Source of the DNA: Promethearchaeota archaeon
Lineage (GTDB): Archaea; Asgardarchaeota; Lokiarchaeia; Sigynarchaeales; SOKP01
DNA length: 50,948 nucleotides
Direction of reading: 5' to 3'
NCBI GenBank assembly: GCA_019894875.1
Contig: JAGXNR010000014.1
Span: 1 to 50,948, forward strand
The notes beneath the pieces were generated by a model. That model saw only the letters and a program-made list of their open reading frames with translations. It ran no database searches and was not told where the DNA came from. Positions within the stretch are counted from its first letter, which is position 1; each line of letters starts with the position of its first letter. Shown here piece by piece: positions 1 to 50,948 of this stretch. The translations under genes and the position numbers were made by a program.

Positions 1-209
1 GTTTGAAGCATACTAGAAGAATGAAGTATACTAGAAGAATAAGGTTTTTTATCTTTTAATAAGGATGTTCCATCAATACCCACGTATTCTCGAATTTCTG
101 GTTCGGTATATTTGAACAACATCGATAATATCATCGAAACACTAGATACACTTAGAATCGTTATGAATATTGTTAATACAACAATTTGTTTTTTTCTCAT
201 TTTTTTCAT
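1..209 (-). CDS. N-terminal part of a membrane-anchored or secreted protein (truncated by window edge)
   Basis: An open frame begins at ATG (207-209, reverse strand) and runs off the left edge. The first residues are MKKMRKKQ, followed by about 20 hydrophobic residues (roughly 9-31) and then a polar stretch, so this is a signal anchor or signal peptide with the rest outside the membrane. The part near the edge carries a six-residue repeat (SSSILH / SSSMLQ) encoded by an 18-nt tandem repeat at 5-40. No family can be named from 69 residues. A second in-frame Met at codon 4 is an alternative start. Confidence 0.6.
   Translation of the reverse strand, partial: MKKMRKKQIVVLTIFITILSVSSVSMILSMLFKYTEPEIREYVGIDGTSLLKDKKPYSSSILHSSSMLQ
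5..40. repeat. 18-nt tandem repeat, two copies
   Basis: Positions 5-22 and 23-40 are the same 18-nt unit with one mismatch (C9 versus T27). It lies in frame inside the truncated gene and would encode a six-residue repeat rich in Ser. More copies may lie beyond the window edge. Confidence 0.8.
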
Positions 210-400
210 CTAAAGTTTGTAAATATGAAACAAAATTCATTTTAGATAAAAAGATGTCGGGTATAATTGTTCCCAATAGACAAAATTGTCAATGATCAAA
301 TGCAATTTCCATGCTTCCCATTATTATATTTATTAGTCTAGAAGAGTTTATTGAAAAATCACCTACAGACAACACGAAAGCTGGTTGTAACCGAAGAAAC

Positions 401-409
401 TTTATATAA
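401..409 (+). promoter_or_regulatory. TATA box with BRE-like purine stretch, nitroreductase promoter
   Basis: TTTATATAA at 401-409 is preceded by a purine-rich CGAAGAAA stretch that resembles a TFB recognition element. The box starts 30 nt before the ATG at 431, so transcription would begin at or very near the start codon, giving a leaderless or nearly leaderless message. Confidence 0.55.
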
Positions 410-430
410 TATACTATCAATTATTTAGTC

Positions 431-967
431 ATGGACCTTATAAAAAACGATATAGTAGAATTTATTAAGCAAAGGAAAAGCGTAAGGAACTTCATATATA
501 AAAAAATAAGTAGAGAGACAATCTTAGACTGGTTAGATTGTGGTAGATGGGCACCCTCTGGAAGAAACTCACAACCTTGGCGTGTTTGTGTAGTTATCCA
601 TCCCACTGTTAAAAGAATGCTCTCTGATCTTTCTAAATATGGAGGAATCATCGAAGAAGCTTATGTAAGTCTAGTAGTGTTTTTAGATCTTGAAAGAGCA
701 TATGATCGAGTAAAAGATATTCAAGCAATTGGGGCTTTTATGCAAAATATCCTTCTTGGAATTCATGCCCAAGAAGAAATTGGTGCGGTGTGGATTGGTG
801 AGATTCTAGCGAAGAAAAATGAAGTTAACGAGATTTTTAAATTCCCATTAGATAAGTTTGAGTTGATGGGGGTCATTGCAATAGGTTATATTGATGATGC
901 TAGAGAAAAAGCAGGCAAGAAGCAGAGAGAACGACGAATGGTCGAGGAATTCGCTGATTGGTATTAG
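431..967 (+). CDS. Nitroreductase family FMN-dependent oxidoreductase
   Basis: 178 residues, a compact length normal for small nitroreductases. The family N-terminal FMN-binding pattern is clear: KQRKSVRNF near residue 15 and APSGRNSQPWR near residue 40. The GAVWIGE segment near residue 118 matches the second FMN/dimer region. These enzymes use NAD(P)H to reduce nitro compounds, quinones or other small substrates in the cytosol; the substrate here cannot be told. The gene stands alone: the next genes run on the other strand, and a promoter-like TATA box lies directly upstream. The family call is firm, the substrate unknown. Confidence 0.88.
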   Translation: MDLIKNDIVEFIKQRKSVRNFIYKKISRETILDWLDCGRWAPSGRNSQPWRVCVVIHPTVKRMLSDLSKYGGIIEEAYVSLVVFLDLERAYDRVKDIQAIGAFMQNILLGIHAQEEIGAVWIGEILAKKNEVNEIFKFPLDKFELMGVIAIGYIDDAREKAGKKQRERRMVEEFADWY

Positions 968-1001
968 TAAATTAAATAAAGAATATTTTGTCGATTTTAT
1001 A

Positions 1002-2321
1002 TTAGCTTTTCTCCTCTTCTAATGCTTCTACAACTTGAGGATTAAGTATCCAAATACCAACTATAAAGAAAGGTATTAAAAGCCATTCAACCGAAATTGA
1101 GATTATGAATGGCAAGTAGGTGCTAAAATCGTAAACAAAACCTCCCAAAATAGGACCAATAATCATCCCTACTGAGTCAAAGGAGGAAATTAGTCCGAAG
1201 AATTTTCCACGATGTTTTATCGAGACACGGCTAAGGAAGTTTATAAAGATAAAGCCAGAAGTAAGCATAATTGTGGTATCAAATATTAATAATATAGAGA
1301 AAATCCATATGTTATTAGTTAGAAAAACAATGATCCATGTTAAAATTCCCCCAATTATCGCACTTATTGAGATTGTAAGATATGGATTCATTTTATCGGC
1401 TAGAACACCCAACTTAGGAGCAATCAATGTTCCTACTACCGTTGCGGGGAGATAAAACCAGCTTATCATCGCGGGAGGTTCATTCATCTTTGCAAAAACA
1501 ATTGGTAATATAAATGGACGATAAATTCCAACATTGATAGCTCCCAGTATCAGCGCTAAGAAAAGCAAGACAATTCCTAATATATAAAAGTTTGATGGGT
1601 TTTTAGGTTGAATGCTTTCATTGGTTATTGATTCAATAGATTCATCATTTTCATTTCTAGATTTGTTTGGGTATTGAAATTTTTTATTCTCATCTACAGT
1701 TCGCGAAAATCTGATCCCTGCATAAAAATTTGCTATACCAAAAATAGGTATGGCACTAAAAACGAGAAAAACATTGTCAGGAGTAAAATAATTAGCTAAT
1801 CCAAAAATCGAAAAACCTACAACTGCCCCTATTACTTGACCAATACCCAACGCAAACCTTCTGCGTCCAAAGGCAGAAGATCGGTGATATTTTGAGGATT
1901 TATCAGAGATTAGGGTGTCTAAAGGAACCCAGAAAAGCATCGCACCAAGACCGAGGAGAAATGAACTAATATAAATCCCCGGTAGTGATTGAAGAATAAC
2001 AGAGGTATAAAGCCCGAAATATGATAATCCTCGTCCGAATGATCCTATCATCACCAATTTTTGTTTCGAGACATGATCTGTAAGATAACCAATAAATAAA
2101 GAGCTAATCAGACCACCAAACGTTAAGAATGCAGGAAAAAGGCCCAATGCAACACCAGATGCAGCCATTACCTGATTTATCATATATACCATAGAGAAAT
2201 CTACAAAAAAAAATCCAAGGGAATTCCAGATAACAATTAAAATGACTGAATCGAAATCTGAGGTAAACTTATCACTAGGTGGTACCCTTTGGGTTCTTAA
2301 TTTTTTTAATAGGAATTGCAT
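1002..2321 (-). CDS. MFS transporter
   Basis: 439 residues with about 12 hydrophobic segments and a central charged loop (about residues 205-235), the usual major facilitator plan. Motif A between TM2 and TM3 reads GYLTDHVSKQK, and a related sequence (PKLGVLADKMNPY) follows TM8. It should be a proton-driven or facilitated transporter in the cytoplasmic membrane, possibly an exporter, but the cargo is not predictable. It lies 65 nt downstream of a second MFS gene on the same strand, with which it may be co-transcribed, although the two are not close paralogues by eye. Confidence 0.85.
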   Translation of the reverse strand: MQFLLKKLRTQRVPPSDKFTSDFDSVILIVIWNSLGFFFVDFSMVYMINQVMAASGVALGLFPAFLTFGGLISSLFIGYLTDHVSKQKLVMIGSFGRGLSYFGLYTSVILQSLPGIYISSFLLGLGAMLFWVPLDTLISDKSSKYHRSSAFGRRRFALGIGQVIGAVVGFSIFGLANYFTPDNVFLVFSAIPIFGIANFYAGIRFSRTVDENKKFQYPNKSRNENDESIESITNESIQPKNPSNFYILGIVLLFLALILGAINVGIYRPFILPIVFAKMNEPPAMISWFYLPATVVGTLIAPKLGVLADKMNPYLTISISAIIGGILTWIIVFLTNNIWIFSILLIFDTTIMLTSGFIFINFLSRVSIKHRGKFFGLISSFDSVGMIIGPILGGFVYDFSTYLPFIISISVEWLLIPFFIVGIWILNPQVVEALEEEKS

Positions 2322-2386
2322 AATACTAACAATAAAGAAAAATGATTATTGAAGAAAAATTTTATGTTTTGGGAAAAATATCTGTT

Positions 2387-3832
2387 TTAGGCTTGATTTG
2401 AATTTGATTTACTACTTAACTCTATTTCTCGCTCTTTTAAAATAGAGGATATTCGATCAACATCTTTATTTATCCATATCGTAGAGAGTAGCCATAGTAA
2501 CCCTCCAATAATGCCTAAAATCATAGTTATAAATACTGTAAATTGAAAGTTTTGACCAAACACTACCAGTAGATATCCTGCTATTATCGGTCCCGTCCCA
2601 CTTCCAATATACTCTAGGAATTGATTTAGAGAACTAATTTTACCTTGAGCTTCGGGTAAGTTTATTTCTTGTAAAACAGGAGGTTGATTTATATTCCATA
2701 GCCCATTGATAGAACGTGCTATAAATGCAACTAAACCCATTACCCAAAAAATCGGAAGAGACATGATAAATATGAAGTTATTTCCCTCTGTAACAGATAT
2801 TACAGGAAGGGGTAAATTAAACAGGACTACATATACCGTTGATAATAACACAATAGAAATTACGATTAGGTATATTCTATATTTGATATTTCTTTTACCT
2901 AACCGATCAGATAATTTGGCAAAAGCTAAGGAACCAATTACTCCCCCGGGTAAACCAAATATAATCATAAAAATAGCAGATACGAGTGGAGACAAATTTA
3001 ATGGCGGAGATTGAAAATATGCTATTAATAAGAAGTCAGGAACAGCTAATAAAATTGTTGTAAATATTCCTTCGAAAAATGCTATTAAGTTTGTAGGTGC
3101 TATTATAGTAGATTTTATTGTTTCTTTAGTCAATTGATATTCATAAACGATATCTTCACTAGAAAGAACAACTTTTAATTCTTTACGAGTACCACCTCGC
3201 TTTGGTTCATTTCCTTTTAGAAATATAATGATTCCGAAAATAAATGCCATTATCCCAGTGATATAGAAATACTGTCTCCAATAATTAAGCTGAAATAACA
3301 ACGCAGACACTAGCATTCCTACTATTTGGAATAATTGAAACATTGCCTGTATAACACCAAAAAACTGAGATCGCTCTTCATCTTCTGTAGAATCGTTGAT
3401 ATGAGAAGATATAAGAGGCCAGATACCTCCGACTGAAAAACCTCTAACTAAGGAAAACATTAGAAAAAAAGCAAAAGTTGTTCCACCTTGACCCTCTGGC
3501 ACTAACCCATTAAAAAATAGACCAACTCCCATAGATAATTCTACTATGACTTGTAATTTAGTTCGTGATAATCTATCTGCTAAAAAACCAAACAAAATTC
3601 CTGAAATTGCAACAACATACATCGAAGTTCCCATCAAAATACCTAATTCACCAGCATGATCCGCAAAAGTATCTCCAGGCCACATAATACCCGAAACAAT
3701 AACAATATTAATGAATAATGTAGAAGCTGTTAAAGCAAATAAATTATAAACTAGGAAATGTTGCCAAAGTCTTTTTACTAATTTGTAAAATCCCGTTTTT
3801 TTTACCAGTTCTGAATTTGCTTCAGAATTCAT
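2387..3832 (-). CDS. MFS transporter
   Basis: 481 residues with 12 predicted membrane segments. Motif A is GFLADRLSRTK after TM2, and the duplicated half carries FAKLSDRLGKRN after TM8, as expected for a two-fold repeated MFS protein. The long loop between TM6 and TM7 (about residues 205-240) is polar. The C-terminal tail is Ser/Asn rich. Direction and substrate are unknown. It is the upstream gene of a likely pair with the 439-residue MFS gene, and a PAP2 phosphatase gene on the same strand precedes it by about 100 nt. Confidence 0.86.
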   Translation of the reverse strand: MNSEANSELVKKTGFYKLVKRLWQHFLVYNLFALTASTLFINIVIVSGIMWPGDTFADHAGELGILMGTSMYVVAISGILFGFLADRLSRTKLQVIVELSMGVGLFFNGLVPEGQGGTTFAFFLMFSLVRGFSVGGIWPLISSHINDSTEDEERSQFFGVIQAMFQLFQIVGMLVSALLFQLNYWRQYFYITGIMAFIFGIIIFLKGNEPKRGGTRKELKVVLSSEDIVYEYQLTKETIKSTIIAPTNLIAFFEGIFTTILLAVPDFLLIAYFQSPPLNLSPLVSAIFMIIFGLPGGVIGSLAFAKLSDRLGKRNIKYRIYLIVISIVLLSTVYVVLFNLPLPVISVTEGNNFIFIMSLPIFWVMGLVAFIARSINGLWNINQPPVLQEINLPEAQGKISSLNQFLEYIGSGTGPIIAGYLLVVFGQNFQFTVFITMILGIIGGLLWLLSTIWINKDVDRISSILKEREIELSSKSNSNQA

Positions 3833-3936
3833 ATTGAATTTAAACGAAACTCCTCTTTAAAGGTTATTTAAAAAAAATAAAGGTCTACATGCGAAGATGA
3901 TCAACTTACCAAAGACGTTAACCCTCTCAGTTTTTT

Positions 3937-4584
3937 CTATAACCAAAAATGAAAAATATTGGAAATTAGAGGTCCAAGAACGTAATATAAATTCAACCAG
4001 TAAATATGGGTCACTCCAAGATATAGTAAGGAGTATAAAAGCCCAAACACAAAACCGAAAATAACATCTATCGGGAAATGTACTCCTAAAACGACTCGTG
4101 AGAGCGCAATAACTATATCCAATGAGATAAAAATAATCAATATTATCCAACTTTGGAAATGAAAGGCAAAAATTGAACCAAAAAGGAGAAAAAAAGCAAC
4201 ATGCCCACTAGGAAAAGATTTCTTATCTGATTCACTCATAAGATATGGAATTCTGATAAAATCATCATGCTTCTTAACTCCTTCCTTCTTAAGCTTAATA
4301 TAAGGTCGGTTTCTCCTAATAATTTTATATTTAACAATGCTATGGATAATAATTGATTGCTCAAATCCACTTGTAAATAAGACTAAAAGGTAATAATCTT
4401 TTGTTACATACCCATAAATATACCATATTAACCATATCAACCCCCAAAAATATAGTGAGCCAAGAAAGCTAATGACTATCGCAAACTTTTTTGTTCTCTT
4501 GCTAAAATCACTTTTATAAATGTTTAGGAATGCCCTATGATCCCATTCTTCTATTTTTTCAAGATAATCCGACAATGATGACAT
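3937..4584 (-). CDS. PAP2-family membrane phosphatase
   Basis: 215 residues with about six membrane helices. Phosphatase motifs are present in order: a K/R-rich segment ending in RRNRP (about residue 92), FPSGHVAFF (about 125) and SRVVLGVHFPID (about 160), which carry the catalytic histidines and phosphate-binding arginines of type 2 phosphatidic acid phosphatases. Substrates in this family are lipid phosphates, polyprenyl diphosphates or similar. In an archaeon with isoprenoid lipids a polyprenyl or archaetidyl phosphate is plausible, but that is inference. It is the first gene of the minus-strand run that includes two MFS genes. Confidence 0.87.
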   Translation of the reverse strand: MSSLSDYLEKIEEWDHRAFLNIYKSDFSKRTKKFAIVISFLGSLYFWGLIWLIWYIYGYVTKDYYLLVLFTSGFEQSIIIHSIVKYKIIRRNRPYIKLKKEGVKKHDDFIRIPYLMSESDKKSFPSGHVAFFLLFGSIFAFHFQSWIILIIFISLDIVIALSRVVLGVHFPIDVIFGFVFGLLYSLLYLGVTHIYWLNLYYVLGPLISNIFHFWL

Positions 4585-4800
4585 AAAGTTAACAATCCGT
4601 GGATTTGTGTAAAGATGTCAAAATTTATTTATATAGTTTTTCCTACTAATAATCATCTTGATTGATTCTATTGATAAGAATATAATTAGTATTAAGTCTA
4701 AGAATTTAATAATTTCAAGCTTTTTTAATAGGATGCATGTTTTATATTACTAAAAAAATTAGGATTTATAATCTGAAAATACATTTTAGAAGTGATATTA

Positions 4801-5313
4801 ATGAGTAGAAATTCTGGTTTTTCAGAGGAAAGTTTAAGAAATATTGCTGCACAAAAAGTGAGTTATAGGTTTTCTGTGAAAATACATATCGTTGTATTTA
4901 TAACAGTTAATATTATGCTTTTCCTAGTTAATTTTTTATTAACACCCGATTTTTATTGGGTTATCTTTCCTTGTTTTTCATGGTTGATTGCATTAAGTAT
5001 GCACATAGTATCTTATTTCTTATATGCAAGAGGAATTTACCCAATGGCTAAACGAGGTGTAATTTACCATATAGTTGCATACACCCATGTCCTACTCTTT
5101 CTATTTATCACAAATATTGTAACATTTTCAGGATTTTATTGGGTAATTTTCCCTGCAATTTTTTGGGGAATAGCCGTGGTTTTACATATTATTATCTATA
5201 TTCTCTATTTCAGTAACAAGGTCGAGATAAGTGGAAAACGTCAATCAAGAAAAGAAAGAGCCATTGAAAAAGAATTAGAAAAAATGAGGAAAAGACAAGA
5301 GAAAAAACATTAA
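4801..5313 (+). CDS. 2TM-domain membrane protein (two tandem copies)
   Basis: 170 residues from ATG 4801; a GTG nine bases upstream is also in frame, but the ATG has a GAAGTGAT stretch suitably placed as a ribosome site. Two halves repeat the same pattern: an amphipathic start, a hydrophobic helix with HIVVFITVN or HVLLFLFITN, then FYWVIFP and a second helix ending in a His. This is the '2TM' domain seen beside regulators in bacteria and archaea. The C-terminus is a charged tail rich in Lys and Glu (about 140-170). The gene ends 14 nt before a PadR regulator and is probably in an operon with it. Confidence 0.72.
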   Translation: MSRNSGFSEESLRNIAAQKVSYRFSVKIHIVVFITVNIMLFLVNFLLTPDFYWVIFPCFSWLIALSMHIVSYFLYARGIYPMAKRGVIYHIVAYTHVLLFLFITNIVTFSGFYWVIFPAIFWGIAVVLHIIIYILYFSNKVEISGKRQSRKERAIEKELEKMRKRQEKKH

Positions 5314-5327
5314 GTCTAAAATTAAAA

Positions 5328-5960
5328 ATGTGGCTTGGTAAGTTCTTAGATTTTGAAGAGGATTTAAAAAACTTAAAGGTTAAAATTAAAGAAGAAATCT
5401 TTAATAATATTAAAAAAAGTAGGCTTACTCCTCTCGAATTCACAATTATAGAGAACATTTTTAATAGCAAACAGCTTTCGGGTTATGATTTAATAAAAAA
5501 TCTAAATAAGCATTTTGCTGGAACTTGGGAAGCTCAATCTGGAACTATTTATCCAATTTTAACAAATTTAGAAAAAGATGGATTTTTAAAAGCGCAAAAG
5601 GTTAAGAGTCCAATAGGACCTTTAAGAAAAGTTTATTCTTTATCGAAAGCAGGTGAAGAATTATTAATGCATAAAGTTAATAAAAATTATCTTGATCAAC
5701 TCAAATTTATTGAGAATTTCTTAGTAGAACTTTCCTCAATTTATGTTCACTCTTTTCCACTTGAAGAAAAGAGAGAGAAAATCGAGGAAATACGAATCGC
5801 TTTAAAAGACACTTTAAAAAATGTTATGGACATCATTCCTATCGCTCTTGAGTTCAGAACTGTATGTTATAAATGTGGATCTGAACTCAGCAGAGAAGTA
5901 ACCTATTGTCCTGATTGCGGTGTCTCCTTATTTACTAATATAGAAAATAAAGAAGTGTAG
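5328..5960 (+). CDS. PadR-family transcriptional regulator with C-terminal zinc ribbon
   Basis: 210 residues. Residues 30-115 form the PadR winged helix: LTPLEFTIIENIFN, SGYDLIKNLNKHF, then GTIYPILTNLEKDGFL and the wing ending in KVYSLSKAGEELL. A helical dimerisation region follows. The last 30 residues hold two CxxC pairs (CYKCGSE and CPDCG), a zinc-ribbon tail not typical of short PadR proteins. PadR proteins usually repress a neighbouring transporter or membrane protein gene, so the 2TM gene just upstream is the likely target and partner. The ligand is unknown. Confidence 0.85.
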   Translation: MWLGKFLDFEEDLKNLKVKIKEEIFNNIKKSRLTPLEFTIIENIFNSKQLSGYDLIKNLNKHFAGTWEAQSGTIYPILTNLEKDGFLKAQKVKSPIGPLRKVYSLSKAGEELLMHKVNKNYLDQLKFIENFLVELSSIYVHSFPLEEKREKIEEIRIALKDTLKNVMDIIPIALEFRTVCYKCGSELSREVTYCPDCGVSLFTNIENKEV

Positions 5961-5977
5961 ATAAAAATCAAGATAAT

Positions 5978-7282
5978 TTATTCAATTTCTAAGTTATATT
6001 TTTTGAAAATCTTGTTCAACTCATCACTAGCTAAATGCTTCAAAATGTCTTCTAAAGGTGCAAGTACTTCTTCCTTCTTTGTGATTCGATTTTTGCTTAT
6101 TCTTCCTTCCCGAACTTCAAAGCTACTTTGAGCCCAGGAATTTTCATTATTAAACGTAAACCATACTTCTTGATATGCTCCTTCTTGACCACCGTTTCGA
6201 GCTAATGGTTTTTCTTCAATTGGGATTTCTGGATCCTGTAAATAACACCAATCAAGTATTACCCATTCTAATTTTCGTTCAGAATCCTCCCGATCAGCTA
6301 AATAAATACAATATGCATGTCCTCCTAATTCTGTGTCGGAAGGTGCAAAAACAGGATCTGCAAATACTTGAGCCGCACAAACTTTTACGCGCCAATTTGG
6401 GATACCCGCATTAATCAATAAAGCTGCAATTAAGATCGCTCCATCTTCACAGTCCCCTATTTCTGATTGAATTGATTCAAAAGGAAATAGCCAAAATTCA
6501 GGACAATCAACGGTTTCATCATCATATTTATACTTTAAGAAGTTACAGACAAAATTCTGTATTGCTAATGCGGTTTCATTTGGAGTGTCTTTCCTCAATC
6601 CTACTTGAGTAATCACATGCCATAAGATAGCATCATTTTCTTTAATAAAAGCTTTCACATCAACATCAATTTGCTTTTTATAGGATTCACCTCTTAAAGC
6701 TCTTCCTGTATATATGATCGGTGCTGTTTCCCACTTCTTATCCCAAAATTCAGAGCCAAATTTACCATAATCTTTCTCAAATTTTTCAATAGGTTTATAA
6801 TTTGGTGTGAGTGGTATCTCTGGATCAGTGCTTTTCTTAGGTGCAGGCTTTTTTTTTGGGGAAGGCTTCTTTTTTACTTTATCATCTTTAGGTTGTATAT
6901 CTGCTATTTTTTCAGCCTTTATAATCAAGTCCTCTATGACTTTAAGAGTCGGAATCTTAGTTATGATTTTAGGATTTTCTTTTTTAAGTAATTTTAGTTT
7001 TTCTAAAGCGTTTTTTGGGTTTCTCTGAGCAAATTCTTTTAGTGAATCAATCCCTATCATATTCAATGCGTTTGCTAGTTTTGGATTTACACCCTCAATC
7101 CTCATTAAATCTGCATGTTCTTGCCATGTGTCAAGTAATTTTACGGAAACGCCAATCTTTCTTGCTAAACTTCTTATTTGGTTATAGGAAAGAGGAACTA
7201 ACTCCTCAACATTATTGATCCCTTCCTTTTCTAATAATTTAGCATGGTTTTCTTCTAATCCAATAATTTCAGTTAATTTCAT
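5978..7282 (-). CDS. HhH-domain protein with transglutaminase-like cysteine protease domain
   Basis: 434 residues. The N-terminal 130 residues are helix-hairpin-helix repeats of the DUF4332 type (IIGLEENHAKLLEKEGINNVEEL, LMRIEGVNPKLANALNMIGI). A Lys/Pro-rich linker (about 135-155) follows. The C-terminal 230 residues are a transglutaminase-like fold with a full triad: Cys in GDCEDGAILIAALL (about 280), His in GGHAYCIY (about 325) and Asp in ILDWCYL (about 345). Such domains act as peptidases or amide-transferring enzymes; the target is unknown. The same HhH module recurs in the FKBP gene at 17.2 kb. No neighbour suggests a pathway. Confidence 0.8.
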   Translation of the reverse strand: MKLTEIIGLEENHAKLLEKEGINNVEELVPLSYNQIRSLARKIGVSVKLLDTWQEHADLMRIEGVNPKLANALNMIGIDSLKEFAQRNPKNALEKLKLLKKENPKIITKIPTLKVIEDLIIKAEKIADIQPKDDKVKKKPSPKKKPAPKKSTDPEIPLTPNYKPIEKFEKDYGKFGSEFWDKKWETAPIIYTGRALRGESYKKQIDVDVKAFIKENDAILWHVITQVGLRKDTPNETALAIQNFVCNFLKYKYDDETVDCPEFWLFPFESIQSEIGDCEDGAILIAALLINAGIPNWRVKVCAAQVFADPVFAPSDTELGGHAYCIYLADREDSERKLEWVILDWCYLQDPEIPIEEKPLARNGGQEGAYQEVWFTFNNENSWAQSSFEVREGRISKNRITKKEEVLAPLEDILKHLASDELNKIFKKYNLEIE

Positions 7283-7392
7283 GATTTCATATTATTACAA
7301 ATGATTTATTTGGTTAGTAAAAATATTGTATCCTTTTTTTATAATCTTTTACCATATTTTTTTTAAGGTAAAATCTTCAATAAGGATGAAAT

Positions 7393-8088
7393 CTAAAAAT
7401 ATAGAGGTGATTTTTGTTTTGACTTTTCTAGGCTAGTTGGTAAGAGAATTTTCTTTTGTACTAAATCAAAAATTAATTCAACAAGATCTTCAGTTTTGAA
7501 ATTAAAATTTTTTCCCACTTCATTGAATAATTTTTCTAGATAAATAGATCCTTTATTTTTGTGAATCAGGACTTTTACAAATTGGAACATCTTTTTTGAT
7601 TTTGGAGGTAAATTTTTAGCTTTTGTTGAGCCTATTTTATAAGGTAACGTAAAGTATAAATGAAAAATATCTTCAATTATTACTTCAATATTCTGTCTTG
7701 ATCTAGATTCTTCCCGAAAAATCGAGATATCTCCTTTATATTGTGTATATAATTCTCTAATTTCACGCTCATATGAATTTTCAAAGATTTCACAAAAAAA
7801 TTTTAAAACTTCTCTCGTAAATAGTGTAGGGATTTTATTATTAATTAAAGAAATCCATATCATTTTACCTGCCCGAGTAATTAAAAATTTACCCTCTAAA
7901 GTAGCTTGCTCAATTTCACCTTGTTCAGAAGGTAAGTCCAAAATCTTATATTGAATTGAACTTCGGAACATATCCAGAAAATCAGGATCAAAATTGCCTG
8001 CTGTTTTATAGTAAATAATCTCTTGCGATTCTCTGTGTATTATAATAATGTATTCAATTGATAATGCTAAAGATAAATATTCTGAAAT
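7393..8088 (-). CDS. Longin-like domain protein with C-terminal winged helix; start probably ATT
   Basis: The first ATG is at 7971, but the frame stays open upstream to a TGA at 8104-8106 and its translation there is clearly coding: LSIEYIIIIHRES followed by YYKTAGNFDPDFLDMF, the first strands and helix of a longin-like fold. No ATG, GTG or TTG lies in that stretch. An ATT at 8086-8088 follows an AAGGA stretch by five bases and is the best start, giving 231 residues. The middle (FLITRAGKMIWISLI) completes the longin sheet, and the last 80 residues resemble a winged helix. Longin proteins in Asgard archaea are candidate small-GTPase partners; the partner here is unknown. Confidence 0.65.
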   Translation of the reverse strand: MSEYLSLALSIEYIIIIHRESQEIIYYKTAGNFDPDFLDMFRSSIQYKILDLPSEQGEIEQATLEGKFLITRAGKMIWISLINNKIPTLFTREVLKFFCEIFENSYEREIRELYTQYKGDISIFREESRSRQNIEVIIEDIFHLYFTLPYKIGSTKAKNLPPKSKKMFQFVKVLIHKNKGSIYLEKLFNEVGKNFNFKTEDLVELIFDLVQKKILLPTSLEKSKQKSPLYF

Positions 8089-8226
8089 AGGATTCCTTAC
8101 CTTTCATTATGATTTCTTATGCATATTGAATAGTTCCCTAATTATTTATAATTTTCCCTACTGTTCAATAAAGATATACGATAATCAAATTCGAATATAT
8201 TATTATTTAAAATAATAAAAAAAGTG

Positions 8227-8395
8227 TGGAGGGGGAGAGATTTTTGCAACTCCCGAAACGGTTGAGCAAGATTCGAACTCTCGAAGGCCTTTGCCACTGG
8301 ATCTTAAGTCCAGCACCTATAGTCTTGACCCATTCAAGGCAGAAATCAAGGCCTTATATAATATGATCAAATTGACCAAACTCGGTAACCCCTCC
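8227..8395 (-). tRNA. tRNA-Leu(TAA) with probable D-loop and T-loop introns
   Basis: The acceptor stem pairs 8389-8395 with 8228-8234 perfectly (GGAGGGG/CCCCTCC). The anticodon arm CTGGA-CTTAAGA-TCCAG gives anticodon TAA (8304-8306), and a class II variable arm follows. The T arm GAGAG-TTCGAAT (8271-8282) finds its proper partner CTCTC only at 8235-8239, after a 31-nt insertion (8240-8270). The D arm also holds an insertion of about 47 nt bounded by two GGTCAA copies (8372-8377 and 8325-8330) that can fold on itself. Removing both leaves a normal Leu tRNA of about 85-91 nt. Exact splice sites are not fixed. CCA is not encoded. Confidence 0.85.
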
Positions 8396-8659
8396 ATTGT
8401 TATAAAAAAGTATCTGTTTTTTAAAAGCTCTAAAAATATAAATAATAGCTTTTAAGGGTGACAATAATTCAAAGTTATAATTTAAATTTAAATTTTTCTT
8501 ACACTTATAATATTAATGGTTAGATAAGGTTTCAATAAAAAACAAAAAGAAATAAATAACTATAAAATATTAAAATAATATCAAAAATAGTAATTATTAT
8601 ACTATTCTATTAGAAATAGGATAGAAATTAATAAAGGACGAGTTTAATAGTGAAAAAAT

Positions 8660-9037
8660 ATGCCAGTAGGGATTTTAGTAATTAGGTGGGACAATGAGAT
8701 AGGCCCTATCAATGAAGGCTTCTACCCTGAGACATTAAAGATTACAAATAATCTGCTTACCCAAGTCTATAGCTCACATCGTTACCAATCGCTTAAGCCG
8801 GGTTTCGCCAGTATTGCGCTGAAAAATAATAAAGTAGTATCGTTTTTCTCGGGAGTTGGGCAAGATTTCATTTCTGTTGAAAATTATGTTGTTGCTTTAA
8901 TACTTAGACGAGATGAAAAACCAAGTAAATATCGTGAGGTATTGAAGACAATTGCCGCCGAAATACTTGAAAAAATACCTGATGACACTTTTAAATCAAT
9001 TTTACCTAATCTTTACGACCAATTAGCTAAAGTCTAA
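8660..9037 (+). CDS. Short longin/roadblock-type domain protein
   Basis: 125 residues with one alpha/beta domain. The opening MPVGILVIRWDNEIGPI is the first two strands of a longin-like profilin fold, and SIALKNNKVVSFFSG and NYVVALILRRDE fit the later strands; a C-terminal helix ends the protein. No membrane segment is present. Single-domain proteins of this kind are common in Asgard archaea and are thought to bind small GTPases, but here the function is inferred only from fold. It lies alone between the tRNA-Leu and the convergent coiled-coil gene. Confidence 0.6.
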   Translation: MPVGILVIRWDNEIGPINEGFYPETLKITNNLLTQVYSSHRYQSLKPGFASIALKNNKVVSFFSGVGQDFISVENYVVALILRRDEKPSKYREVLKTIAAEILEKIPDDTFKSILPNLYDQLAKV

Positions 9038-9131
9038 AGATAGTTTATTTTAATTCTCTTTTTTTGAAGAAAGTGTGAAGAAATAGTATAAGATCTTAAA
9101 CTCATTTATCAATAAATAAAATGATGATAGG

Positions 9132-10136
9132 TTAAATTTCTTCAATTTTTTTAATAACTATTTTTCCCTGTTCATTTGTTTCTAACAATCCAACCCCTTC
9201 CAGTTGCTGAGTAATTTTTTTCACGGTTACTATAGGGGATCCAAGAGCATTTCTAAGATCCTCTAATGTTATCGCTCCTACTTCATCAACAATTAGGAAT
9301 GCCTTAAAAAGTGTTTCTTTTTCCATCAATGGTTTTAATTTATCAAAATGATATATTTTAGCTATGTTTTCTTGCTGAAATCTTTTAATTTCTTCAAAAT
9401 TTTTTGTTAAACGTTCTATTTCGTCATTAGCAGTCCTATTTTTGTCATTTAGTTCTCCAACTTTCTTAATCAATTCTTCATATTTACCTTGCATACTTTC
9501 CATTCTAGAAATTGCATCTTTCGCATCAGAATCTAATTCCGTGGATTGTAACTTTCTTTCTAATAAGGTCGTTTCCAATCTGCTAATTTCTGCTTTTAAT
9601 TCTTGTGATTCTATTCGACGTTTATCTTCTAATTGGGATATTAATTTCACTTGTTCTTCCTTGAATTTATCTGTGAATGCTTGCAGTTCCTCAATTTTGT
9701 TACTCAAGTTTTTCACTGCTTCGTTTTTTAAAAGTAGTTCTGAAGTTTTTTCAGCTATTTCAGCTCTTAGATTTCCAACTGTCTCATATGATTCTTCTAA
9801 TTTACGTTGAGCGGGGATAATCTGCTTTTTTACTAATTCAAGTTCTTTCTGTGATTGAGCTACTTCCCCTTTTGTGTATTCTAACTCAAGTTCTCTCTCA
9901 TTAAGTTGTTGTCTTTGTGCACCAATTAGTTCTTTTAGTTCTAAAATATCCTCGGGAATATCACTCATTTTTGAGATTTTAGCTTTCTGTTCCTCAACTA
10001 TTACTTCCTGTTCACTAATAATTCTTTTTTGACGCTCCACTAATGATGATAATTTATCCACTTTAGATTGTAAAATAGCTGTTTGCTTTTCGCTTGATTC
10101 AATGTTGTCTAACATATCTCTTAAATCTTTAGGCAT
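9132..10136 (-). CDS. Long coiled-coil protein with C-terminal winged helix
   Basis: 334 residues. Residues 10-250 are almost unbroken heptad-type sequence rich in Glu, Lys, Leu and Gln (for example LSSLVERQKRIISEQEVIVE), so a long rod is expected. The last 70 residues (KAFLIVDEVGAITLEDLRNAL ... GLLETNEQGKIVIKK) form a winged-helix domain like those in DNA-binding regulators. No membrane helix or signal is seen. It may be a structural or chromatin-associated protein; no named family is recognised. Confidence 0.72.
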   Translation of the reverse strand: MPKDLRDMLDNIESSEKQTAILQSKVDKLSSLVERQKRIISEQEVIVEEQKAKISKMSDIPEDILELKELIGAQRQQLNERELELEYTKGEVAQSQKELELVKKQIIPAQRKLEESYETVGNLRAEIAEKTSELLLKNEAVKNLSNKIEELQAFTDKFKEEQVKLISQLEDKRRIESQELKAEISRLETTLLERKLQSTELDSDAKDAISRMESMQGKYEELIKKVGELNDKNRTANDEIERLTKNFEEIKRFQQENIAKIYHFDKLKPLMEKETLFKAFLIVDEVGAITLEDLRNALGSPIVTVKKITQQLEGVGLLETNEQGKIVIKKIEEI

Positions 10137-10278
10137 CGTAATTTTCCTATTATGATTGTTAAAAATAAATTAGTTTAAGTGTATTATGAAATATGATCTT
10201 ATTTATTTTTTTAATAAAAACCTATAACTATTAAGAGAGATTAATTTTAAATAATTTTCGATATCGAAAGAAAATTAA

Positions 10279-10887
10279 TTGACTTTATCATTATTTAAAA
10301 AGGTGAAACATATTTTTTCGACTTTTTTTAAATCAGATCAATTAAATGCTATTATTCTAATAACTTTTGAATATCTATTTAAAGAAAAAAGAATGAAATT
10401 AGAGGAACTCAAATTTTTTGAAAAACAAGCTAACGCTATTGATTACATCAATAAAAAAAAGCTAGATTTAATTAAAGAAAAAGATCTAGCGAACTATGGC
10501 AATATTCAAGGCTTGCATGAATTAATCTTTAATTACTTATCTGGTAAGGATATTAATATTTTTGATAGTCTTAAGGATTTAAACATTGATCTTAACATGA
10601 ATAAGAAATTTCCTACAGCTTTTTCTCTTAGTGTCATCAATAAATTAGCAAATTTAAATAGAGGTGAAATTACCACATACTCCGAAATTGGAAGTAAGAT
10701 TGGCTCTAGGGCATATCGAGCAATCGGGAATGTGTTAAGGAAAAATCCTTTACCATTAATTATACCTTGTCATCGTGTAATAAAAAAAAATGGTGAGATC
10801 GGGGGATTTATGGGAGAATCTGATGAAAGCTGGCAACAGAATTTAAAAAGAAACCTGCTAGAAATTGAACAAATAACAAATCCTTAA
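10279..10887 (+). CDS. ogt: Methylated-DNA-[protein]-cysteine S-methyltransferase
   Basis: 202 residues from a TTG start; an ATG at 10393 (MKLEEL) would give a shorter protein missing part of the N-terminal domain. The catalytic core is unmistakable: GEITTYSEIGSKIG, then RAIGNVLRKNPLPLIIPCHRVI with the acceptor Cys in PCHR, then GEIGGFMG. The enzyme removes alkyl groups from O6-alkylguanine in a suicide reaction. The N-terminal part is divergent and lysine-rich. It is a single-gene unit with no linked repair genes. Confidence 0.88.
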   Translation: MTLSLFKKVKHIFSTFFKSDQLNAIILITFEYLFKEKRMKLEELKFFEKQANAIDYINKKKLDLIKEKDLANYGNIQGLHELIFNYLSGKDINIFDSLKDLNIDLNMNKKFPTAFSLSVINKLANLNRGEITTYSEIGSKIGSRAYRAIGNVLRKNPLPLIIPCHRVIKKNGEIGGFMGESDESWQQNLKRNLLEIEQITNP

Positions 10888-11084
10888 CTTATTTAACTAT
10901 TTCTGAAAAATTCTTCGGATCTTTTGAGATGGGGAATATATTCTAAGGTTTGATTTAAGAAGAACTTGACTTAATTTTATGGGATAACTTTCCCCGAATT
11001 CAATCATTATAAAAAATTAAATAATACTAAAAACTTTCAGATAAATAAGCTAATAGAAGTAAAAATAGTTAAATTGATTTTAAA

Positions 11085-12275
11085 ATGAATTATGCTGAAA
11101 GATTAAATCTACTTGGTACTGAGACCGCATTTGAAGTTTTAAGACGAATTCAAAATTTTCCAGAGAGTAGAAAAAAGAATATTATCTCATTTGCAATAGG
11201 AGAACCGGATTTTGACACACCAAAACATATAAAAAATGCAGGTATTAAAGCAATTAAACAGAATTACACACATTATACTTTATCTGCGGGTGTCCCTGAA
11301 TTACGGACAAAAATTGCCGAGTTCATTAATGAGAATAGAGGAATGAACATAACACCTAAAAATGTGGTGATCTTACCTAGTGCTAAATTTATTATAGATT
11401 TAACATTATTATCTTGTACAAATCCTGGAGATGAGGTTATTTATCCGAACCCAGGATATCCAATTTATGAAAGTCTAATTAATGTTCATGGATGCAAGGC
11501 GATACCTGCACAACTATTGGAAAGTGAAGATTGGAATTATAATATTGAAGAGTTGTTTACTAAAATATCTGACCGTACAAAATTAATTATTATCAATAGC
11601 CCTCAAAATCCAACAGGATCTATACTAAACCAAAAAAATTTAGAGGTTATTTCAAAGATTGCAAAAGAAAATGATTTATGGGTTCTTTCTGATGAAATTT
11701 ATTCTAATATAGTTTATGATAATATTAAATACAAATCAATTGCGACCTTCCCAGAGATGTTGGATAGAACGATAATCTTAGATGGATTTAGTAAGTTTTT
11801 TTCTATGACCGGATGGAGATTAGGCTATGCTATAATTAATGAAGATCTAGCAAATTATTTTGCACGATGGTTAACAAACACTATTTCCTGTACCGCAACG
11901 TTTACCCAAATGGCGGGTATCACAGCCATTACAGCGGATAAAGCCCCATCAATTGCTATGGTTGGAGAATTTGAAAAAAGGAGAGATCTGATCCATCAGA
12001 GATTGAATAAAATCGAAGGAATTTCTGCGGTCTTGCCTAAAGGTGCTTTCTATATATTTGCTAATGTCACAGGAGCGTGTGAGAAATTGAACCTTAAAAA
12101 CAGTTTAGAACTTCAAGAATATTTATTAGAACATTTGGATATCGCAGTACTTTCACGAACTTACTTTGGAGATAGAATTTCCAATGAAAAAGAAGAGTAC
12201 ATACGCTTTTCTTATTGCATTTCTCGCGAAAATATCATAAAAGGTATGGATCGCATTGAAAATATACTCTCTTAA
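11085..12275 (+). CDS. Class I/II pyridoxal-phosphate aminotransferase
   Basis: 396 residues, the usual length for AspC-type archaeal aminotransferases. Visible motifs: FAIGEPDFDTP (about 39), the YPNPGYPIYES substrate region (about 125), NSPQNPTGS (about 175), SDEIYSNIVYD (about 205) and the Schiff-base lysine in DGFSKFFSMTGWRLGY (about 238). The cofactor-binding Arg lies near the C-terminus (YIRFSYC). It should transfer an amino group between an amino acid and a 2-oxoacid; aspartate or aromatic amino acids are typical, but substrate choice cannot be read here. Confidence 0.9.
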   Translation: MNYAERLNLLGTETAFEVLRRIQNFPESRKKNIISFAIGEPDFDTPKHIKNAGIKAIKQNYTHYTLSAGVPELRTKIAEFINENRGMNITPKNVVILPSAKFIIDLTLLSCTNPGDEVIYPNPGYPIYESLINVHGCKAIPAQLLESEDWNYNIEELFTKISDRTKLIIINSPQNPTGSILNQKNLEVISKIAKENDLWVLSDEIYSNIVYDNIKYKSIATFPEMLDRTIILDGFSKFFSMTGWRLGYAIINEDLANYFARWLTNTISCTATFTQMAGITAITADKAPSIAMVGEFEKRRDLIHQRLNKIEGISAVLPKGAFYIFANVTGACEKLNLKNSLELQEYLLEHLDIAVLSRTYFGDRISNEKEEYIRFSYCISRENIIKGMDRIENILS

Positions 12276-12312
12276 AGTATAGTGAAATCTAGTATTAAGT
12301 AAAATTCTACAA

Positions 12313-12975
12313 CTAAGAAAGTTTACTTAACACTATATTTCCTTCATTGTTTATATATATAAAATAATCAGAAATTATATAGAAGAAGAGTTTGAAGTTT
12401 CTTAGTAAAGATAAATTATATTCACTTAAATATAACGCAGCTCTGCTTAAAATATTAACAACAAGTGTAATGGATAGAGAATACGCATGTAAAATATTAA
12501 AATCAGAAGGCAAAATCCTTGATGAAAATAACGCTAGCAAACAGACTATCATTGATATCATTCCAATTCCAATATTAATGTCTCGATATTTTCTTGAGTA
12601 AGCGTTAATGAACTTCCCTTTAATTATACTAGCAAATCCTACAATGAGAACAGGATATGCTGCCAAGTTGATAATATTTTGAAAGGTTACATTAGGTTGG
12701 GCCATAAAGAAGTTAAGGAATGCAATAGAAAAGGTTATTGAAATTATGCCAAATAAAACTCTGTTAGGATTTCTATTGTTTCCTCTATTTCTTTTGTTTA
12801 TTCCATTGATTATTTTCGCAATTCCATAAAAGAATAATGATATAAACGGATAAACTATCAACGACATTATCAATTCTAATCTAAAGAATAAAGCAAAAAG
12901 TATATAACTTAAAATTAAAAAACCAGATATGTAATCATCTGCGCGAATTTTGTCTTTATGAATTAGTTCTATCAT
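12313..12975 (-). CDS. Unknown polytopic membrane protein
   Basis: 220 residues with six or so hydrophobic helices, separated by a basic loop rich in Asn and Arg (KRNRGNNRNPNR, about 80-92). Termini are predicted to be cytosolic. I recognise no family motif. It is flanked by an aminotransferase ending 38 nt away on the other strand and by an EamA transporter gene on the same strand, about 150 nt upstream. No function is proposed. Confidence 0.6.
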   Translation of the reverse strand: MIELIHKDKIRADDYISGFLILSYILFALFFRLELIMSLIVYPFISLFFYGIAKIINGINKRNRGNNRNPNRVLFGIISITFSIAFLNFFMAQPNVTFQNIINLAAYPVLIVGFASIIKGKFINAYSRKYRDINIGIGMISMIVCLLALFSSRILPSDFNILHAYSLSITLVVNILSRAALYLSEYNLSLLRNFKLFFYIISDYFIYINNEGNIVLSKLS

Positions 12976-13126
12976 ATCATTTTCACTAGGAGTTTAAAAT
13001 CTATACACTAAATAATTTAATTATTTTTTTCATTTTTAATTGTTGTTGTTTATTTTCTTATTGGTTATGATATAGATTCATTTCATCTTTATAATAATCA
13101 TAATGGTAGAGTTGTTTAACTATATA

Positions 13127-14062
13127 TCATAGGAATAATATGATATAATTACCTAGAATTATCAAAGCAACCGCAATTAGAAATTTTTTGCGAAATTTTT
13201 CTTTTAAAATCAAGATTGAAAATATCTGCTGCACCATCGGGGTATTAACGGTAAAAGTTGATGTTAACACTAACCCATTGATTTCTGCTGCTTTATAAAA
13301 TAATGTATCAGCAAATCCTAGAGAAAGAATACCTGCAATTCCTATATAAATGAAGTACTTTAAATTTCCTCGATTTTCTTTCTTGAAACCAGAATAATAA
13401 ATTGGTCGGAATATCCCTATAGCTAAGAACAATACCATAGCCATAGCAACCCTGAAAAAATTCGTGATAAAAACATCCCCTGTAATAATTCTTGCTTGAT
13501 TAAATGAAAGAATGGACACAGCCCAGAGAAAAGCGGCACCAACAGCGAATAAGACTCCAATAATAACACTTTCAGAATTTTTTTTTTCTAATTCTCCATT
13601 CTCATTGAAATTTGTGTTTTTATCCTTAGAACTAAGTATAAACACACTAAATAGGAATAACGCACCCCCTAATAATACTGAAAGTTTAAATTCTTCACCA
13701 AACAGTAATATGCTAAATGGAAATATAAAAATTAGTGAAAGTTGGACAAGAGGATAAGCACGGGAAGCATCTATTTTCTTTAGTGATATATAATAAAGTA
13801 AATCTCCAACTGTAACACTCAATCCCGAAATGAGACATAAAATTAGATAAAAAATTAATTCTGAGTCATTTAAAATACTAAAAAACATATAATTTCCAAA
13901 AATTAATGAGAAAATTAGGGTGCCAAATGAGACACAGCATAACCTAAAAAACAAGTTTGCTTTTGGTTCAGTCTTCTCCAATCCTGCTTTATATACAAGC
14001 GAAGCTATAGCCCATGTAAATACAGCATAAATTGAAAATGCTAATCCAATTAATTCAACCAT
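13127..14062 (-). CDS. EamA/DMT-superfamily transporter
   Basis: 311 residues with ten hydrophobic segments in two similar halves of five, the EamA pattern. The first half ends with VGDLLYYISLKKIDASRAYPLVQLS and the second with FADTLFYKAAEINGLVLTSTFTVNTPMVQQI, the typical inner-helix sequences of drug/metabolite transporters. A polar loop (about 145-160) joins the halves. Such proteins usually export metabolites; the substrate is unknown. It is divergent from the proteasome gene, with a 257-nt intergenic region that holds a hairpin. Confidence 0.85.
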   Translation of the reverse strand: MVELIGLAFSIYAVFTWAIASLVYKAGLEKTEPKANLFFRLCCVSFGTLIFSLIFGNYMFFSILNDSELIFYLILCLISGLSVTVGDLLYYISLKKIDASRAYPLVQLSLIFIFPFSILLFGEEFKLSVLLGGALFLFSVFILSSKDKNTNFNENGELEKKNSESVIIGVLFAVGAAFLWAVSILSFNQARIITGDVFITNFFRVAMAMVLFLAIGIFRPIYYSGFKKENRGNLKYFIYIGIAGILSLGFADTLFYKAAEINGLVLTSTFTVNTPMVQQIFSILILKEKFRKKFLIAVALIILGNYIILFL

Positions 14063-14188
14063 TTAAAAAATATTATTAAAAATTGTTTTAAAAGTATTGT
14101 TTTTAGTGTAGTTATTTCAGTTTTAATTCTAAGAGAAATTTATGATGAGGTGGTTGGCTAAATAATAGTAATAAATGCTCTTTTTCTA

Positions 14189-14238
14189 ATTTTCTCATCA
14201 ATTCCTTCTAAAAGAAACCTATTGTGATGAGAGAAAAT
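14189..14238. repeat. Imperfect hairpin upstream of the proteasome gene
   Basis: ATTTTCTCATCA (14189-14200) pairs with TGATGAGAGAAAAT (14225-14238) with a two-base bulge, around a 24-nt loop. It lies in the divergent region between the EamA gene and psmB and could be an operator or a transcript structure; its role is not known. Confidence 0.4.
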
Positions 14239-14319
14239 CATTTCTTTCCTGTTGTGATCATCCTACATTTATATTAAATTAGAAGAAATTTATTAAATTA
14301 TAACTCCTTTAATGAAATT

Positions 14320-15021
14320 ATGAGAAATGAAGAAAAATTAAGTTCTTCTAATTCAGATTTTCTAAGGAAATATGGAATCGATATTAAGAACCCCAAATTA
14401 GAAAAAGATCTTAATGCTAAAACCTTAAAAACGGGAACAACCACAGTAGGATTGATTTGTAAAGATGCGGTTATTTTCGCAACAGATAAAAGAGCATCGA
14501 TGGGTTATTTTGTAGCAAGTAAAACTTCAGAAAAAGTGTATAGAATTCAAGATCATCTTTGGATGACCACTGCTGGCGGAGTCGCAGATGCTCAATATTT
14601 AGTTGACGTTTTGCGTGCAGAGACTACAATATATCAGTTAAATCATAATGATAAACCTATGTTAATCAAATCTGCTGGGAAGTTGTTATCAAATATACTT
14701 TATTCTAATAAAATGTTTCCTTATCAAGTGGGTTTAATGTTAGGTGGAGTAACCGAAGAGGAAGGACCAATTATTCTAAATATCGGTGCATATGGCTCCA
14801 TTTTAAAAGAAAAATTCAGTGCGGTTGGAAGTGGACAGAATTTTTCCTATGGTGTGTTAGAAGCTAAATTTAAAGACAATTTAACTGTAGAAGAGGGTAA
14901 GGAAATAATTAAAAAGGCAGTTACCAGCAGCATTATTCGAGATATGGCTTCCGGTAACGGGATTGATATTGCAGTTATCAAAAAAGAAGGTCCAGCTGAG
15001 CGAGAATTTATCCCCATATAA
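14320..15021 (+). CDS. psmB: Proteasome subunit beta
   Basis: 233 residues. A propeptide of 39 residues ends in LKTG, and cleavage would expose the catalytic Thr40 in TTTVGLICKD. The other active-site residues are in place: Asp in ATDKRAS and Lys in ASKTSEKV, followed by MTTAGGVADAQ and the GSGQNFSYGVLEA segment. It forms the inner rings of the archaeal 20S proteasome with an alpha subunit not in this window. The protein is slightly longer than many archaeal beta subunits because of the propeptide. It is transcribed alone. Confidence 0.93.
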   Translation: MRNEEKLSSSNSDFLRKYGIDIKNPKLEKDLNAKTLKTGTTTVGLICKDAVIFATDKRASMGYFVASKTSEKVYRIQDHLWMTTAGGVADAQYLVDVLRAETTIYQLNHNDKPMLIKSAGKLLSNILYSNKMFPYQVGLMLGGVTEEEGPIILNIGAYGSILKEKFSAVGSGQNFSYGVLEAKFKDNLTVEEGKEIIKKAVTSSIIRDMASGNGIDIAVIKKEGPAEREFIPI

Positions 15022-15225
15022 ACATATTTTAAAATAGTAAATCTATATTAGTCACTCTCCTTTTATTTAAATTTTACGTTCCCTATATCTTTTTTAATAA
15101 AATTTAAAAGAGAAAATTAAGAATTAGAATTATAATAGATAAACTTTATAAAAATTACTTACGTTTATTAAACTAAATATCTAATTTTACATAGAAAAAC
15201 CTCACCATATACCAGTCCCAATACA

Positions 15226-15957
15226 ATGTCGTACCGTATAATAGTAGATTTATCTCATAAGGAGAAAATTGAAGAATTTCCCGAGTTCACATTAGGAGAA
15301 GACGATTATGAAATCGACTACATTGATAAAAATGAAGGTCCGATTGAGTTCGAAACACTTGAAGATTTTGACATACTATTTTTAGGAAACATTCAACACA
15401 CTTCAAAAGGGAAGGATGACAAGTTCACACAAGATGAATTGAAAGTAATAAAAAAATTTGTTGGGGAAGGAGGAAGTATATTCTTAACTAGCGGAGATGG
15501 AGGGGATAAAGACATCCCAATGAAACAAGGTTCTATCAGAGTCTTATATAAGGTAACTGGTGTTCGTAGGTTTTGGAATGGAATAATTCAAGAAGCTCCA
15601 TCGAATTTTTTAGTTAAAAAGAAAAACGTTTTAATTACCGAGTTATTTAATCATCCAATAACTGAGGGGATTTCGGAATTAGTCTTACCAAATAGCACTT
15701 TTTTAACGATTTCAGAGGAAGATGTCGACGATATAATTGTAACTTCAGAGAAAGCAGAATTTAAATATTATCTTGATGACGATACTGGAGCACTCGGACC
15801 CGTACCGATTTGTGCGGTTTCCAGTTTTTATGAGGGTAGATGTGTAACGATTGGCTCATCTGATTGGTTAACTGAAGATGGTGATTTTGGTCTTGATGCA
15901 GGTGACAATTTAAAATTTCTATCAAATATTATTGAATGGTTATCTTTTGAAAGATAG
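15226..15957 (+). CDS. GATase-like (GIFT/DUF4350-type) domain protein
   Basis: 243 residues with no membrane segment. The fold looks like the class I amidotransferase-like domain: DFDILFLGN, then LKVIKKFVGEGGSIFLTSGDGGD, the strand-turn of this fold, and a C-terminal CVTIGSSDWLTEDG then DNLKFLSNIIEWL. No catalytic Cys-His pair is visible, so it is probably not an active glutaminase. The same type of domain (GIFT) forms the N-terminus of the eukaryotic ciliary protein IFT52, and prokaryotic relatives are uncharacterised. It is 26 nt upstream of a radical SAM gene on the same strand, so the two may be co-transcribed. Confidence 0.6.
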   Translation: MSYRIIVDLSHKEKIEEFPEFTLGEDDYEIDYIDKNEGPIEFETLEDFDILFLGNIQHTSKGKDDKFTQDELKVIKKFVGEGGSIFLTSGDGGDKDIPMKQGSIRVLYKVTGVRRFWNGIIQEAPSNFLVKKKNVLITELFNHPITEGISELVLPNSTFLTISEEDVDDIIVTSEKAEFKYYLDDDTGALGPVPICAVSSFYEGRCVTIGSSDWLTEDGDFGLDAGDNLKFLSNIIEWLSFER

Positions 15958-15983
15958 TTAATAACATCTTTTTTACTTCTATT

Positions 15984-17096
15984 ATGGTTTTTAGAATCCT
16001 TCGTCCAGATTCTGATTCAGTGTGGCAAAATGAAGAAATCCTTAAACGTTTTTCAAGATATAAAGGGATAATTGATGACAAACAAGTAGCAAGATATTTA
16101 ATTGCTAAAACTATCCATTGTGATTATGATTCAAGTGATTCTATTGAGAAACTTGAAATGTTCCTAAAGGAAAAATCACTTGAACTTAATGATTTATTTA
16201 AGAAAGACATTGAAGAAGTAAGGTATCGCCAAATTTCTTCTAAATCATATATCCATTTATCAGAAACTCTAGCTAATAAATATCTTGAAAGCTGTATTTT
16301 TTGTGAACGACAATGCAAAGTTAATCGTATTGATGGAGAAAAAGGATTTTGTTTAATTTCTAAAGATTCCTACGTTTCTTCTGCTTTTCTACATATGGGT
16401 GAAGAAGCTCCCCTTATTCCAAGTGGTACGATTTTCTTCCAGGGGTGTAATTTTGGTTGTGTCTTCTGCCAAAATTATGATATTTCCCAAGCATGGAAGG
16501 GAAAGAGAGAACTTGATGATATTGCCCAAAAAGTAGATGTTGAGAGTTTAGCTACCATTGCAGAAAAATTAGCTAAACAGGGGGCACTTAATGTTAACTA
16601 TGTTGGAGGAGATCCAATACCAAATATTCATACAATAGTTGGGAGTTTAAATTTTCAAACCTCGAATATAACACAATTATGGAATTCAAACTTCTATTTA
16701 AGTAATAAGGCATTATCTCTAATTATCGATTTAATAGATTTTTGGCTCCCGGATTTTAAATATGGAAATAATATCTGTGGAAAGAAGTATTCCGGGATCG
16801 AAAATTATTTTGATATTGTATCACGGAATCATAAACGGGTACACGATGAGGGAAGTGGTGAAATTATCATTCGTCATCTTGTCATGCCTGGACATATAGA
16901 GTGTTGTTCAAAACCAATTTTAGATTATGTGTCTCAAGAACTCCCGAATGCTGTTATGAACATCATGGGACAATATAGACCCCAATATCATAGTTTTACT
17001 TACCCAGAAATTAATCGAAGACCGACATCTAAAGAAATGCAAGTTGTGAAAAATTACGCAAGTAGTTTAGGAATTCTATATAAACCAGTATCATGA
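15984..17096 (+). CDS. Radical SAM protein of the PflA-like activating-enzyme type
   Basis: 370 residues. The cluster-binding motif is CNFGCVFC (about 158-165), with the aromatic NYD directly after. A preceding Cys pair (CIFCERQC near 107) and another Cys (GFC) suit an auxiliary metal site, as in the archaeal PflA-related group. GGDPIPNIHTI matches the SAM-binding GGE-like region. It should bind a [4Fe-4S] cluster and cleave S-adenosylmethionine to make a radical; the substrate is unknown. It directly follows the GIFT-like gene with a 26-nt gap. Confidence 0.84.
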   Translation: MVFRILRPDSDSVWQNEEILKRFSRYKGIIDDKQVARYLIAKTIHCDYDSSDSIEKLEMFLKEKSLELNDLFKKDIEEVRYRQISSKSYIHLSETLANKYLESCIFCERQCKVNRIDGEKGFCLISKDSYVSSAFLHMGEEAPLIPSGTIFFQGCNFGCVFCQNYDISQAWKGKRELDDIAQKVDVESLATIAEKLAKQGALNVNYVGGDPIPNIHTIVGSLNFQTSNITQLWNSNFYLSNKALSLIIDLIDFWLPDFKYGNNICGKKYSGIENYFDIVSRNHKRVHDEGSGEIIIRHLVMPGHIECCSKPILDYVSQELPNAVMNIMGQYRPQYHSFTYPEINRRPTSKEMQVVKNYASSLGILYKPVS

Positions 17097-17195
17097 TGAT
17101 AGTAAAAAATTAGAAAAATCTAAAAGTAATAGCATATTTGAAAACCTAACTCTTTATTCTTATTTTAATATATTTTTTAATTGAGAGAGTTAATT

Positions 17196-18293
17196 ATGAG
17201 TTTTAATTTAAGTGATATAAAAGGCCTTGGTAAGAAAGAGGATACCTTAAAGGAAGCAGGTATAGATACTGTTGAAAAATTAGCTAATGCGAAAGTTGAC
17301 GATTTAAGCGCTCTAAAGGGCATTGGAAAAGCAACTGCTGAAAAATTTATCGAAAATGCTAAGAGCATTATGAGTGAAACTGCTAAAGAAGATTCTACCG
17401 TAGCTACTGAACAAGAATCTATTGAAGAGAAAGAAGTAGAAAAGGCACTAGAAGAACTTAAAATATTAGAACAGAGGAAAACAAAATTACAAGGCAAGAA
17501 AGTTGAGGAAGGAGATTTTGTATTAGTTAAATTAACTGGACGTACTCAAAAAGGTACAATTTTTAGAGTTTCTAGTGAAGAAGATGCGAAAAAAGCCGGG
17601 ATGTTTGATGAAAAAAAAGCTGAACAGGGTATGTATACTCCTGAATTTGTTATTATTGGTAAACCTGGTTTTCTAAATGAGGGACTTACAGAGATTATCA
17701 AAGAGATGAATTACCTTGAGAAGAAATCCGTTAGAATCCCCCCAACTAAGGCATATGGGAAAAGAGATCCTCAAAAAATCGAGAGAATGGGTATAGCTAA
17801 GTTTCGAAAAGTAAATGAAGGTAAAAATCCCGAATTAGGACAAGAATTTATGAATAAAAAGGGACAAAGAGGTGTGATAACTAATGTTGTTCAAGGAAGA
17901 GTAATAATTGATTACAATCACCCTTTAGCAGGACAATCCCTTGACTATAATCTTGAAATAATCGATAAAATTGAAGAATTTGACGAGAAAATAAAATATT
18001 TTATGGTAAATAAAGGAATTCCTAAAGAAAATGTCTCTGAATTTCAAGTGAATTATATTAAGGATGAAAAGACCCTTGAAATTACCATTCCAAAGATGTT
18101 TCTCTTCCAAAACTTAACCTATGTTAAATTTGGTTTAGCAATGGATTTACAAACACATATGGCTGAAGACATTGAAGATGTGAAATTCATTGAAGTTTAT
18201 GAAAAGATTCAAATCCCTGAGGCACCATCTGATTCAGTAATGCAAAAGGTTGAAGATTTTAATAAAGAAAAAGAAGAAGATGAAGCAGAATAG
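17196..18293 (+). CDS. FKBP-type peptidyl-prolyl isomerase with N-terminal helix-hairpin-helix
   Basis: 365 residues from ATG 17196, preceded by GAGAG; an in-frame TTG at 17181 would add five residues. The first 60 residues are an HhH pair (LSDIKGLGKKEDTLKEAGI, LSALKGIGKATAEKFIENA), then a Glu-rich linker. Residues 105-270 resemble SlyD-type FKBP: EGDFVLVKLTGR, FVIIGKPGFLNEGLTEI, VRIPPTKAYGKRDP, NHPLAGQSLDYNLEI. A C-terminal extension of about 95 residues is unlike SlyD but known in some archaeal FKBPs. It should fold proline-containing proteins in the cytosol; the HhH part may tether it to nucleic acid or ribosomes, which is inference. Confidence 0.87.
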   Translation: MSFNLSDIKGLGKKEDTLKEAGIDTVEKLANAKVDDLSALKGIGKATAEKFIENAKSIMSETAKEDSTVATEQESIEEKEVEKALEELKILEQRKTKLQGKKVEEGDFVLVKLTGRTQKGTIFRVSSEEDAKKAGMFDEKKAEQGMYTPEFVIIGKPGFLNEGLTEIIKEMNYLEKKSVRIPPTKAYGKRDPQKIERMGIAKFRKVNEGKNPELGQEFMNKKGQRGVITNVVQGRVIIDYNHPLAGQSLDYNLEIIDKIEEFDEKIKYFMVNKGIPKENVSEFQVNYIKDEKTLEITIPKMFLFQNLTYVKFGLAMDLQTHMAEDIEDVKFIEVYEKIQIPEAPSDSVMQKVEDFNKEKEEDEAE

Positions 18294-18314
18294 TACTAAC
18301 ATATTGTAGAATCT

Positions 18315-19283
18315 TTAAGTTACCTTTATTTCTGTAATAAGTTCCTGTTTTTTCTTTTCCTTTTCTTTTTTGTATTGCCTTCTTCTCTTAGTATATTTAG
18401 CTTTCTTTTGCTGGAATTCTAATTTTCTTTTCGGAGATATTCCCTTCTTCTTTAAATATTCTTTTTTTGCTGCTTTATATTCTTTTTTTGCTTTATTGTA
18501 CTGCTTTTTAGATTTTTTATACTTTTTGTATCTCTGTTTTATCTCATGTCTTAGATCCTTACTGATTTCTCCTATTCCTAGTTCATTTAATTTTCTTTTG
18601 AAATCTTCAAAAGATTCAAACCTAATAACAATAATCCCCAACTCTCTAGCCGGAACTAAATTTTGAATTTTGTCGTCAATAAAGACACATCTTTTTGGTT
18701 TCGTTTCTAATTTATTTATTACATATTTGTATTTTTCCATATCAGGCTTAATATAACCAATTTCATTTGATAAGAATACATTATCAAAATTGTCATAAAA
18801 TCCTCTCAAATTATTTGATCTAGCATGTATATCATGGGTGTTTGACATTAAACTTACTGTATATCCTGCTTGATGTAAACGTTCAATAATTTCTGCCATT
18901 TCTACGGACAAATGAGTAACTTGAGAATATAAATCGAACCATAATTCTAAGTAATATTCCACATTTACTTTTTTCGATGGTAAGCTTCCCACTTTTTTCT
19001 GAAATGGATAATAAAATTGTTCCAATATTCTTTCTAAAAATTCACGAGATGTTATTCTTCCTGAACTTAATTTTCGTTTAAATTTCCTTATGTAAGAATT
19101 TTCTAAACGAGGAATAGAAACATTCAGATCCGCTTCAATCATATCAAGTAAATTTTTTAACACAAAGGTTTTTTCAATTAAAACACCACCAAAATCGAAA
19201 AGAAAGTGTTTTATTTTATATAATCTAACCTTTTGTTTTTTTCCATAGATTTTGGAATTTTCTATATCTTCTCGATTACTCAT
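18315..19283 (-). CDS. HAD-superfamily hydrolase with a basic C-terminal tail
   Basis: 322 residues from ATG 19283; an in-frame TTG at 19289 is less likely. HAD motifs are in order: FDFGGVLIEK (motif I; the second Asp is replaced by Gly), LMSNTHDI (motif II), the Lys in GYIKPDMEKYKY (motif III) and FIDDKIQNL (motif IV). The nearest type is the epoxide hydrolase/phosphatase-like subfamily, many members of which start DFGGV. The last 75 residues are extremely rich in Lys and Tyr and probably form a long basic helix. The gene is on the same strand as the two ATP-grasp genes of the inositol block, 29 nt downstream of one, so it may dephosphorylate a product made there. That link is inference. Confidence 0.82.
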   Translation of the reverse strand: MSNREDIENSKIYGKKQKVRLYKIKHFLFDFGGVLIEKTFVLKNLLDMIEADLNVSIPRLENSYIRKFKRKLSSGRITSREFLERILEQFYYPFQKKVGSLPSKKVNVEYYLELWFDLYSQVTHLSVEMAEIIERLHQAGYTVSLMSNTHDIHARSNNLRGFYDNFDNVFLSNEIGYIKPDMEKYKYVINKLETKPKRCVFIDDKIQNLVPARELGIIVIRFESFEDFKRKLNELGIGEISKDLRHEIKQRYKKYKKSKKQYNKAKKEYKAAKKEYLKKKGISPKRKLEFQQKKAKYTKRRRQYKKEKEKKKQELITEIKVT

Positions 19284-19312
19284 CTTCAAACCTATTTTGT
19301 GAAAAATTGTTT

Positions 19313-20113
19313 TTAATTTTTTATTTTATCTTTCAGTTTCTCAACTTGATGTAATATTAAATTACAAATTTCTTCAACCGGGGAACCACTACATTTCCAA
19401 TTTGTAAATTCGGGGAATGAGCCTGGATCAACTATATATAAATCTTTAGTAGATTCGTCTCTTACTATATCCAAATGCCCAAATAAATTGTTATCAGCAA
19501 GTAATGTTCTCCATTTCTTAATCAATTGCTCAATATCCTTGGGTGTTTTTACTTTTTCCATATCAAGATGCTCATTAGACAAGGGAGGTTTAATAAGCGT
19601 ACAGATATGATCATCTATAAAATAAACATTATAATGTATACCTTTAATGAAATTTTCTAGGTATAGAATTTTATTACCTTCAGATTTTAACTCTTGAATA
19701 GAATTGATTATCTTTACTCCTCTGCTTCCCGAGCCAACAACTGGTTTTAAAATTAAAGGAAAAATGTCTGGCTTTAATTGATCGATGAGGGTTCCTGAGG
19801 TGCCACAATAAAATTTTGGCGTTAAAAGGCCAGCTTTTTCTATTAGAAAGTGAGAATGTATTCGATTCTTTTGCATGAAAGTACTATGAGGATTCGGAAC
19901 AACGGGGATATCGTTTGCTTCTAAAAAGAATCCCGCATAAAGAAAAAAAAGACTTTTTGATTTTAGGATATAAAAATCATTTCTAAAAAGAGTCTCATTA
20001 ATAATTAGATTCTCCATAGTATAAATAACTACATTAAATCCCTTGTCTTCATAGTATCGTTTCATTTTTCCTGTTAACATTGTTGTTCTCTTTGATAAAA
20101 TTCCGATATTCAT
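19313..20113 (-). CDS. ATP-grasp enzyme (RimK/ITPK-like), divergent metal site
   Basis: 266 residues. The central and C-terminal parts fit ATP-grasp: FPLILKPVVGSGSRGVKII (glycine-rich ATP loop with Lys), ILYLENFIKG and LFGHLDIVRDE. The last Mg-binding motif reads YIVDPGSFPEF, where active members have Asp-x-Asn; the Asn position is Gly, so metal binding may be altered. Substrate is unknown: RimK-like ligases join an amino acid to a carboxyl, while ITPK-like members phosphorylate inositol phosphates. It sits 13 nt downstream of another ATP-grasp gene and 29 nt upstream of a HAD gene, all in the same direction. Confidence 0.75.
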   Translation of the reverse strand: MNIGILSKRTTMLTGKMKRYYEDKGFNVVIYTMENLIINETLFRNDFYILKSKSLFFLYAGFFLEANDIPVVPNPHSTFMQKNRIHSHFLIEKAGLLTPKFYCGTSGTLIDQLKPDIFPLILKPVVGSGSRGVKIINSIQELKSEGNKILYLENFIKGIHYNVYFIDDHICTLIKPPLSNEHLDMEKVKTPKDIEQLIKKWRTLLADNNLFGHLDIVRDESTKDLYIVDPGSFPEFTNWKCSGSPVEEICNLILHQVEKLKDKIKN

Positions 20114-20126
20114 TTTCTTTTCTCCG

Positions 20127-20945
20127 CTAATTTTTTGCTTGTTCTAATAAATAGTCAGCCACAATTTTATATCCATTTTTCATATAATTAAAATTAGGGG
20201 TACAATTTATATCTGTTAAAAAAAATTGGTTATCTTGAGATTTATGAAAGTCAAGGGAAGTAATTTTTATATCCATAATGTCCATAGCTTTTAAGCAATA
20301 TTCTTTTAATTCTGAAATTTCTTCTATTTTTTGCCTTGATTTTGTTTTATCAGGATTTACCAAAATTGGTAATTGTTTATAGAAATATACATCTTCACCT
20401 ATTCCATAGATTTTATACTCCCATTTACTTTTAATAAATTTCTGATAATAAAGAAAGTTGTATTGATGTTCCTTTCCATCAACTTCATCCATTGCTCTTT
20501 TATCCGCAACTCTTATATTTCCCTTTTCTTTAATTATTATTGGTGAGAATTTATAATTTCCCTGATCAACAATGTTTTTAATTATGAAATCTTTAAAAGG
20601 GGGTAATATTCCCTTTGGATTTAATGAAAAATCTGGTACGGGAATACCTGCTTTTCTTAAGTATGTACTATTTAGGAACCTGTTAATCGCTAGCTGAATT
20701 GCTTTAAAACCATTTATTATAGGGATATTAGTATGCTCCTCAATAAGTTTCACTAAACCTAAAATTAAATCACCCTTTCCCTTAGTAAAAAATAAGTCTT
20801 CATCAAAATTGTGATTCGAACTAATTAAAAGGTAGGATTCCTCCACGTATAATTTAACTTTTGCAATTGATTTTAGATATTTTAAGAAGTCTGCAACTTT
20901 ATAATTCAGATGATATTTATCAATTATTATCCCAATTTTTTTCAC
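20127..20945 (-). CDS. ATP-grasp enzyme, possibly a kinase or ligase
   Basis: 272 residues. The N-terminal part is an alpha/beta pre-ATP-grasp domain (KKIGIIIDKYHLNYKVADFL). The C-terminal half holds SPIIIKEK, YYQKFIKSKWEYKIYGIG, SLDFHKSQDNQFFLTDINCTPNF, with the metal-binding Asp and Asn in DIN. This resembles ITPK and RimK-type enzymes. It is the first gene of a three-gene minus-strand unit with the next ATP-grasp and the HAD genes. The 258-nt gap to the divergent ITPK-like gene contains AT-rich promoter-like sequence. Substrate assignment is uncertain. Confidence 0.72.
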   Translation of the reverse strand: MKKIGIIIDKYHLNYKVADFLKYLKSIAKVKLYVEESYLLISSNHNFDEDLFFTKGKGDLILGLVKLIEEHTNIPIINGFKAIQLAINRFLNSTYLRKAGIPVPDFSLNPKGILPPFKDFIIKNIVDQGNYKFSPIIIKEKGNIRVADKRAMDEVDGKEHQYNFLYYQKFIKSKWEYKIYGIGEDVYFYKQLPILVNPDKTKSRQKIEEISELKEYCLKAMDIMDIKITSLDFHKSQDNQFFLTDINCTPNFNYMKNGYKIVADYLLEQAKN

Positions 20946-21148
20946 AAAAATTCCCCTGTGTATCTTAAATCAAGCTTATATTTCTTTTTCTCCAATATAA
21001 ATCATAAAATATTTATTCAATTTAAATAAAATCAAAAAAACATTGAAATCAATCTTATTAAGTCTCTAATAATAGATTATAATAATTAATATACTAAAAA
21101 CCATCTTAATTTTAGGAGATAATAAATAAGCTCTTCACTCATAATCAA

Positions 21149-21161
21149 TATATTTATATAC
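21149..21161 (+). promoter_or_regulatory. TATA-like box upstream of the ITPK-like gene
   Basis: TATATTTATATAC lies 43 nt before the GTG start at 21204. It is the best TATA match in this divergent region; no clear BRE is seen. Confidence 0.35.
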
Positions 21162-21203
21162 CATAATTTATACATAGATTATCAAAAAAATAGGGTTTTT
21201 AGA

Positions 21204-22112
21204 GTGTCAAGTAAACTCAACAGAATTTATGTTGGCGCGATTTGTAATAGAGATCTCGAAATTTTTAAGGAGATAAGAAATTTCTGTAACAAGAACTATA
21301 ATATCTCAATCATCAATCTTTTGAAAAAAGATTCTAATTCTTTTACTGCGAAATATTTGAAAAAAAAATTGAAAAAATATCCTATTTCATTATTTATTGT
21401 TAAATTATTTTCAGAAAAAAAAAATCAGAACATCTATAATATACTAAGAGATGTTGCTCCTAATATCCCCTGGTTAAATAGTTTTGAATCCGTAAAATTA
21501 TGTGAAAGTAGATCAGGAACTTTTAAGTTGATTGATCAAAAACATAATAAACTACATATTCCAAAAATTTACTCCTCTCTTCAAGAGGCTATAGATGCCT
21601 GTATCAATGGGACTGCAATTATTATTAAACAAGATACTCATAATATCCCAAACTTACCTAAAAATGATAGAGTTATTGGAATTGCTAGATCTCCTGAGCA
21701 ATTAAAGAAATTTGTCAAGAACCATCAAGAAAATCCCTTATTTTTCCAAAACTACCTAGGAGAATTTGATCTCATCTATAAAGTGTATGTGATAGATAGA
21801 TGGGTGGGTTCGATTACATCACACAATCGGCTCCACCAAAAGCAGAATTTATCTCCTTTGGATTTAATACACATTCGTGTACCAATTGAAAAGAAGTTAA
21901 AAAGAAGAATATTACGATTAGGACGCAGAACAGGGATGTTAATTTTTGGGGTGGATTATATTCTAACAGAAGATAAGACACCTTATATTATTGATGTTAA
22001 TGATTTTCCAAGTTTTAGAAGTATTCCTGAAGCTGTGAGTCTAATCTCTGATTATATCTATAACGTTACTATTATTCAACAAGTACGATTAAAAACTCCT
22101 GCAACGGTTTAA
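21204..22112 (+). CDS. ITPK-like ATP-grasp inositol phosphate kinase (putative)
   Basis: 302 residues from GTG 21204. The C-terminal half matches the inositol 1,3,4-trisphosphate 5/6-kinase / ITPK1 family pattern: NGTAIIIKQDTHN (ATP-binding Lys), FFQNYLGEFDLIYKVYVIDRWVG (the family's FKVYVIG region) and FGVDYILTEDKTPYIIDVNDFPSF (metal-binding Asp and Asn, as in ITPK IDINxFPG). ITPK1 phosphorylates inositol 3-phosphate and higher inositol phosphates with ATP; a Lokiarchaeal homologue was reported before. It ends 39 nt from the convergent INO1 gene, which makes inositol 3-phosphate. Confidence is good for ATP-grasp, moderate for the substrate. Confidence 0.72.
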   Translation: MSSKLNRIYVGAICNRDLEIFKEIRNFCNKNYNISIINLLKKDSNSFTAKYLKKKLKKYPISLFIVKLFSEKKNQNIYNILRDVAPNIPWLNSFESVKLCESRSGTFKLIDQKHNKLHIPKIYSSLQEAIDACINGTAIIIKQDTHNIPNLPKNDRVIGIARSPEQLKKFVKNHQENPLFFQNYLGEFDLIYKVYVIDRWVGSITSHNRLHQKQNLSPLDLIHIRVPIEKKLKRRILRLGRRTGMLIFGVDYILTEDKTPYIIDVNDFPSFRSIPEAVSLISDYIYNVTIIQQVRLKTPATV

Positions 22113-22151
22113 GTGTAAAAAAACTAATAAACAAGAGTTTTAACTTTCAAT

Positions 22152-23243
22152 TTATCTTTCTTTTTTATTTTCTATAAATTCTAAAAGAGCTTTCTTTGCA
22201 ATATAATCCTCCAATTGCTCAGGTGGATGTTTCATGAAAAATGAGCAGGCAGATTGTATTACACCTCCAATTTTTCTATCTTTTGCTATTTTCGAAACTC
22301 GAATACAATCTGCTATAATCCCTGCAGAATTATTACCATCTTCCACAAACATAGTAATATCTACTCGAACTGGTGCACCCCCAAAAATTCTTCCTTCTAG
22401 TCTCATATATGCTTCTTTTTGATTCTTTAGGAATGGAATGTAATCTACCGCAGAAATTTGGCATTCCACTGTATCTTTGTTTGGTAGATTAGCGATAACC
22501 GCTTCAGTTTTTGATTGACGTTTTCCCTGCTCATACCTTAACTCACCATTTGGCATAGGGGTTAATAAATTGGCGAAATCACTACATCCTCCCCAATCTA
22601 ATTGTATAGTTTTATCTAAAATCGCACCTCTCATGGGAAAAAGATTAGCTAAAGATCTATGTATTATTGTTGCTCCTACTTGTGATTTAACATCATCTCC
22701 TATAAGTGAAAGATTCTGAGCCTCTGCTTTTTTAACAATCTCTGGATCATGAACAACTGGAGATGGCATCCCATTAATTATACACGCTCCAGCTTCGAGA
22801 GCGGCTAAAGTGTAATATTTCACGGCTTTATGGCTTCCGGTAGGGAGTAGTATTACCGCCACATCTACATCTCTTACTTTCATTTCTTTTGAAACATCAA
22901 CATCAACTTGCTTTTCAGAAACAGGGATCATATTTTTTATATTACTATCTAATCCATCTAACACAGGTCCCTTTAGTACTGGAGCGTTTAAAAATTCTGG
23001 TTGATAAAGTTTCATATTACAATTTGGTTCTGAAAAAATAGCTTCGCTTAGATCTTTTCCAACCTTGTTCGAGTTAACGTCAAAACCAACAACAAAATTA
23101 ATATCATTAATATCGTACGGGGTTATTTCTGGGAGTAACCCGATAATTTTTTCGGGATTTCTTTTATAATTCTCAGAACCTTGCACTAATGCACATGCAA
23201 CATCCCCAATTCCGATTAATGCTACATTAATTTTATTAGCCAT
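22152..23243 (-). CDS. ino1: Inositol-3-phosphate synthase
   Basis: 363 residues, the length of the archaeal/actinobacterial type of MIPS. It shows the NAD-binding start IGIGDVACALVQGSENYKRN, NGMPSPVVHDPEIVKKAE, GDDVKSQVGATIIHRSL (the signature of the family) and LDWGGCSDFANLL (the usual LNVGGNTD). The enzyme converts glucose 6-phosphate to 1L-myo-inositol 3-phosphate, the precursor of inositol lipids and soluble inositol phosphates. It is flanked on both sides by ITPK-like ATP-grasp genes: one convergent 39 nt away, one divergent across a 227-nt promoter region. A TATA-like AT stretch is present just upstream of the start. Confidence 0.9.
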   Translation of the reverse strand: MANKINVALIGIGDVACALVQGSENYKRNPEKIIGLLPEITPYDINDINFVVGFDVNSNKVGKDLSEAIFSEPNCNMKLYQPEFLNAPVLKGPVLDGLDSNIKNMIPVSEKQVDVDVSKEMKVRDVDVAVILLPTGSHKAVKYYTLAALEAGACIINGMPSPVVHDPEIVKKAEAQNLSLIGDDVKSQVGATIIHRSLANLFPMRGAILDKTIQLDWGGCSDFANLLTPMPNGELRYEQGKRQSKTEAVIANLPNKDTVECQISAVDYIPFLKNQKEAYMRLEGRIFGGAPVRVDITMFVEDGNNSAGIIADCIRVSKIAKDRKIGGVIQSACSFFMKHPPEQLEDYIAKKALLEFIENKKER

Positions 23244-23410
23244 GTTATTGTTTATATAAAATTATAATATTTAAATCATTTTAATATAAGGTATTGAATT
23301 TTCGTATTTAGTGTATTCAAAACTAAATTTTTGTGATCTTAGAGAAAAAATTTTAAGTTATATGAAACTAATTCTTATAGTTGTTATCAACTCATAACTT
23401 TGATATAAGC

Positions 23411-23444
23411 TTCTTAAATGCATTGAACTAATTAAATTTAAGAA
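23411..23444. promoter_or_regulatory. Inverted repeat ahead of the second ITPK-like gene
   Basis: TTCTTAAAT (23411-23419) and ATTTAAGAA (23436-23444) are perfect 9-bp inverted copies separated by 16 nt, ending 26 nt before ATG 23471. This spacing would place it across the basal promoter, so it could be an operator. The AT-rich context makes chance possible. Confidence 0.4.
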
Positions 23445-23470
23445 CATAAACTACTTTTTGATTGATAATC

Positions 23471-24367
23471 ATGGTAAAAAAAAAAATATTTTTCTCAGTA
23501 ATTCAAGATCATAATGTTATTAAAGAAGTTATAAATAGCCTTCAACTAGCCAATACAATTGATTTGGTACATCATGATCCCACTATAGACTTCTTCTGTC
23601 TTTCGGATATGAATCAATCTTTAAAAGATGCAGATCTTATTGTTGTAAAGGTTAGAAATGAATGTTCAATTGATTTATTACACTATGCTAAACTCTATAA
23701 TTTGCCAACTCTTCATGATGTAGAGACAGTTTTACTATGTAAAAATAAAATCGCTCTTGATTATTCATTACGGAAGGTATTAGAAAGACACAAAACTACT
23801 TTGGGAAAGTTCCTAATGCCTAATTCATGGAATCATTCTTTGTCAGATGTAAGTACATTTAAGGAATGGGCTTTACCTAAATTGCCGATTGTTATTAAAA
23901 GTCATTATCAACATGATAAATATAACAGATTTAACTTTCTTGTTCAAAAAATTGAGGATGTAGATAAATTCTGTGAAATGTATAAAAAGTTCCTCTCTTA
24001 TGATGTATATATTCAAAAATTCATTGAATGTGATGGATATGAAGTGAAAATATATGTAATTGGAGATAAAGTTTTTGGAATAAAAAGAGAGAATCCAATT
24101 TATATTTATTTGAGAGAAAAACCAGATAATATTGATGTGAGTACTATAGAACGAGATCAAATTGAAATCACTGAAGAGATCAAGCAATTCTCAAAAATCT
24201 TATCAACTGAATTAAATCTTAAGATTTTTGGATTTGATCTAGTACGCTCTCTGGAAAATGATAAATACTATATCATTGATTTAAATGATTTTCCAAGTTT
24301 TAGAGGTATTCCTAATATTGCAAAGGAATTAAAAAAGTACATTGAAAACTATGTACTAAATGACTAA
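23471..24367 (+). CDS. ITPK-like ATP-grasp inositol phosphate kinase (putative), second copy
   Basis: 298 residues from ATG 23471; a TTG at 23462 is also in frame. It shares the layout of the ITPK-like gene at 21.2 kb: LPIVIKSHYQHD (ATP Lys), VYIQKFIECDGYEVKIYVIGDKVFGIKRE (FKVYVIG region) and FGFDLVRSLENDKYYIIDLNDFPSFRG (Asp-x-Asn metal site). The substrate-binding N-terminal region has HDPTIDFFCLSD and HDVETVLLCKNKIAL. The two proteins are related but diverged, which fits different positions phosphorylated on the inositol ring. It is divergent from INO1 and ends 4 nt from the convergent uppP gene. Confidence 0.72.
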   Translation: MVKKKIFFSVIQDHNVIKEVINSLQLANTIDLVHHDPTIDFFCLSDMNQSLKDADLIVVKVRNECSIDLLHYAKLYNLPTLHDVETVLLCKNKIALDYSLRKVLERHKTTLGKFLMPNSWNHSLSDVSTFKEWALPKLPIVIKSHYQHDKYNRFNFLVQKIEDVDKFCEMYKKFLSYDVYIQKFIECDGYEVKIYVIGDKVFGIKRENPIYIYLREKPDNIDVSTIERDQIEITEEIKQFSKILSTELNLKIFGFDLVRSLENDKYYIIDLNDFPSFRGIPNIAKELKKYIENYVLND

Positions 24368-24371
24368 ACGA

Positions 24372-25319
24372 CTAAGCGAATACTAGAAAAGGTACGATTA
24401 TTAAAAAAGCTACAATCCCATATAAAATGCAAAAATATCCAAAATTAATCTTCTTAGCTAATTTAATTAAAAAATCAATTGTTATATAGCCTACAATAAA
24501 ACTTACAATGGTTGTAATTAGAATAGTGAGAATGCCTAAAGTCCCTAAAATTGAACCTTCACTTAACACAATATCAACTAATATAGAGGCAATTGCAACA
24601 GGGACAGACATTAAAAAACTTAATCTGAGCGCATCATCTTGATCGTATTTTTCCAATAAAATCGTACCCACAGTGATACCAGAACGAGATATTCCTGGTA
24701 ATATCGAAACTCCTTGAATTAAACCTGATAAAAAACTATCTTTTTGTATACTCTTCTTAGAAGTATCCACTATTTTCCTATTGCCAAAAATTCTCCTTGT
24801 CACAATTAGTATTACTCCAGTAATGATTAATAAACCAGAAATTAAGAGTGTAATTACATCTCCTTGAAAAGCAGTGAAAAAATCTAAAAATATAATTTTA
24901 AATAAGATATAGAGGGGAATAGCCGTAATAACCGTACCTAATGTAGCCCAAATTATCCAATTTCTTTTCCTAATAATAGTATCATCAAATACAGAATCTT
25001 TTTGAACTAATGATTTTAGAATAATAATAAAATCTTTTCTAAATCTTACCATAACAGCAATAGTTGTCCCTAAGTGTAACCATATGGCAAGACTATAAGC
25101 ATTCTCAGGTGAGATACCAAAGAAGTACGTAGATACAATCATAGTCTGCCCCGATGATGAGATGGGGAGCCATTCAGTAAATCCTTGAAGGATGGCTATA
25201 AATAAAAATTGTAGTGGAACTCTAAAAAGTAGTACTAATAGAATTATAGATAATACTATAAGAGCTTCAATAAGTAACCAGAGCTTCTTGGCATTCATTT
25301 CATTTGAACCCAAACACAA
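24372..25319 (-). CDS. uppP: Undecaprenyl/polyprenyl-diphosphate phosphatase (UppP/BacA family)
   Basis: 315 residues with about eight membrane helices. Both signature regions are present: QGFTEWLPISSSGQTMIV (about 40) and SILPGISRSGITVGTILL (about 205), with the catalytic Glu, Ser and Arg residues. The enzyme removes a phosphate from C55 or similar isoprenyl diphosphate at the membrane, recycling the lipid carrier used in glycan and glycoprotein assembly. In an archaeon it would act on dolichyl or polyprenyl diphosphate for N-glycosylation. It is convergent with the ITPK-like gene. A short loop between TM4 and TM6 is charged. Confidence 0.87.
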   Translation of the reverse strand: MCLGSNEMNAKKLWLLIEALIVLSIILLVLLFRVPLQFLFIAILQGFTEWLPISSSGQTMIVSTYFFGISPENAYSLAIWLHLGTTIAVMVRFRKDFIIILKSLVQKDSVFDDTIIRKRNWIIWATLGTVITAIPLYILFKIIFLDFFTAFQGDVITLLISGLLIITGVILIVTRRIFGNRKIVDTSKKSIQKDSFLSGLIQGVSILPGISRSGITVGTILLEKYDQDDALRLSFLMSVPVAIASILVDIVLSEGSILGTLGILTILITTIVSFIVGYITIDFLIKLAKKINFGYFCILYGIVAFLIIVPFLVFA

Positions 25320-25388
25320 TATATTATTATGAAAAGGATATAGAATAAATGAATTTTTAGAAAATTGATTATCCCATATCAGAATAAT

Positions 25389-26690
25389 CTAAGCAATAAT
25401 ACTACTGTTAAAGTAATTTTTTAGTTGATTAATTGATGAACCCCAAAACAGATCTCTTAAAATAATTGAAGATCTTGTCTTACTTGTTGATTCACTGTAA
25501 CCAATTAATTTACAAATTTTCTTACCGGATAAATTTTCCTTTATCAGCGCTTCTACAATAGGTCTTCTTAAATCTTTTAAAAGTGGTTTTAATCCTCCGA
25601 AAAACTGCTTTATTTTAGATACAATAGTTCTTTTGCTAATCCCAGGTAATTCGTGATTAATCTTATCATAGGTTATAATTTCTTTTTGCATTAATCCTCT
25701 TGTTACTATCGATTCTAAAACATCTCTTAAGAACTTGCTTTGGACTTCAGAAAATGTCATCTTATAAATTGTTTTACACCAATTATTTACAATATTAGGT
25801 CTATTACTAGGGCTTATATTAAACCTAATACCTAACTCCTCACCAATATAAGATGCATTCCAACCTTTTTTGATTAGTGGTTCTAATTCCTGTTTTATAT
25901 TCTCAAATCTTAAGTCCATATATTTTAAGCAATTTCCGTTTTTATCTTTGTAGAAATGAGCAATTTTTGCTATCATTGTAGTTATATCAACGTTAAAATC
26001 ATTTGCAATCTTATTAAGAGGACCATCTTTGAAATTAATTTTGAATGAATTTTTAATTGCCTGATCTAGTTTCATTAATTGAATTTTTTTCCAAAATGGG
26101 CTTTCTTCTCCAGTAAGTTGCGGAGGATTAATCCTTCCACCCTCTAATGTATTAAATCCATATTTATCTTGTTGTGTTTTAAAAAACCCAATCCAGAACT
26201 TCTCTGCATTATCAAGTTCTTCTTGTGTATTACAAACTTGCCAAATTTTTACTTTAAATACCTTTTTTGCTTGAGTTTTTTCATTATTACTATATTTTCT
26301 TAGAGCTCTAGAGAAATGATCATTCCTCCTATTCTCAGGGGTTTTTTCATTGAATGCACCCGACAAATGATCATTCCATTCTTGCATTAAACCACCAGTG
26401 CTTAAACCAATATAACTCTTCCCTGGAAACAATAAGTAATTATTTTTTGCATCCTTTTTTATTGAAATCCTATAAATTATACCAATTATGCCATTTTCTT
26501 TTTTATTTTTATAAAGTTTAGATAATTCTGGTTCGTGTAATTCCACCCTACTCTTTGATATCTGCCAATTTCTAATAATCTTCCCACATTTTATACATTG
26601 TATTTCATCATATGAGATTACTTCATAAATGTGCTTTTTAACATCTTTGTAATAATTGCTATTAGATGCGCTTGTTGAATTATCATACAT
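25389..26690 (-). CDS. Free-standing GIY-YIG endonuclease with helix-turn-helix modules
   Basis: 433 residues. Near the N-terminus is a CIKC knuckle (about 35). The GIY-YIG domain spans about 65-190: GIIYRI, KSYIGLSTGGLMQEWNDHL (the YIG part, with the Arg position occupied by another residue), then AEKFWIGFFKTQQDKYGFNTLEGGR (catalytic Glu/Phe region, as in phage-type homing enzymes). The C-terminal 230 residues carry several short HTH-like segments (GISKRTIVSKIKQFF; LSGKKICKLIGYSESTSK) that would bind DNA. No intron or intein partner is seen nearby, so it looks like a free-standing homing-type nuclease inserted between genes. Confidence 0.78.
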   Translation of the reverse strand: MYDNSTSASNSNYYKDVKKHIYEVISYDEIQCIKCGKIIRNWQISKSRVELHEPELSKLYKNKKENGIIGIIYRISIKKDAKNNYLLFPGKSYIGLSTGGLMQEWNDHLSGAFNEKTPENRRNDHFSRALRKYSNNEKTQAKKVFKVKIWQVCNTQEELDNAEKFWIGFFKTQQDKYGFNTLEGGRINPPQLTGEESPFWKKIQLMKLDQAIKNSFKINFKDGPLNKIANDFNVDITTMIAKIAHFYKDKNGNCLKYMDLRFENIKQELEPLIKKGWNASYIGEELGIRFNISPSNRPNIVNNWCKTIYKMTFSEVQSKFLRDVLESIVTRGLMQKEIITYDKINHELPGISKRTIVSKIKQFFGGLKPLLKDLRRPIVEALIKENLSGKKICKLIGYSESTSKTRSSIILRDLFWGSSINQLKNYFNSSIIA

Positions 26691-26813
26691 GCCACTAAAA
26701 ACAAAATATTAATCATATAAAAAAAAGAAGACTCATATAATTGTCTGATATAGTAATAAAATTTTACTCAAATAATCCTTGGAGAATCGCAATAATTTTA
26801 TATTGTATCATTG

Positions 26814-27293
26814 TTAAAATGTGTATTTATGTAATCCTTTCATTAAACAGTCATATATTTTATCTCGTGCTATTCTAAATCCTTCAAGTTCTCTCATGCT
26901 AGGATCAGCAATATCCCCTTTTTCTCCTGCAAATTCTCTTAAAGTTAAAACCTCTTTACTATTAATATCGTAGAAATCATATATTTCTTTTTTATGCTTC
27001 TCTGTTAATGTAAGAATCAAATCTGCTTCATCAATTAATTCGGGGTACTTTTTTAAATCTTTGGATAATGAATCTTCTGGTAATACAATCCCTATTTCTT
27101 TCATTGCTAAGTTAGCATCCATAGATATTAACATTCCATCTCGAGCATGAGATGAAATTCCCCCAGATTTAACGGTAACATCCAGGTTATTTTTGAGAAT
27201 AAAATCTTTTAAGAAACCTTCAACCATAGGGCTTCTTGCGGTGTTAACACTACAAACTACTAAAATTGATTTATAGGGAAACTTCTTCTGCAT
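26814..27293 (-). CDS. Low-molecular-weight protein tyrosine phosphatase family protein
   Basis: 159 residues. The P-loop is CSVNTARSP (Cys-x5-Arg-Ser) near residue 14, and the general acid Asp is in IADPSMRELEGF near residue 128. Both are in the proper place for the LMW-PTP/arsenate-reductase family, which uses the Cys as nucleophile. It could remove phosphate from tyrosine, arginine or another phosphoester, or reduce arsenate. Neighbours are the GIY-YIG gene and two DUF998-like membrane proteins; none decides the substrate. Confidence 0.85.
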   Translation of the reverse strand: MQKKFPYKSILVVCSVNTARSPMVEGFLKDFILKNNLDVTVKSGGISSHARDGMLISMDANLAMKEIGIVLPEDSLSKDLKKYPELIDEADLILTLTEKHKKEIYDFYDINSKEVLTLREFAGEKGDIADPSMRELEGFRIARDKIYDCLMKGLHKYTF

Positions 27294-27357
27294 TATTTGA
27301 TTGAAAAGAAAGATATAAAATAACTTTTATTAATTGAATTTAGTACCTTTTTTTTCT

Positions 27358-28032
27358 TCATATTTTCCTTGCCATGTAAATCGAATTTGACAGATACCAA
27401 AGTAAAATACCAAAAATCATAATCCATTCATAAGTAGGCATAATCGAATATAATGCCACTCCCAGAGAATAACATATATTTTGAAAGACATCACAAAAAG
27501 TCGTAATAAAGAAGGGGATTAAATAAGTAACTGTAATTCCAGTAAAAACAATACTAGAATACGTTATAGATTTTGAAAATTTTGGATTCTTTGAAAGTAG
27601 GTAAGTAAAAACAGATAAAGTTATTGCCCCACCAATGAAACTTAAAAGCGCAAATACACCGTGTGAAGTGTCCAAAAACACCCCCCTACCTGTGAATATT
27701 CCTGTTAATATAACACTTACAGCAGTAAAAATTCCACAGCCTACTGCGATTTTTCTTATGATTTCATTTACATTTTCATCCTTTAAAGTTCTACCAAAAT
27801 ATACAAAAAATGGGATCGCAAAAATATTAGAAATTATAAACCCGGCTCTTAAAAAAATCCCTCCTGTTAGGAGACCTAACATACTAATTGAATTCATCCA
27901 CATTTGATATTCTGGAGTTAATAATAGTGCTATAAAATCACCTAAAAATCCAATAATAAACGTTAACAATCCGAAAATATATCCTGGGATTATACTGAAA
28001 AGTTTATCGAAGAGTTGATTTATCTTTCTCAT
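27358..28032 (-). CDS. DUF998-like membrane protein
   Basis: 224 residues with six membrane helices. The pattern LLTFIIGFLGDFIALLLTPEYQMWMNSISMLG, then GRGVFLDTSHGVFALLSFIGG resembles DUF998, a family of uncharacterised membrane proteins with conserved polar residues near helix ends. It is a paralogue of the next gene upstream, 89 nt away on the same strand, so the pair arose by tandem duplication. No function is known. Confidence 0.68.
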   Translation of the reverse strand: MRKINQLFDKLFSIIPGYIFGLLTFIIGFLGDFIALLLTPEYQMWMNSISMLGLLTGGIFLRAGFIISNIFAIPFFVYFGRTLKDENVNEIIRKIAVGCGIFTAVSVILTGIFTGRGVFLDTSHGVFALLSFIGGAITLSVFTYLLSKNPKFSKSITYSSIVFTGITVTYLIPFFITTFCDVFQNICYSLGVALYSIMPTYEWIMIFGILLWYLSNSIYMARKI

Positions 28033-28121
28033 AATAATCTTACCACAATTTATTCCTAATAAAAATTTGTATAATAAATCTCAGAAAGCTTCCTTATAAA
28101 GAAATTTTTTGTTTTTAAAAA

Positions 28122-28772
28122 TCAAATCTTTTTAATCACCATATACATTGAAGCTATACAATACCATAGGATAACTGCGAAAGTGTTGATCCACTCTAGG
28201 CTTGGGAGAATTATCATAAGTGATCGTAAAGCTGGAATAAGGTGCAAAAAAAACGCTACCATCAATGTTGCAATAATAAATGAAACAACAAAGCCGAAAT
28301 AACCTATAGATTTTGAAAATTTGGAATCTCTAATTATTAAAATGTTGTAAACTGTAATATAACAAAACCCAAATCCCCAACTGATTATCGCTGAAGTACC
28401 ATGAATATACGCAACTATGATATTCTTGCCACAGAAGATTCCTATAAAGATGAAACTTATACAAGAAATAATAGCTAAAGGTATTGAGATTTTTTTAAGC
28501 TTTTCACCGACCTCTTCACCATTAAATATATATCCTAGATAAACAGCCCAAAAAAAAGCAAAAACCCCAGAAAAGATAATACCTGTTTGAAAAAAAAACC
28601 ACCCAGGGCCATCACATAAAGCACTTACCGCATTTTTTGTAATGTTATACCCCGGGTACATCGAATACGCGATAATATCTCCAAAAATCCCGAATAATAT
28701 TGAAAGTAAACCAAATGATCTTAATGGGATGTACTGGTTTAGTTTTTTTATAAAAAGCTCTAATTTTGCCAT
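28122..28772 (-). CDS. DUF998-like membrane protein, tandem paralogue
   Basis: 216 residues with six membrane helices, matching the gene downstream: LLSILFGIFGDIIAYSMYPGYNITKNAVSALCDGPGWFFFQTGIIFSG and later the histidine in VAYIHGTSAIISWGFG. The order of charged N-terminus (KKLNQYIPLRSFG) and helices is the same as in its neighbour, which supports a recent tandem duplication. The start ATG has few ribosome-site-like bases ahead. No function is known. Confidence 0.68.
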   Translation of the reverse strand: MAKLELFIKKLNQYIPLRSFGLLSILFGIFGDIIAYSMYPGYNITKNAVSALCDGPGWFFFQTGIIFSGVFAFFWAVYLGYIFNGEEVGEKLKKISIPLAIISCISFIFIGIFCGKNIIVAYIHGTSAIISWGFGFCYITVYNILIIRDSKFSKSIGYFGFVVSFIIATLMVAFFLHLIPALRSLMIILPSLEWINTFAVILWYCIASMYMVIKKI

Positions 28773-28873
28773 AAGGTGGTTTTAAATCTTTAATTAAGAC
28801 TTTTGATCAAATGTAAAGAATTACAACTTTCTAAAAAAGCGAGGGAAAATAAAGATTTCGAAAAATGAAATAC

Positions 28874-30019
28874 CTAAGTTTTTGGCAATTTTATCCTGAA
28901 AGTTGATCCCTTACTTCTTCCTTTAGAATCTACTAAAATCATCCCTTTATGAAGTTCTACGATTTCTTTAGAAATAAAAAGCCCTAATCCAGTTCCTTCA
29001 CTTTCAACATCTAGAGGCTTGTTCTTCCTTTCGATCTTTCCGAATTTTTGAAATAGCATTTTTTGCTCTTTCTTTGTTAATCCTATTCCCGTATCCCTAA
29101 TTAATATTTCAATTGATTTTTCATCTTCAGTTAATTCTATATAAATATCACCACCAGAAGGCGTAAATTTTATAGAATTAGACAATAAATTTATGATGAC
29201 TTGTTCTATTCTTAATTTATCAATTTCTAAGAAGATTGAGTTTGGATGGTTGAAATGTACACTTATATTTCTACTATTCGCTTGATATTCAATATCAATA
29301 ATACACTCTTTAATTAATTCTACCAGGTCCTCATTTTGAAGGTCCAATTTTAATTTCCCCGATTCTACTTCTGACATATCTAGTAAATTTTCAATCAACC
29401 TCTTCAATTTTTTACCACTCCTATATATCATCTCGATGAATCTCATAGGGTGTCCTTCTAATTGCTCTTTATATTCCTCCAGTAAAAATTGAGATGCCGC
29501 ATATATTGAGCTTAATGGTATTTTTAACTCATGTGATACTCTTGATACTAAATCTCGTCTAACTTGGCTTAATTCTAATAACCTCTTATTCTCTTCAACG
29601 ATAAGTCTTTCCGCTTCTTTTTTATCGGATATGTCCATAATAGTTGCTAATTCTGCTTCATTACCCTTATATAGAATATCTTTTGAGAATTGATCAATCC
29701 ACTTCTCGATTCCTGATTTTGTTATTACTCTGTATGAAGAATATGGTTTAATATTTTTATTCCCTGATCTTCTCTGTTCTCGTTGATTTCTGACAATAGG
29801 TAAGTCTTCAGGATGAATTAATTTAATTATGTCATTTTTTGACCATGATGCTATTTCTTGAGTGGAATATTCAAACATTTTTAACAATGCATCATTGATA
29901 TATTTTATCTGGTCATCTTGAATTATAATAATACCCATGAATGACTGTTCGGCTATAGTCCTAAATATTTCCTCAGATCCTTTTATTATTTTTTCATTTC
30001 TCTCAGGTTTTATTGGCAT
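28874..30019 (-). CDS. PAS-domain sensor histidine kinase
   Basis: 381 residues, soluble, no membrane segment. A PAS domain occupies about residues 18-130 (MGIIIIQDDQIKYINDALLKMF; HPEDLPIVRNQREQRRSG). The H-box is VSHELKIPLSSIYAA with the phosphorylated His near residue 165. The ATPase domain has its N-box (IEQVIINLLSNSIKFTPSGG), DTGIGLT and GTGLGLFISKEIV. It should autophosphorylate in response to a cytosolic signal. No response regulator gene is next to it, so its partner lies elsewhere. Confidence 0.9.
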   Translation of the reverse strand: MPIKPERNEKIIKGSEEIFRTIAEQSFMGIIIIQDDQIKYINDALLKMFEYSTQEIASWSKNDIIKLIHPEDLPIVRNQREQRRSGNKNIKPYSSYRVITKSGIEKWIDQFSKDILYKGNEAELATIMDISDKKEAERLIVEENKRLLELSQVRRDLVSRVSHELKIPLSSIYAASQFLLEEYKEQLEGHPMRFIEMIYRSGKKLKRLIENLLDMSEVESGKLKLDLQNEDLVELIKECIIDIEYQANSRNISVHFNHPNSIFLEIDKLRIEQVIINLLSNSIKFTPSGGDIYIELTEDEKSIEILIRDTGIGLTKKEQKMLFQKFGKIERKNKPLDVESEGTGLGLFISKEIVELHKGMILVDSKGRSKGSTFRIKLPKT

Positions 30020-30327
30020 AGGAATTTCCTCGAGAACTTTTACTATCTAATGCAATTATTTCACTAATATTTTTAAAAAATCCCCGGTTTGGATCTAGAA
30101 ATATCGTGTGGGAAAATTAACCCATCTTAATCAAGGATTTGATTATTATTGACATTAAGAAAATAAAAATCTACTATTATAATTCTATTCAAATAAGACA
30201 TTTGTCTTTCTTCTGATACGTAACAATCTTTTACTAATTAATCAAAAAATTTTAATTTATAATCCTAATTATTATTATATAGATTCTGTCAGTATAACCC
30301 GAAATAATATAATTCTCTAACTTTTAT
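30020..30327. other. 308-nt gap before tRNA-Gly
   Basis: No convincing coding frame is seen. It holds the upstream region of the histidine kinase gene and, at its right end, a promoter-like element for tRNA-Gly: CCCGAAA (30298-30304) followed by TAATATAA (30305-30312). Confidence 0.5.
30298..30312 (+). promoter_or_regulatory. BRE/TATA element of tRNA-Gly
   Basis: CCCGAAA then TAATATAA, starting 30 nt and 23 nt before the first base of tRNA-Gly. The distance fits an archaeal TBP/TFB site with transcription starting at or close to the tRNA 5' end. Confidence 0.45.
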
Positions 30328-30398
30328 GCGCTCGTAGTATAGTGGTAATATGCTGGCTTCCCAAGTCAGCGTCCCGGGTTCAATTCCCGGCGGGCGCA
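30328..30398 (+). tRNA. tRNA-Gly(CCC)
   Basis: A complete 71-nt cloverleaf without insertion. Acceptor stem 30328-30334 pairs with 30391-30397 with one G-T pair; discriminator A at 30398. D arm GTA...TAT, anticodon arm CTGGC-TTCCCAA-GTCAG with anticodon CCC, and T arm CCGGG-TTCAATT-CCCGG. CCA is not encoded. It decodes GGG. Confidence 0.95.
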
Positions 30399-30498
30399 TT
30401 TTTAAGCAATCAATATGAATTGAACTTTAGACCTTAGATTAAATATTAACCAATTCGCTCAAGTAATAGGTAAAAGGGAAAAATAGTTTTTTAGAAAT

Positions 30499-30777
30499 TT
30501 AGTTACCTAAGCTTTCTAGAAACGTATCAGGTAGTAAAGAAGTATTTTCAATTTCCTTACAGAAATCAGAAATCTCACCAAATAATGATGCTGCTCTTTT
30601 AAGAGTTCCATCAACCTTGTATTGGTTAGCCTCGTCCATTTTAAGCATTTTGTTCATTAAAGGTTTAAATATTGTAAGGATTTCAAACACATTGTCTAAG
30701 ATATTTTTGACAATTTGGATTTTCTTATTAATGTCATCCTCTTTTGCAATCATTTCTTTTATCTCCTTTAAATTCAA
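30499..30777 (-). CDS. Small helical protein of unknown function
   Basis: 92 residues, all predicted alpha-helical, beginning MNLKEIKEMIAKEDDINKK. Hydrophobic residues recur every three to four positions (IVKNILDNVFEILTIFKPLMNKMLKM), so a small helical bundle is likely. An SD-like GGAG precedes the ATG by a few bases. No family is recognised. It lies 100 nt after tRNA-Gly on the opposite strand. Confidence 0.55.
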   Translation of the reverse strand: MNLKEIKEMIAKEDDINKKIQIVKNILDNVFEILTIFKPLMNKMLKMDEANQYKVDGTLKRAASLFGEISDFCKEIENTSLLPDTFLESLGN

Positions 30778-30968
30778 ACCAATTTATTTAATTATATTTA
30801 AACGTAAGTATTTAAAATGATTTCGGTTTATCGTTTAAAAAAACGTGTTTACATACAAAAATAGCTTTGCTAATTTTTTGAAATCATTTTGAAGGCAAAA
30901 TGTTTGATGTGCATAGAAATTTGATAATTTTTTTTAGTGTTTTTAAAAAAAGGTGATAACATAATATA

Positions 30969-31253
30969 CTAATTTTTATCAACAAATGCTTGGAAACTGT
31001 GCTCACAACATAAACCAGATGGTATTGAAACCGTAGTTAACTGCTTAGAAGAATTAATAACTTTCACAGGGATTTTCAGTTTCTTATTAACTTTACATTT
31101 TGGGCCAATAAGTTTGATATCTTGCAGAAACTTATCGTTTCCTATATTAACAATATCTGAAGTTGTAATGACTAATTCATCTCATGTTTTTTCAATAATA
31201 TTTGTGTTCAAATCTTTTTGTTTGTGTGCTATATTTTTTAAATTTGAACTTAT
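30969..31253 (-). pseudogene. Gene fragment with in-frame TGA, conserved Asgard-type short domain
   Basis: On the reverse strand the frame ending at the TAG 30969-30971 is open for 70 codons back to a TGA at 31182-31184 and reads sensibly beyond it. The last part, KIPVKVINSSKQLTTVSIP then CCEHSFQAFVDKN, looks like a conserved motif I associate with short Asgard proteins (IPxGLxCEHxFQAFVDKN). No ATG start serves it, and the upstream part ends at a TAA after a short run. I read it as a decayed gene; a longer original protein would have continued past the TAG, as relatives do after FVDKN. Confidence 0.5.
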
Positions 31254-31462
31254 TTATTTAATTTATTTTAGAAATTTAAATCTTTGTTATAATTTAGATG
31301 GTCCGACCTAAAATTCGGGATATAATAACTTCTACCACAAATTTGTAACTCAAGTAGATAAAAGTGAAATTATGTAAGATAAATGAATATCGAAGAATAA
31401 GAAAAAATGCAAAATGATAAAAAACAGATGTGATTTTCATATAAATAACATATTCTTATAAC

Positions 31463-31498
31463 AAAAAACTTATATAGTATTTATATTATAAGTTTTTT
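31463..31498. promoter_or_regulatory. 12-bp perfect inverted repeat containing a TATA-like element
   Basis: AAAAAACTTATA (31463-31474) and TATAAGTTTTTT (31487-31498) are perfect inverted copies around a 12-nt AT-rich spacer. The spacer and arms contain TATA-like sequence (TTATATAG). It lies 145 nt ahead of the longin-type gene and could be an operator or a bidirectional terminator for the decayed gene on the left. Confidence 0.5.
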
Positions 31499-31643
31499 AG
31501 TTCAAATTAGATAAATAGCAATAATTATGTATCAATCAATCCCCTTTTCCAAAATCTTTATAAAAAATTAAAAGAAAGGCAACAAAAACTCATGATCATT
31601 ATTCATTAAATTCGAATATGTATAAAATAAGTATGAAAGAAAT

Positions 31644-32453
31644 ATGATAGCTATGAACAATGCTCAAAATATTAACAATGGCACAGAAAAATTGCAGATG
31701 CTTGGATATGGATTATTAAATTTAAATATTAACTCTGGTGGCAATTTTAACATAAGCTTTCAGAAAGGGATCGGTGTACCGCTTATTCAAAACATAATTG
31801 AATTGTATAAAAGAGAAATAATAAACAAAGGTCAGGGTAATTCAATCATTCCCTTAGAAGACTTTACAATTTTCATCCAATACTTTAGAAATAATGAGGA
31901 TGATATTTCAGTAATAATCTATATGGAAGAAAAAGACCAGTCTGTAAATTTTGGAAGACTGTATTTCTTATCAAAGAAAATAAATCAAAAAGTAATTTCC
32001 AATGCTTCAATCACAGAAGTAATAGAAGAGTTTGAAAAAGATATTGAAATTCCTCGAAGTGAAGGAATAATTGCGATATTTATAATTGGAGCTGCGGGGA
32101 TTCCGTTTATTTCGAAAATAAATAAATCTCGAACCAATATTGCAGATCATGAAGTTCACATAGGGGGATTTATTTCAGCACTTCTTTCCTTTTCAGATAC
32201 AATTATAGGGGAGGAAACAGGTGCCAAGCTTAAGGAAATAAACTTCGGTACGCGTCAATTCTATGTGATATCAAAAAACAACGTGATCTTCGCTTTTCTA
32301 GTAGAAAGCATGAATTCCCTACTTCAAAGGTATATGTATCTCATTGCAGATGAATTTTTATATCAATATAAAGAGTATATAAAAGATTTCTCGGGTGATG
32401 TGACACCGTTTGCATTATTTGAGAATACAATTAATCAATATTTTATAATATAA
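31644..32453 (+). CDS. Longin/roadblock-type two-domain protein
   Basis: 269 residues. The second half has a classic pattern of these small-GTPase-associated folds: IIAIFIIGAAGIPFIS, HEVHIGGFISALLSFSD, then INFGTRQFYVISKNNVIFAFLVES, with a C-terminal helix (MYLIADEFLYQYKEYI). The first half (about 15-130) appears to be another alpha/beta domain of similar layout. It starts at ATG 31644, but a second ATG lies three codons later. It is followed 104 nt on by a ruined CheB gene in the same direction, so it may once have been in an operon with chemotaxis genes. Function is inferred from fold only. Confidence 0.6.
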   Translation: MIAMNNAQNINNGTEKLQMLGYGLLNLNINSGGNFNISFQKGIGVPLIQNIIELYKREIINKGQGNSIIPLEDFTIFIQYFRNNEDDISVIIYMEEKDQSVNFGRLYFLSKKINQKVISNASITEVIEEFEKDIEIPRSEGIIAIFIIGAAGIPFISKINKSRTNIADHEVHIGGFISALLSFSDTIIGEETGAKLKEINFGTRQFYVISKNNVIFAFLVESMNSLLQRYMYLIADEFLYQYKEYIKDFSGDVTPFALFENTINQYFII

Positions 32454-32474
32454 AAAAAAGCAGGTATGTAAAAA

Positions 32475-33471
32475 ATGGCTCAAAAAGAAATAGATCAAAT
32501 TTCCATCCCAAATTAAAAACCTATTTCGAAAAGAAGGTGAACCCTTTAAAAAGGGTGTGAGACTTCGACAAGGAATAATGGATGAGATTTTTGATTTTGG
32601 GCAATATATAAATAGATTACAACCAGTTCAAGAAACAAAAAAAGATCGAGAAACTCAAATTATTGATATAGGTAGAACTAAGGTAGTTCCAAGAAAGGAA
32701 ACTCAACAAGTTGTCAAAGAAGAAGCTACAGAAAAAGAAATACTTAAGACTACGAAAACTAAAAGAATGTCAGTAATCAATCAACAAACTAAGAGTGAAT
32801 CATCAAGTTCATTACTAAAAACAACGATTCCCGCAAAATCAATTAAAAAAGAGGTTAAATTTGTTCCCAATCTTACTCCCGTTGGAGGAGTAGTATTGGA
32901 ATCTAATATAGTTGTTTTAGGAGCAAGCGTGGGTGGACCTAGAACTATTACTACAATATTGAAAGAATTACCCGGAAATTTATCTATCCCAATTTTAATC
33001 CTCTAACATCTTTCTTCACACTTTACTGAGGCATTTGTCGATAATTTAGATATAGAATGAAATTTAAGAGTTAAGGTAGCTAGTAATGGAGAAACTCTCC
33101 AACCAGGAATATGTTATATTGCTCCTGGTGATAAGCATATGGCGATTGACGTAGAAAACAATAAACCATTTATTAAAATATACAAAGGTACACCCGTTAA
33201 TTTTTGCATGCCTTCAATAGATGTCTTATTTTTCTCGGCAGCTAGAATTTACAAAAAACGCACTATGGGAATAATTTTAACTGGTATGGGATCAGATGGT
33301 GTTGAAGGATTAGGTGCTATCAAATCTTCTGGGGGGAATACAATTGCCGAATCGGAAGAAACATGTATCCTTTATGCTATGCCTAAATTCGCAGCAGAAA
33401 AAGGTTTTGCTGATTTGAAACTTCCCAACTATAAAATAGCTGAAAAAATAATAGATTTCTCTAAAGCCTAG
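32475..33471 (+). pseudogene. cheB: CheB methylesterase pseudogene with two nonsense codons and a probable early frameshift
   Basis: One frame runs from about 32494 to 33471 and is interrupted by TAA 33004-33006 and TGA 33058-33060. Read through, it is a CheB catalytic domain: VVLGASVGGPRTITTIL (active-site Ser), HLSSHFTEAFVDNLD (His), CYIAPGDKHM and GIILTGMGSDGVEGLGAI (Asp). The TAA replaces the conserved Gln before the His (one C-to-T change) and the TGA follows IE where Trp is likely (one G-to-A change). An ATG at 32475 is in another frame, implying a small indel. A Lys/Glu/Ser-rich linker (about 32640-32870) precedes the domain; no receiver domain is seen. CheB normally demethylates chemoreceptors. 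Confidence 0.8.
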
Positions 33472-33564
33472 AGTATGTCCATTTTGAGAAATTCATTTCT
33501 GTATTTATTTTTCTTCAGTTTTTGAAAGATATTATAAATCTAAATAATTATAAGAGAGTTATTC

Positions 33565-35760
33565 TTACCATGACAATCCTTTCAGAAAACGTAAATCTTC
33601 AATCAATTTTTGAGACTCATGTTTAGGTACTTCCATGAAAGCGTAAAACTCATTCTGCCAAAAAGCCCTCCCCGAAGACATATTACGAATATCTTCAGCA
33701 AATTTGAGGGAATTCCTTACGGATAAGTACATCTCGATAATTGCTTGATATTCTTTTTCTTGGTCAATAGCCTTGATTTTAGCCGAATATTTTGAAAGTA
33801 GAGAGAGAGTATTTTTTATATATTCAGAAGGTAATTTTATAATTGTGAAGTAAATAGGCTCAAGAAGAATCAGTTCTGCTTCATCTAAACCTTTCTTTAT
33901 AGCCTCATAGAGCATGGTAGATAATTCCGTAAAAGCCTCTTCCTGTGAACTTTTATCGATGATTATTTCTTCAATTATTATTTTAATTTCTGTTAACTTT
34001 TCACTACATAATGGTCCTCGTAACCGAATTTTTTCAAATGTTTCAATAATTGCATTTTTGTACAAGGGATTTAAATCATATTTACCGTTGTGAATTATTA
34101 CATTTTGATCTTCATCACAAATCCAAAAGTTTTCAATTTCATCTTCCGTTAAATTTGTATCTTCCTTTAAAACCTTTTTCAGCTTCTCCAAGGGTTTAAT
34201 TGTCTTATAATCAATACTCTGAAAGAATTTTACTGTTTTCTTATCTAATCTTTCGAGTTTTAATTTCAAAGAATTCTTCTCATTAGGAGATTTTTGTAAT
34301 ATTAACGATGAAGCATAACGACAAGATTCCTTAAAAATTGCTCTTGGATTTGAGATAGATACATTTACACCCCTCTTGCCGATTTCCTTAGCTGTAACTT
34401 CAAGATGCAAAGGTCCCACTCCAGATAATAAAAACTCTCCATTTTCTTCATTAACTTCGAATTTTAAATTGGGATCTTCAATTAATATGTTTTCAATTAA
34501 TTCCTTCAGCTTTTCCAGATCTCTTAGATATTCGGGTTCAAGTGATACGGTAAGTACTGGAGCAGTAACATATTTTACACTTTCGAATGGAATCATTTCA
34601 TCAATCCTATTTTTCTCAATAATTGTATCTCCGCTTCTTATGTTTTTCAGACCCTCTATTGCCACAATATTGCCTACCGGAATTCTATCCACTTGTTCTC
34701 TTCTTTGTCCCATGAATATTGCAATTCTTTGGATCGTTTCATAACTATTTTCATTCAAAAGGAAAATTTCTTTTTTTTTCAAGCAGCTACCACTAAATAT
34801 TCTTCCTGTAGCAATTAAACCGTGCTTATCTGCTTGAACTTTACTCATACAAATTATTAATGGACCCTCAGGATCACAATTAACCATTGCCTTTCCTAAT
34901 TCAGAATTTAAATTACCATCCCATATTTTTGCAATCCTGTATTTTTGAGCGTCTATAGGGTTTGGTAGATGATCTACAACCATTTCTAATATCGCCTGAT
35001 GTATTGGAAAATATACCGCCAAATCCGCATAACTTTCTTTAGTATACGTCTCTTTATGATACCTTTTTCTAATATCCTGAAAATTTAAATTACTTTTTTC
35101 CAAAATATTTAGAGTAAATCCCCATCTATGAAGTGCTGATCCAAAAGCTACATTTCCAGATTGAGGAGACACTTTCCATTCGTTTTTTAATGAGGAATCT
35201 GCATATCTTTCAACGAGAGTGTTAAAAGATTTAATTATTCTAACATATTTTACCTTAATTTGTTCATCTGAGAGTTTTAGTTCCCGAATTAATCGATCAA
35301 CTTTATTGATAAAAAGTATTGGTTTAACTCCTTCTTGTAATGCTTGCTTAATTACCGTTTCAGATTGCGTTATTACTTCTTCAACCGCATCAACAACTAC
35401 GACCACTCCGTCAATAAGACGCAGAGCACGGGTCACTTTTCCACTAAAATCTAAATGTCCCGGGGTATCAACTAGGTTTATTAGAAATGGTTCATAACCT
35501 TCTAAGGATTTTTCATAATATAATGAGATATTGGCGGATTTCATTGTTATTCCACGCTGCTGTTCTTCTTCAAGGAAATCTAAAGCTCGAGCTTCCCCAG
35601 CTAAATCAGGAGATAAAAATCCCGCTTCACTAAGCAAAGAATCGGATAAAGTTGTCTTACCGTGGTCAATGTGACCTACTAAACCACAATTGCGAATAGA
35701 TTTAGTATTATTCATTAAGTTCAATATTTCAGTAATTTCTTTCCTATGAGGCATTGTCAT
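33565..35760 (-). CDS. EF-2-type GTPase lacking the diphthamide histidine (aEF-2p-like)
   Basis: 731 residues, the length of archaeal EF-2. The G domain is intact: GHIDHGKTTL, DTPGHLDF, NKVDRLIREL and the switch RGITMKSANISLYYE. Domain III is normal (SGVGPLHLEVTAKEIG). In domain IV, where EF-2 has the LHxDxxHRG loop with the diphthamide His, this protein has IIIDKSSQEEAFTELS (about 597-612), with no His. Domain V is recognisable (LLEPIYFTI), but the usual C-terminal tail is short. This is the pattern of the EF-2 paralogue described in some Asgard archaea. It probably acts on the ribosome in a role distinct from translocation, or is an alternative factor. Confidence 0.88.
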   Translation of the reverse strand: MTMPHRKEITEILNLMNNTKSIRNCGLVGHIDHGKTTLSDSLLSEAGFLSPDLAGEARALDFLEEEQQRGITMKSANISLYYEKSLEGYEPFLINLVDTPGHLDFSGKVTRALRLIDGVVVVVDAVEEVITQSETVIKQALQEGVKPILFINKVDRLIRELKLSDEQIKVKYVRIIKSFNTLVERYADSSLKNEWKVSPQSGNVAFGSALHRWGFTLNILEKSNLNFQDIRKRYHKETYTKESYADLAVYFPIHQAILEMVVDHLPNPIDAQKYRIAKIWDGNLNSELGKAMVNCDPEGPLIICMSKVQADKHGLIATGRIFSGSCLKKKEIFLLNENSYETIQRIAIFMGQRREQVDRIPVGNIVAIEGLKNIRSGDTIIEKNRIDEMIPFESVKYVTAPVLTVSLEPEYLRDLEKLKELIENILIEDPNLKFEVNEENGEFLLSGVGPLHLEVTAKEIGKRGVNVSISNPRAIFKESCRYASSLILQKSPNEKNSLKLKLERLDKKTVKFFQSIDYKTIKPLEKLKKVLKEDTNLTEDEIENFWICDEDQNVIIHNGKYDLNPLYKNAIIETFEKIRLRGPLCSEKLTEIKIIIEEIIIDKSSQEEAFTELSTMLYEAIKKGLDEAELILLEPIYFTIIKLPSEYIKNTLSLLSKYSAKIKAIDQEKEYQAIIEMYLSVRNSLKFAEDIRNMSSGRAFWQNEFYAFMEVPKHESQKLIEDLRFLKGLSW

Positions 35761-35854
35761 GTGAAATAGTGATATAGTCGATTATTTAGGATTATTGTTT
35801 CTTTGATTAAAACTTTAGGGTTTAATTGCTACTGATGATCTACGAAGAAAGGGA

Positions 35855-35955
35855 GGGAAATGATTTTTCATTACTCAAGATCTTCTACATTTATCGAAAT
35901 TAAATTCTCGATTTCAGATGGGTCAGAGTTATCATGTGATTAAAAATCATTTCCC
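35855..35955. repeat. Long intergenic hairpin with 14-bp perfect arms
   Basis: GGGAAATGATTTTT (35855-35868) and AAAAATCATTTCCC (35942-35955) are perfect inverted copies. Inside them ACTC pairs with GAGT, and ATCGAAAT pairs with ATTTC-A-GAT with one bulge. The element fills the gap between the EF-2 paralogue and PurN genes and has no coding potential. It could be a small RNA, a terminator/attenuator or a short transposon-derived repeat. Confidence 0.6.
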
Positions 35956-35973
35956 ATAAGAAATTAGTTTATA

Positions 35974-36606
35974 TTATAGTTTAACTTTACCATCAATCCG
36001 AACAATTCTTCCGTCTATGTGCAATCTTTTATCACAGAATAATTCAATAGCTTTAGGAAACACTTTATGCTCCCATTCCAGAATTCTAGGACCAAGAGTG
36101 TCTTTTGTATCTGTATCATATACAGGTACAGCGTGCTGTATAATAATAGGCCCATGATCTTCTTTTGGGTCTATAAAATGAACAGTAACACCAGAAACTT
36201 TAACACCATATGTTAACGCGTCTTCATGAGCGTGCATTCCTTTAAAAGAAGGAAGAAGGGCAGGATGAATATTCATAGCATTGCCATTAAAATGATCAAT
36301 AAACATTTTACTCACAAATCTCATATAACCTACAGCTACAATTAATTCACAACTGTATTTATCCAAGACCTGAATCAATTTTTGGTCAAATTCCTCTCTC
36401 GTTCCTTGATGTTTATCTGATTCAATAAGTGCATACGGAATATTATGATTTTTAGCTCGTTCCATGCAATATGCTCCTTGTTTGTTACAAATAAGTACTT
36501 CTATAGTGGCTTTTTCCTTTAAAATACCAGTTTCACATGCTTCAATTATTGCCTCAAAATTACTACCCGAACCACTTGCTAAAGCCCCAATTTTAACTTT
36601 TTCCAT
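35974..36606 (-). CDS. purN: Phosphoribosylglycinamide formyltransferase
   Basis: 210 residues. Family marks are ALASGSGSNFEAI (phosphate loop, residues 8-20), AMNIHPALLPSFKG with the catalytic Asn and His, and VHFIDPKEDHGPIIIQHAVPV with the catalytic Asp. It formylates GAR with 10-formyltetrahydrofolate in purine synthesis. No other purine genes are adjacent. The gene is separated from the EF-2 paralogue by a long hairpin. Confidence 0.93.
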   Translation of the reverse strand: MEKVKIGALASGSGSNFEAIIEACETGILKEKATIEVLICNKQGAYCMERAKNHNIPYALIESDKHQGTREEFDQKLIQVLDKYSCELIVAVGYMRFVSKMFIDHFNGNAMNIHPALLPSFKGMHAHEDALTYGVKVSGVTVHFIDPKEDHGPIIIQHAVPVYDTDTKDTLGPRILEWEHKVFPKAIELFCDKRLHIDGRIVRIDGKVKL

Positions 36607-36994
36607 AATTCATTCTAAGTTTTATTGTCAAAAAAAACTATCTATTCGAGAAAAGTGAAATACTAGTATAAAGACCGTTTTTCTAATAAGCATAATGTTT
36701 TTATTTGAGTAATTTATATCTATCTTAGAAATTTAGAAGTATTTCATTCTAAAAATTATTCTCTTCTATTATAAAACTGTTGTAAGAGAAAACTGTTCTA
36801 TTTGTTTCAAAATAGTATTTATCAAATATAAAAACATAAACACATATAAATGAAATTTCGAGTGTATTAAATCACTAATTCAACATTAAATTTTAACGAT
36901 AGTTTAAACAAACAATAAAACAGCTTTTAGTTTTAACTATTCTAGATTTAGTTACATAAAAGTAGACAATAAATTAATAAAATAATGAAGAGCT
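36607..36994. other. 388-nt gap between purN and fttA
   Basis: AT-rich divergent intergenic region with no credible reading frame. A TATA-like TTTATACTA on the reverse strand near 36665-36680 suits purN. On the forward strand ACATATAAATG near 36840 is TATA-like but far from the fttA start. Nothing else is seen. Confidence 0.4.
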
Positions 36995-38905
36995 ATGAGT
37001 TTCGAAGGAGAACTAGAAAGAATTAAATCGGAAATAATTGCTAATCTTCCCCCTGAAATAATTGTTAAAAAAATAGAATTCGAAGGACCAGAGATTGCTG
37101 TATACTCAGAAAATGATGATGTAGAGGCTGTTGAGAATTCTACTGTACTTAAAGACCTCGCTAAAACAATGCGAAAGCGCGTTGTATTTAGATGGAACGT
37201 TGATAAACGCAAAGACCCCGCAGAAACTGAAGATTATATTAGAAATTTAGTTAATAAAGATGCAGAAATTGAGGAAATTCTTTTCGACCATACACGAGGT
37301 GAAGTAATCATTGAATCAGGAAAACCTGGTCTTGTTATTGGTAAGAAGGGAATTAATTTAAAAGAAATAAGAACAAATACTTATTGGCAACCTAAAACGA
37401 TCAGGACTCCCCCATTACCATCTAGAACCATTCAATTAATTAGGGGAATGCTCACAAAAGAGCGACAAACTCAAAAAGATATTTTATTACAGATTGGAAA
37501 GAGAATCCATCGTCCTGCGTTGTTTAATAACTTGAATATAAGATTAACCGCCTTAGGAGGTTTTCGGGAAGTAGGGAGATCTTGTATATTAATGCAAACG
37601 AGAGATAGTAGTGTATTATTAGATGTGGGATTGAATGTTGGAAATCCTAATGATAAATTTCCCTATTTTGAGGTACCAGAATTTTCATTAAGAGATCTCG
37701 ATGCTGTTATTATTTCACATTCTCACTTAGATCATTGTGGTCTTGTCCCATTTCTTTATAAATATGGTTACCGCGGTCCTGTGTATTGTACATTACCTAC
37801 GAGAAATTTAGCAACAATGTTACAATTAGATTTCATTCAAATATGTGAAAAAGAAGGATCACCCCTACCTTATTCTAAGAGAGATGTTAAAACTACCGTT
37901 CTCCATACAATTCCCCTCTCTTGGGGCAAAGTGACAGATATTGCTCCGGATATAAAATTAACTCTTCATAATTCTGGTCATATCTTAGGATCTTCAATGG
38001 TACATTTACATTTTGGAAAAGGAGACTATAATTTTGTATATACGGGTGATTTTAAGTTTCAAAAAACACGGTTATTAGAAAAAGCAGCTGTAAAATTTCC
38101 AAGAGTCGAGAGCTTGCTAATTGAAGCAACATATGGTGGACCCCAAGATCGGATAGCTAGTAGACAAGAATCTGAAAAAGAATTTAAACAAATTCTAAAT
38201 TCTACACTTAAAAGAGGAGGAAAGGTACTGATTCCAGTTCTCGCTGTAGGGCGCGCTCAAGAATTATTAATCGTCTTAGAAGAATATATAGAAAAGGGAT
38301 TTATTGATAAAGTTCCTATTTTTATTGATGGTTTGATAAGTGAGGCTACTGCTATTCACACAGCTAATCCAGACTTTCTTAGTAGTGATTTAAGGGAGAA
38401 AATTTTGCATCAAGGAAAGAATCCATTTTTAAGTGATTATTTTGAAACGGTTTCTGCTCAAGAAGAAAGACTCGATATAATACAAGGGGGTCCCTGTATT
38501 ATCTTAGCTACGAGTGGAATGCTTATTGGTGGACCTTCAGTGCAATATCTAAAGGCATTAGCAGAAGACGCAAAGAGTGCACTAGTATTCGTTTCATATC
38601 AAGTTTCAGGTACACTTGGGAATAGAATCCAACGAGGATTCAAGGAGTTTAATTACGTGGACCCAAAAGGGAGAACTCAACTGGTAAAAATTAATTTAAA
38701 AGTATTTACCCTTGAAGGTTTTAGCGGACATTCTTCCCGTAGCCAAATATCACAATTCTTAAGAAGAATTCAACCAAGACCAAAAACTATCCTTGTTAAC
38801 CATGGAGAAGCCTCTAAATGCGTGAGTTTATCAACCATGATCCATAAAAAGTTAAGAAAGCAAACTAAAAGTCCATTAAACTTGGAAACAGTACTCCTAA
38901 AGTAA
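36995..38905 (+). CDS. fttA: KH-domain beta-CASP ribonuclease FttA/aCPSF1
   Basis: 636 residues, the normal length. N-terminal KH domains include VIGKKGINLKEIR (about 115). The metallo-beta-lactamase core begins with TALGGFREVGRSCILM and has the zinc motif SHSHLDHCGLVPFL (about 245), followed by NSGHILGSSMVHL and YTGDFKF. Beta-CASP follows (LIEATYGGPQDR; LATSGMLIGGPSVQYL; FSGHSSRSQISQFL; LVNHGEASKC). It is an archaeal endo-/5'-3' exonuclease that acts as transcription termination factor, related to eukaryotic CPSF73. It is transcribed alone. Confidence 0.94.
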   Translation: MSFEGELERIKSEIIANLPPEIIVKKIEFEGPEIAVYSENDDVEAVENSTVLKDLAKTMRKRVVFRWNVDKRKDPAETEDYIRNLVNKDAEIEEILFDHTRGEVIIESGKPGLVIGKKGINLKEIRTNTYWQPKTIRTPPLPSRTIQLIRGMLTKERQTQKDILLQIGKRIHRPALFNNLNIRLTALGGFREVGRSCILMQTRDSSVLLDVGLNVGNPNDKFPYFEVPEFSLRDLDAVIISHSHLDHCGLVPFLYKYGYRGPVYCTLPTRNLATMLQLDFIQICEKEGSPLPYSKRDVKTTVLHTIPLSWGKVTDIAPDIKLTLHNSGHILGSSMVHLHFGKGDYNFVYTGDFKFQKTRLLEKAAVKFPRVESLLIEATYGGPQDRIASRQESEKEFKQILNSTLKRGGKVLIPVLAVGRAQELLIVLEEYIEKGFIDKVPIFIDGLISEATAIHTANPDFLSSDLREKILHQGKNPFLSDYFETVSAQEERLDIIQGGPCIILATSGMLIGGPSVQYLKALAEDAKSALVFVSYQVSGTLGNRIQRGFKEFNYVDPKGRTQLVKINLKVFTLEGFSGHSSRSQISQFLRRIQPRPKTILVNHGEASKCVSLSTMIHKKLRKQTKSPLNLETVLLK

Positions 38906-39129
38906 TTGAACTTGAGTTAATAATAACCAATCAATATTCTATTACAAAAATCTATTCTTATTTAATTTTTAAGAAAAATTTCAAGAGCTTTATAGAAGAA
39001 TATCGAAGGTTATTTGCAATAATTTTACTAGAATCGCTTTTTTTTTCCTTTTGAATTTTCTTTTAAGAAGAATTAATTTTTTTAAACAGTATTAATTAAA
39101 TGTTTTAAAAGAGTGTTATGTGGTAATTT

Positions 39130-40077
39130 TTGAATATCAAAAGCTTCTATAAAAAGTTAAGAAATCAACCAATAACAATATTGAGACGAGTTGCTCAAGT
39201 TATTGCTTTTTTATTAGTTAATTATATCATCATTGAAACAATATTTGCTATAAATTTATTAAGCCTTGATAGTTTCATTAAAGTTCTTCCAATATTAAAT
39301 TCTGCGAAAAATCCCCTTTCTAATGGGGCAGGAATGCTAGAATATATTTTCTTCTTTATCACAGAAGGTGTTATTCCATTATTTCTCATCGCTGTCTTAA
39401 TAATGGTTCTATTATTTACAAATCGAATATTTTGTGGGTGGATTTGTCCGATCGGTGCATTTCAAGATGCCTGTGCTGCCATTCCAACCAAAAAAAAGAG
39501 TATAAAACCCAGCAGACATAATTCATTATTAAAAATTAAGTATGTATTTGTGATTTTAATTGTTATCCTCATAATTCCTTTAGGAGTTACGATATTATCA
39601 AACAATGACTTTTATTTGGATTATAAAGCAAATTTAGGAGACCTTGGAGAAAATCCAATGGGGTATTTCTCTTTGTCTGAGTTTATTTTTGTATTTTTCC
39701 CCAGTCTCCTTGGAGATATGTTCTCAACTGGGAGTATTCAGCCTTTATTCTCCAATTTTATAGTATTTTTCATCTTTTTCTTCTATATAGCATTAATTAT
39801 TTTATCAGTATGGTATCCACGAGTGTATTGCAGATACATTTGCCCATTCGGAGCAGTAGCTTCAGCGGTAGGAGAATATTCATTTTTGAAGCTATCGAGA
39901 AATCCGGTAAAATGTGTAGGGCGGACAGAATGTGGTATATGTGAAAGAGTTTGTCCAAAGCAAGTTAGAATGTTGGATGAACCTTTTGAATTTTTTACTG
40001 GTAAAGGAGAATGTAACTTTTGCTTGAAATGTAAAGAATTATGTCCATATGATGCTATTAATATAAAATTCGGGTAA
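39130..40077 (+). CDS. NapH/polyferredoxin-type 4Fe-4S membrane protein
   Basis: 315 residues from TTG 39130. It has several membrane helices with two CxxxCP motifs at helix ends (CGWICPIGAFQDAC; CRYICPFGAVAS) as in NapH/CcoG-type proteins. A ferredoxin domain follows with CVGRTECGICERVCPK and CNFCLKCKELCPYDAI, giving two [4Fe-4S] sites. It probably passes electrons across or along the membrane to a partner oxidoreductase; no partner is linked. A TTG start is unusual, and no in-frame ATG lies close downstream that would retain the N-terminal helix. Confidence 0.82.
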   Translation: MNIKSFYKKLRNQPITILRRVAQVIAFLLVNYIIIETIFAINLLSLDSFIKVLPILNSAKNPLSNGAGMLEYIFFFITEGVIPLFLIAVLIMVLLFTNRIFCGWICPIGAFQDACAAIPTKKKSIKPSRHNSLLKIKYVFVILIVILIIPLGVTILSNNDFYLDYKANLGDLGENPMGYFSLSEFIFVFFPSLLGDMFSTGSIQPLFSNFIVFFIFFFYIALIILSVWYPRVYCRYICPFGAVASAVGEYSFLKLSRNPVKCVGRTECGICERVCPKQVRMLDEPFEFFTGKGECNFCLKCKELCPYDAINIKFG

Positions 40078-40224
40078 TATTAATAGTTATAGACCAAATT
40101 TTTAGCTAGACCTCGAAATTGAATATCTTAGGTATAATGAATCTAATTATTTGATAAAGAAAACCTTTATTTTTATCATTCTACTCTTATATTAAGTAAA
40201 ATTCTTAAAGGCATTAGTAAAGTA

Positions 40225-41430
40225 ATGGGAAAGAAAACTTCTGAGCAATTACAGGCAAGGATGAAACGGGATGTTAATGTTGGGATCCACGGGATCTTAG
40301 ATGCAGAAGCCACAAGATATGATGAAGGAGAGACTGAAGATATTAGACCCCCTTTTTTTAGAGATGTTGATCGGATAGTTCATTCTAAAGCTTTTAGTAG
40401 ATACATTGATAAAAGTCAAGTGTTTTTTGATATAAATAATGCCAATATTACACATAGATCATTACATGTTACCTTGGTTTCGAGAGTAAGTAGACAGATC
40501 GGTCGAGTGTTAAGATTAAACACGGATTTAATAGAAGCAATAGCTTTAGGTCATGATGTTGGACATCCCCCGTTTGGGCACTTAGGTGAAGAAATATTAA
40601 ACGATATTAGTATGAATTATGGAATGGGTTCATTTAGTCATAATGCCCAAGGTATTAGATGGCTTTCTTATCTTGAAAAGAGATTTCCTGAACAACCTGC
40701 GCAAGGGCTTAATTTGACTCTTCAAGTCTTGGATGGTATCTTATGTCATGATGGTGAAGTTAATGAGCAAAAATTAAAACCAATTAAGCGAAATGGAAAA
40801 ACATGGGATATACATTTTGAGGAGTACGATGATTGTTTTAGTGAAAGTAAAATAAATAGAATCCCTATGTCTTATGAAGGCATTGCTGTAAGATTTGCTG
40901 ATACTATTAGTTATATTGGAAGAGATATAGAAGATGCAATTTTGCTCAAACTTATTACTCGAAAATATATACCAAAAAATTGCAGACAGGTACTTGGAGA
41001 TACAAATGCTAAAATAATAAACACTCTCATAACAGATTTGCTGAACTACAGCCTTGATAATGATGTAATTGGATATTCAGATGACATTTTCAATGCATTA
41101 AAAGATCTAAAAGCATTTAATTATGAAAATATATATACCCGTAGAGATTTATTTAAAAAAAATTCGACTGATAAAACCTTTGTAGACCACTTAAAGCAAA
41201 AGTTTAAACTAATTTTTGAGTCATGCTTGAAGGATCTAGAAGAGGATAATTATGACTCACTCATTTTTCGAGACCATATTGAATATATTGATGACCAAGA
41301 TTATAGTTCTTATTTTCTACCCCTCAAAAATAGTGATAAACTAACCTTAATCGTTAGAGATTACATCGCTGGTATGTCTGATAAATATTTTAACGAGATA
41401 TTTGAAAAATCTCAGAAAAAATCAAAATAA
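40225..41430 (+). CDS. HD-domain deoxynucleotide triphosphohydrolase-like protein
   Basis: 401 residues. The sequence follows the dGTPase family: RPPFFRDVDRIVHSKAFSRY, then THRSLHVTLVSRVSR (first His), IALGHDVGHPPFGHLGEEIL (HD pair) and the region around MSYEGIAVRFADTISYIGRDIED (final Asp). Such enzymes hydrolyse dNTP to deoxynucleoside and triphosphate, or act on related phosphates. A helical C-terminal half is as usual. It stands alone before a hairpin element and tRNA-Gln. Confidence 0.87.
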   Translation: MGKKTSEQLQARMKRDVNVGIHGILDAEATRYDEGETEDIRPPFFRDVDRIVHSKAFSRYIDKSQVFFDINNANITHRSLHVTLVSRVSRQIGRVLRLNTDLIEAIALGHDVGHPPFGHLGEEILNDISMNYGMGSFSHNAQGIRWLSYLEKRFPEQPAQGLNLTLQVLDGILCHDGEVNEQKLKPIKRNGKTWDIHFEEYDDCFSESKINRIPMSYEGIAVRFADTISYIGRDIEDAILLKLITRKYIPKNCRQVLGDTNAKIINTLITDLLNYSLDNDVIGYSDDIFNALKDLKAFNYENIYTRRDLFKKNSTDKTFVDHLKQKFKLIFESCLKDLEEDNYDSLIFRDHIEYIDDQDYSSYFLPLKNSDKLTLIVRDYIAGMSDKYFNEIFEKSQKKSK

Positions 41431-41503
41431 ATTGACTCTTCTATTCTGAACTCTTAACTATAGATATTATACTAATATCACATATTTATTTAATTTAAAA
41501 AGG

Positions 41504-41639
41504 GTGGATTACACCTAGGAGGAATAATTGTTAAAAAGTACAACAGTTTACGGGTTTTTTTTTCAGTCACGGGGTTTAAAAATAAGTTTTTGAAACTGAT
41601 ACCTTTTTGAGTCCTCCAGATAAAGAATGTGTAATCCAC
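41504..41639. repeat. Long nested hairpin element with 11-bp perfect terminal arms
   Basis: The ends GTGGATTACAC (41504-41514) and GTGTAATCCAC (41629-41639) are perfect inverted copies. Further matches nest inside in the right order: GGAGGA (41518-41523) with TCCTCC (41612-41617), AAAAAG-TA with TA-C-CTTTTT, and CAGTTT (41544-41549) with AAACTG (41593-41598). The middle holds two CGGG runs and a T tract. About 30 pairs are possible, so it is either a structured RNA or a palindromic mobile element remnant. No clear target-site duplication flanks it. An open frame across it looks spurious. Confidence 0.65.
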
Positions 41640-41807
41640 AAAATTAATATCGATCTTAATAAATAAATTTATCCTATTTGACAATAATTAAAAAGTAAGA
41701 AATTGTGTATTTTTGGCTGGCTTTCTCCTTTTATTTATCAAGATTTAATCAAATAGCAAAAATTTTTTAGAAGAAATAGATTATTAATCTTAAAATATGA
41801 ATATTAC

Positions 41808-41911
41808 AGCCCAGTGGTGTAGAATTGAGCAAACATCTTGCTCAATAGTATAATGGTCAAGCATCGGGGGCCCTGAACCCCTGGACCACGGTTCGAATCC
41901 GTGCTGGGCTA
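41808..41911 (+). tRNA. tRNA-Gln(CTG) with probable D-loop intron
   Basis: The acceptor AGCCCAG (41808-41814) pairs perfectly with CTGGGCT (41904-41910), with discriminator A. The T arm CACGG-TTCGAAT-CCGTG is standard. Anticodon loop CCCTGAA gives CTG (41873-41875), with C instead of T at position 33. Between GTGTAG and TGGTCAAGCAT of the D arm lie 31 extra bases (about 41823-41853) containing a perfect 9-bp hairpin ATTGAGCAA/TTGCTCAAT. Their removal restores a normal D arm. Exact splice sites are uncertain. Confidence 0.85.
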
Positions 41912-41919
41912 TCTTTCTT

Positions 41920-42279
41920 CTAACCAGTTCGTTTTATAATATGATATCCAAATTTAGTTTTGATAGGTTGAGAAATTCCACCGAATTTTAATTTAGTACA
42001 AGCATTCCAGAACTCAGGGACCATATCTCCCTTCGAAAATTCACCTAAACTTCCGCCTTTTTTTCTACTTGGACACGTTGAGAATTCTTGAGCTAACCTT
42101 TGAAAGTTCTCTCCACCGCCTAAATCTTCATATATTTCTTGAGCTTTGCTAAACTTATCAACCAAAATATGACTTGCCTTAATTTTTCCACCACGTATAG
42201 GATCTCCTTTTTTACTAGACCCACTTGCAGACGGGGTTCCTTGTTTTTGAAATTCTTTTCCATACTTGTTTTTTCCCAT
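41920..42279 (-). CDS. Parvulin-type peptidyl-prolyl isomerase
   Basis: 119 residues. A Lys/Gly/Ser-rich tail of about 30 residues leads into a single parvulin domain: IKASHILVDKFSKAQEIYEDL, FQRLAQEFSTCPSRKKGGSLGEFSKGDMVPEFW and the C-terminal FGYHIIKRTG. No signal peptide is present, so it is cytosolic. It catalyses prolyl cis-trans isomerisation, probably of newly made proteins. Its stop codon is 8 nt from the end of tRNA-Gln on the opposite strand. Confidence 0.9.
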   Translation of the reverse strand: MGKNKYGKEFQKQGTPSASGSSKKGDPIRGGKIKASHILVDKFSKAQEIYEDLGGGENFQRLAQEFSTCPSRKKGGSLGEFSKGDMVPEFWNACTKLKFGGISQPIKTKFGYHIIKRTG

Positions 42280-42358
42280 ATCATTATCAATATATACTTA
42301 TGTTTTAAATAGATAATCCATTACAGTATTTCAGTTATTTTTAAAAGAGTAGTGACAC

Positions 42359-42772
42359 TTAGTTTATTATTAAATACCTGAAATTTTTGAGTTCTTCAAT
42401 ACTATTTATTTCAACAACCAGTTTTTGGAAATCTTGAAGTTTTCCCTCAAATATCATAAATATTACTATACTATGATCAACAAAATTTTGATTCTTGCTT
42501 ACAATTTGATCTTTATATCCACTTTCTATTCTGTTTATTTTTTTCTGAAAATTTGAATCATTGGGTGCGACAAGAATCATATTACCAATAATATTCTTTG
42601 GAATTGGAGTTGAATCGCTGATATCATCAATACTTGAAAGATCTACTGTGGACATTAGCCTTAGCAGTGCATCCCTTATCAGCTTCGATTTATTTTCATA
42701 TTGATTTCTCGAGACTAACTTGTTTATAAATTTTTTAAGACTTTCATTGATGCTTATCGATATAATAGGAAT
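42359..42772 (-). CDS. NikR-like ribbon-helix-helix regulator; start probably ATT
   Basis: The first ATG is at 42655, but coding clearly extends upstream: IISISINESLKKFINKLVS, then NKSKLIRDALLRLM, a ribbon-helix-helix DNA-binding unit. The frame opens after TAA 42773-42775, and no ATG/GTG/TTG exists in that 39-codon stretch. ATT at 42770-42772 follows a GGTG stretch by six bases, so it is the likely start, giving 137 residues. The C-terminal half (IGNMILVAPND to KNFRYLIIN) has the ACT-like fold of NikR. The four nickel ligands (three His, one Cys) are mostly missing. It should be a repressor or activator of unknown effector. Confidence 0.68.
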   Translation of the reverse strand: MPIISISINESLKKFINKLVSRNQYENKSKLIRDALLRLMSTVDLSSIDDISDSTPIPKNIIGNMILVAPNDSNFQKKINRIESGYKDQIVSKNQNFVDHSIVIFMIFEGKLQDFQKLVVEINSIEELKNFRYLIIN

Positions 42773-42852
42773 TTAGAACACCGTTTTTGTTGTATTCTTA
42801 TATTAATAATAGTAATCAATTCAAAACATTTAAACTTTTATTGGAAATAATT

Positions 42853-45225
42853 TTATAATTTTATAGACCGGGCAATGACTGATTTAAAGTTCTCCACATC
42901 ATTAACGAGTTTATCTGCGTTTTCTTCAGAGATTTTCTCATCTTTCCCGTATTTATTTAGTTCTGTAAGCCAAAACTCTATCCTTCCGAGAACCGCTTCA
43001 TTATTATCCCCAATAACTTTCCTAACTCGCACGAAAGTATCATGTAATTTATTTCTTATATTTTGAGCTTTCCATCGAAGCATACAATAATCAGAAATTT
43101 CGGCTAGATTTTGGGTGATTGCCATAACATCAATGGTCTTCTCACGTTCTTCAGATTTAATCTTTCTTATAATATTGATCTCTTCAAACAATAGCTCAAT
43201 GACCTTTGCTAAGAATCCTGTCAATTGACCAGCCTCCCCGCACCAGACCCTAACCTCTAATGATTGGTTTACCTCGGAGACATAAATTCTCGTAATAATT
43301 CTGCCCCCACCGACCTTTGCTTCTGAACAATGCCAACTTTCTGCCTCATATTTACCCTTGGCATCTTTTCCTTCATGTGACATTACTGTACTTACTTCAA
43401 AACGCTTTAATGTTCGAACAGCGGCCCTATAAGCTAGTCTAGGGTCTAAATCCGCAACCAAAAATGCACGGGCATCGTTCGGTAAATCTTGAATCGAAAG
43501 TTGCACATCTTCAATTGTAGATAAACATGATACAACTAGGGGACACTTTATTTGAACTTCTTTTTTTTGGATATGGATAGTATTTTTTTCACCTGAAGCA
43601 GTTTTGTAAATCACATCACCCCCAATTGAAGATATTCCACATTCTTTTGGTTCTAAGTAGAAATCGACACCTCTAGAATTTTTCGCTTCAATAACAGGGA
43701 TGTTAATTAGAGGATTTTTTATATTATAACTTGAAGGAGCATCTAAAATAACTTTTACTGAATTAATTGCCATATCACTATTATTACGGACAACGATCTT
43801 CATGTGTAACTGTCCACCGATGAAATCATATTCACGGACCACCTCAACCTTACCCTTGCTTGAGGGCTGAGTCGTTTTTGGTTTAGTGCTGGGGCTTTCC
43901 CCCATTGGTACCGAATAAGCGACAAAAGTTCTTTTCGACATGTCAATATACCCATCAATATCACCTCGTGCTATAATTTGTGCTAAATTTTCCTCAATAC
44001 TTGATTCGGTAACTCCGAGCCTGTTTGAAAGTTCTCTTAAAGGCATAGTTCTATAAGCTCTTGCGAGATCTTTTATTTTTGTTTCTAAATGCTTAAACGT
44101 CATGAATTCTCTTCTTTGTGTGAAAATACCGTTAACTTTGCCCGTCTTAATTAATTCATGAAGACTTTTTCTTGCAAGTTCTACAGCTATTTTTAGTTTT
44201 GTAGCAAGTTTATTCAACTCAAATAATCCTGTTTCTTTAGCGTAAGCTTTAATTTCTTTATATATCTGACTAGCGGTAATCACTTCGTTACCTCTATCTG
44301 CAAAATAACTGTTGACCGCTTTTGCTCTCATTAAATTAACACAAAACGATTTTACAAGTTCTTTTGGGAGATTAAATTCACTTGCAAGGATTTTTAATGT
44401 AACTCTCCCATCCTTCTTAATTTTAGTGATTAAAGTATCTATGACGTACTTTTGAGTATAGTAAAAGTTTTTATCTTGTGAAAAGGAACCTTTGATTTGG
44501 AATTGGTTAATTAATTTATAAATAACATTTCGTGCAATTTCACTACTCATATCCAACATTACGGATAAATCTTCGACTTTGATGATACCTTCATCATTAA
44601 ATTTGGATAAGATTTTTTCCCGCATTTCAGGAGATATATAGTAGAACATCTGATTCTTCTGATCAATTATTCCATAGATTCTTTCTTCTTCTATATACTT
44701 ATTAATGAATTTAATCATCTGATCTGCTGTAATATTAAAAGATTCCATTATTGTGGAAAAATTTGTGAGAGTAGCTCTTTTTAACAAATCCAAAAAACAA
44801 TTTGGACATATTTCTTTGCCTATAATGTGTTTTAATTTTTTACTACATAAGACTAATCTATTCCCTTTAATTAGATTATATCTTAATGCTTCTCTTGCTA
44901 GTTTTTCCTTTGAAGGGAAGAACAATCCAGGTGTTTTTAAATAAGAATTCCATGATTCAGGACACTGAAGATTAGTACATTCTAAATAATATTGCCCTGA
45001 AGATAATCTTTCTAATCTTAAAAGAGATTTACAAACAGGACATGAACTGTCTTCAACAATAGTACATTTAAAATTCCTTTCAGCTGCTTTAGCCTTTGAA
45101 TAAACAATATTATGTTTTTTACACTCGTGAATTTCGGTTGTGGCAATATGATTAATGCAAAAGCTAGATTTACATTTTTCACAAGTGTGATCGATTTTCT
45201 GGTTCTCACAGTATAAGCATTTCAT
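42853..45225 (-). CDS. AN1 zinc finger, winged-helix repeat and appendage-like multidomain protein
   Basis: 790 residues from ATG 45225 (MKCLYC); a longer frame upstream from 45339 is AT-rich and looks unreal. Order: AN1-type finger (C3, C6, C15, C18, C23, H26, H33, C35), then a zinc ribbon (CPVCKSLLRLERL to CTNLQC) and a CPNC knuckle. From about 150 to 440 come four or five winged-helix/PCI-like repeats. Residues 459-555 form a beta-sandwich (LHMKIVVRNNSDMAINSVKV), and 560-680 an alpha/beta platform (AAVRTLKRFEV; RIYVSEVNQSLEVRVWC), an order like the appendage of adaptins and gamma-COP. Helices close the protein. Function is unknown; links to ubiquitin-like or coat biology are inference. Confidence 0.65.
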   Translation of the reverse strand: MKCLYCENQKIDHTCEKCKSSFCINHIATTEIHECKKHNIVYSKAKAAERNFKCTIVEDSSCPVCKSLLRLERLSSGQYYLECTNLQCPESWNSYLKTPGLFFPSKEKLAREALRYNLIKGNRLVLCSKKLKHIIGKEICPNCFLDLLKRATLTNFSTIMESFNITADQMIKFINKYIEEERIYGIIDQKNQMFYYISPEMREKILSKFNDEGIIKVEDLSVMLDMSSEIARNVIYKLINQFQIKGSFSQDKNFYYTQKYVIDTLITKIKKDGRVTLKILASEFNLPKELVKSFCVNLMRAKAVNSYFADRGNEVITASQIYKEIKAYAKETGLFELNKLATKLKIAVELARKSLHELIKTGKVNGIFTQRREFMTFKHLETKIKDLARAYRTMPLRELSNRLGVTESSIEENLAQIIARGDIDGYIDMSKRTFVAYSVPMGESPSTKPKTTQPSSKGKVEVVREYDFIGGQLHMKIVVRNNSDMAINSVKVILDAPSSYNIKNPLINIPVIEAKNSRGVDFYLEPKECGISSIGGDVIYKTASGEKNTIHIQKKEVQIKCPLVVSCLSTIEDVQLSIQDLPNDARAFLVADLDPRLAYRAAVRTLKRFEVSTVMSHEGKDAKGKYEAESWHCSEAKVGGGRIITRIYVSEVNQSLEVRVWCGEAGQLTGFLAKVIELLFEEINIIRKIKSEEREKTIDVMAITQNLAEISDYCMLRWKAQNIRNKLHDTFVRVRKVIGDNNEAVLGRIEFWLTELNKYGKDEKISEENADKLVNDVENFKSVIARSIKL

Positions 45226-45376
45226 TATTTTAAATCCTTTTGCATTATTAAAAGCTATATAAATATAAAGCAATTTCAGCTTAAAATATTTATAGAGTCC
45301 AATTTTATTATTACTACTTTTTAAAGAATACTCGAGCAATATTTAATTTTTTTGTTATAACTACTACCAGAATTAT

Positions 45377-46108
45377 TTAAAAAGGGACTTTTGGAAAAAC
45401 AGGAATTCCTAGAAAAGATAAAATCATAACTGTGGCATTGAATATTACGATAATAAGGATCATGATAATTAAAATACCTCGTTGTTGAGTTTTTTTAGTT
45501 TTTATTATTTGAGATGTACCATGTTTAGCTAAGGCAAGAGGGAAAAGTCCTATAAATGTCCCAACAGAAAAATAAAATACTGTGAAGAGTCCATCAATAA
45601 ATCCAAGCCCTCCTTGTAATGACCATTGTAAGCACCAAGTGTATATAAGCAACTCAAATATACAGGGTGCAAATCCTGCTAAAATGCCAAAAAGATACGG
45701 TGTTTTTTTTTTTTCCCAATCGAATTTATGGATCTCCTCCTTAGGCTTAGAGTGAGGCATATATCCCTTTCTTATTATAAAAAACAATAAAATAAATCCT
45801 GCAAACATAGAAGTAACTGCCCCAAAAAAATTAATTGAAAATGGCTCTTCTGGGATAATTCCTGGAAAAAAATATTGAGGAATAAAACTTATGGTAATGG
45901 TCACAGTTGCAATTAACATATTTGAAGTTATTAATCCTAATCCATAAAGTACCAAAATAAAAATACTTTTTTGCGGTGTTTTTGATATTCCAAAAGACCA
46001 GAAAAAGAAAATTGCTTTATCTTCACAAGGAATTAAAGTATGGAGGATTCCTAGAGTAAAAGCCGGGACGAAAACTAACAATAACGGTTGTAAATAAAAC
46101 TGTAACAT
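45377..46108 (-). CDS. DsbD/UreH-like polytopic membrane transport protein
   Basis: 243 residues with six membrane helices. The paired motifs GILHTLIPCEDKAIFFFW (start) and GILAGFAPCIFELLIYTW (middle) repeat the pattern G-x-x-x-x-PC, as in the CcdA/DsbD and UreH/NicO families that move electrons or metal ions across the membrane. The single Cys in each PC motif is compatible with either. A short His-containing loop (MPHSKPKEEIHKFD) lies between the halves. No redox or metal partner gene is near. Confidence 0.7.
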   Translation of the reverse strand: MLQFYLQPLLLVFVPAFTLGILHTLIPCEDKAIFFFWSFGISKTPQKSIFILVLYGLGLITSNMLIATVTITISFIPQYFFPGIIPEEPFSINFFGAVTSMFAGFILLFFIIRKGYMPHSKPKEEIHKFDWEKKKTPYLFGILAGFAPCIFELLIYTWCLQWSLQGGLGFIDGLFTVFYFSVGTFIGLFPLALAKHGTSQIIKTKKTQQRGILIIMILIIVIFNATVMILSFLGIPVFPKVPF

Positions 46109-46190
46109 TTTTATATGATTGTAATCAATTTAATTCTGTAACTTTTTCGAATGTTAATTTTTGGTCTTCTTTTATTATATTTTAACCATC

Positions 46191-46910
46191 CTATTTAGAA
46201 TTTTTGATTATTGAAAATGGTAAAGAACGTTCATAGAAGGCTTTTCCAATTATAACACCTTTAACTCCAATAGATTCCAAGATCTCTACATCTTTAATAT
46301 TTCTCACCCCGCCTGCAACATAGATTGAGGTTTTCTTGATGGCTTTAATCATCTTTTCTATATTTTCAAAATCAGGACCAGATAAAGTTCCATCTGCTTC
46401 AATCGACGAAAATAAAATAAATTTAACTCCTAATTCTTCCAGCTCTCTTCCAAAGGAAAATGGGTTTTTATTTGAAAGTTCAGTCCATCCTTGAATGGCA
46501 ACCTTTTCTTTTCGGTAATCGATTGCAGTGATCAGTTTATCAGGGCCAATTATTTCCAATAATTCTTTTAAACCTTCTGGATTTTTAATAGCAAATGTCC
46601 CTATGATAATACGATCGGCACCTAATTCAATTAATTTTAACGCAGATTCGATGCTTCTAATCCCTCCTCCTATTTGAATCTTTATTTTATTAGATGTTTT
46701 CTTAATCATCCTTTGAAGTAAGTTTTTATTGACATCTGATCCCCAGGCACCATCGAGATCAATAAAATGTAGCCTCTCCGCACCATGACTAACCCAAAAA
46801 TCTAACGCTTCAAGAGGATCCTCAAAATATATTGTTTCTGTTCCTTTCTTCCCTTTGTATAATCGAACACATTTTCCATTACTAATATCTATAGCTGGAA
46901 TTATTTCCAT
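46191..46910 (-). CDS. hisA: Phosphoribosylformimino-5-aminoimidazole carboxamide ribotide isomerase
   Basis: 239 residues. The (beta/alpha)8 half-barrel repeats are visible: PAIDISNGKCVRLYKG with the first catalytic Asp, FIDLDGAWG, IQIGGGIRSIE, then LITAIDYRKEKVAIQGW with the second catalytic Asp, SSIEADGTLSGPD and YVAGGVRNIKD with the second phosphate-binding site. It isomerises ProFAR to PRFAR in histidine synthesis. No other his gene is adjacent. Its start is 3 nt downstream of a glycosyltransferase gene on the same strand, which suggests co-transcription. Confidence 0.92.
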   Translation of the reverse strand: MEIIPAIDISNGKCVRLYKGKKGTETIYFEDPLEALDFWVSHGAERLHFIDLDGAWGSDVNKNLLQRMIKKTSNKIKIQIGGGIRSIESALKLIELGADRIIIGTFAIKNPEGLKELLEIIGPDKLITAIDYRKEKVAIQGWTELSNKNPFSFGRELEELGVKFILFSSIEADGTLSGPDFENIEKMIKAIKKTSIYVAGGVRNIKDVEILESIGVKGVIIGKAFYERSLPFSIIKNSK

Positions 46911-46913
46911 TTT

Positions 46914-48197
46914 CTAATTGAACTCATCATTGTTATTTTTTAAATTTAAATGTTTAATTAACCCATAAAAAATAAGTAAGAGGAAAATTGTACTGGCAAA
47001 ATTAAAAGGGAATATATTCATACTCATAAAATATAATCCCATGAATGCTAAATCAAGAAAGCTTAAAAAGAAAAAACTAGGTTTAATGAATTTTTTAGTA
47101 ATTTCAGATTTTCGAGGTAAGTTAAATAAAACTATTAATAATAAAGGGATTAAATTCAGTAAATGATGATCCCAAGAATCATAATAGCAAAGTAGCATAA
47201 TTAGTATTCCAAAACTGTAACCGTAAATTATTGAATGTTTAGTATTTTTTCTTGTTATGAATGATATAAATCCAATAATTGCAATCATAATTAGAATAAT
47301 CAAAAACAATGGCAGTTGAATTGATAAGACTTGACCTTCAGTAAGTCCTATAAAATAAAATAAGTTAATAATCAGTTTAGTTATACTAAATGAATGATTA
47401 ATCTGAGAAGGTTCCGAACTTGTAAAATTTGTAGCTATAAATCCTTGTAATAATCGAGGAAATATAATAAACATAATGAGATTGAGGAAAAGAGGAAATA
47501 TTACTCCAGCTAATCGGGTAACACTCCTGATTATATTAAATTTGAATTTTTTATTTTTTAAATCAAATTGTATTACGAATAAGAAGGGAATCATAAAAAT
47601 AGCTATAGGTTTAATCACAATGCTTAATCCTAGAATGATACTTGCTGTCAATTGCCATTTTAAATCAGAGTATTTTAGGAATATAAACAGTGATACTAGA
47701 ATTAGCAGGGTTACATATAAATTAACTTGTCCTAAAATATAATTAAATATCTGTGGTAAACTGATCATATATAAACAAATGTATAGAACAACCCTATTAT
47801 CATCCGTTTCATGATCACTTCCCTTTACTAAATTAATAATCTTAAAAAGAAATATACATATTAGAATGTTCAACATCAGATTAATTAAATTGAAAATTAT
47901 AAATCCAAGATCAAACCCCATAAGGTAAAAGGGAACAAAATATAAGGCAGATAAGGGAAAGTATCTAAAAGGCCAGTTATAGGATTCAGTATAAAGTTCA
48001 TTAATGTTTCTAAGTACTACTTCTCCTACATTATAATAAACAAGGAAATCATTCTGTTCCCTATAAAGAAAAAGCGTTAAAATGATTGAAATCACAAAAT
48101 ATCCCCCATGAATTAGTACCGTATACCTAAATATACTGTACCCCCATAGAATCTTAATCCTATCTTTTAATTTTGCTAGGTTTTTTTTTATTATCAT
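46914..48197 (-). CDS. GT87/DUF2029-type membrane glycosyltransferase
   Basis: 427 residues with about ten membrane helices. The first loop has NDFLVYYNVGEVVLRNINELYTES, then FRYFPLSALYFVPFY, the GT-C pattern of polyprenol-phosphate-mannose-dependent transferases (DF near the loop start is the catalytic acid). A conserved later motif is YDSWDHHLLNLIPLLL. It probably transfers a sugar from a polyprenyl phosphate donor on the outer face. It overlaps the upstream secreted-protein gene by 4 nt (48194-48197) and precedes hisA by 3 nt. Confidence 0.75.
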   Translation of the reverse strand: MIIKKNLAKLKDRIKILWGYSIFRYTVLIHGGYFVISIILTLFLYREQNDFLVYYNVGEVVLRNINELYTESYNWPFRYFPLSALYFVPFYLMGFDLGFIIFNLINLMLNILICIFLFKIINLVKGSDHETDDNRVVLYICLYMISLPQIFNYILGQVNLYVTLLILVSLFIFLKYSDLKWQLTASIILGLSIVIKPIAIFMIPFLFVIQFDLKNKKFKFNIIRSVTRLAGVIFPLFLNLIMFIIFPRLLQGFIATNFTSSEPSQINHSFSITKLIINLFYFIGLTEGQVLSIQLPLFLIILIMIAIIGFISFITRKNTKHSIIYGYSFGILIMLLCYYDSWDHHLLNLIPLLLIVLFNLPRKSEITKKFIKPSFFFLSFLDLAFMGLYFMSMNIFPFNFASTIFLLLIFYGLIKHLNLKNNNDEFN

Positions 48198-48961
48198 TTT
48201 TTATTCGACAGGGGACGATATGTATTTTTTTTTTTAATTATATAAAATGCTATACCAATAGAAAAAACAACTGCTAATCCTATCAATGAGGGTATTACAT
48301 AAAAGGGTAAAAAATCTAAAGCAATATCAAGAATGACTGTGTTATCTTTACCATAAAGCTTATACGAATTTAATATCCCGCGATCGTTATATATTGCAAT
48401 AATCTTAATATCTATATTTGGATAACTGGGATAAATAGTATCCTTAAGAACCTCTACATTTAATGTTGGCAACACTCTATTATCAACATCATACCAATCA
48501 TTTAATATTTCACTTAAACCACCCAAGTATTCTCCTACTGGAATAGGAAGTAGAAATGGGACAAGTGAAGTATATTTTAAGAACTTATAATTTGTTGAAT
48601 AATTATTTGGGCTAACAAGCATAGTAATTTGTGAACTATTGTCTTTAATACCCCAGTCACCACTTAAGGTCCAGTACCAAATGTCATATTCAATGCTAAT
48701 GATAGTGGTATTTATCTCCGTAGAATTTATTTTCCATTTCATGCTCGCCCCCACACTTAAACTCGTGAATATTCCCGAAATATCCCATTCTGGTCCAAAA
48801 ATATTATCCATTTCAGTTTTATAGCAAACTTTACACTTCCACACTAAGCTTTCATTTTGAGTAATTCCAATCCCATAATTCACAGCAGATACAATTGATA
48901 AATTCCCGCTTGTTAATATGAAAACGAGTAAAAGACCAATTAAGAATTCTTTTCTCTTCAA
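48194..48961 (-). CDS. Secreted membrane-anchored protein of unknown function
   Basis: 255 residues. A signal peptide (KRKEFLIGLLLVFILTSG, cut near SAVNYG) is followed by an extracellular beta-rich domain with Asn-Xaa-Ser/Thr sites (NIS and NYS types) likely to be glycosylated. A C-terminal helix (about 222-243) anchors it, followed by a short basic tail. The domain has a CKVC pair near residue 43. It lies between two related glycosyltransferases, overlapping one by 4 nt, so the three probably form one operon. It may be the acceptor or a partner; no family is known. Confidence 0.7.
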   Translation of the reverse strand: MKRKEFLIGLLLVFILTSGNLSIVSAVNYGIGITQNESLVWKCKVCYKTEMDNIFGPEWDISGIFTSLSVGASMKWKINSTEINTTIISIEYDIWYWTLSGDWGIKDNSSQITMLVSPNNYSTNYKFLKYTSLVPFLLPIPVGEYLGGLSEILNDWYDVDNRVLPTLNVEVLKDTIYPSYPNIDIKIIAIYNDRGILNSYKLYGKDNTVILDIALDFLPFYVIPSLIGLAVVFSIGIAFYIIKKKNTYRPLSNKK

Positions 48962-48965
48962 TGTA

Positions 48966-50228
48966 TTAGTCCTCCTTTAAATGATGTATATTTTTTTTAA
49001 CCAAATATTTATAAATTGCATAAAAGGAAACTAATAGAAAGAATGTGGCTTCAAGATTAAATGGAAATAAAGGATAGACTAGGTACCAAATACCCACAAA
49101 AGCAAGATCGAAAAAGCTAAAGAATATCAAACTTAGTTTTATAGATCTTGCTCTCTCTGAAGATCTGGGAAAATTAAACAAAATTATTATTAAAATTGGG
49201 ATTAAATTTAGAAGATGGTGATCCCAAGAATCATAATATGAAAGAAGCATAATGATTATCCCTAATGCAAAGCCGTAAATTATAGAATTACTATTGGTCC
49301 TTCTTAATATATAAATGATGAAACCTATCCCACCGATTAAAAAGATGACTCCGATTAATATATAGAGCTGATTAAAAGGAATGTTAAAAAAATAACAGAA
49401 ATTGATAATCAGTTTGGAGATACTGAAAGAAAAGTTTAAAGCAACCGGATTACTCCCTGTAAAATTTGTTTCTAAAAATCCCTGCCATAATAAGGGATAC
49501 ATGAAAAAAAGGATAAAATTTAATGACACAGGTAAAATCACACCTATTAATCTTACCACGCTTGTAGAGAAGTCAAGATTGAATTTCTTTGTTTCTAAGT
49601 CAAATTTTAGGATGATCAGAAATGGAATAAGAAAGATTGCTGTAGGTTTAACTATAATGCTTATCCCTAGGATTATACTTCCTATGAATTGCCATTTAAC
49701 TTCTTCATATTTAATAAAAATATAAAGAGATACTAAAATAAATAGAGTAATATACGAGTTAATCTGCCCATACACATAATTTAATATGTGAGTTAAGCCC
49801 ATTAAATAAACACATATATAAATTATTACTCTTTTATCATCCTTTTCATGATCCTTGGATCTAACAACCATAATAATCTTATAGAGCATTACTGAAATCA
49901 GGATGTTAAGCAGAACATTAAAGATGTTGAAAACTACAAATGCTAATTCAAAACTTAAAATTGAGAATGGGATAAAAAATAGTGCTGATAAAGGAAAATA
50001 TCTGAAATCCCATAAATAATAAGCTTGATTATACAGGTTCTCTATATCATTGAGAAATATATCCCCAACTTGATAAAATATCAAAAAATCATTTTTTTCC
50101 TTGTAAAATAGGAAGAATAAAATTATTGAAAGAAAGAAGTAAAAACCGTGAAGGATTACAGCATATCGAAATATTTTTTGATCCCATAGATGTTTTACTC
50201 GATTTTGAAGTCTTGATCCAATATTCAT
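48966..50228 (-). CDS. GT87/DUF2029-type membrane glycosyltransferase, paralogue
   Basis: 420 residues with about ten membrane helices, clearly a paralogue of the gene at 46.9 kb: NDFLIFYQVGDIFLNDIENLYNQ, then FRYFPLSALFFIPF and YDSWDHHLLNLIPIL correspond position by position. It lies just upstream of the secreted-protein gene (gap 4 nt) on the same strand. The catalytic Asp in the first loop and the motifs are kept, so both copies are probably active, perhaps with different linkages. Substrate is inferred from the family only. Confidence 0.75.
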   Translation of the reverse strand: MNIGSRLQNRVKHLWDQKIFRYAVILHGFYFFLSIILFFLFYKEKNDFLIFYQVGDIFLNDIENLYNQAYYLWDFRYFPLSALFFIPFSILSFELAFVVFNIFNVLLNILISVMLYKIIMVVRSKDHEKDDKRVIIYICVYLMGLTHILNYVYGQINSYITLFILVSLYIFIKYEEVKWQFIGSIILGISIIVKPTAIFLIPFLIILKFDLETKKFNLDFSTSVVRLIGVILPVSLNFILFFMYPLLWQGFLETNFTGSNPVALNFSFSISKLIINFCYFFNIPFNQLYILIGVIFLIGGIGFIIYILRRTNSNSIIYGFALGIIIMLLSYYDSWDHHLLNLIPILIIILFNFPRSSERARSIKLSLIFFSFFDLAFVGIWYLVYPLFPFNLEATFFLLVSFYAIYKYLVKKNIHHLKED

Positions 50229-50319
50229 GGGATAAGTAGCAAATTTTATTTTAATTTTAAATTCTTTAATTAAATTACTTAATTAAATCTTTTAATAATT
50301 AGATATTGAGAAATAAATT

Positions 50320-50948
50320 ATGGTATTAAATTCTAAAATCCCAGAAAAAATAACTTTTGGAATCATTGTAGGAAATCGGGATGTGTTCCCTGATCATTTA
50401 GCAAAAGAAGGAAGGCTTGAAATTATAAAAGTTATGGAAAGTATGGGTTATAATTATATTATATTAAGTGAAGATGATACTAAATTTGGGACGGTAGAAA
50501 CTTATCAAGATGCTAAAAAATGTGCTTTACTGTTTAAAACAAATAGGGAAAAAATAGATGGTATAATAGTTATTCTCCCTAATTTTGGTGATGAAAAGGG
50601 CGTAGCAAACACACTAAAACTTGCAGATCTCAATGTTCCTGTGTTAATTCAAGCTTCATCTGATGAACTTGATAAGATGGATCGTTCAAATCGAAGAGAT
50701 GCATTTTGTGGCAAAATTTCAGTCACAAGTGTATTGTATCAATACGGAATACCATTTACACTTACTAAATTTCATACTTGCTCAATAAAATCAGACATTT
50801 TTATGAAAGATCTTGAACGATTTGAAAAAATATGCAAAATTGTGAATAAACTTAAAAGTGTTAGATTAGGGCAAATTGGCACTAGACCTAACGCGTTTGA
50901 AACCGTAAGGTACAGCGAAAAAATATTGGAATTCAACGGTATAAGTAT
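50320..50948 (+). CDS. L-fucose/L-arabinose isomerase-like protein (truncated by window edge)
   Basis: An open frame starts at ATG 50320 and runs to the right edge (209 full codons). It shows FGIIVGNRDVFPDHLAKEGR, then IDGIIVILPNFGDEKGVANTLKLA, PVLIQASSDELDKMDRSNRRDAFCGKIS and the C-terminal RLGQIGTRPNAFETVRYSE. This is the N-terminal part of the fucose isomerase-like superfamily, in which many archaeal members have unknown sugar substrates. The catalytic residues lie further on, beyond the window. It is divergent from the glycosyltransferase operon. Confidence 0.78.
   Translation, partial: MVLNSKIPEKITFGIIVGNRDVFPDHLAKEGRLEIIKVMESMGYNYIILSEDDTKFGTVETYQDAKKCALLFKTNREKIDGIIVILPNFGDEKGVANTLKLADLNVPVLIQASSDELDKMDRSNRRDAFCGKISVTSVLYQYGIPFTLTKFHTCSIKSDIFMKDLERFEKICKIVNKLKSVRLGQIGTRPNAFETVRYSEKILEFNGIS

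Follow-up and report, generated by a model that had tools for sequence, protein, structure and literature searches.

Inositol polyphosphate signalling is customarily regarded as a eukaryotic trait, and the Lokiarchaeia are archaea related to eukaryotes. Among the closest described systems is the soluble ITPK1 route of animals and plants, which leads from the inositol-3-phosphate synthase INO1/ISYNA1 through Ins(3)P to ITPK1, an inositol tris/tetrakisphosphate kinase. Phosphorylation of Ins(3)P by the human and plant ITPK1 enzymes is described in PMC7356102 and PMC8024741. Two other protein groups enter the comparison, the PPIP5K/Vip1/Asp1 kinase domain, which has a fold tie with RimK/LysX, and the RimK, LysX, ArgX and MptN ligases.

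The locus reported here is found on contig JAGXNR010000014.1 of Promethearchaeota archaeon (positions 1–50,948, termed the window, 50,948 nt). It resembles the ITPK1 route in that two ATP-grasp proteins, AG3 and AG4, match the ITPK family PF05770 and are adjoined by INO1. It differs in that the PF17927 N-terminal domain of ITPK1 is not listed for AG3 or AG4, and in the physical linkage of the genes; AG activity here is predicted from sequence. Compared with PPIP5K, the AG proteins are short and carry no phosphatase domain. They share the fold of the RimK/LysX/ArgX/MptN ligases, and the AG1 and AG2 profiles are nearer to these; unlike these ligases, however, all AG proteins score far under the TIGR00768 cut-off, and AG2–AG4 display K/K/D in place of R/R/E at three positions.

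Layout of the locus

18315–19289, minus strand: HAD-IA phosphatase-like gene with a Lys-rich C-terminal tail (PF00702, 58.5 bits), accessory
19313–20113, minus strand: AG1, generic ATP-grasp, 266 aa
20127–20945, minus strand: AG2, divergent ATP-grasp, 272 aa
21204–22112, plus strand: AG3, ITPK-like ATP-grasp, 302 aa
22152–23243, minus strand: INO1, 363 aa, the open reading frame as placed by the preliminary description
23471–24367, plus strand: AG4, ITPK-like ATP-grasp, 298 aa from the ATG at 23471, with an in-frame TTG at 23462

The preliminary description of this DNA placed INO1 between two ATP-grasp genes and added two more ATP-grasp genes and a HAD phosphatase. The open reading frames are found as described, with AG3 and AG4 at the sides of INO1, and AG2, AG1 and the HAD gene present in that order. 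The HAD gene lies just beyond the span of 19313–24367 considered there. AG1 and AG2 share a strand and are separated by 13 bp; AG3 and INO1 form a convergent pair with a gap of 39 bp. INO1/AG4 and AG2/AG3 are divergent, AG4/BacA is convergent, and HAD, AG1 and AG2 are co-directional. With this strand layout, the block is not one operon. Two tRNAs are the sole Rfam matches on the window.

Conservation in Asgard genomes

A search of 227 Asgard genomes places AG3 at most 85 bp from INO1 in 38 of the 44 genomes that carry AG3; the linkage thus recurs in the survey of Asgard INO1 neighbourhoods that the preliminary description had proposed. Within 42 Lokiarchaeota loci, AG3 is present in 41, AG2 in 38, AG1 in 36, AG4 in 35 and the HAD gene in 26, where the AG1–AG4 counts take in genes cut by contig ends. 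AG3 accompanies 41/42 block INO1s, and the contig of the remaining locus (L017) stops there. Counted by genome, 43 carry AG1, and 42 of these have AG2 and 40 have AG3. Gene order is identical in nearly all Lokiarchaeota loci of sufficient reach, some of them with inserted genes. The exceptions are L006, where AG2 is only 154 aa, AG1 is absent and the FKBP side is not found, and L042, where AG4 is approximately 11 kb distant. The block is conserved across the Lokiarchaeia beyond chance.

The neighbouring genes are syntenic as well, i.e. proteasome beta, ThuA-like, radical SAM and FKBP genes on one side and BacA and LMW phosphatase genes on the other. As these outer neighbours are equally syntenic, synteny within Lokiarchaeia alone is no proof of a functional link.

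AG4 is also present without the block in 11 divergent genomes. In related lineages AG4 is found in the same place with INO1 and AG1–AG3 missing, and because of this AG4 looks older than the rest of the block. In Promethearchaeota archaeon CR_4 (L098) an AG3–AG2 pair is found with INO1 not nearby. The AG4 profile gave no match in seven non-Asgard INO1 genomes, in a search that was run without a positive control.

The INO1 of the block

The window INO1 matches PF01658 (72.5 bits, cut-off 27) and PF07994 (26.0 bits, cut-off 25). It also aligns with TIGR03450 over the full length (E-value = 4.5e-88, 295.8 bits), but this is under the cut-off of 638, thus the protein is a relative of that equivalog and not a member. 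In a comparison with the main INO1 at each of 33 other sampled Asgard loci, second INO1 copies from block-bearing genomes among them, the block INO1 shows 37–42% identity, and it forms a separate clade of 17 rows (SH-aLRT 100). The motif SAVDYIPFxKNQK is present in block INO1s at 39 of the 42 loci. None of the 33 other Asgard loci shows SAVDYIPF, and 12 of them show GPSDY(V/I/T). Since the block motif differs from that of other Asgard INO1s, Ins(3)P is only a predicted product. That INO1s of a clade of their own accompany AG3 is consistent with a pathway.

INO1 matches are found in 205 of the 227 Asgard genomes, mainly genomes without the AG kinases. In 27 of 43 block-bearing genomes there is a single INO1 match, therefore the block INO1 may serve lipid synthesis too.

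AG3 and AG4

All four flanking genes are ATP-grasp-like. With PF05770 (cut-off 23), the window AG4 scores 44.3 bits and AG3 26.4 bits, and the family is matched by 22/22 AG3 and 22/22 AG4 orthologues (E-value 0.01 or better). The RimK Pfam family additionally matches 17/22 AG4 and 6/22 AG3 orthologues. Each of four Loki genomes gives two PF05770 matches, all in the block, and 14 control genomes give none. In profile searches of the PDB, the best 10 of 14 matches to AG3 are ITPK chains; for AG4, with 13 matches, the best nine are ITPK chains, the tenth is Vip1 and the eleventh ITPK. Several of these ITPK chains come from a single protein, as different constructs or mutants.

Reference positions of human ITPK1 (K18, K59, H162, H167, K199, R212, G301) are from PMC12077091. 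As in ITPK1, K59, K199, R212, D281, D295 and N297 are kept by AG4 in 18/18 sequences. H162 and G301 are each kept in 15/18, and the window AG4 has Ser at 301. AG3 keeps K59, K199, D281, D295 and N297 in 14/14, with R212 lost. K18 is not aligned in AG3 or AG4. At the positions of H167, K199 and R212, in a single MAFFT alignment in which the 167 column is unsure, AG4 displays R/K/R (18/18), AG3 displays R/K/(S, A or C), AG2 a gap/K/(Q or E) and AG1 (K, R or N)/(L, N or T)/K. AG4 is the most ITPK-like of the four ATP-grasp proteins; its predicted model has a pLDDT of 91.2. The two genes beside INO1 had been called ITPK-like in the preliminary description, which the PF05770 matches of both and the retention by AG4 of most positions named for human ITPK1 bear out.

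A homologue search with AG4 gave 458 matches. In the best 120 listed, the named organisms are Asgard or metagenome records, with the one exception of a Nanopelagicaceae bacterium. With human ITPK1 there are 794 matches, and all named ones among the 120 listed are vertebrates. Thus neither search bridges the two groups among the matches listed. No credible IPK-family kinase is found in the 227 Asgard genomes; the one match is weak and has three internal stops (the control matched in 1/14). The SPX domain was found in none of the 227 genomes, but the control was equally without a match, so this has no bearing.

AG1 and AG2

The window AG2 has no Pfam match above cut-off, and neither the window AG1 nor AG2 matches PF05770 at an E-value of 1 or better. 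The family is matched by 7/22 AG1 and 2/22 AG2 orthologues (E-value 0.01 or better). AG2 orthologues match the RimK Pfam family in 15/22 and D-Ala ligase in 10/22, and AG1 orthologues match ATP-grasp_3 in 22/22. The best PDB profile match of both is ArgX (3vpb), which is weak. AG2 (predicted model pLDDT 82.7) keeps K59, K199, D295 and N297 in 14/14. In 13 AG1 sequences the K59, K199 and D295 positions show K, then L/N/T, then D, and a Gly is found at the N297 position in 13/13 (DxG replacing DxN). A reading of all four as ITPK-like kinases claims too much: by Pfam it holds for AG3 and AG4 and not for AG1 and AG2, which are nearer to Asgard RimK than to vertebrate/plant ITPK by profile. The preliminary suggestion of a stepwise kinase set is not supported in that form, since Pfam does not place AG1 and AG2 among the ITPKs, and the stepwise action is itself hypothetical.

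Kinase and ligase features

At positions K59, K199 and D295, which separate ITPK from RimK, K/K/D is found in 8/8 ITPK, 18/18 AG4, 14/14 AG3 and 14/14 AG2 sequences, and R/R/E in 13/13 Asgard RimK-family proteins. By these residues AG2, AG3 and AG4 are kinase-like and AG1 is mixed.

Profile–profile comparison (hhalign, with a RimK profile built on the 13 Asgard RimK-family proteins) gives AG4 scores of 115–130 with Asgard RimK versus 103–104 with vertebrate/plant ITPK. The corresponding scores are 89–92 versus 80–85 for AG3, 120–126 versus 23–33 for AG2 and 116–120 versus 61–65 for AG1. With TIGR00768 (RimK family, cut-off 143.4 bits) AG1 scores 33.1, AG2 34.2, AG3 14.4 and AG4 39.3, all below; matches above cut-off are found in 8 of 10 Asgard genomes searched. 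In NCBIfam, AG2, AG3 and AG4 each match the ligase MptN best, but with 31–47 bits they remain far under its cut-off of 350.

Structure prediction and an ITPK/RimK phylogeny, both named as checks in the preliminary description, point to neither family in particular. The AG4 fold is equally near the ligases and ITPK1/PPIP5K (LysX, ArgX, ITPK1, PPIP5K and RimK all within one Z unit). In an 82-protein tree (13 AG1, 14 AG2, 14 AG3 and 18 AG4 rows, chosen from 35–41 orthologues at the 42 loci plus outgroup loci, with AG4like_L097 excluded) every AG group falls on one side of a branch with bootstrap 100. The backbone is weak, with AG1, AG2 and RimK on one side at 93/77 and a program warning that long branches meet. 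AU tests do not reject the groupings of AG2 with the kinases (p = 0.18), of AG2, AG3 and AG4 (p = 0.33) and of all four (p = 0.17). None of the three approaches (fold, phylogeny, profile scores) discriminates between kinase and ligase for the AG proteins.

Proposed pathway and alternatives

Beside the gene order, its conservation, the INO1 clade, the AG3/AG4 family match and the diagnostic residues, which are observed, we infer substrates, order of steps, product and AG1/AG2 functions as follows. The block INO1 isoform would convert glucose 6-phosphate to an inositol monophosphate, in all likelihood Ins(3)P. This would then be phosphorylated with ATP to inositol polyphosphates, initially by AG4 and subsequently by AG3, by a route that bypasses lipid. 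AG2 probably also phosphorylates a small molecule by the same kind of catalysis, its substrate being either a later one or another compound. The least certain is AG1, which may be an altered kinase, a ligase or a regulatory partner, one presumed metal ligand being missing. That the block is a Lokiarchaeia-specific inositol phosphate module, in which INO1 feeds the AG4/AG3 kinases without a lipid route, has in our judgement an even chance of being correct. It is weakened by profile scores that put AG3 and AG4 no further from Asgard RimK than from vertebrate/plant ITPK, by the MptN and RimK Pfam matches, by a fold and a tree that do not separate the families, by the changes at H167 in both proteins and at R212 in AG3, by AG4 occurring without the block in 11 genomes, by the CR_4 AG3–AG2 pair without INO1, by the single INO1 match of many block-bearing genomes and by the failure to find a credible IPK-family kinase.

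AG4 and AG3 alone could be inositol phosphate kinases, with AG1 and AG2 being RimK/LysX-like amino-acid or peptide ligases of an unrelated pathway and neighbours by chance. The Pfam, ArgX and hhalign matches of AG1 and AG2 point this way, as does the 93/77 tree side with RimK, and genome G002 (L006) retains AG3, INO1 and AG4 with the short AG2 and AG1 not found, although synteny is also broken there, which may reflect a rearrangement or a fault of the assembly. Still, this is doubtful, since the genomes that carry AG1 and AG2 are nearly those that carry AG3, AG2 has Lys/Lys/Asp where 13/13 Asgard RimKs have Arg/Arg/Glu, and the AG3–AG2 pair is found again in CR_4. Moreover, of 11 extra AG2-profile matches in block-bearing genomes, eight are block AG4/AG3, one is a second AG2 and two are other proteins. 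It appears unlikely that INO1 instead serves archaetidylinositol membrane lipids, with the ATP-grasp genes acting elsewhere and the neighbourhood mere conserved synteny. This agrees with the many INO1-bearing Asgard genomes without these kinases, with the synteny of the whole region of approximately 14 queried genes in Lokiarchaeia and with the AG4 of related lineages, which keeps its position although INO1 is missing there. Against it, the INO1s of the block form a clade apart that is paired with AG3, unlike the general Asgard INO1. A CDP-alcohol phosphotransferase motif is found at 0/42 block loci but also at only 2/20 other INO1 loci, thus it argues weakly, and a role in lipid synthesis remains compatible with so crude a motif scan.

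The inositol phosphate module could also be part of something larger, a complete lipid-independent pathway in which a neofunctionalised INO1 feeds three or four stepwise ATP-grasp kinases, built by the addition of INO1-AG3-AG2-AG1 beside an older ITPK-like AG4 at a stage that preceded the eukaryotic ITPK/PPIP5K network or ran alongside it; we consider this extended form improbable. With a synthase isoform tied to ITPK-like kinases, a prokaryotic soluble inositol phosphate route becomes testable. The block supplies the proteins to assay and points to a probable substrate, a lineage with AG4 but no block offers a control, and the proposed ancient lipid-free way to inositol phosphates can thereby be tested directly.

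Relation to reported Lokiarchaeota ITPK1 homologues

Desfougeres et al. 2019 PNAS is reportedly the source of the Lokiarchaeota ITPK1 homologues. The review PMC7356102 gives four of these, which have an ATP-grasp domain and in which the InsP site is more restricted. The preliminary description regarded the linkage of kinases and synthase as less described. The homologues themselves had already been reported; a description of the INO1–kinase linkage was not found in the literature searched, whose scope did not include the 2019 PNAS paper, and the linkage is not claimed as unpublished. The present analysis adds how the genes are ordered in the genomes compared, that the block INO1 is a clade of its own, and evidence that two of the four proteins are not clearly ITPKs.

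LCGC14 denotes the Loki's Castle data set. P0030 (LCGC14_1122880, marine sediment metagenome) is an AG4 orthologue with 72% identity, thus the published Lokiarchaeota ITPK1 homologues are probably the genes of this block.

Gene layout and conservation of the block

The block combines INO1 (the inositol-3-phosphate synthase gene) with four ATP-grasp genes, AG1 to AG4, and a HAD gene. ORF calling gives the following layout in the window:

18315-19289, minus strand: HAD phosphatase-like protein
19313-20113, minus strand: AG1
20127-20945, minus strand: AG2
21204-22112, plus strand: AG3
22152-23243, minus strand: INO1
23471 (ATG) to 24367, plus strand: AG4
24372-25319, minus strand: BacA

HAD, AG1 and AG2 are co-directional, AG2/AG3 and INO1/AG4 divergent, and AG3/INO1 and AG4/BacA convergent. 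Thus the block is not a single operon. At its C-terminus the HAD protein has a long tail rich in Lys that could bind a polyanion. The ThuA-like ORF at 15226-15957 keeps its synteny and scores 29.2 bits against the GIFT domain of IFT52 (PF23355; cut-off 27.2).

A scan of genome contigs with the window INO1 showed 50 loci, 42 from Lokiarchaeota/Lokiarchaeia (INO1 identity 76-87%) and 8 others (37-40%; three Deltaproteobacteria, one Myxococcales, four Methanosarcinales/ANME). By tblastn and ORF calling, with genes cut by contig ends included, AG3 is present in 41/42 Loki loci, AG2 in 38/42, AG1 in 36/42, AG4 in 35/42 and HAD in 26/42; none of these genes was found in the 8 other loci. The contig of the one locus without AG3, L017, stops after INO1.

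Among 227 Asgard genomes surveyed, 205 have an INO1 match, and AG4 orthologues (E<=7.5e-63) are found in 49, plus 3 partial. AG3 is found in 44 (counting two fragments as well as the distant orthologue of G088), AG2 in 45 (counting two partial and the distant one) and AG1 in 43 (partial ones counted). The AG3-INO1 gap, measured between profile-match edges and not gene ends, is 23-85 bp in 38 of the 44 AG3-bearing genomes; all 38 pairs belong to a single lineage and do not count as independent events, and the genomes surveyed are of unstated completeness. It is 3.4 and 3.9 kb in G132 and G147, the two genes lie on separate contigs in G134 and are unlinked in G088, and G148 and G128, with INO1 position not listed, are counted outside the 38. 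On locus L038, a contig equal in length to that of G128, AG3 does adjoin INO1. The INO1/ATP-grasp block noticed in the preliminary description is real and conserved.

Gene order has exceptions. AG4 lies ~11 kb away in L042. In L006 (CP070831.1, a chromosome-level genome; 12270-13216) AG2 is cut to 154 aa while AG3, INO1 and AG4 are kept; AG1 was not found genome-wide, nor the FKBP side at the locus. Because synteny breaks here, an assembly fault is possible. Of nine inserted ORFs compared with Pfam, two are MFS transporters, two are INO1-like, and one each is a zinc dehydrogenase, a solute-binding protein and a histidine kinase; the remaining two, large proteins of 941 and 793 aa, have no match. 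In L012 (4533-9791) the Pfam-identified insertion beside AG4 consists of an MFS transporter, a zinc dehydrogenase and a ~940-950-aa protein with no Pfam match; a similar one in L092 (9912-15211) was recognised by eye only.

Family assignment of the ATP-grasp proteins

In 22 rows per family, picked from orthologues at hand, the ITPK (inositol tris/tetrakisphosphate kinase) domain PF05770 is found in 22/22 for both AG3 and AG4, with RimK in 6/22 and 17/22. AG2 gives PF05770 2/22, RimK 15/22 and D-Ala ligase 10/22, and AG1 gives PF05770 7/22 and ATP-grasp_3 22/22. PF05770 was found in 0/14 control genomes. In PDB profile searches the best 10 of 14 AG3 matches are ITPK chains, and among 13 AG4 matches ITPK chains take ranks 1-9 and 11, with Vip1 at rank 10. 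With AG2 and AG1, ArgX is first but weak, and ITPKs are weaker still. NCBIfam RimK scores of AG1-AG4 are 14-39 bits against a cut-off of 143.4; the top match is MptN for AG2 (47.3), AG3 (31.0) and AG4 (42.5 bits; cut-off 350) and LysX_arch for AG1 (35.8 bits; cut-off 275.6).

Profile-profile scores are 163-169 for AG3-AG4 and 117-119 for AG4-AG2. Against ITPK, with a narrow profile of six vertebrates and two plants, and against Asgard RimK, respectively, they are 103-104 and 115-130 (AG4), 80-85 and 89-92 (AG3), 23-33 and 120-126 (AG2), and 61-65 and 116-120 (AG1).

D295 and N297 of human ITPK1, whose numbering is used here, hold metal. In a joint alignment the K59/K199/D295 positions are K/K/D in ITPK (8/8), AG4 (18/18), AG3 (14/14) and AG2 (14/14), and R/R/E in 13/13 Asgard RimK-family proteins. 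At these three positions AG1 carries K, L/N/T and D, in that order; Gly replaces N297 in 13/13. R212 is kept in AG4, not in AG1-AG3. H167, K199 and R212 are described as conserved and near InsP contacts in PMC12077091. The predicted structures of AG2 (pLDDT 82.7) and AG4 (pLDDT 91.2) are both ATP-grasp folds, and in fold comparison kinases and ligases tied.

The preliminary description suggested a stepwise kinase set of the four ATP-grasp proteins; of these, AG1 and AG2 are less certain as kinases than AG3 and AG4. The tree places AG3, ITPK, AG4 and AG4-like proteins on one side and AG1, AG2 and RimK on the other (support 93/77), and topology tests did not reject alternative groupings. Most likely the block works as a soluble module of inositol phosphate kinases supplied by INO1, the substrates being putative.

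The linkage of synthase and kinases had looked little described, but the block is partly known already: according to PMC7356102, four Lokiarchaeota ITPK1 homologues have been reported. Further literature comprises PMC8024741, PMC7695695, PMC10897400, PMC9746113 and, with one match in its reference list, PMC7614388. The AG4 orthologue LCGC14_1122880, a marine sediment metagenome protein, carries the UniRef name 'Inositol 1,3,4-trisphos...', thus automatic annotation already points to ITPK.

AG4 outside the block

No AG1-3 orthologues were found in 12/49 AG4-bearing Asgard genomes. In G149, one of the 12, the AG4 is of block type but sits at the edge of a contig, and INO1 gave no match; this genome is therefore probably incomplete. 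The other 11 are divergent (G097-G101, G105, G106, G153-G156). INO1 and AG1-3 were absent from the 10 AG4 loci fetched from these, two of which start near AG4 at contig edges; FKBP is present on 8/10 and BacA on 6/10, and FKBP-AG4-BacA are directly contiguous in L084 and L089. Thus AG4 next to FKBP/BacA looks like the ancestral state, with INO1-AG3-AG2-AG1(-HAD) apparently either inserted at its side or lost jointly in the block-less lineages.

In Promethearchaeota archaeon CR_4 (G088), homologues of AG3 and AG2 (31-32% to the window) are adjacent and convergent at L098 8703-10347, and the 19.5 kb retrieved contains no INO1. This AG3 has six near relatives besides itself (66-82%). CR_4 also has an AG4-like protein (L097, ~9560-9859) with the full human H167/K199/R212 set as well as K59, D281, D295, N297 and G301. 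Distant AG4-like proteins in L095 and L096 keep K199, D295, N297 and G301, not K59 and R212; His at position 167 is present in L096 and absent in L095. The survey found no INO1 in their genomes (G089, G090).

The INO1 of the block as a separate clade

The block INO1 is more interesting than the preliminary description saw. Seventeen block INO1s form one clade (SH-aLRT 100; 61-row tree, quick method). The main INO1 of each of 33 sampled non-block Asgard loci (20 + 13, second copies from block-bearing genomes included) is 37-42% identical to it; tandem extra copies in three of these show 31-34%, and L153 has an additional short piece at 46%. SAVDYIPFxKNQK is found in 39/42 block INO1s; SAVDYIPF occurs in 0/33 and GPSDY(V/I/T) in 12/33 of the non-block loci. 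A single INO1 match was counted in 27/43 block-bearing genomes (G088 left out), and in 26 it is the block INO1 by position (in G134 on the contig that holds AG4 as well); for G148 the position was not listed.

Tandem INO1-like genes are found in L042 (7617-11089), L138, L142 and L146. One such group is very divergent (31-34% to the window) and is set apart by a branch with SH-aLRT 100.
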